Made by a program: the position numbers and the translations under genes. From positions 1 through 64,000 of the forward strand of contig NZ_JASISW010000004.1 in NCBI RefSeq assembly GCF_030063335.1: 64,000 nucleotides of DNA. The letters run 5' to 3'. Numbering within the stretch: position 1 is the first letter of the stretch; each line of letters begins with the position of its first letter. The notes beneath the pieces were generated by a model that searched no databases, was not told the DNA's origin, and was given only the letters and a program-made list of their open reading frames with translations. This DNA comes from Rhodococcus sp. G-MC3. GTDB lineage: Bacteria; Actinomycetota; Actinomycetes; Mycobacteriales; Mycobacteriaceae. Shown here one piece after another: positions 1-64,000 of the stretch.

Positions 1-148
1 CGAGCTGCACTACCCGCACATGGTGGAGCGGATGCGCTCGGAAGCGCACGTCGGGCCGGGCAGCCACGGTGGTCACACCACCGAAGTACTCGAGCAGGCC
101 CGTCGAGCACCACTTGCAACCAGCGACGACGAGCACTCGGGCGACTGA
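1..148 (+). CDS. C-terminal end of an unidentified protein (partial)
   Basis: An open frame enters from the left edge (first full codon at base 2) and stops with TGA at 146-148, giving about 48 C-terminal residues. The visible part has a His/Gly-rich stretch (GSHGGHT) followed by TEVLEQARR and an acidic tail. A His-Thr-x-Glu-Val-Leu ending is seen in some CoA-transferase family III (CaiB/BaiF) proteins, but too little is present to assign the family. It runs in the same direction as the sensor-like gene that starts 63 bases downstream. I do not recognise it with confidence. Confidence 0.5.
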   Translation, partial: ELHYPHMVERMRSEAHVGPGSHGGHTTEVLEQARRAPLATSDDEHSGD

Positions 149-211
149 CCGCTTGCAGGGAAGGCGAAAGCCGAGGCTTCTCAGATCACTCTCAGTACTG
201 CACGCGATACT

Positions 212-1186
212 GTGGCGATGCCGACCTCGACCGAACCCAGGCCGAATCGGCGTAATCGCCTGTTCTCGTTGCACGGCCGGATTCGTCTGCTGACCATGAG
301 CCTTGCCGCGCTTGCCGTCGCAGTCAGCGCCCTGGCCATCTATGTGGTGGTGGAACAATCACTACGCGATCAGTTGGCCGATCGAGTCTCCCGCAACGCC
401 GACGCCTTGTTGACAGGCGTGGACAAGGGCCTTCCGCCGACCCTCTACGGCTTCGGAGTCGGCAATGCCGACGGACCGGCCATCAAGGTTGCGGCGGTCA
501 CCTCCGACGGAGAATTCGTCACCTTCACCACCGAATCACGTCCGTTCACCAATTCTTCGGGGGTTCTCGACAAACCAGAGCAATCCGTCGTGGACGGCAA
601 CGCGCAAGATTCGCTACGCGAGGTGCGCGGGTACATGCTCGCTGCCAAGAGGACATCGGCGGGTGAGACCGTCATGGTCGCCGAATCACTCGAGTCGAAT
701 GCTCCGCTCCTGGGCAAACTGACTCTCGCGCTCGTCACGATCGGCGCGTTCCTCGTCGCGTTGGCGGGCATCGCGGGCGCTGCGGTCGCGCGGACAGGTC
801 TTCGTCCGGTGAAACGATTGCGCAACGCGACCGAGCGGGTGGCGCGGACGGGCGATCTCGAACCCATCGTCGTGAGCGGAGACGACGAACTCGCCTCACT
901 CGCCACCAGCTACAACGAAATGTTGTCTGCGTTGACGATTTCCGGTGCTCGGCAGAACAAGTTGATCACTGACGCGGGTGAAGAGCTGATGGAACCGCTA
1001 CAGACGCTGAGGTCGAAGATCGACATCGTCATGGCGTTGGATGCAGCCGATCCACCTGTGTTGAGCCAGGCGGAGCAGGACGAACTGCGTGCAGGTGTGA
1101 TGACCGATATGGACGTGATCATTCGCCTGGTGCACGACCTCGTCGACCAGGCTCGCGAGATGTCACCTACAGCTCCGGAGCTGTGA
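212..1186 (+). CDS. MprB-like membrane sensor lacking phospho-acceptor His and ATPase domain
   Basis: The protein has 324 residues, from GTG 212 (ATG 218 is an alternative). Its layout is an N-terminal membrane segment (about 25-50), an extracytoplasmic sensor region (about 51-168), a second membrane segment (about 169-193), a HAMP domain (about 194-245) and a dimerisation helix pair. This is the order of MprB-type histidine kinases. Where MprB-like kinases carry DAGHELRTPL, this protein has DAGEELMEPL at 254-263, so the catalytic His is Glu257. The protein stops right after the second dimerisation helix and has no N, G1 or G2 ATP-binding boxes. No response regulator is adjacent. Its stop codon abuts the stop of the convergent phosphodiesterase gene, so no kinase domain remains downstream. 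It may be a decayed kinase or a HAMP signalling protein that acts through another partner. Confidence 0.75.
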   Translation: MAMPTSTEPRPNRRNRLFSLHGRIRLLTMSLAALAVAVSALAIYVVVEQSLRDQLADRVSRNADALLTGVDKGLPPTLYGFGVGNADGPAIKVAAVTSDGEFVTFTTESRPFTNSSGVLDKPEQSVVDGNAQDSLREVRGYMLAAKRTSAGETVMVAESLESNAPLLGKLTLALVTIGAFLVALAGIAGAAVARTGLRPVKRLRNATERVARTGDLEPIVVSGDDELASLATSYNEMLSALTISGARQNKLITDAGEELMEPLQTLRSKIDIVMALDAADPPVLSQAEQDELRAGVMTDMDVIIRLVHDLVDQAREMSPTAPEL

Positions 1187-1726
1187 TCAGCGGCTGGGTT
1201 CGATGCGATGCAGTTCGACGTACCGTAGGTGTTTCTGCTCGATCGTCGCCGTCATGTAGGTGCAGAACGGCTGCCTTCGGCGGTCGGTGGGCGACCCAGG
1301 GTTCAACAGCCGGAGGCCGGTGCCCGTCACCGTGTCCCACGGGATGTGACTGTGCCCGAATACCAGAACATCGATCTCCGGGTACTTCTCGGACATCCGC
1401 TTGTCGCGACCGGGCGTGGGTCCGGTCTCATGAACGACGCTGATGCTCACCCCGTCGATGGTGACGTCTGCCCGCTCCGGCATCCGAGCACGAAGTTCGT
1501 CGCCGTCGTTGTTACCCCAGCATGCGATCAGCCGAGTGGATCGTGCGTTCATCTCTTCGAACAAACCGATGTCGACCCAGTCTCCTGCATGAAGGACGAC
1601 GTCCGCCGACTCCACCGCGACCCAGACTTCCTCGGGCAGCTCGCGGGCGCGCTTGGGTACATGGGTGTCGGCGAGGAGCAGAAGTTTCACGCAGTCCAGT
1701 GTGCCTGGAACGTTGAAGATCCTCAT
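1187..1726 (-). CDS. YfcE/MJ0936-type metallophosphoesterase
   Basis: A small single-domain calcineurin-like phosphoesterase of 179 residues. Metal-binding motifs appear in order: LLLADTHVP (Asp-x-His), VVLHAGDWVD (Gly-Asp), CWGNNDG (Gly-Asn-Asn-Asp), VVHETGPTPG, and FGHSHIPW (Gly-His-Ser-His). These match the YfcE/MJ0936 phosphodiesterase family, which hydrolyses simple phosphodiesters or nucleotides in the cytoplasm; the substrate is unknown. The start at 1726 has a weak GGTGAG upstream and lies 10 bases after the dnaE2 stop, so the two genes are probably co-transcribed. A GTG at 1690, just before the conserved LLLLADTH strand, is a reasonable alternative. Its stop codon touches the stop of the convergent sensor-like gene with no spacer. 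Confidence 0.85.
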   Translation of the reverse strand: MRIFNVPGTLDCVKLLLLADTHVPKRARELPEEVWVAVESADVVLHAGDWVDIGLFEEMNARSTRLIACWGNNDGDELRARMPERADVTIDGVSISVVHETGPTPGRDKRMSEKYPEIDVLVFGHSHIPWDTVTGTGLRLLNPGSPTDRRRQPFCTYMTATIEQKHLRYVELHRIEPSR

Positions 1727-1736
1727 CTGGAATCAC

Positions 1737-4700
1737 TCACCGGAAGTCTCTGGACTTGGACTGCACCCGCAGGTCCATGAGTTGCAGATGATCGGCAACT
1801 ACCGTGGCAGCGCCCTCCGCGTTCTGTACCTTGCCCCTGATGAGAAGAGCTGGAGCAGTGAGCGCCAACTTCCGATATTTCGCCCATAACCCCACCGAAC
1901 ACACGACGTTGATCATTCCCGTCTCGTCCTCCAGATTGACGAACGTGACCCCGCCTGCCGTCGCCGGACGCTGACGGTGCGTCACCGCACCGCCGACGAG
2001 CACGCGGTCACCGTCGGGAACCTGCAGCAACCTGTTGGCCGGGAGAACACCCAACGCATCGAGTTGCTCACGAAAGAACTGGGTCGGATACGAATTCGGC
2101 GAGACACCGGTGGCCCAGACATCCGCCGACGCCAGATCGAGATCGCTCATGCCGGGCAGAACCGGCGCGTGCGTCGACGCCCCGATACCGGGGAGAAGGT
2201 GTGGACGCTCCCCTGCCGCTGCACCTGCGGCCCACAGAGCTTCCCTTCGGGTTATGCCGAAACATCCGAGAGCGCCTGCGGTCGCGAGAGACTCGGCTTG
2301 CGACGTGGACAGTTCGACTCTCCCGGTGAGGTCGAGGAAAGATGTGTACGGGCCTTCCAGTATCCGCATCTCGACGATGCGTTCGGCGAGATCTTGACCG
2401 ATGTGTCGCACGTCCGCCAGACCCATACGGATCTCGAGTCCACCGCCTGCGAGATCGGCGTACCACGAGCTCGCATTGACATCGGGGCCATGGACCTGCA
2501 CTCCGTGGCGTCTCGCATCGGCAACCAGAGACTGCGGGGAGTAGAAACCCATCGGTTGAGCCCGCAGCAACCCGGCACAGAACGCAGCAGGATGATGCAG
2601 CTTGAACCACGAGGAGTAGAACACCAAAGAGGCGAAACTCTGCGAATGACTTTCCGGGAAACCGAAGTTCGCGAAAGCGGACAGTTTCTCGTAGACGCGA
2701 TCCGCCGCGTCGCCGACGACGCCGTGCAACTCCCTCATACCGTCGTAGAACCGCCCGCGCAGCAACTCCATCTTCTCTGGTGAACGTTTCGATCCCATGG
2801 CACGCCGGAGTTGGTCGGCGTCGGCTGCACTGAAACCCGCGACATCGATGGCCATCTGCATCAACTGCTCTTGAAAGAGAGGCACACCGAGAGTGCGATC
2901 GAGCGCCTTCTTCAACGAAGGATGGTCGAACGTCACCGGTTCGAGTCCGTTGCGGCGCTTGATGTACGGATGAACCGAGCCACCCTGGATGGGACCTGGC
3001 CTGATCAACGCCACCTCGACTACGAGGTCGTAGAACTCGGTCGGCTTGAGCCTGGGCAATGTTGCCATCTGCGCACGGGACTCGACCTGAAAAACACCAA
3101 TCGAATCGGCTCGCTGCAGCATGTCGTAGACAGCTTTTTCGCTCAGATCGATGTCGGCGAGGTCGATCCGGATTCCTTTGTGCTCGTCCACCAGATCGAT
3201 CATGTAGTGCAGCGCCGACAACATACCCAGACCGAGCATGTCGAACTTGACCAATCCCACTGCAGCACAGTCGTCTTTGTCCCACTGCAGCACGCTTCGA
3301 TCGGCCATCGTTGCCCATTCCACCGGACACACGTCCGCGATGGGTCGGTCGCAGATCACCATTCCACCGGAGTGGATGCCGAGGTGACGCGGGAAACCCT
3401 CGATCTGCTGCGCCAACTCGAGTACGGGCTTCGGAATGTCGCTGCCGTCCTGGTCACCGATGTTCGACCAACGTGTGACCTGCTTGCTCCACGCATCCTG
3501 TTGACCCTGGGAGAAGCCGAGCGCGCGAGCCATATCGCGCACCGACGACTTCCCGCGATACGTGATCACGTTCGCTACCTGCGCGGCATACGAGCGTCCG
3601 TATTTCTGGTACACGTGTTGAATTGCTTCCTCGCGCCGATCGGACTCGATGTCGACGTCGATGTCCGGCGGGCCGTCCCGCTCCGGAGCAAGGAACCTCT
3701 CGAAGAGAAGCTTGTTGGCCACAGGGTCGACGTTGGTGATCCCGATGGCATAGCAGACGGCCGAGTTTGCCGCCGATCCCCTTCCCTGACAAAGAATGTC
3801 ATGATTCTTACAGAACGACACGATGTCATGGACGACGAGAAAGTAACCGGGGAAATTCAACCTTTCGATGATGTCGAGTTCGTACTCGATCTGCGCGTAC
3901 GCCGCTGGATGTGACGACGGGGAGCCGTATCGACGCATCGCACCCTCTAGAGCGAGAGTGCGCAGAAAACTGATTTCGGTGTGCCCTTGCGGTACGTCGA
4001 ACGGCGGGAGCTGCGGTGCGATCAGCTTCAGATCGAAGGCGCACTCGCGTCCGAGTTCCGCAGAAGCGTGTACGACGCCTGGATAATGCCTGAACAACCT
4101 CGCCATCTCGTCTCCCGAACGCAGATGTGCCCCACCCGTCGGCGGCAGCCATCCCGACGCCTCGTCCAAGCTGCTCCGGCCGCGCACCGCCGCCATCGCC
4201 ATCGCCAGACGCCGATTCTGCGGGGATGCGTAGTGCGCAGCCGTCGTGGCAACGACCGGAAGGGAGTATTGCGTCGCCAACTCGAACAGGACGTCGTTGC
4301 GCTCGTCGTCCTCGGGCATACCGTGACGAGTCAACTCGACGGTGACACGATTCGCGCCGAATCGGTCGACGAGATCCCGCAGTGCCACCTCGGCTGCGGC
4401 CGGCCCGCCGCCCTGCAATGCAGCTCGAACATGCCCTTTTCTGCACCCAGTGAGAATCTGCCAATGCTCACCTGCTGCATTTGCCAGGGCATCGAAGTCG
4501 TACTGTGGCTTGCCTTTGACCCCTCCGGCGAGGTGCGCTGTGGCTATTGCACGTGAGAGCCTCCTGTACCCCTCCTGCCCTCGCGCGAGTACCAACAGAT
4601 GCGAGCCGTCCGGGTCGAGTTCGCCTGCCCTCGACTTCACCGTCCCCAACGACAACTCAGCGCCGAACACCGTCCCGATTTCCAATGCCCTCGCAGCTTC

Positions 4701-5030
4701 CGCGAAACGCACGACGCCGTAGAAGCCGTCGTGATCGGTGATGGCGATGGATTCGAGACCGAGCCGCACAGCTTCCTCGACCATGTCTTCCGGTTGGCTC
4801 GCGCCGTCGAGAAAACTGAACGCGGAATGAGCGTGCAGCTCGGCATACGCTGTGGTCGCGGCTGGGGAGCGAGTCACGGTGCCCTCGTATGCGCTTCGCT
4901 TACGTGACCAGGCCGGGCTGTCCCCACCATCGCCGACAACCTCGGGTTTCGCAGGCGGCGTAGGCGTAGGTCGCCCGGACAGCACCCGTTCCATTTCCGA
5001 CCACGTCGGGGGACCGTCGTTCCAACCCAT
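1737..5030 (-). CDS. dnaE2: Error-prone DNA polymerase III alpha subunit DnaE2 (ImuC)
   Basis: This 1097-residue protein is a C-family polymerase of the short, error-prone DnaE2 type. It has an N-terminal PHP domain (AELHAHSAFSFLDGAS near residue 65, ITDHDGFYG near 98), a palm with the catalytic PDIDVD motif near residue 455, and a C-terminal OB domain (VTFVNLEDETGMINVV). In mycobacteria DnaE2 works with ImuA' and ImuB in SOS-induced translesion synthesis, and those two genes lie 7 kb away in this window. The start has a strong AGGAGG four bases upstream. A LexA box lies about 110 bp before the start codon, so SOS induction is expected. The next gene, a phosphodiesterase, follows after 10 bases. 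Confidence 0.97.
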   Translation of the reverse strand: MGWNDGPPTWSEMERVLSGRPTPTPPAKPEVVGDGGDSPAWSRKRSAYEGTVTRSPAATTAYAELHAHSAFSFLDGASQPEDMVEEAVRLGLESIAITDHDGFYGVVRFAEAARALEIGTVFGAELSLGTVKSRAGELDPDGSHLLVLARGQEGYRRLSRAIATAHLAGGVKGKPQYDFDALANAAGEHWQILTGCRKGHVRAALQGGGPAAAEVALRDLVDRFGANRVTVELTRHGMPEDDERNDVLFELATQYSLPVVATTAAHYASPQNRRLAMAMAAVRGRSSLDEASGWLPPTGGAHLRSGDEMARLFRHYPGVVHASAELGRECAFDLKLIAPQLPPFDVPQGHTEISFLRTLALEGAMRRYGSPSSHPAAYAQIEYELDIIERLNFPGYFLVVHDIVSFCKNHDILCQGRGSAANSAVCYAIGITNVDPVANKLLFERFLAPERDGPPDIDVDIESDRREEAIQHVYQKYGRSYAAQVANVITYRGKSSVRDMARALGFSQGQQDAWSKQVTRWSNIGDQDGSDIPKPVLELAQQIEGFPRHLGIHSGGMVICDRPIADVCPVEWATMADRSVLQWDKDDCAAVGLVKFDMLGLGMLSALHYMIDLVDEHKGIRIDLADIDLSEKAVYDMLQRADSIGVFQVESRAQMATLPRLKPTEFYDLVVEVALIRPGPIQGGSVHPYIKRRNGLEPVTFDHPSLKKALDRTLGVPLFQEQLMQMAIDVAGFSAADADQLRRAMGSKRSPEKMELLRGRFYDGMRELHGVVGDAADRVYEKLSAFANFGFPESHSQSFASLVFYSSWFKLHHPAAFCAGLLRAQPMGFYSPQSLVADARRHGVQVHGPDVNASSWYADLAGGGLEIRMGLADVRHIGQDLAERIVEMRILEGPYTSFLDLTGRVELSTSQAESLATAGALGCFGITRREALWAAGAAAGERPHLLPGIGASTHAPVLPGMSDLDLASADVWATGVSPNSYPTQFFREQLDALGVLPANRLLQVPDGDRVLVGGAVTHRQRPATAGGVTFVNLEDETGMINVVCSVGLWAKYRKLALTAPALLIRGKVQNAEGAATVVADHLQLMDLRVQSKSRDFR

Positions 5031-5139
5031 CAGGCCTCCTGTCGGTAGCGCCGGGCATGCTCCACAGGGCAGGCTGCACAGGGCAGGCTGGGACCACGCG
5101 GGCCAGACCGACGAACTCGAATGGCGGGGAAGACATCAT

Positions 5140-5155
5140 TCGAACGTATGTTCCC
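5140..5155. promoter_or_regulatory. LexA (SOS) box between dnaE2 and the MmpL-type gene
   Basis: The 16-mer TCGAACGTATGTTCCC matches the actinobacterial LexA consensus TCGAAC-N4-GTTCGA, with the last two positions of the right half changed. It lies 110 bp upstream of dnaE2 on the minus strand and 98 bp upstream of the MmpL-type gene on the plus strand. LexA repression of dnaE2 is known from mycobacteria. Control of the divergent transporter by the same site is possible but only inferred. Confidence 0.85.
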
Positions 5156-5252
5156 ATTAGAGCTCACAGCACCGACAGAAATCAATCCGTGGGACCGAGC
5201 CGATAAGCTCGCCCAGGTCGTCGCTGCACCCGAGAGAGCCGGAGAAAAGAAC

Positions 5253-7382
5253 GTGACACGTTGGGCCTCGTTCGTCGTTTCCCACAAGCGGTGGGTTCTC
5301 GCCATCGCGGTTGTGATCGTCGCGCTCAGCGGCGTCTGGGGGATCGGCGTGTTCAGCAAACTCAGCGAAGGCGGTTTCGTCGATCCAGGTAGCGAAGCAG
5401 CCGAGGTCAGCTCACTCGTCTCGGGACTCGGCCAGCCGACGCCGGACATCGTCGCCATCTACACAGCCCCCGAGGGCAAAACGATCGATGACATCGGCCC
5501 CCAGGTCACCGCCGTTCTCGACGAATTCCAGAGCAAATACTCCGTCGAGAACGTCACCTCCTACTGGACGGCGAACGCCGCCGCCAAGGAATATCTCGTC
5601 TCGAACGACGGCACCAAAGCACTCGCCACCATCACCCTCGGCCCCGATTCGGGCATCACGTTCTCGACGTTCGCAGACATACCGCCCCAGTTGGTGGTAC
5701 CCGATGTGACCTCACAGTTCGCAGGCGGTTCGGTGGTGGGAGTCTCCTTCAGCACCACACTTCAAAGCGATCTCGTTCGATCCGAGGCCATCGCCATCCC
5801 CATCACCCTGATTCTGCTCATCATCATCTTCGGCGGGGTCGTCGCGGCCGCAGTGCCGGTATTCGTCGGCATACTGAGCGTTGTCAGCGCGCTGGCAATT
5901 CTACGAGCGCTGACAACGGTCACCGAAGTCAGTTCGTTCTCGATCAACGTTGCATCACTGCTCGGTCTCGGCTTGGCCATCGACTACGGACTGTTCATCG
6001 TGAGCCGATATCGCGAAGAGATGCGCGCGGGCGCCGAACCGACCGATGCCGTGGTGCGAACGGTTCTCACCGCAGGCCGCACCGTCCTCTTCTCGGGGCT
6101 ACTGCTGATCTGCGCGTTCGCCGGCATGCTCGTGTTCCCGCAACCCGTCGTCAAATCCCTCGGATTCGGTGCGATGGCAGCTGTCGCCGGAGCCGCGATT
6201 CTGTCCTTGACGGCAGTCCCCGCACTTCTCGCGATTCTCGGTCGACGCATCAACTCGCTCACCTGGAGCAAAACCGCGTCCGATCGCGGTGAGGCGCGAG
6301 CACAGAAGTTCTGGGGAGGCGTCGTCACCCAGGTGATGCGCAAACCCGGCATCGTGGCGATCGTCATCGTCGCGGTGCTTCTCGTATTGTCGGCGCCGAT
6401 TCTGAAGATCAACCTCGGCGAGGTCGACTACACGGCGCTACCGAAGAACGACCCCGCCCGCGTTGCCGTCGAGACACTCAACACCGAATTCCCCACCACC
6501 GGCGAAGGCGCCACCATCGTCCTCCGCGGTACCGACGGGCAGAAACCGCAGGGCTCCCCCATCGCCGACGTCACCACGCAGGCCGAAGCCGTCGACGGTA
6601 TCGCGCGCGTCGAATTCTCCGGATCCGCTGACGATTACGTCGCACTCCAGGCGACGTTCAGCGAACCGATCGACGGCGAGACCGAAGTCGAATCCTCGAG
6701 TGATGCCGTCGCGAGCCTGCGCAAGATGACCCCACCGCAGAACACCGAGATACTCGTAGGCGGATCACGCGCACTCGTCGACGACGGCAATGCCGCGATC
6801 GCGAAGTGGCTGCCCGCGATGATCGCGATCATGGTGATCTCGACCCTCATCCTGCTGTTCCTGGCGTTCGGATCGATCGTCCTACCGATCAAGGCCGTGC
6901 TCATGGCAGGACTGAGTCTCGGCGCGACGTTCGGCGTACTCACCTGGGTGTTCCAGGAAGGGCACGGCGCGGACCTGCTCGGCGTCACACCGGCACCGTT
7001 GGAGGCGACATTCGTCGTCCTCATCCTTGCCGTCGTATTCGGGCTTTCCACCGACTACGAAGTGTTCCTGATGTCACGCATGGTCGAAGCACGTGCAGCA
7101 GGTGCGACGACCGAGGAAGCGGTGATTGTCGGCGCTCAGCGCACCGGACGCATCGTCACCGCTGCCGCCCTCATTCTCATTTTCGTCACCGGTGCCTTCA
7201 CCATCTCCGAATTGTCGATCATGCGATTCCTCGGCCTCGGCATGATCCTCGCGCTCATCGTCGATGCCACCATCATCAGAATGCTGCTCGTGCCGTCGTT
7301 GGTGAAGTTGATGGGTGAAGCGAACTGGTGGGCGCCTGCGTGGATGAAGAAGGTTCACGAGAAAGTGGGAATCGGGCATTAG
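5253..7382 (+). CDS. MMPL/RND-family membrane transporter
   Basis: The protein has 709 residues from GTG 5253, which has a GGAG eight bases upstream; an in-frame ATG at 5121 lacks this and would read through the LexA box. It shows two repeats, each with one membrane helix, a large extracytoplasmic loop and a cluster of five or six helices. The motifs GLAIDYGLFIVSRYREEM (first repeat) and GLSTDYEVFLMSRMVEARA (second repeat) are the Asp-Tyr proton-relay helices typical of MmpL transporters. These export lipids or small hydrophobic molecules using the proton gradient. The length fits the shorter MMPL proteins of rhodococci rather than the 950-residue MmpL3/MmpL11 type. The gene is divergent from dnaE2 and is followed by inverted repeats and acrA1. 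The substrate cannot be read from the sequence. Confidence 0.92.
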   Translation: MTRWASFVVSHKRWVLAIAVVIVALSGVWGIGVFSKLSEGGFVDPGSEAAEVSSLVSGLGQPTPDIVAIYTAPEGKTIDDIGPQVTAVLDEFQSKYSVENVTSYWTANAAAKEYLVSNDGTKALATITLGPDSGITFSTFADIPPQLVVPDVTSQFAGGSVVGVSFSTTLQSDLVRSEAIAIPITLILLIIIFGGVVAAAVPVFVGILSVVSALAILRALTTVTEVSSFSINVASLLGLGLAIDYGLFIVSRYREEMRAGAEPTDAVVRTVLTAGRTVLFSGLLLICAFAGMLVFPQPVVKSLGFGAMAAVAGAAILSLTAVPALLAILGRRINSLTWSKTASDRGEARAQKFWGGVVTQVMRKPGIVAIVIVAVLLVLSAPILKINLGEVDYTALPKNDPARVAVETLNTEFPTTGEGATIVLRGTDGQKPQGSPIADVTTQAEAVDGIARVEFSGSADDYVALQATFSEPIDGETEVESSSDAVASLRKMTPPQNTEILVGGSRALVDDGNAAIAKWLPAMIAIMVISTLILLFLAFGSIVLPIKAVLMAGLSLGATFGVLTWVFQEGHGADLLGVTPAPLEATFVVLILAVVFGLSTDYEVFLMSRMVEARAAGATTEEAVIVGAQRTGRIVTAAALILIFVTGAFTISELSIMRFLGLGMILALIVDATIIRMLLVPSLVKLMGEANWWAPAWMKKVHEKVGIGH

Positions 7383-7435
7383 CCGCTGCCCCGTTCCGCC
7401 GTGTTCGGACCGAATGCCTCCCTCAGGCACTCAGA

Positions 7436-7460
7436 GTGACCGAGGGCGTCATTCGGTCAC
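7436..7460. repeat. Inverted repeat after the MmpL-type gene (terminator or operator)
   Basis: GTGACCGA and TCGGTCAC form perfect 8-bp arms around a 9-base centre, 54 bases after the transporter stop. There is no T-run, which is common for actinobacterial terminators. It lies 19 bases before the palindrome in front of the acrA1-like gene, so it could equally be a regulator site. Confidence 0.45.
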
Positions 7461-7478
7461 CGGTAGGAGTAGCCCAAC

Positions 7479-7498
7479 AACTTACTAAGGAGTAAGTT
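7479..7498. promoter_or_regulatory. Palindromic operator covering the acrA1-like ribosome-binding site
   Basis: AACTTACT and AGTAAGTT are perfect 8-bp arms around AAGG, ending seven bases before the ATG at 7506. The central AAGGAG is also the best ribosome-binding site of the gene. Palindromes of the form TTACT-N4-AGTAA are common TetR-family operators in actinobacteria. A regulator bound here would block transcription, and a hairpin in the mRNA would hide the Shine-Dalgarno. The cognate regulator is not in this window. Confidence 0.55.
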
Positions 7499-7505
7499 AG
7501 CCCCT

Positions 7506-9506
7506 ATGGCGAATTACATCGTTACCGGCGGTACGGGGTTCCTCGGGCAGAATGTGCTCCCGCTTCTTCTGGAGCGTGATCCCACCGCCGAGGTGCACGT
7601 ACTGGTTCGCCCACAGTCCATTGCCAAGCTCGAACAGCAGGTTTCCACGCTGGAGGGCAAGGACCGCGTACATCCGCTCGTCGGCGATCTCACCGAACCC
7701 GGACTCGGTGTCAAGGAAGAACCGTCAGGCATCGACCACATAATCCATCTCGGCGCCATCTACGACATGACGGCAGGCGACGAACAAGCGTCGACCAACG
7801 TCGACGGCACCCGCGCGATCGTCGACCTCGCAGTCCGCACCGGCGCCAGGCTCCATCACGTGTCTTCCATCGCCGTGGCGGGCGACTTCCGCGGACACTT
7901 CACCGAGAACGACTTCGACAAGGGCCAAGGATTTCCGACGGCCTATCACCGAACAAAGTTCGAGTCCGAAGAGATAGTCCGTGAGTCCGGGGTCGATTGG
8001 CGCGTCTACCGACCGTCAGCAATTCTGGGTCATTCCGAAACTGGAGCGATCGACAAGATCGACGGACCGTACTTCTTCTTTCCATTCTTCGCCGAGCTCG
8101 CAAAACTACCTGCCGCGCTTCCCATCACCGTTCCGGACATCGGTTCAACCAACGTCGTCCCCGTCGATTACGTAGCGGCCGCCCTCGTCGAGCTGGTTCA
8201 CCGTAATCCTCAGGGTCGAAGTGTCTTCCATCTGGTCAATCCCGAGCCTCAGTCGATGCTAGAGGTGTACAGCGCATTCAGCGCGGCCGCGGGCTCGAAG
8301 GCCCGAGTGGTAGGAATTCCAGGGGCGGTGGCCGCGCCGGTGGTCTCCCCCCGCCTCGATGCCATCCGAATCGGCCGCAATGCGCTCCTCACCCGCTTCG
8401 GCGTGCCCCCGGTCATGCTGGACCACCTAACGCTGCCGACGGTGTTCGATTCCGAAGCCACGCAGAATGCACTGAGCGGCAGTGGAATAACTCCGCCGCC
8501 TCTGACTGCCTACGCCGACACGCTGTGGAAGCACTGGAAGCGCGCGCTCGACCCTGACCGTGCACGGAAGCAGGATCCCCGCGGCCCACTCGTCGGGCGG
8601 CACATCGTCATCACCGGCGGATCGTCCGGCATCGGCCAGGCGAGCGCGGAGGCCGCAGCGCGTAAGGGCGCAACCGTAATCCTGCTCGCACGCGGCGCCG
8701 AACAGCTCGACGCGGTTGTTGCCGAGATTCGCGCGAGCGGCGGCGACGCGTACGGCTATCCGTGCGACATCACCGACACCGAATCAGTGGATCAGACCGT
8801 GAAAGCCATTCTGAGCGAACATGATCACGTCGACATGCTCGTCAACAATGCAGGAAGATCCATTCGCCGGTCGTTGTACCGATCCACCGATCGATTGCAC
8901 GATTTCGAGCGCACCATGGCCGTCAACTATTTCGGAGCGGTTCGCCTCGTTCTCGCCTTGCTGCCGCAGATGCGCGAGCGCCGCTTCGGCCATGTGGTCA
9001 ACATCAGTAGCGCGGCGGTGCAGAGCCATACGCCACGCTTCGCGGCCTATGTCGCGAGCAAGGCCGCTCTCGACGGTTTCGCGGAAGTTGCAGCAGCCGA
9101 GACACTTTCCGACGGAATCAGTTTCACCACCATTCACATGCCGCTTGTAGCGACGCCGATGATCACGCCGACCGGCGACAAGAACGTCGGCCCTGTCGTG
9201 TCACCGGAGAAGGCAGGAGCGATGGTGATACGTGCGTTGATCGACAAGCCGAAGCGTATCGACACACCGCTGGGAACCCTCGGTCAGTTCGGGAGCATTT
9301 TCACGCCCAAGGGCAAGGACCGCACGATGCACCAGTTCTATCGCCGCTTCCCCGATTCGGCTGCAGCCCGGGGGGAGAAGACCGAAAAACCATCCATTCC
9401 AACCGATTTCGCCCCAAAGAAGCAGTACGACGCTTCCACGCCCACCGCACGTGTGGCCAAGTTGGCGCGTCGACTGGGCCGAGTGGTGCCGGGCGCCAAC
9501 TGGTGA
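7506..9506 (+). CDS. acrA1: Two-domain SDR, AcrA1-like fatty acyl-CoA reductase
   Basis: The 666-residue protein joins two Rossmann domains. The N-terminal half is an extended SDR of the male-sterility/NAD-binding-4 type (VTGGTGFLGQN at the start, YHRTK active-site pair near 149). The C-terminal half, from about residue 360, is a classical SDR (ITGGSSGIGQ, NNAG, a Ser in ISSAAV, YVASK). This fused layout and length match mycobacterial AcrA1 (Rv3391), annotated as a multifunctional fatty acyl-CoA reductase that gives aldehyde or alcohol for wax or envelope lipids. In M. tuberculosis acrA1 also lies close to imuB-imuA', as here. A palindrome overlaps its ribosome-binding site. The enzymatic assignment rests on family resemblance; a different acyl or sugar substrate is possible. 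Confidence 0.8.
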   Translation: MANYIVTGGTGFLGQNVLPLLLERDPTAEVHVLVRPQSIAKLEQQVSTLEGKDRVHPLVGDLTEPGLGVKEEPSGIDHIIHLGAIYDMTAGDEQASTNVDGTRAIVDLAVRTGARLHHVSSIAVAGDFRGHFTENDFDKGQGFPTAYHRTKFESEEIVRESGVDWRVYRPSAILGHSETGAIDKIDGPYFFFPFFAELAKLPAALPITVPDIGSTNVVPVDYVAAALVELVHRNPQGRSVFHLVNPEPQSMLEVYSAFSAAAGSKARVVGIPGAVAAPVVSPRLDAIRIGRNALLTRFGVPPVMLDHLTLPTVFDSEATQNALSGSGITPPPLTAYADTLWKHWKRALDPDRARKQDPRGPLVGRHIVITGGSSGIGQASAEAAARKGATVILLARGAEQLDAVVAEIRASGGDAYGYPCDITDTESVDQTVKAILSEHDHVDMLVNNAGRSIRRSLYRSTDRLHDFERTMAVNYFGAVRLVLALLPQMRERRFGHVVNISSAAVQSHTPRFAAYVASKAALDGFAEVAAAETLSDGISFTTIHMPLVATPMITPTGDKNVGPVVSPEKAGAMVIRALIDKPKRIDTPLGTLGQFGSIFTPKGKDRTMHQFYRRFPDSAAARGEKTEKPSIPTDFAPKKQYDASTPTARVAKLARRLGRVVPGANW

Positions 9507-9518
9507 CCGCCGGAGAGA

Positions 9519-9878
9519 TCAATGCCGGAGAGCGCGAATCCACACTCTACCGAATCCGGCTCCGAGGTATGCCGAGGAGCCGAGCGCCAGAACCCATTTG
9601 GTGGCGCTGACGGCAGTCGTCGTCCGCACCAGCGCGTCGGTAATGTGCTCGGGGTGGTCCAGTAGGTGCAGTCCGACGAGGTTTTCCATATAATCGCCGG
9701 CAGCGGACACCACCGGCGCGAGCGTAAGTAGTCTCACTGTCGTGGGCGGCAACGGTGTCAGCTCAGCGAGTCTCGTTGCTCCTACACGGAGGGCAGCGGC
9801 ATAGATCGCAAGATGGACGAAATCCGGGTAGTAGTGGCTTCGGAATCGACCAGACGATGAGGCGAGTATCTCGCGAAG
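9519..9878 (-). pseudogene. C-terminal fragment of a membrane protein
   Basis: The frame is open from the codon after a TGA at 9879-9881 down to the stop at 9519, about 119 codons, but it has no good start codon or ribosome-binding site near its upstream end. A TTG at 9752 would give only 77 residues. The translation shows hydrophobic segments (FVHLAIYAAAL, VRLLTLAPVVSAAGDYMENL, TKWVLALGSSAYLGAG) with an AAGDYMENL motif seen in small integral-membrane proteins. It reads like the last two or three helices of a longer protein whose 5' part has been lost, beside the acrA1-like gene, which ends 13 bases away. I do not recognise the family. Confidence 0.45.
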
Positions 9879-9897
9879 TCAGTCCCATATGCCGATA

Positions 9898-10668
9898 CTA
9901 GAGTCCCCGCTCACCCGATCGATCACGCATCAGGAACGGCAGCACCGCAGCCTCGAAATCTCGGTACTTGTCACGATGAATACTGTGGCCGGAGTCGAAC
10001 GGAACGACGGTGCACTCCTGGATTTCACGAGCCATCAGGTCCAGACGCCGAAGATCCACCATCCCACCAGGTCCGCCGCGCAACACCAGAGTCGGCGCTG
10101 CTATTTTCGGCAGATTGTCCCACCACAGCGCATTGGCTCGACGAAACTGCGCGAGAGCAGTTTTCGTCATCGATCGGTCGAAGGCGAACACCGCTCGTGG
10201 ATGTCTGACGACGCTTGTCCCTGCATGCAGTAGTTCCGTGAAGCTCGGCATACGTCCCGCGAGATTCGGTGGCGCATCACCAGGACGGATGGGGATGGGC
10301 ATCTCCTCCAACACCAGTGACCGCACCAGATCGGGTCGTTCCTGAGCAACCACCGACACCGCGTAGCCGCCGAGCGAATGCCCCACCAGATCTACGGAGT
10401 CCAGGCCGAGGTGATCGATCACCGCGGCGATATCACTACCGAAGGAATCGAACGAGTAGTCGGCGGTGTGCGCACTGCGCCCGTGTCCTCGGAGGTCGAC
10501 CGATATCACCCGGCGACCGGCGACCGTCAGCGCAGCGGCAAACCTGTCCCAGGTACCTGCGTCACCGCCCATACCGTGCACGAGCACCACTGGTACTCGA
10601 TCGGATCTGCCGGTGTCTCGGTAAGCGATGGCAACGCCGGACACGTCGAGTACATCCACATCCGTCAT
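9898..10668 (-). CDS. Alpha/beta-fold hydrolase
   Basis: The protein has 256 residues from the ATG at 10668; the longer frame upstream lacks domain content. It shows VVLVHGMGGDAGTW (oxyanion HG motif), VDLRGHGRS, the nucleophile elbow GHSLGG, and a late His in DSGHSIHRD. This is a complete Ser-Asp-His hydrolase of the epoxide hydrolase/haloperoxidase-like family, cytoplasmic, with unknown substrate. A TAGCCT sits at -13 to -8 of the start codon with no Shine-Dalgarno, so it is probably transcribed as a nearly leaderless mRNA. It lies 32 bases downstream of imuB on the same strand. There is no sign that it takes part in mutagenesis. Confidence 0.85.
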   Translation of the reverse strand: MTDVDVLDVSGVAIAYRDTGRSDRVPVVLVHGMGGDAGTWDRFAAALTVAGRRVISVDLRGHGRSAHTADYSFDSFGSDIAAVIDHLGLDSVDLVGHSLGGYAVSVVAQERPDLVRSLVLEEMPIPIRPGDAPPNLAGRMPSFTELLHAGTSVVRHPRAVFAFDRSMTKTALAQFRRANALWWDNLPKIAAPTLVLRGGPGGMVDLRRLDLMAREIQECTVVPFDSGHSIHRDKYRDFEAAVLPFLMRDRSGERGL

Positions 10669-10700
10669 TCGGACCAGGCTAGACGGAGCGTGGACATGCC

Positions 10701-12254
10701 CTACTCGTAGATGCCTTCTACTCGCCATTCGTCGCCGTCGTAGACCAACAGCACAGCGCGGTGCTCCTCGAACAGCACCTGTAACCGAGCTCCCTGCATA
10801 CCCGTGATCGGATCCCACCACCGTTCGTCCATCGGCCACGGGCCAGCCCAGCCCAGCAGCGGCCACTTCTTGCTCCCCCATCGAAGAACAACAGGGTCAG
10901 CGTCGAAACCACCACGCGCACCGATATTCACCCCGTTACCGTCGATGTCTTCCAGTATCACGCGGGGGCAGTTGTCCATCACGGCAGCAGGAGCAGGTTG
11001 CGGAAGCCTGCCCGGCCACGGCGCCGATGGATCGGACAGCGGAACCAATTCGTCACCGAGGCTGCGGAGTGTCACTCGCTCCACCGGCCCACGCCCGCCA
11101 CTCAACACACCGATTTTGACCGCATCGCCGCCGAGCAGGCCCTGCACCCGCACCAAGGCGCGTTTGACTCGTTCGTCCTCGTCGCCGACGCTCCCCCACA
11201 GCCCCAACTGAAGCTCTGCGGCAGCGACGACCTCCACCGGTTCGAGTCGAAGGACAGTGATGCCCGCAGTCGGCTTGCCCTCGCTACGCCCCGTGAGCCA
11301 ACCGTCGAGCTGCCACCGAACCCGATCAGCGGTCCCCTCCGGGGTCAGCGGCTCGGCGCACCTCCAGATACGGGAGAGTGTCTCACCGTTTCCGGTGGAC
11401 GCGTATACGAGAAGTCGAGTACAGGCAACCGCGGCGGCAGCCAGCTTCGTATGCAGCTTTTCGGCCATTCCGCGTCCGGCGAATGCAGCTGCATCCACGC
11501 GATCTATCGGTGGATCGCATTCATGATCGACGTTCAGATCAGGAGGGAGTGCACGAGCAGAGGGTGGGCGTTCCGGCTCTCCTCTCGCGCAGCGATGCGC
11601 CAGCACCGCATCCGTTCCGAACCGGGAAGCCACATCGCCCGGAGTGAGCGCAGCGAAATCTCCGATGGTGCGTAAGCCCAAACGTCGCAACAGATCGATC
11701 AGCTCTTGGCGATCCTTGGCGGCAAGACTCGGCTCGGCGGCAAGCTCGGCAACCGGTAACGGCGCAAGAAACCGTGCCGCCCCTTTCCGCGGGACGACTA
11801 CAGCGTGCCGCGCCGCGATGACCGCCGTCGTCAACTCGTCGGCGATGCCGATCTGGCATTCCACCCCGGCACTGGCTGCCTGGTCGATCAATCTCTCGGC
11901 AGCCTTGTGTTCTGAACCGAAGTACCTGCTCACACCGCGCGCTCCGAGGATCAACAGACCTGGCCGCAGCACCTCGACTCCTGGTGCCGCAGCATCGATG
12001 GCTGCAGCAACCGGTTCGAAGAGGCGTCCGTCACGATCCGAATCCGCGGTCATCACGTGCACGTCGGGACAGCGCGCCTGTGCCTCTCGTTTGCGGAGAC
12101 CGCGTCGCACTCCTTCGGCTCGCGCCGTGGCGGAACACGCGATCACCCGGTTGGCAGAGACCACCGCAACCGGATGGGTGGCAGGTAGATCGGCGACAGC
12201 GGCAGCGGCGACAGCGGGCCAGTCCGGACACCACAGTGCCAGCACCCGGCTCAT
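10701..12254 (-). CDS. imuB: ImuB, Y-family polymerase-like mutasome adaptor
   Basis: A 517-residue Y-family (DinB-like) protein. At the N-terminus, where active Y-family enzymes have a DxDxFF-type metal-binding motif, it reads [12 protein letters not shown]. The second acidic pair (usually SxDE) is replaced by [13 protein letters not shown]. Loss of these acidic residues is characteristic of ImuB, which is not itself a polymerase. QLGLWG, near residue 360, resembles the beta-clamp-binding motif QLPLWG of mycobacterial ImuB. In that system ImuB bridges the clamp, ImuA' and DnaE2. The ATG overlaps the imuA' stop (ATGA), so the two are translationally coupled and share the upstream LexA box. 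dnaE2 lies only 5.7 kb beyond the end of this gene. Confidence 0.95.
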
Positions 12255-13177
12255 GCCAGCACCGCAAACCTGCCGATGGGCACCGTGACGGACAGACCGG
12301 CATCACCCGGCGGCGCCTCGAACCATTCGACGCGACCGTTCTCGGACCGCAGATCGAAACACGTGCTGCGGGTACGCATCGCCTTTCCCTGGGCGCGCAC
12401 TTCGAGTCGCAGATTTCGTAACCTGCCACGCCCGGATCGCTCCCCCGTCCCGACTCCGCCGACGCTGCGCACCACGGCGTCGAGACGTAGTTCGACGCCG
12501 TCCCAGTGCCCGTCCGTGACGAGAAGCGTTGCACCTTTGCTTCGGGCACGCGCCACGACGGCACGCGCCCTCGACGGTGGCACAGACCTTCCGCCCAGAC
12601 CCAATACGACGAGATCCAAGCCGTCCAGCAGGATGGCCGCGACCTCCACCGGATCGTCGCCAGGATCGGGAACAACTGCCAAACGATGCAACTGGGCACC
12701 CATCTCGGCAGCAGCGAGCAAACCGAACCGCGGTTGACCCACCACTGCCACATGCCCACCCGATGCGGTGACTGCGGCGACCATTCCCAGCAACAGAGAA
12801 CCGGCACCGGACACCGATGCCACCGATCCGCGAGCCAGACCGCCGTGAGGGAACAGGGACGCGAGCGCTCCGGGAACCGCCAGCACCTCCCGACTCGGCA
12901 TCGTCCGGCCCGGCATCCTCCGGCCCGAAACCTCCGGCACGGACTCTTCCGCCGACTCTGCCTGGGGAGAATCTGCAGGGGGAGAATCTGCTCGAACCGG
13001 TCTCGACTCGGCTCGGCTCGACTCGGTGGGATACGCGGCGGATCGCACTTCTCCGCGCGAAGGAACCGACGCCATGCGTCGCCGCAAGTGTTCGACGCGC
13101 TCCGGCAACGACAAGTTGGCCAGAACGATATCGGGCAGAGATACACCATCAGCGGCGGCTTCGGATGAAACGGACAT
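12251..13177 (-). CDS. imuA': ImuA', RecA-like mutasome accessory protein
   Basis: The start is the ATG at 13177, preceded by GGGGAG at seven bases, giving 308 residues. The longer open frame up to 13333 would cross the LexA box and is rejected. The central region carries a RecA-like fold: [17 protein letters not shown] near the position of a Walker A loop but lacking the usual GKT/S, then strand motifs such as [10 protein letters not shown] and [21 protein letters not shown]. This fits ImuA' (Rv3395c type), the third SOS mutasome partner, which interacts with ImuB. A long Arg/Ser/Pro-rich linker near residues 40-90 is probably disordered. The gene overlaps imuB by four bases. Confidence 0.9.
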
Positions 13178-13248
13178 GCTCAACTCCCCAGAAGATCGAT
13201 GAAAGCAGGCACTCGTGCCCATCCGGAGGCGACGGGGAAGTATCGCTT

Positions 13249-13264
13249 TCGAACAGACTTTCGA
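13249..13264. promoter_or_regulatory. LexA (SOS) box upstream of imuA'-imuB
   Basis: TCGAACAGACTTTCGA differs from the palindromic consensus TCGAAC-N4-GTTCGA at one base. It is centred about 80 bp upstream of the imuA' ATG at 13177. Together with the box before dnaE2, it puts all three mutasome genes of the window under likely LexA control. Confidence 0.85.
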
Positions 13265-13381
13265 ACTCCCTTTCAGTAAAGCCGCTGCAACCACCCCAGT
13301 CAAGATGAGGATGAAAACGCTGGTGAAGGGCACGGCTACTCGAAGAAATCACCCATGCGGGCACCGGTGCCCTTCGTCAAC

Positions 13382-13387
13382 TAACCT
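13382..13387 (+). promoter_or_regulatory. -10 element of the Ser/Thr kinase gene (leaderless)
   Basis: TAACCT lies at -12 to -7 relative to the GTG at 13394, the spacing expected if transcription begins at the start codon. No Shine-Dalgarno is present. This decides the start at 13394 rather than the in-frame GTG at 13388. Confidence 0.6.
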
Positions 13388-13393
13388 GTGGTC

Positions 13394-14611
13394 GTGACCG
13401 ACCAGCAGCGCACCGTAAGGGTCGTCGGACCCGACTACCTTCTCGCAGGCAGATACCGCCTTGCCTACAAGCTCGGCGGCGGCGGAATGGGCGCCGTCTG
13501 GCTCGCGCAGGACACACTCATGGGCCGCAAGGTCGCTGTCAAACAGGTCACCTCGACGGCGCATCTGAGCGATGCAGCTGCACGGGAGGTACGCAACCGA
13601 GCGATGCGTGAGGGCCGCATCGCCGCCCGCCTCACAAGCCTCCATGCGATCGCAATGCACGACGTCGCGATCGAGGACGGCGAGCCGTGGCTGGTCATGG
13701 AATACATGCCATCGCGAAGCCTGGCTCAGGCCCTGAACAGCACGGAGTTTCTGCAGCCGTACGAGGTGGCGCAAGTCGGCGCGCAGGTGGCGGACGCGCT
13801 CACCGAGGCCCACGAAGCAGGCATCGTCCATCGCGACATCAAGCCGGGAAACATCCTGATCGCCGACCGCGGACGAACACTCGGGATCGTCAAGATCAGC
13901 GATTTCGGTATTTCACGCGCAAAAGGGGACGTCGAGGAATCGGATTCGAGTGTCATCACCGGAACGCCTGCGTACTTTGCACCCGAGGTGGCCCGCGGAC
14001 AGGATCCCACTGAAGCGAGCGACGTATTCTCGCTCGGTGCCACGCTCTACACGGCCACGGAAGGACGGCCGCCATTCGACATCGATCAGGATTCCATCGC
14101 ACTGCTTCATCGTGTCGCCAGGGGCCAGATCATCAGACCCACCAGGTCGGGCGATCTGACGCCGGCACTCCTGCACATGCTCGAACCCGACCACACGCGC
14201 CGCCCGACGATGGCTCAGGCACGTGACGAGATCATCCGGGCCGCCATCAGCAGCCGCGGCCACATTGCAAATCTTCGAGGCGTCCCGATCACCTCCTCCG
14301 ACGGGACCGTTCCCGCCTGGGCGCACCGATCTACTCCCGTCGCCGAAACCCGGCGTCCCTCCAGGGAATTCGGCAACACCATCGCAGGCCTCCCCGCGGT
14401 ACGCTCCGGTGGATTGTCCGATGATCAGACCCCCAAGCCCTATGCCCCGCCTGCATTCGATCCGCCGAAGAAGAAGAATCCACTCGAAGTTGTCCTCGAC
14501 CGTATCGACGACGTAGTGGGAGACAAGGTCGACATCTCGCCTGAAGTCATCTTGGCCGTCCTCGTCGCGGTGGGCGTCCTGTTGATCGTGCTCATCATCG
14601 CGATTCTCTGA
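13394..14611 (+). CDS. Tail-anchored serine/threonine protein kinase
   Basis: A Hanks-type kinase of 405 residues. It has a glycine loop GGGGMGAV near residue 30, VAVK with the ATP-binding Lys, the catalytic loop HRDIKPGN near 146, DFG near 168, and an activation loop ending GTPAYFAPE. The kinase domain ends near residue 285. A Pro/Thr/Ser-rich linker follows, and the protein ends with one hydrophobic helix (VILAVLVAVGVLLIVLIIAIL) right at the C-terminus. It therefore has essentially no extracytoplasmic domain, unlike PASTA kinases such as PknB. It is likely a tail-anchored inner-membrane kinase facing the cytoplasm. Neighbours are imuA' (divergent) and a two-component operon (convergent). 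Its substrates are unknown. Confidence 0.93.
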   Translation: MTDQQRTVRVVGPDYLLAGRYRLAYKLGGGGMGAVWLAQDTLMGRKVAVKQVTSTAHLSDAAAREVRNRAMREGRIAARLTSLHAIAMHDVAIEDGEPWLVMEYMPSRSLAQALNSTEFLQPYEVAQVGAQVADALTEAHEAGIVHRDIKPGNILIADRGRTLGIVKISDFGISRAKGDVEESDSSVITGTPAYFAPEVARGQDPTEASDVFSLGATLYTATEGRPPFDIDQDSIALLHRVARGQIIRPTRSGDLTPALLHMLEPDHTRRPTMAQARDEIIRAAISSRGHIANLRGVPITSSDGTVPAWAHRSTPVAETRRPSREFGNTIAGLPAVRSGGLSDDQTPKPYAPPAFDPPKKKNPLEVVLDRIDDVVGDKVDISPEVILAVLVAVGVLLIVLIIAIL

Positions 14612-14617
14612 TCTCGA

Positions 14618-15262
14618 CTATCGCGACTCGAACACCGCAATAGCAATCTGAACGCGATTGACCGAGCCGAGTTTCGACAGAATCCGCGAGACATAGGTTT
14701 TGACCGTCGCAACACTCATGTACAGAGCAGCGCTGATCTCGGCGTTGGAAAAACCCTGGGACACGGCGACGGCCACCTCGCGTTCGCGATCGGTCAACGC
14801 CGTCAACGCGTCACCGGTTCTTGCGGAACCCGAGCGCGAATCATGCTCACGCCACGAACGAACAAGCTTTGCGACGGCGGAGGGCGACAGCATCGACTCA
14901 CCGTCGCGCACCCGCTTCACTGCATCGACGATGTCCCGCGGAGGCGTGTCTTTCAGCAGGAAACCGTTGGCACCCAAACGAAGTGCCCGAAGAAGATATT
15001 CATCGGTATCGAACGTGGTCAGCACGATCACGGCAGGCGCATTCAGGACCGCGCGCACCACCTCGGTTGCGGCGAGTCCGTCCATGACAGGCATTCTTAT
15101 GTCCATGAGCACCACGTCGGGACGGAGCTTTCGGACCGATTCAATTGCCTTCTCCCCGTCGGCCGCTTCACCGACGACGCGAATGCCGCTGTCGGACCGC
15201 AGGATCATCGAGAGCCCCGACCGAACGAGAGCATCGTCGTCGACGAGAAGAACGTCGATCAT
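14618..15262 (-). CDS. NarL/LuxR-family response regulator
   Basis: The protein has 214 residues from ATG 15262, which overlaps the upstream kinase stop as ATGA; ATG 15271 is an alternative. The receiver domain has the acidic pair in VLLVDDD, the phospho-acceptor Asp in VVLMDIRMP, Thr in VLTTFD and Lys in FLLKDT. The C-terminal LuxR-type HTH reads LTDREREVAVAVSQG, then the ATVKTYVSRILSKL recognition helix. It is the output partner of the histidine kinase immediately upstream, in an operon with a YqeB-like membrane protein. The signal and target genes are unknown. Its stop lies six bases from the convergent Ser/Thr kinase stop. Confidence 0.93.
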   Translation of the reverse strand: MIDVLLVDDDALVRSGLSMILRSDSGIRVVGEAADGEKAIESVRKLRPDVVLMDIRMPVMDGLAATEVVRAVLNAPAVIVLTTFDTDEYLLRALRLGANGFLLKDTPPRDIVDAVKRVRDGESMLSPSAVAKLVRSWREHDSRSGSARTGDALTALTDREREVAVAVSQGFSNAEISAALYMSVATVKTYVSRILSKLGSVNRVQIAIAVFESR

Positions 15263-16422
15263 CCCGGCCATGGTAACCACGCTTCCAGTACGTAACGAGG
15301 TAAGCCGTCGCAGAACCGAAGTCCGTATTCGAGCCTCCCGCCGGCAAGGGTCACACGTTCGGTCAGGCCGATCAGGCCCGAATGGGCACCCGGCACTTCG
15401 GTGGGACGGGTCCCGAGCGCGTTCGTCAGCGACACCCTCAGATACTCGTCCGCGGTCCACAGCCGCACCAGCACAGCAGTATCCACCGCGTGCTTGCACG
15501 TATTGGTGAGACCCTCCTGCACAACCCGAAACATGGTCCTGCTCGACGTTGCCGAAATCTCGGCGTTCACGGGAATATCGTTTCGGTAATCGACGACAAC
15601 GCCCACGGCTCGCACCTCCTCCACTATCGACGGTATATCCCCGATTCCCGACGTGGGCCGCATAAGCGGGCTGTCATCCTCGGACCGAAGCACTCCAAGA
15701 ATTTCGCGGAGATCGTCCAAGGCTCCGTGCGCGCTCGCACGAATTGTCGCCGCAATAGTTTCGATCTCCGCTCTGTCGGCATCGACGCGCACCTCCAACG
15801 CACCCGCATGGAGACTGACCATCGAAATCCTGTGGGCCAACGCGTCGTGCATCTCTCGGGCGATGCGCTCTCGTTCCTGCCCGCGAACACGGTCGGCACG
15901 CTCTAGTGCTGCGGCCTCGGCTCGCTCGGCTCGCTCTCGCAGAGAGTCGATGACTTCTCTACGCGCTTTGACTACGAAGCCCCACGTCAACGGGATACTG
16001 AGAAGCGCAAGACTGAGGATGCCCGCGGACAGAAACGCCTCGCCGTCCATGAACACACCGGCGAACACCAGCGACGCCGCAAGATGGAGAACGGAAACGG
16101 GAACGGACGCCTGCCATGATCTGCGCGATGCCATGGTGTAGATCGCTACCAGTTCGGCCCCGCCGACGGCGTCGGTGAATATCGTCGGCAACGCCAAGGC
16201 GAGCGCGACAGCGATCGGCCACCGTCGACGCCACCACAGCAATATGATCGACACGATCGAAAGAACGACCACCACAATGGCTTTGGAATCCGAGAACACG
16301 CCGCGGTCCAGACCGTCGGCGATCACGAGCACAGCGATGAATACGGAAAATAACGTCGCTGCGATATCCCACACTCGATCTCGGTGCGAGCTGCGAAGAT
16401 TTGACGGCAGACGCGAATTCAC
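15259..16422 (-). CDS. Sensor histidine kinase, HisKA_3 (NarX/DesK) type
   Basis: The 387-residue protein has about six hydrophobic segments in residues 20-165 without a large periplasmic loop, which suggests sensing within or at the membrane. A coiled coil (EALRERAERAEAA type) follows. The phospho-acceptor motif is ERERIAREMHDALAHRI, with His in EMHD, and the HATPase domain has the N box VVQEGLTNTCKHA and the G box GLIGLTERV. This is the standard layout of HisKA_3 kinases paired with NarL-type regulators. The gene overlaps the YqeB-like gene upstream and the response regulator downstream by four bases each, so the three are one transcription and translation unit. Confidence 0.93.
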   Translation of the reverse strand: MNSRLPSNLRSSHRDRVWDIAATLFSVFIAVLVIADGLDRGVFSDSKAIVVVVLSIVSIILLWWRRRWPIAVALALALPTIFTDAVGGAELVAIYTMASRRSWQASVPVSVLHLAASLVFAGVFMDGEAFLSAGILSLALLSIPLTWGFVVKARREVIDSLRERAERAEAAALERADRVRGQERERIAREMHDALAHRISMVSLHAGALEVRVDADRAEIETIAATIRASAHGALDDLREILGVLRSEDDSPLMRPTSGIGDIPSIVEEVRAVGVVVDYRNDIPVNAEISATSSRTMFRVVQEGLTNTCKHAVDTAVLVRLWTADEYLRVSLTNALGTRPTEVPGAHSGLIGLTERVTLAGGRLEYGLRFCDGLPRYVLEAWLPWPG

Positions 16423-17105
16423 CGTCGCACCAAAGGCCGCCAGTACTGACGGGATTTGCTGTCTCGCACGACGATTCCATTTCGATCCAACTCGCGACGC
16501 AGCTCTCGGGCGTCAGCGGTGGCCTTCTTTTCCAAGAACTTGGCTCGCGCGCGCATCACCGCGTTGATCTCGTCGGGCAGAGACGGTGTATCCGGAACCC
16601 AGCGGCGGTACAGCTCACTGTACGGGTCTTCCTTCACGAACGAGTAACCGTGCGAGACGAACGCCTGCTGGACCGCAGCAGATCTTTCTTCGACGGGTGT
16701 GCGGACGATCTGGCGAGACGAGCCGTCGAGAACGACAAGTTCCTTACCGTCCAGGAAGACCGTCGCCGCGGCGGACCTGGAGATCTCGCGGGTCTCGCCG
16801 TTTTCGGTGAGCCGAATCCCTACCTCGGCGACCACGATCTTGACACTGTTGTAAAGAACGAACGCAACAAAGGCGGCACCCAGCATCACCCCGCCGACGG
16901 TGAACACATACCGCACCCACCAATCAGACCACGATGAGACGAGTTCGAGCGGCCCCTGAAACGGCACCCATGCAAGCGTCGTAGCCCAACCCGCGACCCG
17001 AGGGAGGAAGAATCCGAGTAGCCCGCCCACGACCGGCGCGACGACGCCGAGGAACACCCGATCTCCGACGGAAAACCACAGCACCGATTCGTTCTTGTCC
17101 GACAT
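16419..17105 (-). CDS. YqeB-family membrane protein
   Basis: The 228-residue protein has two long hydrophobic hairpins in the N-terminal third (about 15-50 and 65-90), around a WVPFQGPLELVSSW segment. A cytoplasmic part follows with VFLDGKELVVLD, a conserved HGYSF, YRRWVPDTPSLP and a C-terminal RDSKSRQYWR. These features match actinobacterial proteins annotated YqeB, whose function is unknown. Being first in an operon with a histidine kinase and response regulator, linked by ATGA overlap, it may act as an accessory sensor or be a target of the system; that is inference. The short gap of about 55 bases from esrR shows no clear terminator, so read-through from the esrSR operon is possible. Confidence 0.8.
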   Translation of the reverse strand: MSDKNESVLWFSVGDRVFLGVVAPVVGGLLGFFLPRVAGWATTLAWVPFQGPLELVSSWSDWWVRYVFTVGGVMLGAAFVAFVLYNSVKIVVAEVGIRLTENGETREISRSAAATVFLDGKELVVLDGSSRQIVRTPVEERSAAVQQAFVSHGYSFVKEDPYSELYRRWVPDTPSLPDEINAVMRARAKFLEKKATADARELRRELDRNGIVVRDSKSRQYWRPLVRR

Positions 17106-17161
17106 GCATGGAACGTTAGTCAGCCACAGGCCGGGCCGACAGTCATCGAAAGTCTACGAAT

Positions 17162-17809
17162 TCAATCGATTCGACGCTTGTGCGCCCATCTCGTCAACGC
17201 ATTTCGGTTCGATTGCTGAGTCTTGCGCAACACGTTCGAAGCATGGGTTTCGACGGTCTTCACCGAGATGAACAGGTCCTCGGCGATCTCGCGATAGGTG
17301 TAGCCGCGCGCCAGAAGCCGAAGAACTTCCAGCTCACGTGGTGTCAGCGAGTCCAGTTCCGGATCCAACGGCGGTTCCGGGGCGTTCGATTTGCCGGTGA
17401 ACGAGTCGAGAACGAATCCGGCGAGCCGAGGCGAGAACACAGCGTCTCCCCCGGCGACTCGTCGAACACCGTCGGCGAGTTCCGAACCGGAAATTGTTTT
17501 GGTGACATAACCGCGTGCTCCTGCGCGGATGACCGCGATGACATCCTCGGCGGCGTCGGACACCGACAGTGCCAGGCACACCGGACCCGGAGATATCTTG
17601 CCGAGAACGGCAACCCCGCCGCCATCGGGCATGTGCACGTCGAGCAGAACGACGTCGGGTTTCGTCGCCTCGATTCCGGCGACCGCGTCTGCGACGGCAC
17701 CCGCCTCTCCGACGACCTCGATATCGGATTCACGGCCCAACTCGGCACGGACACCGGACCGAAAGACTGCGTGATCATCGACGAGAAAGACACGAAAGGT
17801 GTCGGTCAC
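17162..17809 (-). CDS. esrR: NarL/LuxR-family response regulator, EsrR-like
   Basis: The protein has 215 residues from GTG 17809, which overlaps the sensor kinase stop (GTGA). The receiver domain shows VFLVDDHAVFRSG, the phospho-acceptor Asp in VVLLDVHMPDGGG, and YVTKTISG. The C-terminal LuxR HTH is LTPRELEVLRLLARG, then SVKTVETHASNVLRK. With a PspC-domain histidine kinase upstream and a divergent PspC membrane protein nearby, this matches the EsrISR three-component envelope-stress system described in Corynebacterium glutamicum, which also lies beside the gua genes. Two copies of a palindrome in front of esrS and esrI are its likely binding sites (inferred). The name is transferred by architecture and location. 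Confidence 0.85.
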   Translation of the reverse strand: MTDTFRVFLVDDHAVFRSGVRAELGRESDIEVVGEAGAVADAVAGIEATKPDVVLLDVHMPDGGGVAVLGKISPGPVCLALSVSDAAEDVIAVIRAGARGYVTKTISGSELADGVRRVAGGDAVFSPRLAGFVLDSFTGKSNAPEPPLDPELDSLTPRELEVLRLLARGYTYREIAEDLFISVKTVETHASNVLRKTQQSNRNALTRWAHKRRID

Positions 17810-19113
17810 CTGGGCTGCTCCTGCGGTGTCGGTTGCTCTACGGGTGTCACGTCTGCGGGGACTGTGTGGGTTCGGGACTGACCGACACCACCGTTGCGCG
17901 GCATCAGGATTCGAACTTCGGTACCCTTCCCGACCTGGGAGCGTACCGATACTTCGCCGCCGCGGCGTTCGATCCTCGCGCGTATGGACTTGGCGAGTCC
18001 CTGTCGATCCACCGGCACGACGTTTTCGTCGAAGCCGGTCCCTCGATCGCGGACGAACACCGAGACCTGCTCGGCTTCCGTTTCGGCGAACAAGTCGATG
18101 TTGGTCTCTCCCGAATGCTTCGCGGCGTTGACCAATGCCTCCCGGGTGGCACCGAGCAGTGCTGTGAAATGCTCCCGAGACAGCCCAGCGTCGGAATCCT
18201 CGGCCGACAATTGGACGTCGCCGACGGTGATCGGGCGGACGGTGACACCGTGTTGATCCTCGACCTCGCCCGCGATCGTCTTGAGTGCTTCGGCCAACGA
18301 CGAGTGGTCGGGCTCCCCGCCCTCGAACAACCACTTCCGCAGTTCGCGTTCCTGCCCTCTGGCGAGCCGCATGACTTCGCCGGGCTGATCGGCCTGCTTC
18401 TGGATGAGAGCAAGTGTCTGCAATACCGAATCGTGTAGGTGCGAGGCGATTTCCTCACGTTCGTCGTTGCGGATGCGTGCCGATCGCTCGGCGTTCAGAG
18501 TTCGCCACATGCGCAGCCACACCGGCACCGTCAGCAAGGCTGCACCGACGAGGGTGACGATCACCGCAAGCAACGACGAACGGACCGATGCGATGTCCAC
18601 GCGAGCCAACACGACGACTCCGAGGCCCAGGACGATCAGCGTTGCACCGCCCACCACCCTCGCCCAGCTGAGAACTGTCGGCTTCTTCGGCATACCGAGC
18701 ACCGACCGCGGGCCTTCGGAATCGAATTCGCGCCACACCAATGCGGCACCGACGATCACAACGACGACGGGCACCAGGACCGACGCCGCGGTACCGTTCA
18801 ACAACCACGCGAGACCAGCCGCGAGCCCCAGCCCGAGCGCAGCGAGCCCGAGGGCCCGCTGACGCTCGGCCGCGCTCGGCCGAGCGATGTCGGCGCCGGC
18901 CGGGGTGAACACCCACAACAGTCCGTACGCGAAAATTCCGGCGCCAGCCATGATGGCCAGCAGCACGAACGCCACTCGGACCTTGAACACGTCGACACCG
19001 AGGTGATCGGCAAGCCCACCTGCTACGCCACCAACGATCCGCCCGCCGCCGCGCCGGTAGAACTTCGCCGGCTCGGCGCCTGGATACGCAGGCATGGGTT
19101 CGACAGGGTGCAC
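17806..19113 (-). CDS. esrS: PspC-domain sensor histidine kinase, EsrS-like
   Basis: The protein has 435 residues from GTG 19113. The frame is open to 19149, but that start lies inside the operator. GTG 19113 has CAGGAT at -12 to -7, as in a leaderless promoter. An N-terminal PspC domain (GGGRIVGGVAGGLADHLGVD) leads into several membrane helices up to about residue 200. The HisKA_3 phospho-acceptor is His227 in HLHDSVLQTLALIQ. The HATPase N box is REALVNAAKHSG and the G region is DRGTGFDENVVP. PspC domains sense membrane stress in related systems. The kinase would phosphorylate the overlapping downstream regulator. Confidence 0.88.
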   Translation of the reverse strand: MHPVEPMPAYPGAEPAKFYRRGGGRIVGGVAGGLADHLGVDVFKVRVAFVLLAIMAGAGIFAYGLLWVFTPAGADIARPSAAERQRALGLAALGLGLAAGLAWLLNGTAASVLVPVVVVIVGAALVWREFDSEGPRSVLGMPKKPTVLSWARVVGGATLIVLGLGVVVLARVDIASVRSSLLAVIVTLVGAALLTVPVWLRMWRTLNAERSARIRNDEREEIASHLHDSVLQTLALIQKQADQPGEVMRLARGQERELRKWLFEGGEPDHSSLAEALKTIAGEVEDQHGVTVRPITVGDVQLSAEDSDAGLSREHFTALLGATREALVNAAKHSGETNIDLFAETEAEQVSVFVRDRGTGFDENVVPVDRQGLAKSIRARIERRGGEVSVRSQVGKGTEVRILMPRNGGVGQSRTHTVPADVTPVEQPTPQEQPR

Positions 19114-19147
19114 GCATCGATCCTGGCACGAATCGGCACCGCGCCGC

Positions 19148-19165
19148 ATCAGGGTCTCCCCTGAT
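19148..19165. promoter_or_regulatory. Palindromic operator upstream of esrSR (copy 1)
   Basis: ATCAGGG-TCTC-CCCTGAT is a perfect 7-bp inverted repeat centred 43.5 bp upstream of the esrS start at 19113. The same arms with the same 4-base spacing occur upstream of esrI. The position fits an activator site overlapping the -35 region of a leaderless promoter whose -10 is CAGGAT. The inferred binding protein is EsrR. Confidence 0.7.
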
Positions 19166-19178
19166 TTATTCGCTCAGA

Positions 19179-19847
19179 TCAGGCGCGCCATTCCGCGGTT
19201 CGCTCCTGAGTTGCTTCGGCCAGCGCTTTTTTGACACCGTCGGCGTCGTAGTCCTTGCCGTAGACGGGAGTGCCCGGGTGCTGACGCCACGACTCGGCGA
19301 GAGTCCCGGCGTCGACAGGATCGAAGCCGAGCGCGTCGACGACGTCGAACACCAGCGACTTGCCTGCACCGTCGGCGCCTGCGACGGGCAGAGCAATGCG
19401 CCCTTCCTCGCCCTTCGGTACACCGCTGCTCAGCAGGTGCTTCCAGTAGATGCCGTTGAACACCTTCACCACATCATCGGCCCGAGAACCGAGATGCTCT
19501 GCTACCCAAACGCTTTCGGGCTTGCCGCCCTCGATATCGGCGATCAACCCATCTCGCTGTTGCGGGTAGTAGTTGTTGGTCTCGATGATCGGAGCTCCCG
19601 GCTTCGCCGATTCGACGATGTTCGACGGAAGATCAGGCGTGTTCTTCTGCGGAATGCTCACGATCACGAGATCTGCGTCCTGGGCAGCCTCGGTGTTCCA
19701 CACTGCCTGCGCGCCTGTCTCGGCGGCGAGCTCCGACAGTGTCTCGGGTGCGCGGGAGTTGGACACCTTCACCTCGTGACCGAGCGCTGCAAGCTTTCGC
19801 GTCAGTGTTCCGCCGATGGCCCCGGCCCCGATGATCCCAATCTTCAT
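19179..19847 (-). CDS. NADPH-dependent F420 reductase-like dinucleotide-binding protein
   Basis: The 222-residue protein starts with IGIIGAGAIGGTLTRKLA, an N-terminal Rossmann NAD(P)-binding loop, followed by KVSNSRAPETL. This is the layout of the F420-dependent NADP oxidoreductase family (Fno-like). The second half has VWVAEHLGSR, FNGIYWKHLL and a VAGADGAGKSLVFDVVDALG segment typical of the family. It is soluble and cytoplasmic. The ATG has GAGGGG six bases upstream. It sits between the divergently transcribed parts of the Esr system, on the esrS strand, and the copy-2 palindrome lies about 80-110 bp upstream of its start. Whether it really uses F420 or another cofactor or substrate cannot be told from the sequence. 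Confidence 0.8.
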   Translation of the reverse strand: MKIGIIGAGAIGGTLTRKLAALGHEVKVSNSRAPETLSELAAETGAQAVWNTEAAQDADLVIVSIPQKNTPDLPSNIVESAKPGAPIIETNNYYPQQRDGLIADIEGGKPESVWVAEHLGSRADDVVKVFNGIYWKHLLSSGVPKGEEGRIALPVAGADGAGKSLVFDVVDALGFDPVDAGTLAESWRQHPGTPVYGKDYDADGVKKALAEATQERTAEWRA

Positions 19848-19924
19848 TACTGACCCCTCACATTCGGAAAGTAGTTACCTCTACTACCAAGCCGAGGAGC
19901 TCTGCGATCATTCCTGAATTCCAG

Positions 19925-19956
19925 GCAAAACATCAGGGCGATCCCTGATGTTTTGC
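19925..19956. promoter_or_regulatory. Palindromic operator upstream of esrI (copy 2, extended)
   Basis: Arms of 14 bp (GCAAAACATCAGGG and its exact complement) flank the 4-base centre CGAT. The inner ATCAGGG-N4-CCCTGAT is identical to copy 1 before esrS. The centre lies 42.5 bp upstream of the esrI ATG at 19983, which has CACGAT at -12 to -7. The site also lies in the divergent promoter region of the F420 reductase-like gene and may control both. Confidence 0.75.
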
Positions 19957-19982
19957 GGGACACGAAACGCCACGATGGTTCT

Positions 19983-21368
19983 ATGAGCAACGCAACCGTC
20001 TCCGAACAGCTCCAACAGATGTGGCGCACTCGTCCGTACCGGTTGCCTCAGCGAGGCCACGTCGCAGGAGTCGCAGCAGGCATCGGATACCGCTACGGTG
20101 TCGATCCTGTCCTGATTCGAGTCGCCCTTGTCGTCGGCACCATATTCGGCGGCGCAGGCATCGTCCTGTATCTCGCTGCGTGGCTGCTGTTCAGCAAAGC
20201 CGGTGACTCCGCCTCCCCAGCAGAGTCACTCATGGGGAAAGGCAACAGCTCCGAATCCAACACCAAGGTGGTGGTCCTCGTCGTTGCGCTGATCATCGCT
20301 TTGTCGACTATCGGCCCGGTGGGCATAGGACTCGGCGGATCGGGAGTGATCAGCATGCTGGCCTTGCTGGCGGGCCTGTGGCTGCTCCATCAGCGGCAAC
20401 CCGAGCCTCCCGAGTTCCTTCCCGGGGGCGCGCAGGTCTACGCCCAGCAAGGATTCCCGATGTCGTTCGATTCCCCATACAGCCCGCACACTGCGAACCA
20501 TTGGACAGGTGCCCAGTATCGTCCGCCGAATTACGAAGCCCGAGTCTCGTCGTACATTCCGTCCGCGTACTCCCCCTACACGACTCTTCCCAAGACCTAC
20601 GTTCCGTCGCCACCTTCGGAGACAATGGCGTCACAGAGCGAGGTGAATCTGAGCAAGGCTGGACCCGAGTCGGTGGCCGCAGCAGGACCGACGCCGCCGT
20701 CCTGGGATCCGCTCGGCGTAGCGCCGTTCGCGTGGGATCTTCCCGAGCCTGCAACGGTGTACGTACCCGAGGCAACCGAGAAGAAGGAGCGGTCGCGGTG
20801 GACATCGAGCTTCATCGGCCTCGCACTCGTCGCCGCTGCTGTGACCGCCGGAATATCCGCAGCGACCGGAGCCGACTGGCTCTCGCCCGCGCGTATCGGA
20901 GCTGTCGCCCTGGCTGTAGTGGCGATCGGACTGATCCTCGGCGCCTTCATGCGCAAGGGATACGGGCTCCTTGTCATCACCGGCCCGCTGCTGGCGTTCG
21001 TGGTCTTCGCATCGATCCTGGGGCCTGTCTCCTTCGACAGCCAGTTCGCCGGAGAGCAGCACTACGCACCGACGGCCGTTGCCGATCTACGGCCGTCCTA
21101 CACCGTGCAGGGAGGCGATCTCCAACTCGACCTCCGCGGGCTCGATCTCACCGAGAACAAGGCCATCGCCGTCGACGTAACCGCAGGAAATGCAACCATC
21201 TTGATTCCCGACTCGATGAACATCCGCGCCGACTGCAGTGCGGTCGCGGCCGAAACCAAATGCGGCCCCAACGACACTGTCCAGCAGGGCAATTCGCCCG
21301 ACAACACGACGGTTCTCACGATCGACGGATCCGCTCGGGCAGGCAATCTCGAGATCGTCCGTGGCTGA
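19983..21368 (+). CDS. esrI: PspC-domain membrane protein, EsrI-like
   Basis: The protein has 461 residues from ATG 19983; the TTG at 19953 lies inside the operator. The N-terminal PspC domain (RGHVAGVAAGIGYRYGVDPVLIRVALV) is followed by two or three membrane helices. A long Pro/Tyr/Ser-rich linker spans about 140-270. A second membrane bundle lies at about 280-350, and the C-terminal beta-rich domain resembles LiaF/DUF2154 proteins (RPSYTVQGGDLQLDLRGLDL). In the C. glutamicum EsrISR system the PspC protein EsrI restrains signalling by EsrS until the envelope is stressed; a similar role is inferred here. The small membrane protein 60 bases downstream is probably co-transcribed. Confidence 0.82.
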   Translation: MSNATVSEQLQQMWRTRPYRLPQRGHVAGVAAGIGYRYGVDPVLIRVALVVGTIFGGAGIVLYLAAWLLFSKAGDSASPAESLMGKGNSSESNTKVVVLVVALIIALSTIGPVGIGLGGSGVISMLALLAGLWLLHQRQPEPPEFLPGGAQVYAQQGFPMSFDSPYSPHTANHWTGAQYRPPNYEARVSSYIPSAYSPYTTLPKTYVPSPPSETMASQSEVNLSKAGPESVAAAGPTPPSWDPLGVAPFAWDLPEPATVYVPEATEKKERSRWTSSFIGLALVAAAVTAGISAATGADWLSPARIGAVALAVVAIGLILGAFMRKGYGLLVITGPLLAFVVFASILGPVSFDSQFAGEQHYAPTAVADLRPSYTVQGGDLQLDLRGLDLTENKAIAVDVTAGNATILIPDSMNIRADCSAVAAETKCGPNDTVQQGNSPDNTTVLTIDGSARAGNLEIVRG

Positions 21369-21428
21369 CACTGCCGCTTTACCGCACCGACGCCGAACCC
21401 CCCTTCCACATTCATCAGGAGACTTCCC

Positions 21429-21674
21429 ATGGCGCAGACCTGGCAATACGGAGACAGCGACGAGGACACCACCGAGGAGAATCGGGCTCGTACCCGTCCG
21501 TCGGCGGTACTGTTCCTCGTTGGGCTCGCAGCGCTGATCATCAGCGTGAGTGCGCTGATCGGCCCGTCCGCCATCGAGGCACTCGGTGACGTTCAGTTCC
21601 GGTGGGTGTTCGTGGTCGTTGCGATCGTGGTGGGACTCGCGCTACTGGTCGTCCCCGGACGAAAGAGCAAGTAG
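21429..21674 (+). CDS. Small two-helix membrane protein
   Basis: The protein has 81 residues. An acidic N-terminus (DSDEDTTEEN) is followed by two hydrophobic helices (AVLFLVGLAALIISVSALIG and WVFVVVAIVVGLALLVV) and a basic end (PGRKSK). The AGGAGA six bases before the ATG is a good ribosome-binding site. It lies 60 bases after esrI on the same strand and probably belongs to its operon, so it may be part of the envelope-stress output. I do not recognise a named family. Its stop is 41 bases from the convergent guaA stop, and no strong terminator is visible in that gap. Confidence 0.75.
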   Translation: MAQTWQYGDSDEDTTEENRARTRPSAVLFLVGLAALIISVSALIGPSAIEALGDVQFRWVFVVVAIVVGLALLVVPGRKSK

Positions 21675-21712
21675 GGCAGGCTCGGAGCCCGCGGAATGAC
21701 CCGAAAGAGCCG

Positions 21713-23305
<1,593 letters not shown>

Positions 23306-23338
23306 GCAGTCAGTCTAATGGGATTGACTGCCTGCAAT

Positions 23339-25081
23339 TTACGCAGCACCCGTGGTGGCAGGCTTGGTGCTACGAATCTCGACGATGGGCAGACGCAGTG
23401 CCGCCGGAGCCGAGACCGGAACGACGGGGTTGTTCGGAGCGATCGGTTCGATGCGCTCGTACGCAAGGCCCTGACGAGGCCGCAAATCCTGCTCCCCCTT
23501 GTTCGGCCACAGCGACGCCGAACGCTCGGCCTGCGCGCTGATGGTCAGCGATGGGTTGACACCGAGGTTGGCCGAAACGGACGCGCCGTCGACGACGAAC
23601 ATCGTCGGGTAGCCGTACACGCGGTGGTATGGGTCGATGACGCCGTGCTCAGGATCGGAAGCGATGGCGCAACCACCGAGGAAGTGTGCCGTCAAGGGAA
23701 CGTTGAACAGTTCCCCCCACGTTCCGCCCGCGACACCGCCGATCTTCTTCGCGATCCGCCGGGTCGCGTCGTTGCCCTCGGGAATCCACGTGGGATTGGG
23801 CTCGCCGTGGCCTTGCTTGCTGGACACCTTGCGGCCGAACAGTCCGCGCTTGGTGAAGGTGGTGATCGAGTTGTCGAGGTTCTGCATGACGAGGGCGATG
23901 ATGGTGCGCTCGCTCCAATGCTTGACGTTGACCACACGCACGAAGTCGAGCGGATGCGCGATCAGCGCCAGCAGGAACTTGAGCCACCGAGGAACGCGTC
24001 CGCCGCCGTCCGTCATCAGGGTTTGCAGCATGCCCATGGCGTTGGATCCCTTGCCGTAGCGGCAAGGTTCGATGTGGGTGTTGGGGCTCGGGTGGAACGA
24101 CGAGGTGATCGCAACGCCGCGCGTCAGGTCCATCTCGGGATCGACCTTCAGCTTGGCAGCTCCGACGATGGACTCGGAGTTTGTGCGAGTGAGTTCACCG
24201 AGCTTGTCCGAGATCAGCGGTAGTGCACCCTCGTCGCGCATTTTGTGCAGCAGATTTTGGGTACCCCAGGTTCCCGCTGCCAGAACGACGTGGGCAGCGG
24301 TGTACGTCTTCGGGCCCTTGCGCAACCACGCACCGGTGCGCTCGGTGGCGACGTCCCACGTGCCGTCGGGCTTGGGCTTCACGCCGCTCACCGTCGTCAT
24401 CGGGATGATGTCGGCACCCGCACGCTCGGCGAGGCCGAGGTAGTTCTTGAGCAATGTGTTCTTGGCGCCGTGACGGCAGCCAGTCATACATTCACCGCAT
24501 TCGATGCAGCCCGTACGGTCGGGGCCTGCTCCACCGAAGTAAGGGTCCGCGACGGTCTTTCCTGCCTCGTCACCGAAGAAGACACCGACAGGAGTCTGGA
24601 TGAACGTGTCGGCCACGCCCATGTCCTCGGCGACGGACTTCATGACCTCGTCGGCGGGTGTCATGTGGGGGTTGCGGACAACACCGAGCATGCGCGTCGC
24701 TTGGTCATAGAACGGGGACAGCTCACTGTTCCAATCGGTGATGTGCGCCCACTGCTTGTCCTTGAAGAACGGCTCGGGAGGTTGGTACAGAGTGTTGGCG
24801 TAGTTCAGCGATCCGCCGCCGACGCCTGCGCCGGCAAGAATGAGGCAGTCACGCAGAAGGTGTACGCGCTGGATTCCGAAGCATCCGAGCTTGGGCGCCC
24901 ACAGGAATCGCTTGAGGTCCCAACTGGTTTTGGCGAAGTCCTTGTCCTCGAATCGACGGCCTGCTTCGAGGATTCCGACTTTGTAGCCCTTCTCTACGAG
25001 CCGTAGCGCCGTGACGCTTCCGCCGAATCCGGATCCGACGATCAACACGTCGTAATCGGTTGTGCGTGACTGTGACCCCAT
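23339..25081 (-). CDS. choD: GMC-family oxidoreductase, ChoD-like (putative cholesterol oxidase)
   Basis: The 580-residue flavoprotein has an N-terminal FAD-binding loop (VLIVGSGFGGSVTALRL), LAGAGVGGGSLNYAN typical of the GMC fold, and a C-terminal SVSANLGVNPSLTISA with the conserved Asn. A Cys cluster, CIECGECMTGCRHGAKN near residue 195, resembles a ferredoxin-type iron-sulfur motif found in ChoD-like proteins. M. tuberculosis Rv3409c (choD) has this layout and the same place between guaA and guaB3. A cholesterol oxidase role has been proposed for the family, but typical secreted cholesterol oxidases look different, so the substrate is uncertain. The ATG has GGAGG eight bases upstream. No signal peptide is seen. 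Confidence 0.85.
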   Translation of the reverse strand: MGSQSRTTDYDVLIVGSGFGGSVTALRLVEKGYKVGILEAGRRFEDKDFAKTSWDLKRFLWAPKLGCFGIQRVHLLRDCLILAGAGVGGGSLNYANTLYQPPEPFFKDKQWAHITDWNSELSPFYDQATRMLGVVRNPHMTPADEVMKSVAEDMGVADTFIQTPVGVFFGDEAGKTVADPYFGGAGPDRTGCIECGECMTGCRHGAKNTLLKNYLGLAERAGADIIPMTTVSGVKPKPDGTWDVATERTGAWLRKGPKTYTAAHVVLAAGTWGTQNLLHKMRDEGALPLISDKLGELTRTNSESIVGAAKLKVDPEMDLTRGVAITSSFHPSPNTHIEPCRYGKGSNAMGMLQTLMTDGGGRVPRWLKFLLALIAHPLDFVRVVNVKHWSERTIIALVMQNLDNSITTFTKRGLFGRKVSSKQGHGEPNPTWIPEGNDATRRIAKKIGGVAGGTWGELFNVPLTAHFLGGCAIASDPEHGVIDPYHRVYGYPTMFVVDGASVSANLGVNPSLTISAQAERSASLWPNKGEQDLRPRQGLAYERIEPIAPNNPVVPVSAPAALRLPIVEIRSTKPATTGAA

Positions 25082-25273
25082 CGGTGTGACCTCCGCCTAT
25101 ACGTACTGCAACCAGCCTTGCTTGCCGAACCCGTCGCGACCACCACTCGACTGTGACCGAGACCACAGGGTACGTGACATCGAACGTGAACTGACAATAG
25201 GGCTGTGACAGCTGACACAAACCACTGTAGCTGTAACCTCGAGTATCACCAACCGAGGGTCGGCTAACGCACC

Positions 25274-25313
25274 GTGCGCGTTCGACGACACTCCTGTGTC
25301 ACTGAACGCGCAC
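25274..25313. repeat. Two-tier hairpin between choD and guaB3
   Basis: Outer arms GTGCGCGTTC and GAACGCGCAC are perfect 10-bp complements. Within them GACAC and GTGTC form an inner stem around TCCT, separated from the outer stem by a symmetric 3-base internal loop. It lies about 20 bases past the guaB3 terminator in the direction of transcription and may be a second termination or processing structure. Confidence 0.55.
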
Positions 25314-25330
25314 GGGTGGGCGAAGCCACG

Positions 25331-25365
25331 AAAAAACGCGCATCCCGAAATTCGGGATACGCGTT
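25331..25365 (-). terminator. Rho-independent terminator of guaB2-guaB3
   Basis: On the minus strand a stem of about 15 bp (arms AACGCGTATCCCGAA and TTCGGGATGCGCGTT, one mismatch) is followed by a run of T residues (A-run 25331-25336 on the plus strand). It starts 19 bases past the guaB3 stop. This is one of the few classical stem-plus-U terminators in the window. Confidence 0.88.
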
Positions 25366-25383
25366 CGATCTCGAAAGCCTCTG

Positions 25384-26523
25384 TCAGGCTCTGACGTTGA
25401 GCCCGACCTTCTGGAATTCCTTGAGGTCGGAGTAACCGGACTTGGCCATCGAACGACGAAGCCCTCCAACCAGATTGATCGAACCGTACGGCTCACTCGA
25501 CGGTCCGTTCAGAACCTGGTCGAGGCTGGGACGCTCGCCCGCGGCAACGGGGAGAAGTGCACCACGCGGCATCGAGGGATGCGCAGCTGCCGACGGCCAA
25601 TACCAGCCGCCACCCGGCGCCTCGGCAGCCGCAGCGAGCGGAGCACCGAGCACCGCGGCGTCGGCACCGCACGCAATCGCCTTGGCAAGGCCACCGGAGG
25701 TGACGATGTCGCCGTCGGCGATGACGTGAACGTATCGCCCACCCGTCTCGTCGAGGTAGTCGCGGCGGGCGGCAGCGGCGTCGGCGATGGCGGTTGCCAT
25801 CGGGACACCGATGCCGAGAACCTCACCGGTGGTGGTGCCGCCCTCCACCGAGCCGTAGCCGACAATGACGCCTGCGGCGCCTGTCCGCATCAGGTGCAGC
25901 GCGGTGCGATGGTCACTGACGCCGCCGGCGATGACGGGCACGTCGAGATCGGCGATGAACGTTTTCAAGTTCAGCGGCTGCTCGTCGCCGTGCGCAACGT
26001 GCTCGGCGGAAATGATGGTGCCCTGAATGACCAGCAGGTCGAGCCCGGCAGCAACGAGCGCCGGAGTCAAGCTCTTGGCGCTCTGCGGGCTGACGCGAAC
26101 CGCGACGGTCACTCCGGCGTCGCGGACCTGTGCGACCGCGGCAGCAAGAAGATCAGGCTGAAGCGGCGCTGCGTGCAGCTTCTGCAGGAATGCGACGGGT
26201 GCGTCGGCGTCGAAATCGTTCTCGGCGATGGCAACGAGCTCGTCGATCTTTGCCTGGACATCGGGGTGACGCGCCCACAGCCCCTCGCCGTTGATCACAC
26301 CGAGGCCACCCTGCTTGCCCAGTTCGATCGCGAACTCCGGCGATACCAGCGCATCGGTCGGATGCGCGAGCACCGGAATGTCGAATCGGTAGGCATCGAG
26401 CTGCCAGGCCGTCGAGACCTCCTTCGACGACCGAGTACGGCGCGACGGCACGATATCGATGTCGTCGAGCTGGTAGGTACGACGGGCTTCTCTGCCCATG
26501 CCGATTTCAACGAGGTCGCGCAC
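25384..26523 (-). CDS. guaB3: GuaB3-family IMP dehydrogenase-related protein
   Basis: The 379-residue TIM-barrel protein belongs to the IMPDH/GMPR superfamily, in the GuaB3 subgroup found in actinobacteria: ARRTYQLDDIDIVPSRRTRS at the start, VAGGVSDHRTALHLMRTGA and IADGDIVTSGGLAKAIACGADAAVLG later. It has no CBS domains. At the catalytic loop, where IMPDH has a Cys in GSICTT, it reads VIVGYGSVEGGTTTGEV, without Cys. Its true reaction is therefore uncertain; a role in guanine nucleotide metabolism follows from its place 49 bases after guaB2 in one operon. It ends 19 bases before a strong terminator. Confidence 0.92.
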   Translation of the reverse strand: MRDLVEIGMGREARRTYQLDDIDIVPSRRTRSSKEVSTAWQLDAYRFDIPVLAHPTDALVSPEFAIELGKQGGLGVINGEGLWARHPDVQAKIDELVAIAENDFDADAPVAFLQKLHAAPLQPDLLAAAVAQVRDAGVTVAVRVSPQSAKSLTPALVAAGLDLLVIQGTIISAEHVAHGDEQPLNLKTFIADLDVPVIAGGVSDHRTALHLMRTGAAGVIVGYGSVEGGTTTGEVLGIGVPMATAIADAAAARRDYLDETGGRYVHVIADGDIVTSGGLAKAIACGADAAVLGAPLAAAAEAPGGGWYWPSAAAHPSMPRGALLPVAAGERPSLDQVLNGPSSEPYGSINLVGGLRRSMAKSGYSDLKEFQKVGLNVRA

Positions 26524-26572
26524 GCGCGCCCCTTTCCCTAGAAGTTCTTCTGGAATTGCCGTATGACGTGGT

Positions 26573-28327
<1,755 letters not shown>

Positions 28328-28359
28328 TCAACGGCTGGCGCAGACCCACCAGTCCTGCG

Positions 28360-28365
28360 TACCGT
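28360..28365 (+). promoter_or_regulatory. -10 element of the DUF5319 gene (leaderless)
   Basis: TACCGT is at -12 to -7 from GTG 28372. The GGAGG between it and the start is too close to serve as a Shine-Dalgarno and would lie upstream of the mRNA start. Confidence 0.55.
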
Positions 28366-28371
28366 GGAGGC

Positions 28372-28776
28372 GTGCGCGATCAACTGCCTCCAGGTCTACC
28401 GCCGGACCCCTTCGCCGGTGACCCCGCCGACCCTTCGGCCGCTCTCGATGCGATCGAGCCCGGCCAGCCGCTCGACCCCCAGGAAAGGCTCGCCGTCGAG
28501 GAGGATCTCGCAGACCTCGCAGTCTATGAAGCACTGCTGGGTCACCGCGGAATTCGCGGTCTTGTGGTGTGCTGCGAGGACTGCCAACAAGACCACTACC
28601 ACGACTGGGACATGCTGCGAGCGAATCTTTTGCAGTTGCTGGTCGATGGAACCGTACGTCCGCACGAACCGGCGTACGACCCGGTTCCCGATGCTTACGT
28701 CACCTGGGACTACTGCCGCGGCTACGCGGACGCCTCCATGAACGACGCCCTACACGGGGACGGCTTCGAGAACTGA
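28372..28776 (+). CDS. DUF5319-family protein (Rv3412 homologue)
   Basis: The protein has 134 residues from GTG 28372. The N-terminus is acidic and Pro-rich, and the core reads GLVVCCEDCQQDHYHDWDML, then DAYVTWDYCRGYAD. The CCEDC cluster with nearby His residues and a later Cys suggests metal or redox binding. This is the conserved core of DUF5319 proteins of mycobacteria and relatives, of unknown function, located between guaB2 and rsdA-sigD as in M. tuberculosis. It has no signal peptide or membrane segment. The open frame extends upstream to 28195 but without family similarity. A 23-bp stem terminator shared with rsdA follows. Confidence 0.82.
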   Translation: MRDQLPPGLPPDPFAGDPADPSAALDAIEPGQPLDPQERLAVEEDLADLAVYEALLGHRGIRGLVVCCEDCQQDHYHDWDMLRANLLQLLVDGTVRPHEPAYDPVPDAYVTWDYCRGYADASMNDALHGDGFEN

Positions 28777-28817
28777 CGCCGGTGCCGAACACCGAGTTCG
28801 GGTGAACACATTCGAAT

Positions 28818-28866
28818 CGAATCGAAGATGCCCTCCACGCACAGCGTGGAGGGCATCTTCGATTCG
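28818..28866. terminator. Bidirectional hairpin terminator between DUF5319 gene and rsdA
   Basis: A perfect 23-bp stem with a three-base loop (ACA) lies between two convergent genes. The inner arms contain GATGCCCTCCACGC and its complement. There is no long T-run on either side. Its place 42 bases after one stop and 18 bases after the other fits transcription termination in both directions. Confidence 0.85.
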
Positions 28867-28883
28867 TGCGAGCTTCTGTCGGC

Positions 28884-29885
28884 TCAGCCGCCGTTCTCGA
28901 GCGTATTCACGCTCGTCTGCGATCCTTCACCGGTCGCGCCGCTTGCGGTCGCAGTCGGGGTCGGCTCACGAAGGACCGACAGATCCGGTGCGGTCGTCGG
29001 CGTGATCGGCTCCGCGCTGGGCAGTACCGGCGTGACCGGCACACCGGTGACCGGTGGCAGCGCCGGATCGATTGTGGTCAAGACCGGAGGCACCGGGGGC
29101 ACCTCGGTCACCGGTGGCGCGGGGGGAACTTCCTGGACACCGGGGACGGGCACCATGGGAATCTGTTCACTCGGAGCCGGAAGCGGGGCCGGAATCGTCG
29201 GGATGGCCGCCTGAACCTGTTCGAGCAGACGCTGCAGCCAAATTTCCAGGTCGGACTTCTGAGCTTGGTCGGTCACCGAACCTGTCGTCTCGGCAGCGCC
29301 GGCGAGCAAAGCCTGAGCTCCGTTCACATCACCTGAGGCGATCAGCTGCTCGGCCTGCTCCAGCTTCGACGTGGTATCGATCTGTGCAGCAGTCGAATCT
29401 GCCTGCTGCGAGAAGACCACCGATTTGACACTCCACAGTGGGTCACCGGGCGCGGAGTTGTACGAGAACACCACCAGACCACCAAGGACAAGGGCAATCG
29501 CGGCAGCGGCACCTGCGACGGGCCTGAGCAATCCACGTGAGCGGGCAGATGCCCTCCGGCGCAGGCCTGCTGCAGCGATCTCGGAATCGACCGCGGCAGC
29601 CACCTCGCTCAGATCGGGTCCTATGGGCAACGCCGGGCTGACAATCTCCGATCGCCAATTCGCGAGAAGCAGGGCAAGTTGGTATTCGTCGGCGTCGTCG
29701 GTCGCGATCGGACCGTCACCGCGGATGGCCTCGATGAACTCGTCGTCGCGACGCACCGCCGCGATGTCGACGGGACCGGAGTCGGACGCGAAATCACCGT
29801 AAGAGACGCCGGATGCAGGTGTCGGTGCCGACCCTTCGAGTCGACCGATACGGGGAATGCCATCACGGCCGTTGTTCCTAGCCAT
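28884..29885 (-). CDS. rsdA: Anti-sigma-D factor RsdA
   Basis: The protein has 333 residues from ATG 29885 (GGTGA upstream; ATG 29894 is an alternative), overlapping the sigD end. The N-terminal cytoplasmic part contains VDIAAVRRDDEFIEAI and YQLALLLANWRSEI, the sigma-binding motif region of RsdA. One membrane helix (VAGAAAAIALVLGGLVVFSY) lies near residue 130. The extracytoplasmic half has a helical part rich in Gln and Ala (DPLWSVKSVVFSQQAD) and a Pro/Val/Thr-rich tail of about 120 residues. In mycobacteria RsdA holds SigD at the membrane until it is degraded by proteolysis. The layout and position beside sigD support the assignment. Confidence 0.9.
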   Translation of the reverse strand: MARNNGRDGIPRIGRLEGSAPTPASGVSYGDFASDSGPVDIAAVRRDDEFIEAIRGDGPIATDDADEYQLALLLANWRSEIVSPALPIGPDLSEVAAAVDSEIAAAGLRRRASARSRGLLRPVAGAAAAIALVLGGLVVFSYNSAPGDPLWSVKSVVFSQQADSTAAQIDTTSKLEQAEQLIASGDVNGAQALLAGAAETTGSVTDQAQKSDLEIWLQRLLEQVQAAIPTIPAPLPAPSEQIPMVPVPGVQEVPPAPPVTEVPPVPPVLTTIDPALPPVTGVPVTPVLPSAEPITPTTAPDLSVLREPTPTATASGATGEGSQTSVNTLENGG

Positions 29886-30456
29886 ACATTTCACCCGCTT
29901 TCACAACTTCGTTCTTCAACTTCGCAATGGCTCGATGTTGAGCCACACGGATCGCACCTGCTGTACTACCCACCGCGGCTGCCGTTTCCTCCGCCGACAA
30001 TCCGACGATCAGGCGGAGCACCAGGATTTCTCGGTGCTTCGCCGGGAGGGTGTCCAGCAACGCAGTCATCTGTCTACTCGACTCCGATTCCAGAGCACGC
30101 TGCTCCGGACCGTGTTCCGTCGACACGACATCTGGTACTTCGGCGGCTGGATCGGATTTGTTACGCGAGGCGCTTCGATGGGCGTCAGCAACCTTGTGGG
30201 CCGCGATGCCGTAAACGAATGCCATGAACGGTCTGCCCTGATCCTGGTAGCGCGGAAGGGCGGTCATGACTGCCAAGCAGACCTCCTGCGCTACGTCGTC
30301 CGCCGAGAGCTGACCACGCTCGGCAGACCCCACTCGGGCGCGGCAATACCGCACGACTAGTGGACGGATGATTTCCAATACGCGGGAGAGTGCGGCTCGT
30401 TCGCCCTGCGCAGCGGCAACGACGAAGGAGTCCAACTCCTCACCCGTGTTGTTCAT
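29878..30456 (-). CDS. sigD: ECF sigma factor SigD
   Basis: The 192-residue ECF-type sigma factor has region 2 (ADDVAQEVCLAVMTALPRYQDQGRPFMAFVYGIAAHKVAD) and region 4 (LDTLPAKHREILVLRLIVGLSAEETAAAVG). The linker is longer than in minimal ECF factors and carries STEHGPEQ. The context between an RsdA-type anti-sigma gene and an Rv3415c homologue matches M. tuberculosis sigD (Rv3414c). SigD there is linked to starvation and stationary phase, and its release depends on loss of RsdA. The stop overlaps the rsdA start region, so the two proteins are made together. I did not identify the sigD promoter. Confidence 0.95.
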   Translation of the reverse strand: MNNTGEELDSFVVAAAQGERAALSRVLEIIRPLVVRYCRARVGSAERGQLSADDVAQEVCLAVMTALPRYQDQGRPFMAFVYGIAAHKVADAHRSASRNKSDPAAEVPDVVSTEHGPEQRALESESSRQMTALLDTLPAKHREILVLRLIVGLSAEETAAAVGSTAGAIRVAQHRAIAKLKNEVVKAGEMYG

Positions 30457-30577
30457 CGCTCAAGGATTCCCTGCGTTACAGTGACGCCGCCCGTTGAGCA
30501 TGCGCTTCCACCACAGGTGGAACCCCGTAAGGATAGCGACCTTCCCCTCGCGCAATCGAACCGCTCGGTCGGTCATC

Positions 30578-31429
30578 TCATGTACCAGCGAGAAAGCCCC
30601 CACGTTGTTTCAGTAGCGCAGCGCATTCGTCGACGATCGGTGCCGCGACCGTAACCTCACCGAGACCGCTCAACAACATCGCAGCAGCCCACCTCAGCGG
30701 TACCAGTCCGTGCTCCGAACAGGCGTCGAGTACGCGGTACGCGCCCTCTCTGCTGCCTTCGACATTTCCGACCGAACTGTGTGCGGCCGCCACTATCAAC
30801 TCCGTTTTCGTTACGTGTCGTAACGAAATGGTCTCGGTGGCGAGTTCGCGCGCTGTCAAGGCGTGTCGCACCGCCGACGGGCCGTCTCCCGAGAACATGG
30901 ATAGTTCGGCTCGCACCCAATGAAACCTCAGCCGTTGGCGCCACAAACCGCAGCCGTGTCGATGCTCACGCAACAGCGACTCACATCTGCTCAACGCCAC
31001 CTCAGCCGCGCCGAAACTTCCCGTTCCGAGCGCATCCGCACCGAGACCGGTGAGCGCGTCGCATCTGGCCTCCGCCACCAACGGCGAGTCGCCGGCTGTG
31101 CCCATCCCGACCCACGCGATCGCGGCACCGTCGAACCGAGCAGCCTTCTGGTGCTCGCCCATCTGCCGCAGCCAAGACGCAGTAGTAGAGGCCATCAGAG
31201 ACCGCTCCACGCGCGTGACGTCGGCCCCGCGCTCGGCTACGTTCAACTCCGCGAGAGCGAGGCTGTATCTACCTTGCCCACCCAACGCGACGGCTCTGAG
31301 CCAGCGCGCCTCGGCGCTGGATTCTCCTTCGGTCGGGGTGACCGTCGGAATGGGAAACCGTCCAGGCGTCGCGCCCCAGGCAATCGACTGCCCATCTGCT
31401 GCTCTCGAGTTCTGCGGCCGAACTTTCAC
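30578..31429 (-). CDS. Rv3415c-like protein with helical repeats
   Basis: The protein has 283 residues from GTG 31429, which has GGGAG seven bases upstream and overlaps the preceding small gene (GTGA). The sequence is a series of helix-turn-helix pairs resembling TPR-like units: AEARWLRAVALGGQGRYSLALAELNVAE, MASTTASWLRQMGEHQKAARFDGAA, VAEARCDALTGLGADALGTGSFGAAEVAL, and HALTARELATETISLRHVTKTELIVAAAHSSVGNVEGS. The position upstream of sigD and beside whiB3 matches Rv3415c, a conserved protein of unknown function. TPR-like folds usually mediate protein contacts, so a role near SigD control is possible but unproven. It has no membrane segment. Confidence 0.78.
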   Translation of the reverse strand: MKVRPQNSRAADGQSIAWGATPGRFPIPTVTPTEGESSAEARWLRAVALGGQGRYSLALAELNVAERGADVTRVERSLMASTTASWLRQMGEHQKAARFDGAAIAWVGMGTAGDSPLVAEARCDALTGLGADALGTGSFGAAEVALSRCESLLREHRHGCGLWRQRLRFHWVRAELSMFSGDGPSAVRHALTARELATETISLRHVTKTELIVAAAHSSVGNVEGSREGAYRVLDACSEHGLVPLRWAAAMLLSGLGEVTVAAPIVDECAALLKQRGGFLAGT

Positions 31430-31566
31430 GTCACTGCTCCCACCCTGCGCCTGCGAATTGCACGCTGCAACGGTACGACGGCGTCTTCCGGGGCGAGCGA
31501 CCACACCACGAGGACACCTGCACCGAGAGCAGTGATGCACGCGGCGTGCAGAGCCGAATGCCACAT
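31426..31566 (-). CDS. Small single-pass membrane protein upstream of the Rv3415c-like gene
   Basis: The protein has 46 residues from ATG 31566: MWHSALH, then one hydrophobic helix (ACITALGAGVLVVWSLA), then a basic tail (QRAIRRRRVGAV). Codon third positions are G/C-rich over this stretch, unlike the sequence upstream. Its TGA overlaps the next gene's GTG (GTGA), a sign of coupled translation. The frame is open up to 31698, but that part has poor codon bias and contains an inverted repeat. I do not recognise a family. It could be a membrane anchor or regulator for the helical-repeat protein that follows. Confidence 0.5.
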   Translation of the reverse strand: MWHSALHAACITALGAGVLVVWSLAPEDAVVPLQRAIRRRRVGAVT

Positions 31567-31577
31567 CCTCGGCAGGC

Positions 31578-31610
31578 AATGGTCGACCACCGGAGCTGCG
31601 ATCGACCATT
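31578..31610. repeat. Inverted repeat in front of the small membrane gene
   Basis: AATGGTCGA and TCGACCATT are perfect 9-bp arms with a 15-base spacer. The near arm ends 12 bases before ATG 31566. Its spacing of about two helical turns between arm centres fits a dimeric or tetrameric regulator site controlling the 46-residue gene and the Rv3415c-like gene. Confidence 0.5.
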
Positions 31611-32188
31611 CCAATGCACATGCATTTTTTGCGTGCAATGCAGCTGCCATTTCCTGGCTTCTGGGCCCAATACCGCGAGAATTCGCGATTTGTTTCATGG
31701 AATTAACATGCGATTAGATGTACTCCCGATGTGCACTTTCTGAAGATTTTGTAGCCGTCAGGTTAATCGCAAACATCGCACCCACTGCCGGAGTAGCTCC
31801 GCCGACCAACGCCTGCTGCATTCATTCGAGTCGTGCGACGTCGCCGTGGCGCAACGGGGACGCCGTCCCGACTGGTGCTCACTGCGTTCGATTCCCTAGC
31901 GTCGCTCCCGGGTTCGCAACGACGCTGACGCTATCCACAGACGCCTGGCCAGCGAGGATACAGAAATTTTCAGGCCCGAACGATCCACACACTTACCGAG
32001 TCCCACACCGGCCAACGACACCGAGGACGTAGATCCGTAGTGCCCGGCGGGCGTCGGTACGCACCTATGGTCCCGCGAGTTCGGCGCTTTTTCAACACGT
32101 AGAGCAAGCACGGGAATGTTCCGAAGTAAATGTCGTAAGCGTTAAATTCTGGGGTTCGACCTATGCACATTGCCACCGTGAACAACTA

Positions 32189-32218
32189 TTGACGCGATTT
32201 CGACTACACACATACCGT
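32189..32218 (+). promoter_or_regulatory. Candidate whiB3 promoter
   Basis: TTGACG (32189-32194) and TACCGT (32213-32218) are separated by 18 bases, a good match to the housekeeping actinobacterial promoter pattern. It would give an untranslated leader of about 150 bases before whiB3. Confidence 0.5.
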
Positions 32219-32374
32219 TGACCGTGTTCCTCCAAGCGAAGACACAACAGCACAATTTCCCTCACCGCCGAGTCGATATCAATGATCACGTCTTTGCAGG
32301 CCCGTTCCCCATCTTTCGTCAGTGAAGACGCGTCGCCGGATCGTCAGCGGCGAGCAGACACCCTAGGAGCTCCC

Positions 32375-32668
32375 ATGCCACAGCCGAACCACCTCCCTGG
32401 GCCCAATGCCGATATCTGGGATTGGCAGATGCACGGCTTGTGCCGTGGAGTCGATTCGTCGATGTTCTTCCATCCCGACGGCGAACGTGGTCGCGCTCGT
32501 GCCCAGCGTGAGATGCGCGCCAAGGAAATGTGCCACAGCTGCCCTGTTCTCGCCAAGTGCCGCACTCATGCACTCAGCGTTTCCGAGCCCTACGGAATCT
32601 GGGGCGGGATGTCGGAGACCGAGCGAGAGATGCACGCTCGCCACAATCGCCGCCGAATCGCGGTGTGA
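32375..32668 (+). CDS. whiB3: WhiB3 iron-sulfur redox-responsive regulator
   Basis: The protein has 97 residues from ATG 32375, with AGGAG upstream. The N-terminus MPQPNHLPGPNADIW, the four cluster-binding cysteines (Cys23, Cys53, Cys56, Cys62), GIWGG near 74-78 and a basic C-terminus (RHNRRRIAV) match mycobacterial WhiB3 almost residue for residue. The spacing Cys-x29-Cys-x2-Cys-x5-Cys is as in WhiB3. It binds a [4Fe-4S] cluster and links redox state to lipid and virulence-type gene control through sigma factor contact. The long leader region upstream suggests complex transcription control. A strong hairpin terminator lies 22 bases after the stop, shared with groEL1. Confidence 0.96.
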   Translation: MPQPNHLPGPNADIWDWQMHGLCRGVDSSMFFHPDGERGRARAQREMRAKEMCHSCPVLAKCRTHALSVSEPYGIWGGMSETEREMHARHNRRRIAV

Positions 32669-32690
32669 TCACCCTCGGTACACACGCAGA

Positions 32691-32729
32691 AAGCGGGACC
32701 CATTCTTCGATGACGAATGGGTCCCGCTT
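32691..32729. terminator. Bidirectional hairpin terminator between whiB3 and groEL1
   Basis: Perfect 15-bp arms (AAGCGGGACCCATTC and complement) surround a 9-base loop, between two convergent genes. No long T-run is present. Confidence 0.85.
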
Positions 32730-32754
32730 CGTGTGATCGGTTGGAACGACCAGC

Positions 32755-34763
<2,009 letters not shown>

Positions 34764-35134
34764 GTTGAGCCCTCCATTGTTATGGGGTACGCGTCCGGGG
34801 TCGGATCCCCGGACTGCTGTGTTTACCTATGTTCTCGGCTCTGTGCTCGATCCCGTCGTCGCGGGTTCCGGGACTTCGCTCAGCGCTGACTAGCACTCTA
34901 TACACGCGAGTGCCAGCACTCAAGAGCTGGGTTCGCCAGATTGTCACGCTCAGAGCGAAACTCCGGGCAATGCCCGATAACACGACAGGGGCAGACGCGG
35001 CGAAGCCCTCGCGGTGATGCCTTCTCACTCGCTCGCCGTGGGTGCTGAGGCTGGCTGCCGGTGAACGAATCCCCTAGGTCTCGACAAACGTGGTGACACC
35101 CAGTTCGAACGGTCTTGTGCCCATGATGGAAAGG
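34764..35134. other. Intergenic region upstream of groES
   Basis: About 370 bases without a gene. The part near groES holds the heat-shock promoter: TTGAGT (34918-34923) and TATAGA (34897-34902) on the minus strand, with a 15-base spacer, plus the CIRCE element. The part from about 34,930 to 35,134, downstream of the potassium channel gene, shows no recognised feature. Confidence 0.6.
34890..34916. promoter_or_regulatory. CIRCE element (HrcA operator) of groES-groEL1
   Basis: CTAGCACTC, nine bases, then GAGTGCCAG: this matches the CIRCE consensus TTAGCACTC-N9-GAGTGCTAA at all but the outermost positions. It overlaps the -10 region on the minus strand. An extra half-site (GCACTC) follows at 34916-34921. 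Confidence 0.9.
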
Positions 35135-35686
35135 CTAAGGCTCCTGAACTGCCTGCTTCCTGGCCTGTCCGCGGCGAACTGCCGCCAACATCAACCGGCC
35201 GCCGAGCGCGATGATCACGAGATTGCCCACCATCTGCACCGACACGGCTGCGCGCGCAAAATCGCTCGAGGCTGTTATATCGCCGAATCCAACCGTCGAA
35301 AAAACCGACAATGTGAAATAGAGGCTGCTCATTCTGGTCAGAGGCTCGCTGAAGCTCTGCGTCGAACTCGCAGCTATCAAAAGATATGCGCCCGAGAATC
35401 CGATCAAATAGACCGGCACCACAGCCGTGAGCGCTTCGACAGCCTGTACGGCGGGGTAATCGGACCTGACTATTTTGATGGCCTGCCGTGCGCACACGAC
35501 TATCACCGCGAGCAGAACCGAGCCCAGGAAAAAGATCGATCCCACATCCGCGACCACATCCATCGGAGCCACAAAATATATCGTCGTGATCATCACCGCC
35601 GTCCCGACCGAACGCACCGAGGCTCGTATCAACAATGCGCGACGCGCCCGCTCGTTCAACTTCGAATAAGATTCGGACGTCACCAT
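35135..35686 (-). CDS. Two-pore-helix potassium channel protein
   Basis: The 183-residue membrane protein has four hydrophobic segments (about 22-42, 48-68, 88-106, 145-168). Before the last helix is the potassium selectivity filter TVGFGD at 131-136, preceded by the pore helix RMSSLYFTLSVFS. This is the Ion_trans_2 fold. No cytoplasmic RCK/TrkA domain is attached, so gating is not explained by this protein alone. The gene stands alone between the groES promoter and the divergent actin-fold gene. The start at 35686 precedes a basic N-terminal helix, and no alternative looks better. Confidence 0.88.
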   Translation of the reverse strand: MVTSESYSKLNERARRALLIRASVRSVGTAVMITTIYFVAPMDVVADVGSIFFLGSVLLAVIVVCARQAIKIVRSDYPAVQAVEALTAVVPVYLIGFSGAYLLIAASSTQSFSEPLTRMSSLYFTLSVFSTVGFGDITASSDFARAAVSVQMVGNLVIIALGGRLMLAAVRRGQARKQAVQEP

Positions 35687-35769
35687 TTCTCACTTTCGTC
35701 GACGCTGGTGCAGGTGTGAACGTCCTAGTCGTAGCGCGTTTCGGGAGCCGAGTTTCGCATTCTCGGAAT

Positions 35770-35800
35770 CCGCTCTGTAACGTTAAGATAACGAGAGCGG
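35770..35800. repeat. Hairpin in the channel/actin-fold intergenic region
   Basis: CCGCTCT and AGAGCGG form a 7-bp outer stem. Inside, CGTTA and TAACG pair around AGA, leaving a 4-base bulge on the left. It lies about 85 bases upstream of the channel start and 140 bases upstream of the actin-fold start. Its function is unknown. Confidence 0.4.
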
Positions 35801-35851
35801 ATAGTTCGTCGGGTGCGTTACCACATCTGCCCCGATTGAAACCGACACACA

Positions 35852-35888
35852 CCGGACCAGGACGGTCCGGGTAGACGTAAACCCGGAC
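35852..35888 (+). promoter_or_regulatory. Mutually exclusive hairpins before the actin-fold gene (attenuator-like)
   Basis: CCGGACC (35852-35858) can pair with GGTCCGG (35864-35870). The second segment, extended as GTCCGGGT (35865-35872), can instead pair with ACCCGGAC (35881-35888). The two stems share the middle segment and cannot form together. The last arm ends 38 bases before the GGGAGG ribosome-binding site of the gene at 35939. This layout resembles a transcription attenuator or RNA switch, although no ligand-binding fold was recognised. Confidence 0.4.
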
Positions 35889-35938
35889 GGCCCACGCGAT
35901 GGCGGCGTTCGGTTATGAGCAGGGCGGGAGGTGCTGTG

Positions 35939-37606
35939 GTGAGGGTCGGAATCGGCATATCCACCGGCACCGAGGTTGTCTGCGCGGCTCTGGTGATCGA
36001 GGAAGACGACGGCGATAGAACCGTCGAGTACCGCACCGTATCCGCCGACAGCGACGTCAACACCGACATCGGGGACCTTGTCGCATCGGCGATCGAGTTG
36101 ATGGCCTCATTGGCGCCGAGCCCCGAAGGCCAAGGTGCACACACGCACCTCCGCCGTGAACCCGACGCCATTGTCGTCGCCCACCGAACACCCGCACACG
36201 CCGCGTCCATTCGTTCCGCGTGCGCGCGTTCGAATCGAAGCGTGTTCCTGGTCTCGGAGTCCGACGCGGCGCATGCGTTCCTCGACGACTCTGGACTCGT
36301 CGCGCGGTACGACACCGTGGCCGTTGTCGATGTCGGTGCCACCGGCACCACAGCATCGGTCATCGACGCACACTCGGGCGCGGTTCAGGTGATCGAGCGC
36401 ACCGCCCACTTCAGCGGTGACGTCATCAACCGCCTGGTGAAGGACCTCGTGCACGGCCGCTCCACCGCGCAGACGAACGTCCGCGACAATCTTCGCGACG
36501 ACCGAGGAATCGGCTCGGCCAGATACCGATCGGTGAAGGAACATCTCAGCTCGTACGAGTCGGCAGAGGTGGGTGGAGTCCAGGTGGGTGCAGTGCCGGG
36601 CGTCGCCTCGGTCGACCGCGCAGCATTCGACGACACTGTGCGCCCCTACGCGGTCAGTGCCGCGCGGTTCACCGCTGGACTCGCCGCGTCGGCTGGAACC
36701 ACTCCAGAGTCGGTCGTGCTCATCGGCGGTGGCGCGAACATTCCCGTCGTCGGCACCATCTTCGGCGATATTCTGGGCATACCTGTCATCTCACCGGGAG
36801 AGCCTGACACGATCCTCGCCAAAGGCGCAGCGTATCTCGCGGTGGCCGGGCCGGAAGGCAGATACCCCACCACCGGGGCAGGCGCGGACAATTCCGGCAA
36901 GTCGATCGGTCGACTCGGCGGTGCGGTGGCGGGCGCACTGCTCGTCGGCGGGATCGTTATCGCCTACGGCATCCAAACCCTGACGCCGAGCAACGATTCC
37001 AGTTTCGAACCGGCAGGCACCCAGGCGCCTACGGTCGAAACCGACGCAGGCTCAGAATTCCCGTCGCCCCAGGGCCGTACCGAGGCGAACCCGATTGCAA
37101 GCACCAGCGGTGGGACCTCGGGCGAATTCACGAACACCATCACATCCGCTCCGCCAGCGAGCCCAGCGGAACCCGACATGTCCACCACTGCTGCGCCGAT
37201 GAGCACCCCGACGCTGCATCCCGCGCCGAATCTTCCCGTCATACCGTGGCCCACAGTCCCGTCGGTGGAGTCGGTACCACGGCCGGCCCTCCCGCCGAAC
37301 ACTGTCCCGCCGAACACTGCCTCGCCTGCCGCTACATCACCGGCCATCACGTCACCGGCCTTCACGTCACCAGCCACCACCACGAGACCCGGTACCGACG
37401 GGATACCCGCTCTGCCGCCGACGATCCCTTCGACACCCGATGTACCGGAGTCGGCACCGGGCCAATCCACGGCTCCGCCAATGACAACGACTGCTGGTGC
37501 ACCGACGACCGATGTGAGCGGCACGCCTACAACCACGCGCGTTCTGACCCCGCCGTCCACGGTGTGGACGCCGCCGGCCGACTACACATCATTTCCGCCG
37601 AACTGA
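35939..37606 (+). CDS. Membrane-anchored actin/Hsp70-fold protein with Pro/Thr-rich exterior
   Basis: The protein has 555 residues from GTG 35939, which has GGGAGG seven bases upstream; ATG 35915 lies before that site. Residues 1 to about 300 form an actin/Hsp70-like ATPase fold: VGIGISTGTEVVCAALV (phosphate 1), VAVVDVGATGTTASVI near 128 (phosphate 2) and SVVLIGGGANIPVV (adenosine motif). One membrane helix (AVAGALLVGGIVIAYGI) lies near 328-345. About 200 residues outside are rich in Pro, Thr, Ser and Ala, with SPAxT repeats. Rv3446c-family secretion proteins share this cytoplasmic-actin-fold, membrane, exterior layout, and one occurs at 54980. There is no substrate-binding domain as in DnaK. 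The function is unknown. Confidence 0.75.
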   Translation: MRVGIGISTGTEVVCAALVIEEDDGDRTVEYRTVSADSDVNTDIGDLVASAIELMASLAPSPEGQGAHTHLRREPDAIVVAHRTPAHAASIRSACARSNRSVFLVSESDAAHAFLDDSGLVARYDTVAVVDVGATGTTASVIDAHSGAVQVIERTAHFSGDVINRLVKDLVHGRSTAQTNVRDNLRDDRGIGSARYRSVKEHLSSYESAEVGGVQVGAVPGVASVDRAAFDDTVRPYAVSAARFTAGLAASAGTTPESVVLIGGGANIPVVGTIFGDILGIPVISPGEPDTILAKGAAYLAVAGPEGRYPTTGAGADNSGKSIGRLGGAVAGALLVGGIVIAYGIQTLTPSNDSSFEPAGTQAPTVETDAGSEFPSPQGRTEANPIASTSGGTSGEFTNTITSAPPASPAEPDMSTTAAPMSTPTLHPAPNLPVIPWPTVPSVESVPRPALPPNTVPPNTASPAATSPAITSPAFTSPATTTRPGTDGIPALPPTIPSTPDVPESAPGQSTAPPMTTTAGAPTTDVSGTPTTTRVLTPPSTVWTPPADYTSFPPN

Positions 37607-37635
37607 CCTCACGCGCTATCGACGCCTAGGCCGTC

Positions 37636-38682
37636 TCAACTCACGCTGCTCGTCAGAAGACTCGTCGACACAGGCAAACCTGGATCTGTGGCGACGCGCA
37701 GGTCGGACGGCGCAGCTCCTCCGGCCACGAGGTGAGCACCGAGGGCTGCGATCATGACGCCGTTGTCCGTGCACAGCCTCGGCTTCGGGATTCGCAGGGT
37801 CAGACCTGCTGCAGCGCAACGCTCTTCCACCATGGAGCGAATCCTGGAATTCGCAGTGGCACCGCCGCCGAGCACTATGGTGTCGACTTCGACATCGGTC
37901 GCCGCACGGACCGCTTTCATCGTCAGAACGTCGGCAACCGATTCCTGAAACGACGCCGCGATGTCCGCTACAGGCACCGGGTCCCCTGCGCGTACTCGCG
38001 CCTCGACGAATCTCGCCACCGCCGTCTTGACACCGGAAAACGAGAAATCGTAGCGCGCATCTCGCGGACCTGTCATACCACGCGGAAAAGCAATCGCCTT
38101 CGGATCACCTTCGCGCGCAACGTCATCGAGAGCCGGACCACCAGGGTAACCGAGCCCGAGGAGACGAGCGACCTTGTCGAAGGCCTCCCCGGCCGCGTCG
38201 TCGACTGTGGTTCCGAGTTCGACGATCGGAGAACCGAGATCGTCGACGTGCAGGAGGTGGGTATGACCTCCCGAGACGAGCAACGCCACACAGGACGGCA
38301 TCGGCCCGTGTTCGAGAGTGTCCACCGCGACGTGTCCACCGAGGTGGTTGACCGCGTAGAACGGCACGCCCCATGCCGCCGCGTATGCCTTGGCCGCGGC
38401 AACACCGACCAACAATGCACCGGCGAGCCCAGGTCCGATGGTCACGGCCACAGCATCGGGGCGGTCGAGTTGTGCAGCGGCGAGCGCACGCCGCATCGTG
38501 GGAACGATTGCTTCGAGGTGTGCGCGCGAGGCGACCTCCGGCACGACGCCGCCGTAACGAGCATGCTCGTCGACGCTGGATGCCACCTCGTCGGCGAGCA
38601 GTTCGCACACACCGGATTCTCGCCAGCGAACGATACCGACTCCGGTTTCGTCACAAGAGCTTTCGATACCCATGACGATCAC
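37636..38682 (-). CDS. tsaD: tRNA t6A threonylcarbamoyltransferase TsaD
   Basis: The 348-residue protein transfers the threonylcarbamoyl group to A37 of ANN-decoding tRNAs. It has the ASKHA fold ([17 protein letters not shown]), the metal-binding histidines in [21 protein letters not shown] and [13 protein letters not shown]. It acts with TsaB and TsaE, whose genes lie just upstream. The start is GTG 38682, overlapping the rimI stop (GTGA). It is the last gene of the long leftward cluster. The convergent actin-fold gene ends 29 bases away, with no obvious terminator between them. Confidence 0.97.
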
Positions 38683-39155
38683 GTGGATGCACCGGCCTTT
38701 CCGTCGGGGCGCTCCATGGTGAACGCATCCGCGCCGCTCGGTTGATAGTAGTTTCGGCGCGTACCGACCACCACGAATCCCTCCCGGGTGTACAGCTCGA
38801 TCGCCGGTTCGTTATCGGTGCGGACCTCGAGAAAGACCGAACCACCGTGTCGGTTCGCTTCGGAGAGAAGGGCATACAGTAGCGCTCCCCCGATCCCGCG
38901 GCGCTGCGCAGCGGGATCGACACCGATGGTGTGCACTTCGGACTCGGCGGATTCCCGCCGCCCCAGCAACGCGATGCCGGCATAGCCGAGGAGACTGCCG
39001 TTCTCTCGTGCGGCGAAATAATGGTTGTGGGGCGCAGCGAGTTCGGACAGGAATGCCTGTTCCGACCACGGATCATCGCCGGGAAACAGGATGCCCTCGA
39101 GTTCTGCGCACCGCTGCGCGTCCGACGAGACCATCGGGCTGATGTCGACGGTCAT
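38679..39155 (-). CDS. rimI: Ribosomal protein S18 N-acetyltransferase RimI-like
   Basis: A GNAT-fold acetyltransferase of 158 residues. It has a central strand [24 protein letters not shown] containing the acetyl-CoA pyrophosphate loop (QRRGIG) and [30 protein letters not shown], the classic RimI motif. It is placed between tsaB and tsaD, as in M. tuberculosis (Rv3420c), with ATGA and GTGA overlaps on both sides. The probable role is N-terminal acetylation of ribosomal S18 or other proteins. The start is supported by the ATGA overlap with the tsaB stop. Confidence 0.93.
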
Positions 39156-39829
39156 GATCCTGCCTTCTTGGCTGCAGCGCGTTCTTCGATCGTCTTCGCG
39201 TCCGGGCGGCGCAGATAAAGCGGCACCAGTGGATCCGGAATCACTCCCGACGCCAGCGCGTCGCGCGCCGCCGACACGAGCCCGCCAGGAGACGGCGAGA
39301 CAACGCCCAGCACAGGAAGTTCGAACAACGCGGCGTGAGCCGGTGAGCCCGCCGACGCCGTCGCATCTCCCGCATCGACCTGATCAGGGGCACACACGTC
39401 GGGTCCCGCAATCCGCACGCCGTCGCGATACCTCGCCCAATAGACCTCACGTCGACGCGCATCGGTGACGACGAGTGTCTCGGACCCGGATGGAAGTTCG
39501 GCTGCGATGGCATCGAGGCTGCACACGCCGTGTACGGGGATGCCCAGTGCATCGCCGAACGCTGCCGCCGTAGCCATCCCGACCCGCAGACCGGTAAAGG
39601 GTCCTGGGCCCACCCCCACGACCACCGCATCGAGATCGGACGCGGTCAACCCGGCGTCGGTCAAACATTCGACGATGTTCGGTGTCAGGATCTCGGCGTG
39701 CAGCCTGGCGTCGACGACAACCCGGGATGCAAGAACCTCCTGCTCGGACCGTTCCGGTGAGTCGCAGGCGAAGCGGACCACTCCGGCAGTGACAGCGGGG
39801 GTGGAGGTATCGACGGCGAGAACGAACAC
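39152..39829 (-). CDS. tsaB: TsaB, t6A synthesis scaffold protein
   Basis: The 225-residue ASKHA-fold protein is related to TsaD: FVLAVDTSTPAVTAGVV at the start, SDLDAVVVGVGPGPFTGLRVGMATA in the middle, and LPSGSETLVVTDARRREVYWARY. It has no metal-binding histidines, as expected for TsaB, which dimerises with TsaD and binds TsaE. The stop overlaps the rimI start. Between this gene and tsaE lie 80 bases carrying a tandem 33-base duplication, so the usual tight coupling to tsaE is broken here. Confidence 0.93.
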   Translation of the reverse strand: MFVLAVDTSTPAVTAGVVRFACDSPERSEQEVLASRVVVDARLHAEILTPNIVECLTDAGLTASDLDAVVVGVGPGPFTGLRVGMATAAAFGDALGIPVHGVCSLDAIAAELPSGSETLVVTDARRREVYWARYRDGVRIAGPDVCAPDQVDAGDATASAGSPAHAALFELPVLGVVSPSPGGLVSAARDALASGVIPDPLVPLYLRRPDAKTIEERAAAKKAGS

Positions 39830-39849
39830 GGTAGTTCAGAGTACCCGTA

Positions 39850-39916
39850 GCTCCGCGTTCGCAGAACCGGTGTAGTTACGACTGCTCCGCGTTCGCAGAA
39901 CCGGTGTAGTTACGAC
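39850..39916. repeat. Tandem 33-base duplication at the tsaE-tsaB junction
   Basis: Two identical 33-base copies (39850-39882 and 39884-39916), beginning GCTCCGCGTTCGCAGAAC, are separated by one T. The right copy includes the tsaE stop codon (TAA at 39910-39912 on the minus strand), and the left copy repeats the same stop in the spacer. This is a recent duplication that lengthens the intergenic gap. Confidence 0.9.
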
Positions 39917-40443
39917 CGATGGGACTCGATGCTGCGTACCAGTACCAGCCGCTCGTCGGTATCGATGTCGCGCCGAATCCGAACCGATAGATGACTGTCG
40001 ACGAGTTTCTCCACCAGGCCCTCCCCCCATTCGACCACCACCACGGCGTCGGCGAGATCGGTGTCGAGATCAAGCGCGTCGAGCTCGTCCACGGCCGACT
40101 GTCCGGTCATTCCGAGCCGGTACGCATCGACGTGAACAAGCGTCACCGGAGGCTCGCCGTTGGGACGCTCGCCCGGCTTGTGTTCGCGAGCGATGACGAA
40201 CGTAGGGGAACTGACCCGACCCCGAACGCCGAGACCCGCAGCGATTCCACGCGCCATCGCCGTCTTGCCTGCACCGAGTGGGCCGTCGAGGACGACGAGA
40301 TCACCTGCGTGCAGCGTTTGCGCGAGTTGAAATCCGAATTCCTCGGTGTCTGCCGTCGTCCGCAGAATCGTCTCGGCGCCTTCGTCCGGTTCAGACAATG
40401 CCCCTCCGGCCGAATCGTCGTTTCGCTCGCACTTCCATTGCAC
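39910..40443 (-). CDS. tsaE: TsaE, t6A synthesis ATPase
   Basis: The protein has 177 residues from GTG 40443. A TTG at 40398, with GGAGG three bases before it, would give 162 residues, closer to the family norm. The Walker A loop is GPLGAGKTAMARGIA, followed by SSPTFVIAREH and VHVDAYRLG. TsaE is the ATPase that resets the TsaB-TsaD complex. The C-terminal VVVEWGEG is conserved. The start overlaps the end of the upstream hydrolase gene by 50 or 8 bases depending on the start chosen. The stop codon lies inside a tandem duplication. Confidence 0.92.
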   Translation of the reverse strand: MQWKCERNDDSAGGALSEPDEGAETILRTTADTEEFGFQLAQTLHAGDLVVLDGPLGAGKTAMARGIAAGLGVRGRVSSPTFVIAREHKPGERPNGEPPVTLVHVDAYRLGMTGQSAVDELDALDLDTDLADAVVVVEWGEGLVEKLVDSHLSVRIRRDIDTDERLVLVRSIESHRS

Positions 40444-41431
40444 GCGCACCCAATCGCACGATGGCGGCATTGACCTTGTCCGGGAACTCGAGCTGCACCA
40501 GATGCCCCGCCTGACGGATCCGCACCATGTCCGAATTCGGCAGTGCGTCGGCGAGCGCCACAGAGCTGTCGAAGGGAATGATCCAATCGTCGTCGCCGCA
40601 CACGACCGTTGTCGGAATACGCGCGAGTACCGCCAAAGCATCGCTCTCATCGTGCAATTCGAGAGTCTCGAGGAAATTGACAATGGTGATCACCGACGTG
40701 TCGTCGATCATTTTCTGCGAGAAATCTACGAGCCTCGGACTCACCCGCGTGCCATACGACGCTGCGCGTAGTACCGGAGCGATCAATGTCTTCGCCGCAC
40801 CACGCCCGAACTGAACCACTCCGGGAGAAGTGCGTACCGCAAGCCGGAATGCATCGACCACGGGATTGTCGAGGCTCCTCCCGAGACCGGTCTTCACGAG
40901 TCCGGCAGCAGTGGTCGAGATGAGCCCGACTCCGACGACGCGTTCGCGAATCAACTCGGGCTTCTGCCTGGCCATCGACAGCACTGTCATTCCGCCCATC
41001 GAATGCCCGATCAGAATGAGGTGTCCGCGAGGCGCCACGGCCCGGATCACGGCGTCGAGATCGAGTCCAAGTTGCGCGATGGTGCAACTCTCGGGTGACG
41101 GGACCCCTGATCGGCCGTGCCCACGCTGGTCGTAGAAGACCATGCGGACTCTCGAACCCCACTCCTGCTCGAGCGCCTGGCGCTGAAAGTGCCACGACGA
41201 CATCCGAAGGCAGTATCCATGGACGAACACAGCAGTGATCGGCGCGTCCACCGGACCCACCTCACGCACGGCCAGCGGAACACCGTCGTCGGCGATCACG
41301 ATCGATCCCCGGTCGGCATCCATCAGGTCGAGGTTCTCGGCGGCGAGTGGATCCTTGTTGGACCGAAGGAGCGTCTCGCGCAGTGCGATTCCGACGCTGC
41401 CGAAGATCCCGAAACTTTCGGCCAACTTCAT
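40391..41431 (-). CDS. Alpha/beta-fold hydrolase between alr and tsaE
   Basis: The protein has 346 residues from ATG 41431, overlapping the alr stop (ATGA). It has [17 protein letters not shown] (oxyanion region), [13 protein letters not shown], the nucleophile elbow LIGHSMGGM, the acid in [10 protein letters not shown], and the late His in QAGHLVQLE. This is a complete Ser-Asp-His hydrolase. An N-terminal helix of about 35 residues precedes the fold. Hydrolases at this place, between alr and tsaE, are common in mycobacteria and rhodococci. The substrate is unknown. The tight coupling suggests a housekeeping role, but no t6A or peptidoglycan role can be shown. Confidence 0.88.
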
Positions 41432-42720
41432 CGGCCTACCTCCCCATTCGCGACCGCGTCCGGTTTGGAGGGCCCGGACTCGGCGGCCGCCGACGCGGCT
41501 TCGACGCCCGCGCCTCCGATGTAACGCCTGCGAGCACGTCCTCCGATACCGGTGACGACCTCGTAGTGGATCGTATCGAGCGAATCCGCCCACTCCTGCG
41601 CGAGCGGCCCGCCGCCCTCACCGGAACCGAACAGCACGGCGGTGTCTCCTTCTGCGACGCCCCCACCGTCCGGACCGAGGTCGATCATGAACTGATCCAT
41701 ACAGATTCGGCCGACCGAAGAGAATCTACGTCCGCCGATGGACACGTCGAACCGTCCGCTGAGGTTTCTACGCACACCATCGGCATAGCCCATCGGAACG
41801 AGTCCGACGACGGTGTCTCGCTCGGCGGTCCAGGTGTGCCCGTACGACACGCCCTCGCCCGCGCGAACCTTCTTCACGAGCGCAATCGTGGCGCTCACGG
41901 TCATCACAGGCCGAAGGCCGAAGCCGCCGAGCTCGGGAATCGGAGACAGACCGTAGACGGCGATTCCGGGTCGGACCATGTCGAAATGCAGATCGGGCCG
42001 AGTCAGCGTGGCCGCCGAATTCGCCAGATGCACTACCTCGGGACGCAGGCCCGCCGCGGACGCACGCGCGACGGTGTCCCGAAGCACCTGAGCCTGTCGG
42101 TCGTTGGCCGGGTGCCCGGGAACGTCGGCACACGCCAGATGGGAGAACATGCCGCGCAGACGGACCGATCCGTCGGCAACCGCGGAGCCCAGAATCCGAA
42201 AGACTTCGTCGAGGTCACCGATCGCCACACCGTTCCGATTGAGACCGGTGTCGATCTTGAGAGTGATATCGGCGGTTCGCTCCGCGGTACGTGCCGCTGC
42301 GGCCACGGCAGATACCTGAGGCGCCGACGAGAGCCCCAACTCGACGCCGTGCACTACAGCGGGAACGAAGTCGGTGTCGGGTCGGTGCAACCACGACAGG
42401 ATAGGAGCAGTGATTCCTGCCCTCCGTAGCGCGACGGCCTCTCCGACCGTGGTGACGCCCAGTTCTTGTGCCCCTGCGGCAAGTGCTGCACGAGCCACCG
42501 CGGTGCCGCCGTGGTTGTATCCATCGGCCTTGACGACGACCATCGTCGCGGCGCTGCCCGCGTACTCGAGAAGAACACGGACGTTGTGCGCGACGGCGTC
42601 GAGGTCGACGGTTGCGGACGACCCGGATCCGGAATCGGGATCGCTCAGCACTTGATGCCGGGCAGAATCGCTGTCCACCGTTCGAGATCGTCCGCTGTCC
42701 ACAGCATTCGATAGTGCCAT
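41428..42720 (-). CDS. alr: Alanine racemase
   Basis: The protein has 430 residues from ATG 42720; ATG 42741 is also possible. It is a PLP-dependent fold III enzyme with the PLP Lys in [12 protein letters not shown], the catalytic Tyr in GVSYGHTW, and the RPGIAVYG and [12 protein letters not shown] motifs. It makes D-alanine for peptidoglycan. The first 40 residues are a Ser/Asp-rich extension, and the C-terminal 45 residues ([20 protein letters not shown] onward) extend past the usual end and look disordered. The gene follows nnr after 52 bases and overlaps the hydrolase gene downstream by four bases. Confidence 0.96.
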
Positions 42721-42772
42721 CCGAGTGCCCGAAAAGCGCATTCGGTACAGCGGTTGATTCCACACTCCACAA

Positions 42773-44206
42773 TCACAATGTGACCGAACGCACAGTACGA
42801 ATAGCTTCGGGCACCGCCGCCAGAAGCGGACTTGCCGAAATGGGGGCAGCGAATTCGCCACCCGAACCATGCGCTGCGCCCGCAGCGGCGAGCGCGTGGA
42901 CTCTGGACCCACACGCTGCCGCGAGCGACAACTCCATCCCCGACGCCGCGAGCGCACCGAGCATCCCCGACAGCACGTCGCCCGACCCGGCTGTCGATGC
43001 CGCCGAGCCGCCGGCGTCGTTGACCCACACTCGCCCGTCCGAGGCTGCGATCACCGTGGCTCGCCCCTTGAGCAGTACCGACACCCCCCACTGGGACGCG
43101 AGGTCTCGCACTGCCGACACCCGATCCGGACCAGGAGCCGACCCCGTCAGCCGCTCGAATTCTCCGGCGTGTGGCGTCAACAGAGTGGGAGCGGTGCGTC
43201 CACGAACCAGATCGGGAGCCGCCGAAAGTACGGTCAATGCGTCGGCGTCGACGACGACCGGCAGGTCGGAACCGAGCACAACACTCAACCACGAATGCGA
43301 CTGCGCGCCAGTACCGAAACCGGGGCCGACGACCCACGCCTGCACACGGCCGACAGAGTCCGGATCCGCCGCCGATACCACTTCGGGGTAGTGCGAGAGG
43401 ACTTCCCCTGCAGCACTTCCGACGTATCGGACCATCCCGGACGTCGCTGCGACCGCTGCTCCGGTACACAGCAGCGCTGCGCCCGGGTAGCGATCACTCC
43501 CTGCAATCACACCGACGACCCCTTGCGTGTACTTGTCGTCCTCCGCTGAGGGAATCGGCCACGCCGCACCCACCTCGGATGGTTCGAGCGAGGCAAGTTC
43601 ATGGTCGCCGAGCGATAGCCCGATATCGACGAGTTCTACTCTGCCGCAATAGGGCACGGCGAGGACGTGAGCGGGTTTGCGTGCACCGAATGCAACGGTC
43701 ACCTCAGCTCGAACTGCGGGTCCGTCGACCGCCCCTGTAACCGGATCAACCCCGCTCGGAATATCGGCGGCGACGATCGGAGCATCGATCTGTGCGACCA
43801 GTGCTGCAGCATCGGCTCGCAGCGGCCCGCGACCGGAAATCCCGACGATCGCATCGATGACGATGTCTTCGACACCCGGCGCAGACACAAGCCGGCCACC
43901 GGCCGCCCGAAATGCTGCGAGTCCGTCGACGTGGGTGCGATCGGGCTTCAGGAGGACAGCACTGACGGCCGCTCCACGGCCTCTCAACATCGCCCCGGCC
44001 CACAATCCGTCTCCACCGTTGTCGCCCGATCCGACCAGGACACAGACCCTGCGACCGAACACCCCACCCGTTCGCGCGAGCAGTTCCGACGCAACCACAG
44101 TTGCAAGCCCATGGGCCGCGCGCCGCATCAGAACTCCAGCTTCGAGTGAATTCAGCAGCGGGCGCTCCGCCGCCCGAATCTGGTCGGGGGTGTAGTAGTG
44201 ACGCAT
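42773..44206 (-). CDS. nnr: Bifunctional NAD(P)HX epimerase/dehydratase
   Basis: The protein has 477 residues from ATG 44206, which has AGGAG 11 bases upstream; the frame continues to 44503 without family content. The N-terminal YjeF epimerase domain has [12 protein letters not shown] and [14 protein letters not shown]. The C-terminal ADP/ATP-dependent dehydratase domain has [25 protein letters not shown] and the catalytic loop [13 protein letters not shown]. Together they repair hydrated NADH and NADPH. Fusion of both domains is the usual bacterial form. It lies between glmS and alr in the leftward cluster. Confidence 0.96.
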
Positions 44207-44305
44207 CGTGCGGTGCTCCTCTCGCGAGCGTGGCACGGTTGGGTACCCGAAGGACGCTCGACCATGCCACACGGCGGAGCCGTATATCGGCAGAGCCATC
44301 ACAGC

Positions 44306-44326
44306 AGCAGGCGGCAAAAGCCTGCT
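44306..44326. repeat. Small inverted repeat at the glmS stop codon
   Basis: AGCAGGC and GCCTGCT, perfect 7-bp arms around a 7-base loop, begin at the glmS stop codon on the minus strand. A weak terminator or mRNA end-protecting hairpin is possible. There is no T-run, and nnr continues on the same strand 100 bases on. Confidence 0.35.
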
Positions 44327-46187
44327 ACTCGACGGTGACGGACTTCGCCAGGTTTCGGGGCTTGTCGACATCGTAGCCACGAGCCTGCGCCACCTCGGCT
44401 GCGAACACCTGCAGCGGAACCGTCGACAGCAGCGGCTGCAGCAGTGTTGGAGCCGCTGGGATCTCGATGAGATGGTCCGCGAACGGACGCACCGCCTCGT
44501 CACCTTCCTCGGCGATCACGACGGTCAGCGCACCACGAGCCTGCACCTCTCGGATGTTGGACAGCAATTTCGAGTGCAGCACCGCACGCCCCTTCGGTGA
44601 CGGCATGACGACGATGACCGGCACGCCGTCCTCGATGAGCGCAATAGGTCCGTGCTTCAACTCACCTGCCGCAAAGCCCTCGGCATGCATGTAGGCGAGT
44701 TCTTTGAGTTTGAGTGCACCTTCGAGAGCCACCGGATAGCCGACGTGCCGACCGAGAAACAGAATCGTCGAGGTGTGAGCCAGTTCGCGCGCGAGCGCCC
44801 GTACCGGTTCGACATTGTCCAGGACGCGCTGGACGAGCGCAGGCATCGCTTCGAGATCTGCATACTCACGCGCGACTTCGTCGGGGTACTTGGTGCCGCG
44901 CGCCTGCGCCAACGCCAGTCCAACCACATAGTTCGCCGTCACCTGAGCGAGAAAAGCCTTTGTGGAGGCGACTCCGATCTCTGGACCGGTACGGGTGTAG
45001 ACCACTGCATCGGCTTCTCGGGGAATCTGCGAGCCGTTCGTGTTGCAGACGGCCAGCACCCGAGCATTTTGCTCCTTGGCATGCCGAACGGCCTCGAGAG
45101 TGTCCGCCGTTTCACCGGACTGCGAAATGGCAACGACCAGCGTCGAACGGTCCAGCACCGGATCTCGGTACCGGAACTCGCTGGCGAGTTCGACCTCCAC
45201 GGGAAGCCTCGTCCAATGCTCGATCGCGTACTTCGCCAACAGACCCGAATGATATGAGCTACCGCAGGCGACGACGAAGATCTTCTCCACGTCGCGGAGT
45301 TCCTGATCGGACAGACGCTGCTCGTCCAGCACGATTCGACGGTTCTCGAAGTGACCGAGCAGTGTGTCCGCGACCGCGGCAGGCTGCTCCTGAATTTCCT
45401 TGAGCATGAAGTAGTCGTAGCCACCTTTTTCCGCGGCAGCCAGGTCCCAGTCGATGTGGAACGGCCTGCCCGACGCCTTGACGCCATCGAAATCGGTGAT
45501 GGCGTACCCCCCGGCAGTGATGACCACAACTTGGTCCTGTCCGAGTTCCACCGCCTCGCGGGTGTGCTCGATGAAGGCAGCGACGTCGGACCCCAGAAAC
45601 ATCTCACCGACACCGACACCCACGACCAGCGGCGTCGACCGACGTGCAGCGACGATGGTGTCAGGGTGGTCGGAGTGCGTGAACACCAAAGTGAATGCGC
45701 CCTCGAGTCGACGTAGCACCGTCTTGGCGCTTTCGACGAAGTCTCCCGCAGTCGGCCCGTTCGAGTAGGCGGCAGACACCAGATGGACTGCAACTTCGGT
45801 GTCGGTATCGCTGGCGAACTCGATGCCCGTCGCCTCGAGCTCGGCCCGCAGCGGTCCGAAGTTCTCGATGATGCCGTTGTGCACCACTGCCACCGAGCCG
45901 GTCACGTCGCGATGCGGGTGCGCATTGCGGTCCGTCGGTCTGCCGTGCGTGGCCCAACGGGTGTGTCCCATACCGGTGGTGCCGACGAAAGTATCCCTAC
46001 CGAGCTCGTCGAGTTCGGCCTCGAGATTGGCCAAACGACCGGCTTTTCGCTCGATTTTCGTGTGGCCCTCACCGTCGAGAATCGCGATCCCTGCGGAGTC
46101 GTAGCCTCTGTATTCCATACGCCGTAGCGCCTCGACCACAACACCAAGAGCTGGGCGGTGGCCGACGTATCCCACGATTCCGCACAT
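44325..46187 (-). CDS. glmS: Glucosamine-fructose-6-phosphate aminotransferase
   Basis: The 620-residue protein starts MCGIVGYVGHR with the catalytic Cys2 of the class II glutaminase domain, followed by GHTRWATHGRPTDRNAHPH. Two SIS domains (VACGSSYHSGLLAKY, ISQSGETADTLEAV; FLGRHVGYPVALEGALKLKE) make glucosamine-6-phosphate. It ends in the conserved DVDKPRNLAKSVTVE. It is the first step toward UDP-GlcNAc; glmM, the next step, lies 4.8 kb to the right. No glmS ribozyme is expected or seen upstream. A TACCCT lies at -14 to -9 of the ATG, suggesting a near-leaderless transcript. Confidence 0.98.
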   Translation of the reverse strand: MCGIVGYVGHRPALGVVVEALRRMEYRGYDSAGIAILDGEGHTKIERKAGRLANLEAELDELGRDTFVGTTGMGHTRWATHGRPTDRNAHPHRDVTGSVAVVHNGIIENFGPLRAELEATGIEFASDTDTEVAVHLVSAAYSNGPTAGDFVESAKTVLRRLEGAFTLVFTHSDHPDTIVAARRSTPLVVGVGVGEMFLGSDVAAFIEHTREAVELGQDQVVVITAGGYAITDFDGVKASGRPFHIDWDLAAAEKGGYDYFMLKEIQEQPAAVADTLLGHFENRRIVLDEQRLSDQELRDVEKIFVVACGSSYHSGLLAKYAIEHWTRLPVEVELASEFRYRDPVLDRSTLVVAISQSGETADTLEAVRHAKEQNARVLAVCNTNGSQIPREADAVVYTRTGPEIGVASTKAFLAQVTANYVVGLALAQARGTKYPDEVAREYADLEAMPALVQRVLDNVEPVRALARELAHTSTILFLGRHVGYPVALEGALKLKELAYMHAEGFAAGELKHGPIALIEDGVPVIVVMPSPKGRAVLHSKLLSNIREVQARGALTVVIAEEGDEAVRPFADHLIEIPAAPTLLQPLLSTVPLQVFAAEVAQARGYDVDKPRNLAKSVTVE

Positions 46188-46262
46188 GGTGGTTCAGGGT
46201 ACCCGCCGGTTCGAGAGCCCCATACCTGCGTCGACGGCGCGCGATCCGATAGCGTTGTGAGC

Positions 46263-47117
46263 GTGGCGACACCAAAGAAGCTTGCAGCCCTACTCGGTCA
46301 ACGCGGCCCGCACAAGGTGCTCCGCGGCAACCTCGCGCTCGCCGGCCAGCCCGGCGTCGTCTTCAGTCCAGCTGAGGGCTACAACTTGCCCGCTGTCGCC
46401 TTCGGGCACGGCTGGCTGTTGGGCGCGGACCGGTACGCAAACACACTGAAGCATCTAGCCTCATGGGGCATCGTTGCGGCCGCCCCCGACACCGAACGTG
46501 GGCCGATTCCATCACATCGAGGACTGGCAAGCGACCTCGGCACAGTCTTGGACATCGTCACCGGTGTTCGGTTGGGAACCGGCAACATCAGTGTCCACCC
46601 CGACAAACTGGCAGTCGTAGGACACGGCATGGGCGCAAGCGTGGCAGTCCTCACCGCTGCGGCCAGGTCCGATGTCAAAGCAGTGGCCGCCTTGTACCCG
46701 GCGCCGTCGTCACCCAGCGCGGAGGAGGCAGCGCACACGCTGACCATTCCCGGACTCGTTCTCGGAGACGCCGCGATCACCGACTCCCTCAACGACAACA
46801 CGGTCTCGCTGGCAGGTGCGATGGGCGGGCCGTCGATCTTCCGCCGGATCGACAAGGCGTCGTCCGACGGAATCGTCGAAGGGCGGCGCCTGATGAGCCC
46901 CCTTGTGGTCGGCGGAACCGAGAGGTCGACAGTGCGCACCACTCGCATCCTGCTCACAGCATTCCTGCTGTTTCACCTCACCGGCGACAAGACGTACGAG
47001 GAACTGGCGGGCGACGCGGAATTGAAAGGCACCCGGCTGATCGACCCGCACGCTCCGATCGCCGATCAGCCGAAACCGAGTCCGCTGTCTGCTGTCCGCG
47101 CGGTCATCGGGCGCTGA
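46263..47117 (+). CDS. Dienelactone hydrolase-like alpha/beta hydrolase (Rv3438 homologue)
   Basis: The protein has 284 residues from GTG 46263, with TAGCGT at -13 to -8 as in a leaderless promoter; GTG 46257 is also possible. The fold has LPAVAFGHGWLLGADRY, HPDKLAVVGHGMGASVAVL with a GHGMGA elbow (Gly in place of the residue after His, and Met where the nucleophile Ser is usual), and a later PGLVLGDAAIT. The usual nucleophile is therefore not obvious, and catalysis is uncertain. In M. tuberculosis the homologue Rv3438 is also near glmS. It is divergent from glmS and convergent with the small 92-residue gene. Confidence 0.78.
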   Translation: MATPKKLAALLGQRGPHKVLRGNLALAGQPGVVFSPAEGYNLPAVAFGHGWLLGADRYANTLKHLASWGIVAAAPDTERGPIPSHRGLASDLGTVLDIVTGVRLGTGNISVHPDKLAVVGHGMGASVAVLTAAARSDVKAVAALYPAPSSPSAEEAAHTLTIPGLVLGDAAITDSLNDNTVSLAGAMGGPSIFRRIDKASSDGIVEGRRLMSPLVVGGTERSTVRTTRILLTAFLLFHLTGDKTYEELAGDAELKGTRLIDPHAPIADQPKPSPLSAVRAVIGR

Positions 47118-47126
47118 AGCCCGGAA

Positions 47127-47405
47127 TCACCCCAACCAACTCGGCCACGGCGAATCATCTTCGTCTTTCTCCTCGGGCAACGCTCGGCGCGGCCTGACGT
47201 CGAGGTTCGCCGGAAGTAGAAACGAGTGCGGCGAGTAGCTGTCATTCCGATCGACCCCTGGCGTCGTCGTGGCGCTCGGCGCTCTTCGCTCGACGACATC
47301 ACGAGTGATTTGCTGAAATCGCAGTGTCGATTTCTCGAGCGAGGTTCGATGCTCGTCGCAGATTCGATCCATTTCCTGTCGCCACCGCGGAGCGGAGTGG
47401 CTCAC
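47127..47405 (-). CDS. Small charged protein, last gene of the WXG operon
   Basis: The 92-residue protein starts MSHSAPRWRQEMDRICDEHR and has a helical, highly charged N-terminal half (TSLEKSTLRFQQITRDVVERR), then a Pro/Asp/Ser-rich tail ending WPSWLG. It has no signal peptide or membrane helix. The ATG overlaps the stop of the 641-residue gene (ATGA), so it is made with it. I do not recognise a family. A role as a chaperone or partner for the upstream secreted-type proteins is possible but unsupported beyond linkage. Confidence 0.65.
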   Translation of the reverse strand: MSHSAPRWRQEMDRICDEHRTSLEKSTLRFQQITRDVVERRAPSATTTPGVDRNDSYSPHSFLLPANLDVRPRRALPEEKDEDDSPWPSWLG

Positions 47406-49327
47406 AGTGGACCCGCCTCGGTGAGGTGTGCACCGGAGCCGGTCGGATCCGGTATCGGAGGTTGGGATATCGGAGGTTGGGGCAGCTCCGGAGATGGAAC
47501 GATGCTCGGTGGCGTGACACCACCATGCGCGAGGGTTTCTGCGGGTATTGCGGACTGGTCGGAAACACCAGCCACCGCTGGGACAGCGGTGTTTTCAGGG
47601 ACAGCGGTATCTGCAGGGACCGCGTTCATCCGAGGGTCAGTGTTCACCCCAGGGGCGAGGGACACCGCGGGGGTCGGCTCGTCCGAACCGGGCGTCGGGC
47701 TCAGCAATCCGTCGGTCTGGACAATGACGGGTAGCCCGAAGGGTCCCGGCCGCACCTCGAAGTGCTGACTGGCACCGTCAGGAGTTCCCAGTTCGAGCGA
47801 TACGGTCCCATTGTGTGTCAATGCGATCCGAGCACTGTGCCCGTCCAGGGCCGCTTCGAGATGCCCACGTTCGGAGGTTCCGTCCACCGGTACGGGCGAG
47901 CCCACCTCAGGAGCAGGCGGAAGTGCGGGTAGCGGGAGCGATGCAGGTGGGGCCGGCGCCGTCGGAGCGGGAAGACTTCCCGGGCCGGCAGTACCGGGCC
48001 CTTCCTGCGGCCCGGCCTCGGCAGGACCGCCAGCATCCGGCCCGGCTGCGGTGAGGCCCTCCATGGCGTCGTCCAACGCGGACTTCAAGCGATCGGTGAG
48101 TTCGGCGCCTGCTTTTTCGATTGCCCCCACAAGATCGTCGCACGTAGGCATTCGTCCGAACAGGGTCTCGAGCGCCGTGCCAACGTTTTCCGGCGTCGAG
48201 TCCTCCGCCGGCCGTCTGTCGGGCACTGGGTTGTTGGGCACTGGGTTGTTGGGCATAGGACTGCTGGGCACAGGACTGCCGGGGACAGCATCAGCAGCTG
48301 CGGGGGCATCGCTCACACGGCCATCGCACGCAGCGATATTCGATGTCATGACACCGGGAGCGGCGACGTTCACAGCAGAGGCGCCCGCAGCGGCAGTACC
48401 CGCGGCTGGAATGCCGGAAACAAGCGGGTCTGTCTCCAGCGGTGGGGAATCGGCGACGAACTCGGTGTTCCCCACCGGCGGAAACTGCGCCGCATCGACC
48501 CCCTCGGCCACCGTTGCCACAGTCGAGAGAATGCTTCGCACAGCAGTATCCGTCGATCCGCAGACCTCCGCGAAGTGCTGACACGCCCCGGACACTATGG
48601 GAGCGAAAGTGTTTCGTAGCCAGTCCGCGCACACGGCCTTCGCAGAGGCCAATCTGTCCCGCTCGGACTGGTCGACAGACCCTGCGTCGACGCCGAACGG
48701 AAGCGCCAGGCCCGGCGCCACCGACGGCACCAGCGACTGCACCGCGGGGAGCACCGCAGCAACCTCGGCAATCAACATGCGCGACGTAGCTATCGGCACA
48801 TCGGGATCGATCTCGGACAGCGCGTCGATGCACTCGACGACAGGGAGGGGCTTTCCGTCGACGAGCCCTTGCTCAGCTGCCGCCGTCGGATCGAAGCGAC
48901 CGATTTCCGCAGCCTTGTCGGCCACCGCAGTACGGATGTTCTCGCCCGCAGCTCCCATGACCTGACCGAGTTGGTCCATCGCCGCAGCGAGTCCACGCGC
49001 GAGAGCGACATCCGAGGCGATGTCGGCCGCTGCTTGCTCCCCCGCCGGACCTTTCCATGCACTTCGCAGCAAGGCCAGCCACTGCTCCTGACTTTCGACC
49101 TCGACCCCGGCTGCGGCTGCACAGTCGGTCGCGGATTTCGCGTCGGCCGACAGACAGGCCAGATTCAGCCCTCGCTGCTGGTCGTAACGGGCGCACAGTT
49201 CGGTGTAGGTCCACGTCGTAGCAGCGCTCACTCGATGAAGGATTGGGAGGTAGCGTTCGAAGTACAGAAGTCCCGCGGCACCGTCGTCGAGAATCTTGTC
49301 GACGGAAGCGCCGCCCTCGGGACTCAT
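47402..49327 (-). CDS. Large WXG-type protein with Pro-rich linker (Rv3439c-like)
   Basis: The protein has 641 residues. The N-terminal ~280 residues are helical and contain a W-x-G motif in LRSAWKGPAGEQAAADIA, followed by a helix of the length seen in WXG100/EspB-like folds. A long Pro/Ala/Ser/Val-rich region follows, with PVPNN repeats. A small beta-rich module near 480-545 (RIALTHNGTVSLELGTPDGA) precedes another Pro-rich tail. M. tuberculosis Rv3439c, an Ala/Pro-rich protein next to Rv3440c and close to glmM and ESX-4, has this layout and place. It overlaps the genes on both sides by four bases. It has no Sec signal, so secretion by ESX-4 is the natural hypothesis. Confidence 0.72.
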   Translation of the reverse strand: MSPEGGASVDKILDDGAAGLLYFERYLPILHRVSAATTWTYTELCARYDQQRGLNLACLSADAKSATDCAAAAGVEVESQEQWLALLRSAWKGPAGEQAAADIASDVALARGLAAAMDQLGQVMGAAGENIRTAVADKAAEIGRFDPTAAAEQGLVDGKPLPVVECIDALSEIDPDVPIATSRMLIAEVAAVLPAVQSLVPSVAPGLALPFGVDAGSVDQSERDRLASAKAVCADWLRNTFAPIVSGACQHFAEVCGSTDTAVRSILSTVATVAEGVDAAQFPPVGNTEFVADSPPLETDPLVSGIPAAGTAAAGASAVNVAAPGVMTSNIAACDGRVSDAPAAADAVPGSPVPSSPMPNNPVPNNPVPDRRPAEDSTPENVGTALETLFGRMPTCDDLVGAIEKAGAELTDRLKSALDDAMEGLTAAGPDAGGPAEAGPQEGPGTAGPGSLPAPTAPAPPASLPLPALPPAPEVGSPVPVDGTSERGHLEAALDGHSARIALTHNGTVSLELGTPDGASQHFEVRPGPFGLPVIVQTDGLLSPTPGSDEPTPAVSLAPGVNTDPRMNAVPADTAVPENTAVPAVAGVSDQSAIPAETLAHGGVTPPSIVPSPELPQPPISQPPIPDPTGSGAHLTEAGPL

Positions 49328-49641
49328 CGCTCGGCGGCACGGTCAGCACCGGCAAGCGACTGCGAGGTGACCTCGTCCGCGGATGTGTAATGCGCACAAC
49401 TTCCGCGGAGTTGGACGGCGTTGTCCTTACTCACTTCGCTCCAGCGGGTAAGCATCGACTCTGCCCCCTCGAAGCCGGCGGCGATTCTCACGCCCAGGTC
49501 ACCGTAGTTTCGCCCGGCTTGGTCATAGCCGAATTCCCACGCTTCGGCCTTGCTTGCGACATCCGACAACGCACCCGACGAGGTGTCGAAATTGTTCGCG
49601 ATGTCGGTGACGGACCTCGAGTCGATCTCCATGTCGGCCAT
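49324..49641 (-). CDS. Small ESX secretion-associated protein, DUF2580-like (Rv3440c-like)
   Basis: The protein has 105 residues from ATG 49641; ATG 49632 lies nine bases after GGGGGA and may be the real start, giving 102 residues. It is all-helical: MEIDSRSVTDIANNFDTSSGALSDVA in the first helix, then a loop WEFGYDQAG in the WXG position, then a second helix (LGVRIAAGFEGAESMLTRWSEV). Near the C-terminus is YTSAD, a match to the YxxxD/E type VII secretion signal. It is the first gene of the operon and overlaps the large WXG gene (ATGA). A heterodimer with the large protein, as for PE/PPE or EsxA/EsxB pairs, is inferred. Confidence 0.7.
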   Translation of the reverse strand: MADMEIDSRSVTDIANNFDTSSGALSDVASKAEAWEFGYDQAGRNYGDLGVRIAAGFEGAESMLTRWSEVSKDNAVQLRGSCAHYTSADEVTSQSLAGADRAAER

Positions 49642-49816
49642 TCCCCCACGTCGAACCGTTCGGGACCGATCGGTCCCCTGCCATGTTCGACGCAGCCCAC
49701 GTGGATACGGTTCCATCCGATACCGGTAACGTCCGAGATCAAGAACTCGGGTCGGACGGTACTTCGAACCTGCGCCGCCCGACCCCGGTAGATACATCTC
49801 ACCTGCGAGGAGTCTC

Positions 49817-50857
49817 ATGCATATCGGAACCATGCTGAATTATTCGGGCGGATTCAGCGAGACCGTCGCAGAAGTGGCGGAGCTGGAGAAGGCTGGCCTG
49901 GACATCATCTTCGTCCCCGAGGCCTATTCGTTCGACGCCGTGAGCCAGCTCGGGTTCCTCGCTGCGAAGACGTCCACGATCAAGATCGCATCGGGCATTT
50001 TTCAAATTTACACACGCACGCCGTCGCTCACCGCGATGACCGCGGCCGGACTCGACTACGTCTCGGACGGCCGGTTCGTGCTCGGGCTCGGCGCGTCGGG
50101 ACCTCAGGTTGTCGAGGGCTTTCACGGCGTCAAGTACGACGCACCCATCGCCCGTACGCGCGAGGTCGTCGAGATCTGCCGCCAGGTGTGGCGTCGCGAG
50201 AAGGTCGAGCACCAGGGCAAGTATTACCAAATCCCGTTGCCCGCCGAGAAGGGCACAGGCCTCGGCAAGCCTCTCAAGCTGATCAATCATCCTGTGCGTG
50301 AGCGCATCCCAGTGGTGATTGCTGCTCTGGGACCGAAGAATGTCGAGCTCACCGCAGAGATCGCCGAAGGCTGGCAGCCCATCTTCTACTTCCCGGAGAA
50401 GGCCGAACAGGTATGGGGCGATGCACTCGCCGCCGGTAAGGCCAAACGCGATCCGTCACTCGGCGAATTACAGGTCTTCGCAAGCCCGACACTGGCCATC
50501 GGCGAGGATGCCGAGAAGTACCTGCCCTGGGTCAAACCCCACCTCGCCCTCTACATCGGAGGCATGGGAGCCAAGGGCAAGAACTTCTACAACGACCTTG
50601 CGCAGCGCTACGGGTACGAGGCCGAAGCCGAGAAGATTCAAGATCTCTACTTGGCAGGCAAGAAAGAGGAAGCCGCAGCAGCGGTGCCCGACGAGTTGGT
50701 TCGCGCGGTCAACCTCATCGGACCGGAGAGCTACGTCAAGGAGCGCGTCGCAGCCTTCGCCGAGGCAGGTATCACGACACTGAACGTCGCTCCGCTTGCC
50801 GAGGATACGGCCGGACGCGTTGCCCAGCTCACTGCGCTACGCAATCTCACCGCGTGA
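49817..50857 (+). CDS. F420-dependent LLM-class oxidoreductase
   Basis: The 346-residue luciferase-like TIM barrel has LEKAGLDIIFVPEAYSFDAVS, IASGIFQIYTRTPSLTAMTAAGLD, a glycine-rich cofactor site LGLGASGPQVVEGFHG, VVIAALGPKNVELTAEIAEGW and a C-terminal ITTLNVAPL. These are marks of the F420-binding LLM group common in mycobacteria and rhodococci (Rv3520c-like). The ATG has GAGGAG upstream. It is divergent from the WXG operon and convergent with glmM. The substrate is unknown. Short tandem repeats follow its stop. Confidence 0.88.
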   Translation: MHIGTMLNYSGGFSETVAEVAELEKAGLDIIFVPEAYSFDAVSQLGFLAAKTSTIKIASGIFQIYTRTPSLTAMTAAGLDYVSDGRFVLGLGASGPQVVEGFHGVKYDAPIARTREVVEICRQVWRREKVEHQGKYYQIPLPAEKGTGLGKPLKLINHPVRERIPVVIAALGPKNVELTAEIAEGWQPIFYFPEKAEQVWGDALAAGKAKRDPSLGELQVFASPTLAIGEDAEKYLPWVKPHLALYIGGMGAKGKNFYNDLAQRYGYEAEAEKIQDLYLAGKKEEAAAAVPDELVRAVNLIGPESYVKERVAAFAEAGITTLNVAPLAEDTAGRVAQLTALRNLTA

Positions 50858-50872
50858 TCGAGCGCATTGCTC

Positions 50873-50930
50873 GAGTAGCCACTGCCTCATCAAAGTAGCC
50901 ACTGCCTCATCGAGTAGCCACTGCCGGATC
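50873..50930. repeat. Three short tandem repeats between the LLM gene and glmM
   Basis: The 18-base unit AGTAGCCACTGCCTCATC begins at 50874 and 50894, and a diverged third copy begins at 50913, with a 19-20-base period. It lies between convergent genes and contains TAG in each copy. It is probably a slippage array in spacer DNA. Confidence 0.85.
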
Positions 50931-50937
50931 GTGTAGT

Positions 50938-52275
50938 TCAGACTTGCCCGACCCGGCTCGCCAGATCCTCGGCGAGTCGGCGGGCGAGATCCGGCTCCGC
51001 GGCCTCGACCATCACTCGAACCAGTTGCTCCGTTCCGCTCGGCCGCAACAGAACTCGACCGGTATCCCCGAGCACGCCCTCCACCTCGGCGACACCGTCG
51101 AGTACGGACTTCGATAACGCCACCGCGACCTTATCCGACACCTTCACGTTGATCAGCACCTGTGGAAGTGTCGTCATCACTGACGCTAGATCCGCGAGCG
51201 AACGGCCTGTGGCAGCCATGCGGTCCATGACCAGCAGAGCGGTGAGAACGCCGTCGCCCGTGGTGCCGAACTGCGGCAGCACGACATGGCCGCTCTGCTC
51301 CCCGCCCAGAGCGTATCCACCGGCGCGCAGTTCTTCGAGCACGTAGCGATCACCTACAGCTGCAGTGCGCAACGTGATACCTGCCTCCCGCATGGCTATG
51401 TGGAGACCGAGGTTGCTCATCACCGTTGCGACCAAGGTGTCGGCGGTCAGTGTTCCCGACTCCTTCATTCCGACAGCCAGCACGGCCATGATTTCGTCGC
51501 CATCCACGATCGCACCCGTCGCATCGACGGCGAGGCAGCGATCGGCGTCGCCGTCGTGCGCGATTCCCAGATCGGCGGAGTGCTCGACGACCGCCTTTTG
51601 CAGAGCGTCCATGTGAGTCGAACCGCAACCGTCGTTGATGTTGAGCCCGTTCGGCTCGGCATTGATTGCAATCACCGTGGCACCCGCGGCGGTGTAAATC
51701 TCAGGTCCGACGACCGACGCCGCTCCATGCGCGCAATCGACCACGATCGTCAGACCGTCGAGGCGATTCTCGGGTGCAGTTCCGACATGGTCGATGTAAC
51801 GCTTGGCGGCGTCGTCCGCGATGCGAACACGCCCGATCCGGTCACCGGTTGCCGCGAACGACATGGCCCCGCCTGCGATGAATTGTTCGATTCGATCCTC
51901 TACGTCGTCATCGAGCTTGTGCCCGCCCGCGGCGAAGATCTTGATCCCGTTGTCCGGCATCGGATTGTGCGAGGCTGAAATCATCACGCCGAGCGCAGCG
52001 TCGTACTCCGAAGTAAGAAAAGCTACGGCGGGCGTGGGAAGAATTCCGACGTCGACGACATCGACGCCCGAAGCTGTCAGACCTGCGGTCACGGCGGCAG
52101 CAAGCATTTCGCCACTTGCGCGCGGATCACGGCCCAGGACGGCCACCGGACGGGCATTTCTCGACTCGGGCGCGAGTACCGCGGCCGCGGCCTTGGCGAC
52201 CTGCAGCGCAAGTTCTGGAGTAAGCAGGCCGTTGGCCAGTCCCCGAACCCCGTCTGTTCCGAAAAGTCGAGTCAT
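50938..52275 (-). CDS. glmM: Phosphoglucosamine mutase
   Basis: The 445-residue enzyme converts glucosamine-6-phosphate to glucosamine-1-phosphate. It has the N-terminal [15 protein letters not shown], the catalytic phosphoserine loop [17 protein letters not shown] near 100, the metal-binding DGDADR ([12 protein letters not shown]) near 240, and the C-terminal phosphate-binding [12 protein letters not shown]. The length is normal. The ATG has AGGGGG ten bases upstream. It lies downstream of the rplM-rpsI operon, separated from it by a strong terminator, as in M. tuberculosis. GlmS, acting before it, is also in this window. Confidence 0.98.
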
Positions 52276-52306
52276 ACGAATAGTCCCCCTTGACGAGAAA
52301 ACATCG

Positions 52307-52358
52307 AAAAAAACGCCGCGAGGGCAGGCACCCGATACTGCGGCGCCTGCCCTCGCGG
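52307..52358 (-). terminator. Rho-independent terminator of rplM-rpsI
   Basis: On the minus strand a perfect 14-bp stem (CCGCGAGGGCAGGC and complement at 52316-52329 and 52345-52358), with a 15-base loop, is followed by GCG and seven T residues (A-run 52307-52313). It lies 20 bases past the rpsI stop. Confidence 0.92.
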
Positions 52359-52378
52359 GTAAAACTGGTGTGAAAGCG

Positions 52379-52930
52379 TCAGCGCTTGGAGTACTGCGAC
52401 GCCTTACGGGCCTTCTTCAGGCCGTACTTCTTCCGCTCGACTGCACGAGCGTCACGCGTGAGGAATCCAGCGGCCTTGAGCGCCGGGCGATCATCGGGGG
52501 TGACCTCGATGAGCGCACGCGCGATGGCGAGACGCAATGCGCCTGCCTGACCGGAGGGCCCGCCGCCGTGAAGCAGAGCGATGATGTCGAAGGACTCTGC
52601 ACGGTCCACGAGGACCATGGGAGCCTTGATGAGCTGCTGGTGAACCTTGTTCGGGAAGTAATCTTCCAGAGTGCGGCCGTTGAGCTTGAAGCCACCGGTA
52701 CCGGCCGAGAAGCGGACGCGCGCGACAGCTTCCTTACGGCGACCGACGGTCTGAACGGGGCGATCGAACAGGATCGGTGCGGGCGCTGCAGCAGCGGCCT
52801 CGATCTCTTCGACGACCTCGGGCTCTTCGACAGCCACAAACTCGTCTGCGGCGATCTCGACCTCTGGAGCAGATTCGACCTCTGCGGGGTTTTCCTGCGA
52901 CGTCACGTCATTTCCCTCCGGCGCCGTCAC
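52379..52930 (-). CDS. rpsI: 30S ribosomal protein S9
   Basis: The protein has 183 residues. The S9 core is from [16 protein letters not shown] (near residue 61) to the end, [11 protein letters not shown], with [10 protein letters not shown]-like [12 protein letters not shown] and [19 protein letters not shown]. The first ~55 residues are a Glu/Ala/Val-rich acidic extension that many actinobacterial S9 proteins carry in shorter form. The ATG overlaps the rplM stop (ATGA). A later start (GTG in the extension) cannot be excluded. Confidence 0.98.
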
Positions 52931-53370
52931 TGGGACACCTGCTTGATCTCGAACGGAACGGGCTGCTGCGCGGTGTGCGGGTGGTTCGGTCCCGCGTACA
53001 CCTTGAGCTTGCCCACGATGGCATTACCGAGCTTGTTCTTCGGGATCATGCCCTTGACTGCCTTCTCCACCAAACGATCCGGGTTGTTCTCCAGGATCTG
53101 TCGAGTCGAGCGCGACTTCAAGCCGCCCGGGTGGCCGGAGTGGTGGTGGTGGAACTTGCCGTCGAGCTTGTTGCCACTGACGGCAACCTTCTCCGCGTTG
53201 ATGATGACGACGAAGTCGCCACCGTCGACGTTGGGTGCGTAGGTCGGCTTGTGCTTGCCGCGGAGCAGAGTCGCTGCCTGGACGGCGAGGCGTCCGAGCA
53301 CGACGTCCGTGGCGTCGATCACATGCCAAGTCCGGGTGGTGTCCCCGGCCTTCGGGCTATATGTAGACAC
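52927..53370 (-). CDS. rplM: 50S ribosomal protein L13
   Basis: The protein has 147 residues from GTG 53370, which has AGGA eight bases upstream. The frame reaches 53406 but the family normally starts with STYSPKAG. Motifs are [31 protein letters not shown] and [11 protein letters not shown]. It is first in the rplM-rpsI operon. A promoter about 130 bases upstream leaves a long leader; L13 is known to control its own operon in E. coli, and whether that holds here is unknown. Confidence 0.98.
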
Positions 53371-53500
53371 AGAAATTCCTGTCTTCATGATGTCGCTGCT
53401 GGCCAAAGCGTGTTGATGACCTCGGCGGCCAGTTGAGACCCGAGATCAAGAGTTCGCTGCGCAGTACTTCGCGCGGCGAGCCCATGCACGCCAACGAGGG

Positions 53501-53530
53501 ACGATACCGGCAAGTACTCCCCCAGGTCAA
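53501..53530 (-). promoter_or_regulatory. Candidate rplM promoter
   Basis: On the minus strand TTGACC (53525-53530) and TATCGT (53501-53506) are 18 bases apart. The transcript would start near 53494, leaving an untranslated leader of about 124 bases before rplM. Confidence 0.55.
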
Positions 53531-53580
53531 AACAGGTCTCACCGATCGACCTCGGTCTGCGACGATCGTGGCCGCGAGCG

Positions 53581-53922
53581 TCAGCGCAACCGTACGCAGG
53601 CGATACACCGCACTGCCGCGGGGAGGGCCTCCAGCCGAGCATCGGCGATGGGTTCGCGGCATCGATCGCACCTGCCGTAGGTGCCAGCCTCCACCCGCTC
53701 GGCCGCGGCATCGAGCTCACGGATCTCGTTCTCGGCATCGTGTGCGAGCGAGCCCACCGTCGCCCGCTCGAATGCGATGGTCGACCCCTCGGGATCGTGC
53801 TCGTCGTCGTCGGTCGAGAACTTCGATGCGGCGACGATCTCCTCGAACTGCGCTCGCAACGACTCGAGCCGGGCAACTGCTACTGCCCTGGCCTCGGTAA
53901 TTCGAGTCCGATGTACGTCCAC
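53581..53922 (-). CDS. TraR/DksA-type C4 zinc-finger protein
   Basis: The protein has 113 residues from GTG 53922. A helical N-terminal part (ARAVAVARLESLRAQFEEIVAA) is followed by an acidic stretch (STDDDEHDPEGS), a second helix (ATVGSLAHDAENEIRELDAAAERVEAGTYG) and a four-Cys zinc finger CDRCREPI...CIAC. This is the actinobacterial DksA/TraR-like layout. These proteins can bind RNA polymerase through the secondary channel. It lies between the ESX-4 terminator and rplM on the same strand; its transcription could reach the rplM promoter region. The role is not known for this branch. Confidence 0.9.
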   Translation of the reverse strand: MDVHRTRITEARAVAVARLESLRAQFEEIVAASKFSTDDDEHDPEGSTIAFERATVGSLAHDAENEIRELDAAAERVEAGTYGRCDRCREPIADARLEALPAAVRCIACVRLR

Positions 53923-53964
53923 CCTGTCAGTGAACTACACAATCGGGGCAACACCCAGTGCGGA

Positions 53965-54008
53965 CAGCAGTCGGCCCCGGCATCGTGTGATGCCGGGGCC
54001 GACTGCTG
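53965..54008. terminator. Strong hairpin terminator of the esxU-esxT transcript
   Basis: A perfect 20-bp GC-rich stem (core GTCGGCCCCGGCATC and complement) with a GTGT loop lies 12 bases past the esxT stop. No T-run follows, as often in actinobacteria. Confidence 0.88.
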
Positions 54009-54020
54009 CGAGGGCTCAGA

Positions 54021-54311
54021 TCAGGAGAAGCGCGACCTGTTGGCAGCCTCTTGCTCCATCATGCGCTGATTACCCGAGGTAACCGAGCCGATGAGGCTCT
54101 GCAGAACGCCGTTGAGCTCGTTCTGAGCGTTGTTCCACTCACCTTGCTTGACCTGGTACGCATCGGAGTCGGCGCCCTGCCACGTCGCCACGAGCGGCTG
54201 TATCGATGACTTGATCTCGTCGAGCTTCTCGTTCAACGACGACCATTTGGTGGTCATCCCGCCGGCCAGATCACCGATCGCGCCGAAGTTGTACTTGATT
54301 TCACCGTTCAT
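54021..54311 (-). CDS. esxT: WXG100 protein EsxT (ESX-4)
   Basis: The protein has 96 residues from the second of two adjacent ATGs (GAGGG is seven bases upstream of it). The helical hairpin carries the W-x-G motif in PLVATWQGADSDAYQ at the turn. No YxxxE signal is seen at the C-terminus, which ends RMMEQEAANRSRFS. Located 146 bases after esxU and before a strong terminator, it is one half of the predicted EsxU-EsxT heterodimer secreted by ESX-4, with the same gene order as Rv3445c-Rv3444c. Confidence 0.92.
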   Translation of the reverse strand: MNGEIKYNFGAIGDLAGGMTTKWSSLNEKLDEIKSSIQPLVATWQGADSDAYQVKQGEWNNAQNELNGVLQSLIGSVTSGNQRMMEQEAANRSRFS

Positions 54312-54459
54312 CATCAGTCCCTCGTATTCGTAGCGTCGACCGCAGTCGACTCAGTCAGTGAAGTGTTGTCGGGGTTGGGCAAGACATCAGGTAGAGCGCA
54401 AGCCTCTGAAGCGCAGACGGTTCAGTCCATGAACAGGTTCGGCACCCCACGGCCATCGA

Positions 54460-54768
54460 TCAGAGGTTGAGCGTGCCGGCCACATTCTGGAAGCCGGAGA
54501 CGTTGTCCTGCTCGGACTGGTCGTACTGAATGCCGCTCGTCTTGATCGACTCACTGATTCCGGCGAGGGCGTTCTCCAATTTGAACGCGCTCGAGTCCCA
54601 ATTGGTCATGACCTGAGCGAACGTGGTCGAGGCCGTCCCCTTCCAGATACCGGACGCAGCCAGATCGACATCGGAGCGAAGCGCCCGAAGCAAGCCGCCG
54701 ATCTGGTCACGCAGGCCGTCGACCTTTGCGGCGACAGCGATCATGGTCTGAATGTCGGTTTCTGCCAT
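54460..54768 (-). CDS. esxU: WXG100 protein EsxU (ESX-4)
   Basis: The 102-residue helical hairpin has the W-x-G motif in ASGIWKGTASTTF. YDQSE near residue 86 is a match to the YxxxD/E type VII signal. The ATG has AAGGAG six bases upstream, a strong site. The 211 bases between this gene and the Rv3446c-family gene may contain its own promoter, so the secreted pair could be made in excess of the machinery. EsxU and EsxT are the defining substrates of ESX-4. Confidence 0.92.
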   Translation of the reverse strand: MAETDIQTMIAVAAKVDGLRDQIGGLLRALRSDVDLAASGIWKGTASTTFAQVMTNWDSSAFKLENALAGISESIKTSGIQYDQSEQDNVSGFQNVAGTLNL

Positions 54769-54979
54769 GTCGACTCCTTGTATCCTTCACGTGTCCGCGT
54801 TTCCGCGTACCCGTGTTTCTATGGTTTCGAGCACTCGGACGAATACTCGGACGAGACGGTGATTCGCGGTCGTGAGAACTACGACGACATTCCTGCGGAT
54901 CTCCCCTACATACCCTTGGACGCACGGGCAGTACGAATCGGTTCCATCGAATGCACAATTTCTCGAAACTTCTTCCCGC

Positions 54980-56833
54980 TCATCGAGGCCTCGTCACCTC
55001 CAACGTCGCTGCGGCCCGCTCACAATCGGCTTCGAGCGCCTCCTCGGTGCCAATCGAGCTCTGGCATCCGATGTTGACCTGAAGATCGCCGTCGACGAAA
55101 ACCCGCCATCGAACCACCGACTCGTCACCGGGCGACTCTTCGTACGATATTCCCACCCTTTCACCAAAATCGGTTGCACGCGAGAGGTTCCCAATCCGTG
55201 ACTGCTCGCCTCGCGCGGCCAACTGAGCCGTCAGATCGTCGGCAACTCCATCCAGGGTGGCGCCCGGCACCAACTCGATCGTCGTCAACACGATCCTGCG
55301 GTCGGGGAAATCCGGTGGAATCAGCACCAGACGGGTGTCCTCGGCTCGCGGGGTCCACCCGATCGGTAACTCGATACTCGCTCGACCGTAGGCGAACCGA
55401 ACGAATCCCGAATCTGGAACCGGAGTTACCACTGTGGTAGCGGCTGCCGCGGACGATTGCTGCACCGTGTTCGAAGGACTCGGGATCGAAGGATGCGGGA
55501 CGGTTGCCGATCCGACCGGGATCGCGACAGGGGTCGGCGAACCCGACACCGCAACAACGAGTGCAGCGACAAGCGCCAACGCACCCATGACACCGAGGAC
55601 GAGGGGCATCTTCGATCGCGCTGGGGCGAGGACGGGATGCACCTCGTCCAACCATGCACCGGCGCGAAGGGGCGATGGAGCCGCACCCTGCAGCGGAGCT
55701 TGCGAGGCAGGCATGTCCTGACGCGAGACGTCCTGGTACAACGCAATGGGAAGGTCCGCGCTCTCGGATGCGGTCGACCCATTCACCGGTCCCGAACCAC
55801 GGCTCGACTCCACACCACGGTTCGACACAACGCGGTTCGACACGGGTTCTCGTCCCGATTCGGATGGCAATGTCGAGACGCCCATGCGAGCGGCCATCGA
55901 ACGCACAACGTCCGCACCGCGTAAGTGGTGCATTCGATACATGCCTACACCTGCGAGAAAGTCGGCCGAGACTGGTGCAGAGGCCGTGTTCAGCACGAAC
56001 ACGTCGACAAGATCGCGACCACCGTGGCGGGCCGCGCTCGCGGTAACTCTCTCGCGCAGTGACTTCGACGCAGCCGACTCACGACGCCGACGACCCGGTG
56101 CCGCGCGCCGGCCCGAAGCTTCGTCGTGCACCGCTTCGTCGTGCACCGCTTCGTCGTGCACCGCTTCGTCGTGCACCGCTTCGGCGTCCACGTCTGCCGC
56201 GATATCCCGAACACCGACTTCATCCCAGTGGCCCGTTCGGCCGTAGGCCTGCGTCGAGCTGCCACCTCCGGCTGATGTTCGGGTCAGCGAACACACGATC
56301 GAGCTGGTGTCACCGATCTCCACGACCATCGCGAAGGAGGGCGCACGCTCGCCGATGGACTGCGCGGCAGCGGTAGCGGCATCCACCACTAACACCTCGC
56401 GGGCCGAGGACTTGGCTGCTTTCTGCATCACGTCCTGGCGGGCCTGACCCCAACTGGATGGGCATGCAATTTCGAGCAGATCCACGGTTCCACCCGCACC
56501 CGCACCCGATGCCAGGAGTGCTGCAGCGATGGTGCCACCGAACACCACGTCGACAGGTACCACGGTGGAGCCGACCAGCATCTCGGGATCATCGACGAAA
56601 GCCCACGGATTGCGCTCGACCGATGCCGCCGAATCGGCCATCCGGATCGGGACGTTCGGCGCGGCGACTGCGGGTACTGCACCGTCGGCATCGGCGAGAT
56701 ACACCGGAGAACCGGCGCGGAAAGACACCGCGGTCTCGTAGCAACGCTCGGTGACTGTGGCGCCGACCGACAGCAGGACCGACACTGTCCGATCACCCAG
56801 ATGAACAGCGGCATAGGTTCGTTCGTGACTCAT
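54980..56833 (-). CDS. Type VII secretion-associated protein, Rv3446c family
   Basis: The 617-residue protein has an N-terminal actin/Hsp70-like fold (AAVHLGDRTVSVLLSVGATV, VVDAATAAAQSI, MVVEIGDTSSIVCSL), interrupted near residue 220 by four tandem copies of EAVHD. One membrane helix (LVLGVMGALALVAALVVAV) lies near 408. The extracytoplasmic C-terminal domain is beta-rich (FVRFAYGRASIELPIGWTPR; VRWRVFVDGDLQVNIGCQS). This matches the Rv3446c family always found in ESX-4 loci. Its ATG overlaps the eccC4 stop (ATGA). The function is unknown; an actin-fold domain on the cytoplasmic side suggests assembly or regulation of the secretion complex. Confidence 0.9.
   Translation of the reverse strand: MSHERTYAAVHLGDRTVSVLLSVGATVTERCYETAVSFRAGSPVYLADADGAVPAVAAPNVPIRMADSAASVERNPWAFVDDPEMLVGSTVVPVDVVFGGTIAAALLASGAGAGGTVDLLEIACPSSWGQARQDVMQKAAKSSAREVLVVDAATAAAQSIGERAPSFAMVVEIGDTSSIVCSLTRTSAGGGSSTQAYGRTGHWDEVGVRDIAADVDAEAVHDEAVHDEAVHDEAVHDEASGRRAAPGRRRRESAASKSLRERVTASAARHGGRDLVDVFVLNTASAPVSADFLAGVGMYRMHHLRGADVVRSMAARMGVSTLPSESGREPVSNRVVSNRGVESSRGSGPVNGSTASESADLPIALYQDVSRQDMPASQAPLQGAAPSPLRAGAWLDEVHPVLAPARSKMPLVLGVMGALALVAALVVAVSGSPTPVAIPVGSATVPHPSIPSPSNTVQQSSAAAATTVVTPVPDSGFVRFAYGRASIELPIGWTPRAEDTRLVLIPPDFPDRRIVLTTIELVPGATLDGVADDLTAQLAARGEQSRIGNLSRATDFGERVGISYEESPGDESVVRWRVFVDGDLQVNIGCQSSIGTEEALEADCERAAATLEVTRPR
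56120..56179. repeat. Four 15-base tandem repeats inside the Rv3446c-family gene
   Basis: The unit TTCGTCGTGCACCGC occurs four times in a row without change, encoding EAVHD on the minus strand. The 15-base length keeps the frame whatever the copy number. It is likely to vary between strains. Confidence 0.93.
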
Positions 56834-59800
56834 TCAGGAGTCCACGCCAGCTGAATCAGAGACTGGCCTCGCCGCTCGATCAACGTTCCCCTACCTGCGG
56901 GCATCGGGCTCGGCTTGACCGTTCCGATCAGATTCCCCTCGTCACGACTACCACTCATCACGAGACCAGGCGACACGAGATCCTTTATCCGCGAGATTAT
57001 TTGGTCGTACATCGTCCGAGACGCACCCCCGGAGCGGCGTGCGACGACGAGGTGGAACCCAATGTCACGGGCGTGCGGGAGATATTCGGCCAACACCGTC
57101 AACGGGTTACCCGATGCGGTAGCCACCAAATCGTAGTCGTCGACTATCACGAAGATCTCGGGTCCACTCCACCAGGATCGCTCGCGGAGCTGCTGTTGCG
57201 TCACGTCCGATCCCGGCATCCGATCGGCGAGCTTGGCCGCCAGTTCGGTCATCATCGTCATCAGAACCGAATGCGACGCAGCGTATCCAGCGAGGTGGTC
57301 CGAATCCACGGTGCCGAGCATGGTGCGGCGATAGTCGGCGAGGATCAACTTGACCTGCGCAGGTGAATTGGCCTCGATCAACGACGTGCAGATCGATTTG
57401 AGCAACGCTGTCTTGCCGCACTCGGTGTCGCCGAACACGAGAAAATGTGGCTGCTCGGCGAAATCGACCGCCACTGGCTTCAACTCGGCCTCATCGATGC
57501 CGAGGGGAACCCAGAGCTCAGGGGTAGCACCCCTCGAACGCGGCCACCGCCCGACAAGCATCTCCCGCAGTTCCGACCGCGGCAAGCTCCCCGGGAGCAT
57601 GCGAACTGCCGGCGCGGAGCGACCGACGTACGCTGCAGCGACCGCCGCCACAGCCGCACTTATACCGGCGCCGAGGTCGAGGGTGGATGACGAATCATCG
57701 ACCCGGGGAAGCCCGATCAACAGGTGGAGTCCGTCTTTGGTGATTCCACGTCCCGGCCTGCTTTCGGGTACGCGTGCAGCCTTCACGCGCCCGAACTCCG
57801 AATCCGACGGGTCACCGAGCTTCAGTTCTATTCGCGTGCCGACCAGATCCTTCGTCGCTGGACGAATTTCCCCCCACCGCGCTGCTGTGATCAGCAGGTG
57901 GACACCGTAAGACAATCCCTGCGCTGTCAACGACGCCAGCTGAGGTTCGAGCGACTCGAAATCGGATCGAATGCTGCCCCATCCGTCGACGACGAGAAAC
58001 ACGTCTCCGAAATTGTCCTCACTGTCGACTGGATTTTCTACCCGTCGTCTACGGAAGTCGACCATCGAGTCGATTCCACGCTGGCGGAACAATCTCTCGC
58101 GCTGTCCGATCACGGCAGCCACCTCCGCAACCGTCCTGCGTACGCGGTCCACGTCGAGACGGCTGGCAACAGAACCCACGTGAGGAAGCCCGGCAAGTCC
58201 GTTGAGTGTTCCACCGCCGAAATCCAAGCAGTAGAACTGGACCTGCTCGGGAGTGTGCGTGAGGGCAAGCGCCATGACGAGAGTGCGCAACGCGGTGGAC
58301 TTTCCGGACTGTGGCCCTCCGACGATTGCCAGATGCCCTTGCGCGGAGGACAAGTCGATCCGAAGCAGTTCGCGGCGCTGATCGAACGGACGATCGACGA
58401 TGCCCAGAGGAATCCGCAGGGTCGGAGCTGCTGTCACCGACGAGACCAGAACGGAGTTCGGAATCATTCGATCGAGAGTCGGCGACGCACCGAGCGGCGG
58501 CAACCAGACCTCGTGTGCTGGGTTGCCGTGACCACGTATGCGATCGACGACAACATCGAGCACGGTGCTGCCGTCGGTCACGTCCTCGCGATCCGCTGCA
58601 GGGAGCAGATCAAGGTCCAGCCGCCCTCCCCCTTCCATGTCCTGCTGCGATCCCATCGCAACGGGATATGCGCTGAAAATTCTCGGCGCGAGATCTACGA
58701 CCGAATGCCGATTTGTCCGAACCCGTCCGCGGGGTCGGACATACGGACCCGACACGTACGACGCCGCGAACCGCATGATCTCGGCAGAGTCGCACTTGAG
58801 ATAGCCCGCACCGGGCTGAGCTGGAAGGTGGTAGGCGTCCGGTACACCGAGGACAGTTCGGGATTCATTCGCCGAGAATGTCTTCAAACCGATTCGGTAC
58901 GAGAGGTGACTGTCCAGACCGCGCAGCTTTCCCTCTTCCAACCGTTGGCTCGCAAGCAGTAGATGCATGTGCAACGACCGTCCGAGCCTCCCGACGGCAA
59001 CGAACAGATCCGCAAAATCCGGTTGCTGACTGAGCAATTCCGAAAATTCGTCGACGACGATGAACAAGGCAGGCAACGGTGCAAGCGATGCCCCCGCCGC
59101 GCGCGCCTTCTCGTAGTCGGTCACGTTGGCGAAATTCCCCGAATCACGCAGGACTTCCTGACGCCTGTTCATTTCGCCCGCCAGCGCGTCTTTCATTCGG
59201 TCGACGAGGGCGAGGTCGTCCGACAGATTGGTGATCACCGCTGCGACATGGGGCGCATCCTCGAGCCCGGCGAAGGTCGCTCCACCCTTGAAGTCCACCA
59301 GAACCAGATTCAACTGATCGGGTCCGTGGGTGGCGACGAGCCCGAGCACGAGCGTCCGTAAGAATTCGGATTTACCAGAACCGGTTGCTCCGATACACAG
59401 GCCGTGCGGTCCCATGCCGTTCTCGGCGGATTCCTTCAAGTCGATCTCGACCGCGCTGCCGTCGGGCGCGACGCCGATCGGTACGCGGAGCCGATCGCGG
59501 CCTCGCCGAGGCGTCCACGCTCTATCCGGGTCGAGCTGTCCGACGTCGGGAATCGACAGTAGGCGATTCCAGCTGGCGATCGATTCCGGCTCGTCCGTCG
59601 ACGGATCGGTGCCGGCGGAGGCCACGGTTCGGTAGGGCGACAGCCGTCGTGCGACGGTCTCCGCTTGCGCGACACTCAGTACGTCGGCTGCCCCGAACAC
59701 CTCGAGCTGCGGTCCGCTCACCGCACCGATCGATCCGTTCTCTGTGAACAGACGTAGACCACGACTTGTAGCCAGACTCGTCGCGAAACCGGACAGGTCG

Positions 59801-60831
59801 ACCAGGGTCACCGATTCCAGTCCGGTTCGCACCAGGTCGGTACCACTGTTGTCGAGCAGACCGCCGTCGATCACGATGACGAGGTGCGGAACACCGGCGG
59901 TCGGTGGCGTGCCGCGGGCGAATCTGTTTCGGAGCGAGAGGTATTCGCCGAGAGCGCCTTCCAGTTCGAGGAACGAACCGTAGATCATGCGCGCGGTTCC
60001 GGCACCATCACGAATCAGATCGTGCTGCGTGTGAGGAAGCCACTTCGTCCACTCCCAGTGGGCCACCGTGTCCGGACCACACACCACCGCGACGCGAACC
60101 TGGTCGGGATCGTGAAACATGCACAGTGACGCGAGCATCGAACGTACGACTGCCCGTCCCGCCGCGCGATCGCCGGTGACGGAAACCGCGGCGAATCCCC
60201 GCATCGACACTGCAGTCGGCAAAACGCTCACGACCGAATGTGCGCGCACGAACCGTCTGAGCGACACGGCCGACACCGGTTCCAACTCTTCGACCGGACC
60301 GGTCTCGGGAGCAACGAGGCGAGTTGCCAGGCGCTGAGAACCGCGACCTACTCTGATATGGCAGAAATCTGGATCCGCGACGCGCCGCTCCCACATTCGA
60401 GAAGTGCCCGCCAACGACCACAACACATCGGGATCGGGGTGAGACCATTCCAATGCTCTCCGCTGACTCGTCGATGTGACGGCAACGTCCTTACGAAGCT
60501 GGTCGAGGTAGCGCAGGTAGTCCTTGCGATCTTCGTTGGCCTCAGCCGTTCGTGCGCCCCCGGATCGGCCGCCGCCCGCCACCATCCCCAGCATCGACAC
60601 CATCATCATGGCTGGAAACATCAACATCATCGGGTTGGCCGCCATACCCGAGGTGAACATCAACGCGACCATGCCCACCATCGCCGCGACCATCACCACC
60701 GGCATGAGCTTGGTCACCAGATTGCCTGGAACGATGCGCGGGATCTCCGGCGGTGCCTGTAGCGCTACTTCCCCACCGGGAGTCCGCGGCACAGGTCGAC
60801 GCGCACCACGAATGAACCGAACCGTACTCAC
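56830..60831 (-). CDS. eccC4: ESX-4 FtsK/SpoIIIE-type ATPase EccC4
   Basis: The protein has 1333 residues from GTG 60831, with AGGTGGGGG about ten bases upstream; family members start at STVRFIRGARRP. Two membrane helices lie near 40-85 (VVMVAAMVGMVALMF, MLMFPAMMMVSMLGMVAGG). Three FtsK-type ATPase domains follow, with Walker A loops CIGATGSGKSEFLRT, IVGGPQSGKSTALRT and VFGDTECGKTALLKS; the first matches the consensus best, with Walker B VDFKGG and FIVVDEFSELL. The motor drives substrate recognition and transport, binding EsxU through its C-terminal domain in related systems. It is the first gene of the leftward ESX-4 operon. Confidence 0.97.
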   Translation of the reverse strand: MSTVRFIRGARRPVPRTPGGEVALQAPPEIPRIVPGNLVTKLMPVVMVAAMVGMVALMFTSGMAANPMMLMFPAMMMVSMLGMVAGGGRSGGARTAEANEDRKDYLRYLDQLRKDVAVTSTSQRRALEWSHPDPDVLWSLAGTSRMWERRVADPDFCHIRVGRGSQRLATRLVAPETGPVEELEPVSAVSLRRFVRAHSVVSVLPTAVSMRGFAAVSVTGDRAAGRAVVRSMLASLCMFHDPDQVRVAVVCGPDTVAHWEWTKWLPHTQHDLIRDGAGTARMIYGSFLELEGALGEYLSLRNRFARGTPPTAGVPHLVIVIDGGLLDNSGTDLVRTGLESVTLVDLSGFATSLATSRGLRLFTENGSIGAVSGPQLEVFGAADVLSVAQAETVARRLSPYRTVASAGTDPSTDEPESIASWNRLLSIPDVGQLDPDRAWTPRRGRDRLRVPIGVAPDGSAVEIDLKESAENGMGPHGLCIGATGSGKSEFLRTLVLGLVATHGPDQLNLVLVDFKGGATFAGLEDAPHVAAVITNLSDDLALVDRMKDALAGEMNRRQEVLRDSGNFANVTDYEKARAAGASLAPLPALFIVVDEFSELLSQQPDFADLFVAVGRLGRSLHMHLLLASQRLEEGKLRGLDSHLSYRIGLKTFSANESRTVLGVPDAYHLPAQPGAGYLKCDSAEIMRFAASYVSGPYVRPRGRVRTNRHSVVDLAPRIFSAYPVAMGSQQDMEGGGRLDLDLLPAADREDVTDGSTVLDVVVDRIRGHGNPAHEVWLPPLGASPTLDRMIPNSVLVSSVTAAPTLRIPLGIVDRPFDQRRELLRIDLSSAQGHLAIVGGPQSGKSTALRTLVMALALTHTPEQVQFYCLDFGGGTLNGLAGLPHVGSVASRLDVDRVRRTVAEVAAVIGQRERLFRQRGIDSMVDFRRRRVENPVDSEDNFGDVFLVVDGWGSIRSDFESLEPQLASLTAQGLSYGVHLLITAARWGEIRPATKDLVGTRIELKLGDPSDSEFGRVKAARVPESRPGRGITKDGLHLLIGLPRVDDSSSTLDLGAGISAAVAAVAAAYVGRSAPAVRMLPGSLPRSELREMLVGRWPRSRGATPELWVPLGIDEAELKPVAVDFAEQPHFLVFGDTECGKTALLKSICTSLIEANSPAQVKLILADYRRTMLGTVDSDHLAGYAASHSVLMTMMTELAAKLADRMPGSDVTQQQLRERSWWSGPEIFVIVDDYDLVATASGNPLTVLAEYLPHARDIGFHLVVARRSGGASRTMYDQIISRIKDLVSPGLVMSGSRDEGNLIGTVKPSPMPAGRGTLIERRGQSLIQLAWTPE

Positions 60832-61051
60832 GTCTGCAGATGCCCCCACCTGGTCGGTATCCCCATTACCGCAGACACTCTCGTTTCCCAGGCGAGAGGT
60901 CTGTTTCGCGAAAGGCTAGCTCATCGGCGCCAGTGCGGCCAGTCCGATCCGCGCATCGGAATACCGAGTGGTGCGGACCGGTTGAAGCGACAAGACAAAC
61001 GATCTCTGCACGAGAAACGTTCGACATTCGTACGAAAGGCTGGCGCCCACT

Positions 61052-62041
61052 GTGTCCGTTCCACTCTCCATCCTCGATCTGGCGCACATCGGCGAAGGCG
61101 AATCCGTGAAGGACAGCTTCGACGCCAGCGTCGCTCTCGCTCAGCACGCGGAGGACTGGGGTTACCGCCGCATCTGGTACGCAGAGCACCACAACATGCG
61201 CTCCATCGCATCGTCGGCAACCAGTGTTCTCATCGGCCATGTCGCCTCCAACACCAGCCGTATCAGGCTCGGTTCCGGCGGCGTGATGCTGCCCAACCAC
61301 GCACCTCTGTCCATCGCCGAGCAGTTCGGGACCCTCGCCACACTTCACCCAGGCCGGATCGACCTCGGTCTCGGCCGAGCACCGGGAAGCGATCAGCAGA
61401 CGATGCGGGCCATGCGTCGCGATCCGTCGTCGGCCGACCGCTTCCCCCAGGACGTTCAGGAGTTGCAGGGCTACCTCTCCGACAACTCACTCGTCCCGGG
61501 AGTTGTCGCGACTCCTGGCCAGGGTACGAACGTTCCGCTGTACATCCTCGGATCGTCACTGTTCGGCGCACAACTCGCCGCCGCCCTCGGTTTACCGTTC
61601 GCCTTCGCCTCACACTTCGCACCGGATGCACTCGAAGAAGCCGTCGCCATCTATCGCCGAGACTTCCGTCCGTCTGCGCAACTCGACGCCCCGCACGTCA
61701 TCGTCGGTGTCAACGTGATTGCCGCGGACTCCGAAGCTTCAGCGCAAGAACAATTTCTCGCTACCAAGCGGAGCCGAGTGAGCTTGCTTCTCGGCCGTGG
61801 ACGTAGCTTCACGGACGAAGAAGCCGACATGCTGCTCGACGCACCGCAAGGGCGCCAGATCATGCAGATGGTCAAGTACTCGGCGGTGGGTACGCCCGCA
61901 ACGGTCAAGGACTATCTCGATCGTTTCGCTCGTCACGCCGATGCGGACGAGTTGATCGTTGCGTCCGGCGTCGTCGATCGCGCGTCCTGGCTGCGATCCT
62001 TCGAGCTACTCGCCGACGTCAGCGAGCTCACCCCAGCCTGA
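61052..62041 (+). CDS. Luciferase-like flavin oxidoreductase between the ESX-4 halves
   Basis: The protein has 329 residues from GTG 61052 with a weak ribosome-binding site. It is a TIM-barrel LLM protein of the MsnO8-like subgroup: [69 protein letters not shown], and [26 protein letters not shown]. It is likely FMN-dependent and cytoplasmic. In M. tuberculosis eccC4 and eccD4 are direct divergent neighbours; here this gene lies between them, in the eccD4 direction. Codon use resembles the neighbours, so a recent foreign origin is not evident. It probably has no role in secretion. Confidence 0.88.
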
Positions 62042-62152
62042 CGGCAATGCGTCCCTGGGCCACGCGCCCAGGTCCCCTCCCCGGTATCGGCACCGATATC
62101 GTAGAGTCGCTGGCGGCCGAGCAGATGCGGCCGCCGATTCCGGGGGGAATGC

Positions 62153-63706
62153 ATGACAGGGAATCTTTCACAGACGGTGGGCCGAAACGGTACACACGCC
62201 GGGGAGTTCGGATCGCGCCGAAACGATGCAGGGCAGGGTAGGGACGAGCGGAGTCAGGACCCGGCAGCTCAGCGCGCCGTCGCGCCGTTGGAGTTGTGCC
62301 GCCTGACGATCCTCGCGCAGTCTGTACAGGTCGACCTTGCCCTCCCGACAAACATCCCCGTCGCCCTTCTCGTCCCCGGAATCGTCGAGGTACTCGGTGG
62401 CCGAAGCCCCTCGGGGCACGCGGCGGCGAACCCCGCCGCAGTCGATGGGGACGGGCGAGCATGGGTGCTGTCCAAAGTTGGGCAGCCGCCGCTCGACGGC
62501 ACCGTGACCCTCGACGAGGCGTCGATCCGCGACGGCGAGCTGCTCGTCCTCGGCGCTGCCGACAACCCCGCTCCGCCACCACTGTTCGACGATCTGATGC
62601 ACGCGGTAGCGACCTCGGGAACATCGACATTCGGATTGTGGACGGCGACGACCGCGCGGTTCGTGGGTTTCGGGGTTGGTGCCCTCGCAGTTCTACTCGG
62701 ATGCCTGGCGCTTGCGAGGTCACCGTTCGGCGCGGGACCGGACAGCAGCATATTTCTCGAGATCGGTGTCGCCTCGGCGGTCGCTGGAATTCTGTTCGTC
62801 GTAGCAGGTTCGATCGTGACCAGGGTTTACCACGACGGCCAGACCGGAGTGTTCCTTTCTTGCTGTGCGCTACCGCTCGCGTTCACCGCTGGAATCGCGT
62901 TCGTTCCAGGTTCTCTCGGCGCACCCCACCTCCTCCTCGGTGCGTCGACTGTCGGTGTGACCGCGGCGCTGGCCTCTAGGCTTGGCGGACACGGCGCCGC
63001 TGTGTTCACCGGCACTGCCACGGCAGCAGCGATTACGGTCGCAGCCGCTCTCGTCCTGTTGTTCACCGATCTGCCGATCGGTGCGGTCGGTGCGGGGACA
63101 GCAGTACTCGCGCTGGCGGGTCTGGCGTCGGCACCAAGGTTGTCGATGATGCAGGCACGTCTGCCATTGCCTCCGGTTCCCACTGCGGGCGCCACACTCG
63201 ACGAGGTAGGCGACGACGAACACCCTGGTGTGGGCGAACTGGAGAACCTCTCGCGCCGCGCACGCAGCTACCTCACCGGGCTCGTCTACGCGGGAAGCTG
63301 CGCTACGACGACGGGGGCTCTCCTCGCCGCACTGATGTCGCGGCCCGACGGCACCTACTGGCCGGGTATTGCTCTTGCGCTACTTGTTTCACTTGTCCTG
63401 ATTCTTCGAGGACGAACATTCGCCGAGGTACAACACGCGATTCCGCTGGTTGCCGGTGGCACCGTCATAGGTTTGGCCCTCCTCGGTGTCGCGGTGTTCG
63501 CCTCACCGCCGATGACGCTCGGTGTGTTCGCAGTCGCGCTGGGGATCACCGTGGTCGCCGTGATTTTCGGGTCCGTGGTCCCCACCCGTGACTACTCACC
63601 GGTACTGCGTCGCAGCGCAGAGTTGATCGAGTACTCGGCGATCGCAGCAGTCCTTCCGTTGGCGTGCTGGGTCTGCGGCCTGTATTCGGCCATGCGCGGC
63701 CTGTGA
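62153..63706 (+). CDS. eccD4: ESX-4 membrane channel protein EccD4
   Basis: The 517-residue protein has an N-terminal ubiquitin-like domain of about 100 residues (PLELCRLTILAQSVQVDLALPTNIP), then 11 predicted membrane helices from residue 155 to the end. A cytoplasmic loop (PVPTAGATLDEVGDDEHPGVGELENL) divides them near 345-370. This is the EccD layout. The ATG has GGGGGGA five bases upstream. It forms the central pore assembly with EccB, EccC and EccE-type partners. mycP4 starts inside its stop codon (GTGA). Confidence 0.94.
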   Translation: MTGNLSQTVGRNGTHAGEFGSRRNDAGQGRDERSQDPAAQRAVAPLELCRLTILAQSVQVDLALPTNIPVALLVPGIVEVLGGRSPSGHAAANPAAVDGDGRAWVLSKVGQPPLDGTVTLDEASIRDGELLVLGAADNPAPPPLFDDLMHAVATSGTSTFGLWTATTARFVGFGVGALAVLLGCLALARSPFGAGPDSSIFLEIGVASAVAGILFVVAGSIVTRVYHDGQTGVFLSCCALPLAFTAGIAFVPGSLGAPHLLLGASTVGVTAALASRLGGHGAAVFTGTATAAAITVAAALVLLFTDLPIGAVGAGTAVLALAGLASAPRLSMMQARLPLPPVPTAGATLDEVGDDEHPGVGELENLSRRARSYLTGLVYAGSCATTTGALLAALMSRPDGTYWPGIALALLVSLVLILRGRTFAEVQHAIPLVAGGTVIGLALLGVAVFASPPMTLGVFAVALGITVVAVIFGSVVPTRDYSPVLRRSAELIEYSAIAAVLPLACWVCGLYSAMRGL

Positions 63707-64000
63707 ACATCGGCAGCGCGCTCCGGCGGTGCACCCGGGCCGTTTCGGTCTTCGCTGCAGTGGTTCTGCTCGCCGTGTTCTCGTGGGGTCACGGGACGGC
63801 CTCAGCCGACCGTCCGTTCGTCGACCCGGCGTTGCTCCCCGAACCCGCGCCCCCGGGGCCACTCGAGCCGACCGAGCAACGAAACGCGTGCGTTCCCGTC
63901 TCGGCGAAGACAGACGGCCCGGGTGTTCCCACATCGATGAGCAGCCTCGATTTCGAAGCGGTCTGGCCTATCACCCAGGGCGAGGGCGAAATCGTCGCCG
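63703..64000 (+). CDS. mycP4: Mycosin protease MycP4, N-terminal part (cut by window end)
   Basis: A GTG overlapping the eccD4 stop opens a frame of 99 codons to the window edge. It starts with a signal peptide (basic SALRRCTRA, hydrophobic SVFAAVVLLAVFSW, then GTASADRP). The next part, PALLPEPAPPGPLEPTEQRN, then CVPVS, matches the N-terminal extension of mycosins before the subtilisin domain. The catalytic residues lie beyond the window. The gene order eccD4-mycP4 is that of M. tuberculosis Rv3448-Rv3449. The protease is needed for type VII complex stability and substrate processing. Confidence 0.9.
   Translation, partial: MNIGSALRRCTRAVSVFAAVVLLAVFSWGHGTASADRPFVDPALLPEPAPPGPLEPTEQRNACVPVSAKTDGPGVPTSMSSLDFEAVWPITQGEGEIVA

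Follow-up and report, generated by a model that had tools for sequence, protein, structure and literature searches.

The EsrISR three-component system of Corynebacterium glutamicum was reportedly described by Kleine et al. in 2017; its EsrI presumably carries a PspC domain, and cg1325 is presumably a PspC protein. LiaFSR and VraTSR are autoregulated systems of the NarL type whose operators presumably differ in sequence from the motif treated below, and BldM is a NarL-family member. EsrISR of C. glutamicum corresponds to cg0706/cg0707/cg0709 (PMC7283102, PMC6975037, PMC9960051, PMC3353115), is activated by antibiotics that inhibit the lipid II cycle (PMC6975037), and directly controls esrI-esrSR together with ABC transporters (PMC7283102). 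The regulon includes esrI and cg1325, the latter described as a putative stress responsive transcriptional regulator (PMC6975037). LiaFSR and VraTSR of Firmicutes resemble EsrISR in linking a response regulator and a kinase with membrane partners in envelope stress (PMC11237479), but their kinases, unlike EsrS, are not described with a PspC domain. In the case of BldM of Streptomyces (PMC4125116), a response regulator likewise acts at a palindrome, the 16-bp TCACcCgnncGgGTGA, but this operator has another sequence and the regulator a developmental role.

An EsrISR-like locus in Rhodococcus

We analysed a window of 64,000 nucleotides of Rhodococcus sp. G-MC3 DNA (contig NZ_JASISW010000004.1, positions 1 to 64,000). 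Pfam domains identify within it a PspC kinase, an adjacent LuxR/NarL-type regulator, and a divergently encoded membrane PspC protein (Table 1). These genes match EsrISR, the actinobacterial three-component system for envelope stress, and probably correspond to it. The window shares with C. glutamicum EsrISR a PspC-domain kinase, a LuxR-type regulator, and EsrI as the third component, but differs in that an F420-reductase-like gene separates the two promoters. In relatives without this gene esrI and esrS adjoin, whereas here it intervenes. The PspC domain of EsrS is N-terminal (residues 17-72), with HATPase_c encoded in the same gene, and esrS overlaps esrR by a few bases. The GTG start codon of esrS has its G at 19113 on the minus strand, and the ATG of esrI has its A at 19983. 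Of 298 genomes sampled across the order, 235 contain an EsrS match (E ≤ 1e-45), and a divergent EsrI-like match accompanies EsrS in 77 of 81 fetched loci.

Table 1. Features of the EsrISR-like locus, in positions of the window
Feature	Position	Strand	Description	Basis
esrR	17162..17812	-	NarL/LuxR-type response regulator	Pfam Response_reg and GerE (searched 17162-17815)
esrS	17806..19113	-	Histidine kinase with PspC domain; GTG start	Pfam PspC 4e-17, HATPase_c
Putative esrS -10	19120..19125	-	CAGGAT, -12 to -7 from GTG	Sequence
Putative operator 1	19148..19165	-	ATCAGGG-N4-CCCTGAT, esrS promoter; centre 19156.5	Exact match, conserved
F420-dependent NADP oxidoreductase-like gene	19179..19847	-	Between both operators	Pfam F420_oxidored 5.4e-20
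Putative operator 2	19932..19949	+	ATCAGGG-N4-CCCTGAT, esrI promoter; centre 19940.5	Exact match, core conserved
Putative esrI -10	19971..19976	+	CACGAT, -12 to -7 from ATG	Comparable sequences in relatives
esrI	19983..21368	+	PspC-domain membrane protein; transcribed divergently from esrSR	Pfam PspC 7.6e-16
guaA	21716..23305	-	Common esrI neighbour, synteny marker	tblastn match in 113/161 Esr loci searched

Twin palindromes and their conservation in relatives

A preliminary description of the window had pointed to ATCAGGG-N4-CCCTGAT upstream of both esrS and esrI. Both copies, their centres (-43.5 and -42.5, respectively, from the start codons) and the CAGGAT and CACGAT hexamers are present in the sequence. 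These are the only two exact copies in the whole 5.6-Mb genome, one before each gene, whereas base composition predicts about 0.02. Allowing R/Y at the fourth position gave three exact genome copies (reversed control, 0), and a genome scan permitting at most two mismatches found 16 places for the motif against 1 for the reversed pattern. With up to three mismatches the window holds four sites, no more than expected by chance (mean, 2.44); we therefore place weight only on the two perfect copies. Palindromes of G-runs and C-runs are frequent in high-GC genomes, and on that ground the repeats could be chance, neutral, or terminator-like and have no part in regulation. We consider this exceedingly improbable, given the number of copies expected, the 0 or 1 match per search obtained with reversed patterns, and conservation throughout the order at similar spacing. 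Operator 2 sits inside a longer palindrome (19925-19956) with perfect 14-bp arms (19925-19938 and 19943-19956). These extended arms, which had also been pointed out, are real here but are not conserved in relatives, in which the G following the promoter-side GAT (83-87%) is the sole strongly conserved base beyond the 7-bp arms.

Exact sites occur in 29 of 37 same-genus genomes, our own included, and as two copies in 26 of these 29; the reversed control gave none. Seven of the remaining eight genomes have relaxed versions (loci L043-L049), and in the eighth a contig end cuts the kinase gene. Outside the genus the exact motif was found in 0 of 24 genomes and so fails as a marker, which is why a relaxed operator was needed: ATC[AG]GGG-N4/5-CCC[CT]GAT, accepted at 12 or more of 14 matching positions. 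Such sites are present in 75 of 81 EsrS loci, compared with 2.05 for dinucleotide shuffles; the six loci without an N4/N5 site at this threshold (L058, L060, L062, L067, L114, and L119) include both f15-family loci. Among the relaxed sites in the 81 loci, spacers of N4 (94) and N5 (32) far outnumber N3 (4), and N6 does not occur. A set of 80 named loci, searched without a shuffle control, contained at least one site in 77 and two in 64, leaving 3 without any and 16 without a second. The relaxed motif was composed after 24 of the 81 loci had been inspected, and 14 further loci were chosen because the exact motif was already known there. A better test is offered by 40 of the remaining loci, together with the 80 named ones. 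C. glutamicum is absent from the loci compared. The preliminary description had looked to related Esr loci as a check on the motif, and in these it proved to be conserved, with little change in its distance from the start codons.

Among 24 EsrS-bearing genomes, 19 exact copies of the relaxed pattern were counted, spread over 13 genomes, with none anywhere in the other 11; 24 genomes without EsrS yielded one. This co-occurrence bears on a rival reading, in which some regulator other than EsrR binds the palindromes. One candidate is the second NarL-type response regulator, which is encoded at 14618-15265, some 1.9 kb away from esrR and 3.9 kb away from operator 1, and belongs to the same family. 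We regard this reading as very unlikely: the sites accompany EsrS, and the DNA-binding domain of EsrR, which differs from that of the neighbour, is strongly conserved across 150 fetched loci and the window. Moreover, in a survey that reached about 3 kb past esrR in named loci and only about 0.5 kb in the rest, a neighbour-like regulator was near esrR in only 2 of the 156 Esr loci with matches, yet the operators persist. The neighbouring two-component system is likewise not favoured as the source of the binder. Because similar pairs of sites at similar distances recur in many relatives, the twin palindromes are very probably bound by the locus's own regulator, EsrR.

Spacing, polarity, and a model of promoter control

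In relatives, the end of the operator usually lies 33-36 nt upstream of the start codon. On the esrS side, 91 of 104 distinct sequences have a -10-like element 21-23 nt past the operator, as matched with a pattern composed from rows already inspected. The commonest gap is 22 nt with an N4 spacer and 21 nt with N5, and the distance from operator centre to this element, about 31 bp, is roughly kept through N4/N5 changes. On the esrI side with N4, the first in-frame start falls at 33-35 nt in only 48 of 81 distinct sequences. Tested for a class-II layout, the operator shows narrow distances to both the putative -10 and the start codon. Its polarity is identical at the two promoters despite their opposite facing. 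The separation of the two sites ranges from 24 to 826 bp (47 of 161 loci did not qualify for this two-site analysis), and start-codon distances stay similar; cooperative looping between the sites is not favoured because their separation varies so widely.

On sequence grounds, we hold with high confidence that the twin palindromes are EsrR operators in the position of a class-II activator. We infer activation and leaderless transcription at both promoters from this position. Putative operators are conserved at both the esrI and esrSR promoters, which EsrR may control directly. The central proposal of the preliminary description was that two class-II-like, probably leaderless promoters have an EsrISR-regulator operator in common; it is supported by a motif that is conserved and rare without EsrS. 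In the mechanism we propose, phosphorylated EsrR, encoded in the same locus, would bind each palindrome, probably as a dimer. With the operator centred near -42, the promoter-side half CCC[CT]GATG would abut the -35 region, and EsrR would recruit RNA polymerase to a weak -10, with the mRNA beginning at the start codon or right beside it. Each divergent gene would have a separate operator. The kinase and regulator would be under positive autoregulation, and the inhibitor EsrI, induced alongside, would provide negative feedback.

An operator abutting the -35 position would also suit a repressor, and EsrR bound here might repress both genes by blocking polymerase where the site overlaps -35; in C. 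glutamicum, PMC9960051 reports that EsrR represses nlpC. We judge repression of these two genes to be very unlikely. The distance of about 31 bp between operator centre and the esrS -10-like element is what activation would be expected to preserve, and the Esr-regulon genes esrI, cg1325, and rsmP rose on AmyE secretion, though not on cutinase secretion (PMC6975037). The nlpC report nevertheless means that EsrR is not solely an activator.

Candidate regulon members and implications

A site at the same spacing precedes an ABC transporter gene in 30 of 30 loci, and a small pspC gene has weaker sites, also at the same spacing, in 30 of 30. The envelope ABC transporter and the small PspC gene are therefore probable further regulon members in this genus. 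Other sites in our own genome were rejected: C58:19007 (one mismatch) lacks, as judged by eye, any start codon at 33-36 nt to left or right; three relaxed 12-base sites (C47:22200, C69:196450, and C80:279999) fall within long reading frames; and at a fourth, C12:27061, an ATG and a GTG stand at the 34-nt distance, yet the frames run for only 17 and 5 codons. The suggestion that copy 2 may also affect the F420-reductase-like gene found no support: part of the genus lacks the gene at this place (of the 14 loci L069-L082, the six L071, L072, L073, L080, L081, and L082), and the 84 bp that separate its ATG from copy 2 do not match the conserved spacing.

We found no stated EsrR motif in the passages of open-licence literature searched, though Kleine et al. 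2017 may contain one. The idea of an Esr regulon is supported but is less new than the preliminary description implied, because earlier work on C. glutamicum had described esrI-esrSR as autoregulated (PMC7283102). What is gained is a concrete, testable candidate operator for a widespread, little studied envelope stress system, from which regulon members can be predicted in unmeasured genomes. The locus also indicates that two divergent promoters can drift apart while each retains its own control site. Whether EsrR governs an order-wide, largely leaderless regulon, built on one promoter design with a directional operator, a compensated spacer, and transcripts that begin with the start codon, seems to us evenly poised. 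If it does, the design would comprise a distal half nTCAGGG, a proximal half CCC[CT]GATG, and a 4- or 5-bp spacer offset by the distance to -10. The operator could then reveal the regulon in EsrR-bearing genomes of the order, and this regulon would span envelope genes, including those for ABC transporters and for PspC, LiaF-like, and penicillin-amidase-family proteins.

Twin palindromes in the esr locus

The window carries counterparts of EsrI, EsrS and EsrR, the PspC protein, PspC kinase and NarL/LuxR-type response regulator of the actinobacterial envelope-stress system EsrISR. Their arrangement agrees with that of cg0706, cg0707 and cg0709 in C. glutamicum (PMC7283102, PMC6975037, PMC3353115).

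Features of the esr locus and its surroundings
Feature	Position	Strand	Remark
Another NarL-type two-component system, its kinase carrying HisKA_3, plus a YqeB-like bPH_10 domain protein	14618-17105		directly downstream of esrR; few matches near other esr loci
NarL/LuxR-type response regulator (EsrR counterpart)	17162-17812	minus	
PspC-domain histidine kinase (EsrS counterpart)	17806-19113	minus	overlaps response regulator
Operator 1	19148-19165		esrS promoter
F420_oxidored-family gene	19179-19847	minus	between kinase and plus-strand PspC gene; same direction as esrS
Operator 2	19932-19949		esrI promoter
PspC-domain protein (EsrI counterpart)	19983-21368	plus	
guaA	21716-23305		after plus-strand PspC gene

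The preliminary description placed a copy of ATCAGGG-N4-CCCTGAT before each of esrS and esrI, centred 43.5 and 42.5 nt ahead of the inferred starts and followed by the -10 hexamers CAGGAT and CACGAT; the window sequence bears out all of these points. No other exact copy occurs in the 5.6-Mb genome, where base composition predicts 0.02. With up to three mismatches allowed, the window contains four sites, no excess over the shuffle mean of 2.44. Both -10 hexamers start with C instead of T, a sequence feature that fits promoters dependent on an activator.

Conservation of the operator

A search of related genomes had been proposed at the outset, and the exact pattern does recur: it is present in 29 of 61 genomes, all of them among the 37 same-genus genomes (own genome included), with two copies in 26, one in 2 and three in 1, and the reversed control pattern gives 0 in each. 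The eight same-genus genomes without an exact match comprise seven with relaxed versions and one in which the kinase match starts at a contig end (G018). Genome G028 carries a third exact copy (G028:C1:459703, locus L041), which falls within or close to a reading frame of 239 aa. Only part of the genus (8 of the 14 loci L069-L082) has the F420_oxidored gene between the two esr promoters.

Across the order, EsrS matches (E <= 1e-45) were obtained in 235 of 298 genomes. The genomes listed as lacking a match are 20 in number and come from a single genus in the same family (inferred to be Mycobacterium), with 43 further genomes without a match outside that list; set against matches in 65 of 76 genera, the lack of one in the listed genomes suggests loss there. 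Operator analysis covered 81 loci from 13 families, excluding one fragment (L068), and a divergent EsrI-like match was seen in 77. The relaxed operator ATC[AG]GGG-N4/5-CCC[CT]GAT, which was written after 24 of the 81 loci had been inspected, matched at >=12 of 14 arm bases in 75 loci, at >=13 in 65 and at all 14 in 26, compared with 2.05, 0.15 and 0 in dinucleotide shuffles; 14 of the loci (L069-L082) had been picked for carrying the exact motif. Spacers were mostly N4 (94 sites) or N5 (32), with four N3 and no N6, against about one each in shuffles. Six loci have no relaxed N4/5 site at >=12/14 (L058, L060, L062, L067, L114 and L119), among them a partial kinase match only (L067) and the two loci of family f15 (L062 and L119).

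A second set of 80 named loci, the best 80 of 552 relatives, is largely separate from the first (at least six genomes are in both; the shuffle control covers the 81-locus set). At least one site was found in 77 of these 80 and two in 64. By genus, sites occur in 19/19 Corynebacterium, 16/16 Rhodococcus (including R. erythropolis and R. jostii, L222 and L233), 6/6 Gordonia and 26/29 Nocardia loci among this best 80.

Sites beyond the esr locus

In 24 EsrS-bearing genomes hand-picked for genus variety (~144 Mb), full matches to the relaxed pattern number 19, spread over 13 genomes, and the reversed control gives none; 24 genomes that lack a full EsrS match (~122 Mb; 20 from the inferred Mycobacterium genus and 4 others) contain one. 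Five of the 19 belong to esr loci. Of the other 14, whose genes were compared with Pfam in part, seven are followed at 34-36 nt by a usable start codon. The products of these seven genes are a DUF1707/LiaF-like_C protein, a cytochrome bd subunit (whose divergent neighbour looks like a PadR gene by eye), a phospholipase A2/acyltransferase-like protein, a penicillin-amidase-family protein, a beta-lactamase-family lipoprotein-like protein, a small PspC protein and an ABC ATPase, for which another in-frame ATG comes earlier. A further two sites stand before ABC ATPase genes with longer leaders (starts at 58 and 73 nt), and five are without a clear target. In C. glutamicum its own locus, ABC transporters (PMC7283102) and cg1325 (PMC6975037) are among the reported targets of EsrISR.

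The third full relaxed match in our genome, at C80:281190, is upstream of an ABC ATPase gene, after which comes an FtsX/MacB_PCD permease gene. This ATPase is present in 47 of 61 genomes (E <= 1e-85), and a site at >=12/14 precedes it in 30 of 30 loci examined (best 30 of 47, all same genus). In 24 of them the operator centre and the aligned ATG are 43-44 bases apart; in the other six the alignment started deeper in the gene, and visual inspection was used to assign the upstream ATG. At L034:2491-2533 the operator is also near a divergent gene of the AP_endonuc_2 family, in which TACTAT precedes the likely ATG by 7-12 nt, and may affect that gene as well, perhaps negatively.

A small PspC gene (contig C19) is present in 31 of 61 genomes, and in the 30 loci listed a weaker site (11-12/14) ends 34-35 nt ahead of the ATG; because these sites individually fall below what shuffles exclude, their weight rests on spacing and conservation. 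Directly upstream of this weak operator, many of the 30 loci (L265-L294) show by eye an extra half-site-like TCAGGG or TCGGGG, suggestive of a second EsrR contact.

Operator geometry and proposed mechanism

Of 161 loci, 114 have two sites at >=12 together with a divergent esrI no more than 1.2 kb away. Among distinct sequences, the earliest in-frame codon that could start esrS lies 33-36 nt past the operator in 57/75 N4 and 28/29 N5 cases, and that for esrI 33-35 nt past in 48/81 and 18/23. In a further 32 of the 81 N4 sequences at esrI an in-frame start comes sooner, at 25-26 nt (in the examples inspected, the ATG within a GATG adjoining the -10), so the counts describe first possible rather than known starts. 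A -10-like element, defined from rows already inspected and requiring C or G before the A, follows 91 of 104 distinct esrS-side operators, always at 21-23 nt. The commonest distance at esrS is 22 nt with N4 (39/62) and 21 nt with N5 (20/29), which keeps the operator centre near 31 bp from the -10. Centre-to-centre distances between the two operators range from 24 to 826 bp (25-26 in 25 of 114), reaching 779-826 bp where the F420-like gene intervenes and each operator is still close to its own gene. Given this variability, each operator seems to go with its own gene and not to form part of a fixed pair.

The operator is also polar. When each site is oriented towards the promoter it serves (87 and 83 distinct sites), its distal half reads nTCAGGG, with A as fourth base in 76% of esrS sites and 99% of esrI sites and as first base in just 53-55%. 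The proximal half reads CCC[CT]GATG at both promoters (outermost T 99-100%, next G 83-87%). Since the scoring pattern is symmetric, this polarity, the same at two oppositely oriented promoters, was not imposed by scoring.

With the -10 at 21-23 nt and the usual 17-bp spacer, a -35 hexamer would start at the end of the palindrome, where a bound dimer would touch sigma region 4. Class-II activators make this contact; LuxR, with its lux box at -42.5, is the model case. We infer EsrR binding, activation and leaderless transcripts. If the system induces EsrI, its own inhibitor, a negative feedback loop would be closed. The EsrISR system and its autoregulation are already known; for the operator, its reach, its geometry and its polarity, we found no prior description in the part of the literature covered, and the primary EsrISR paper may give a motif. 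The contribution here is a useful new definition of the operator.
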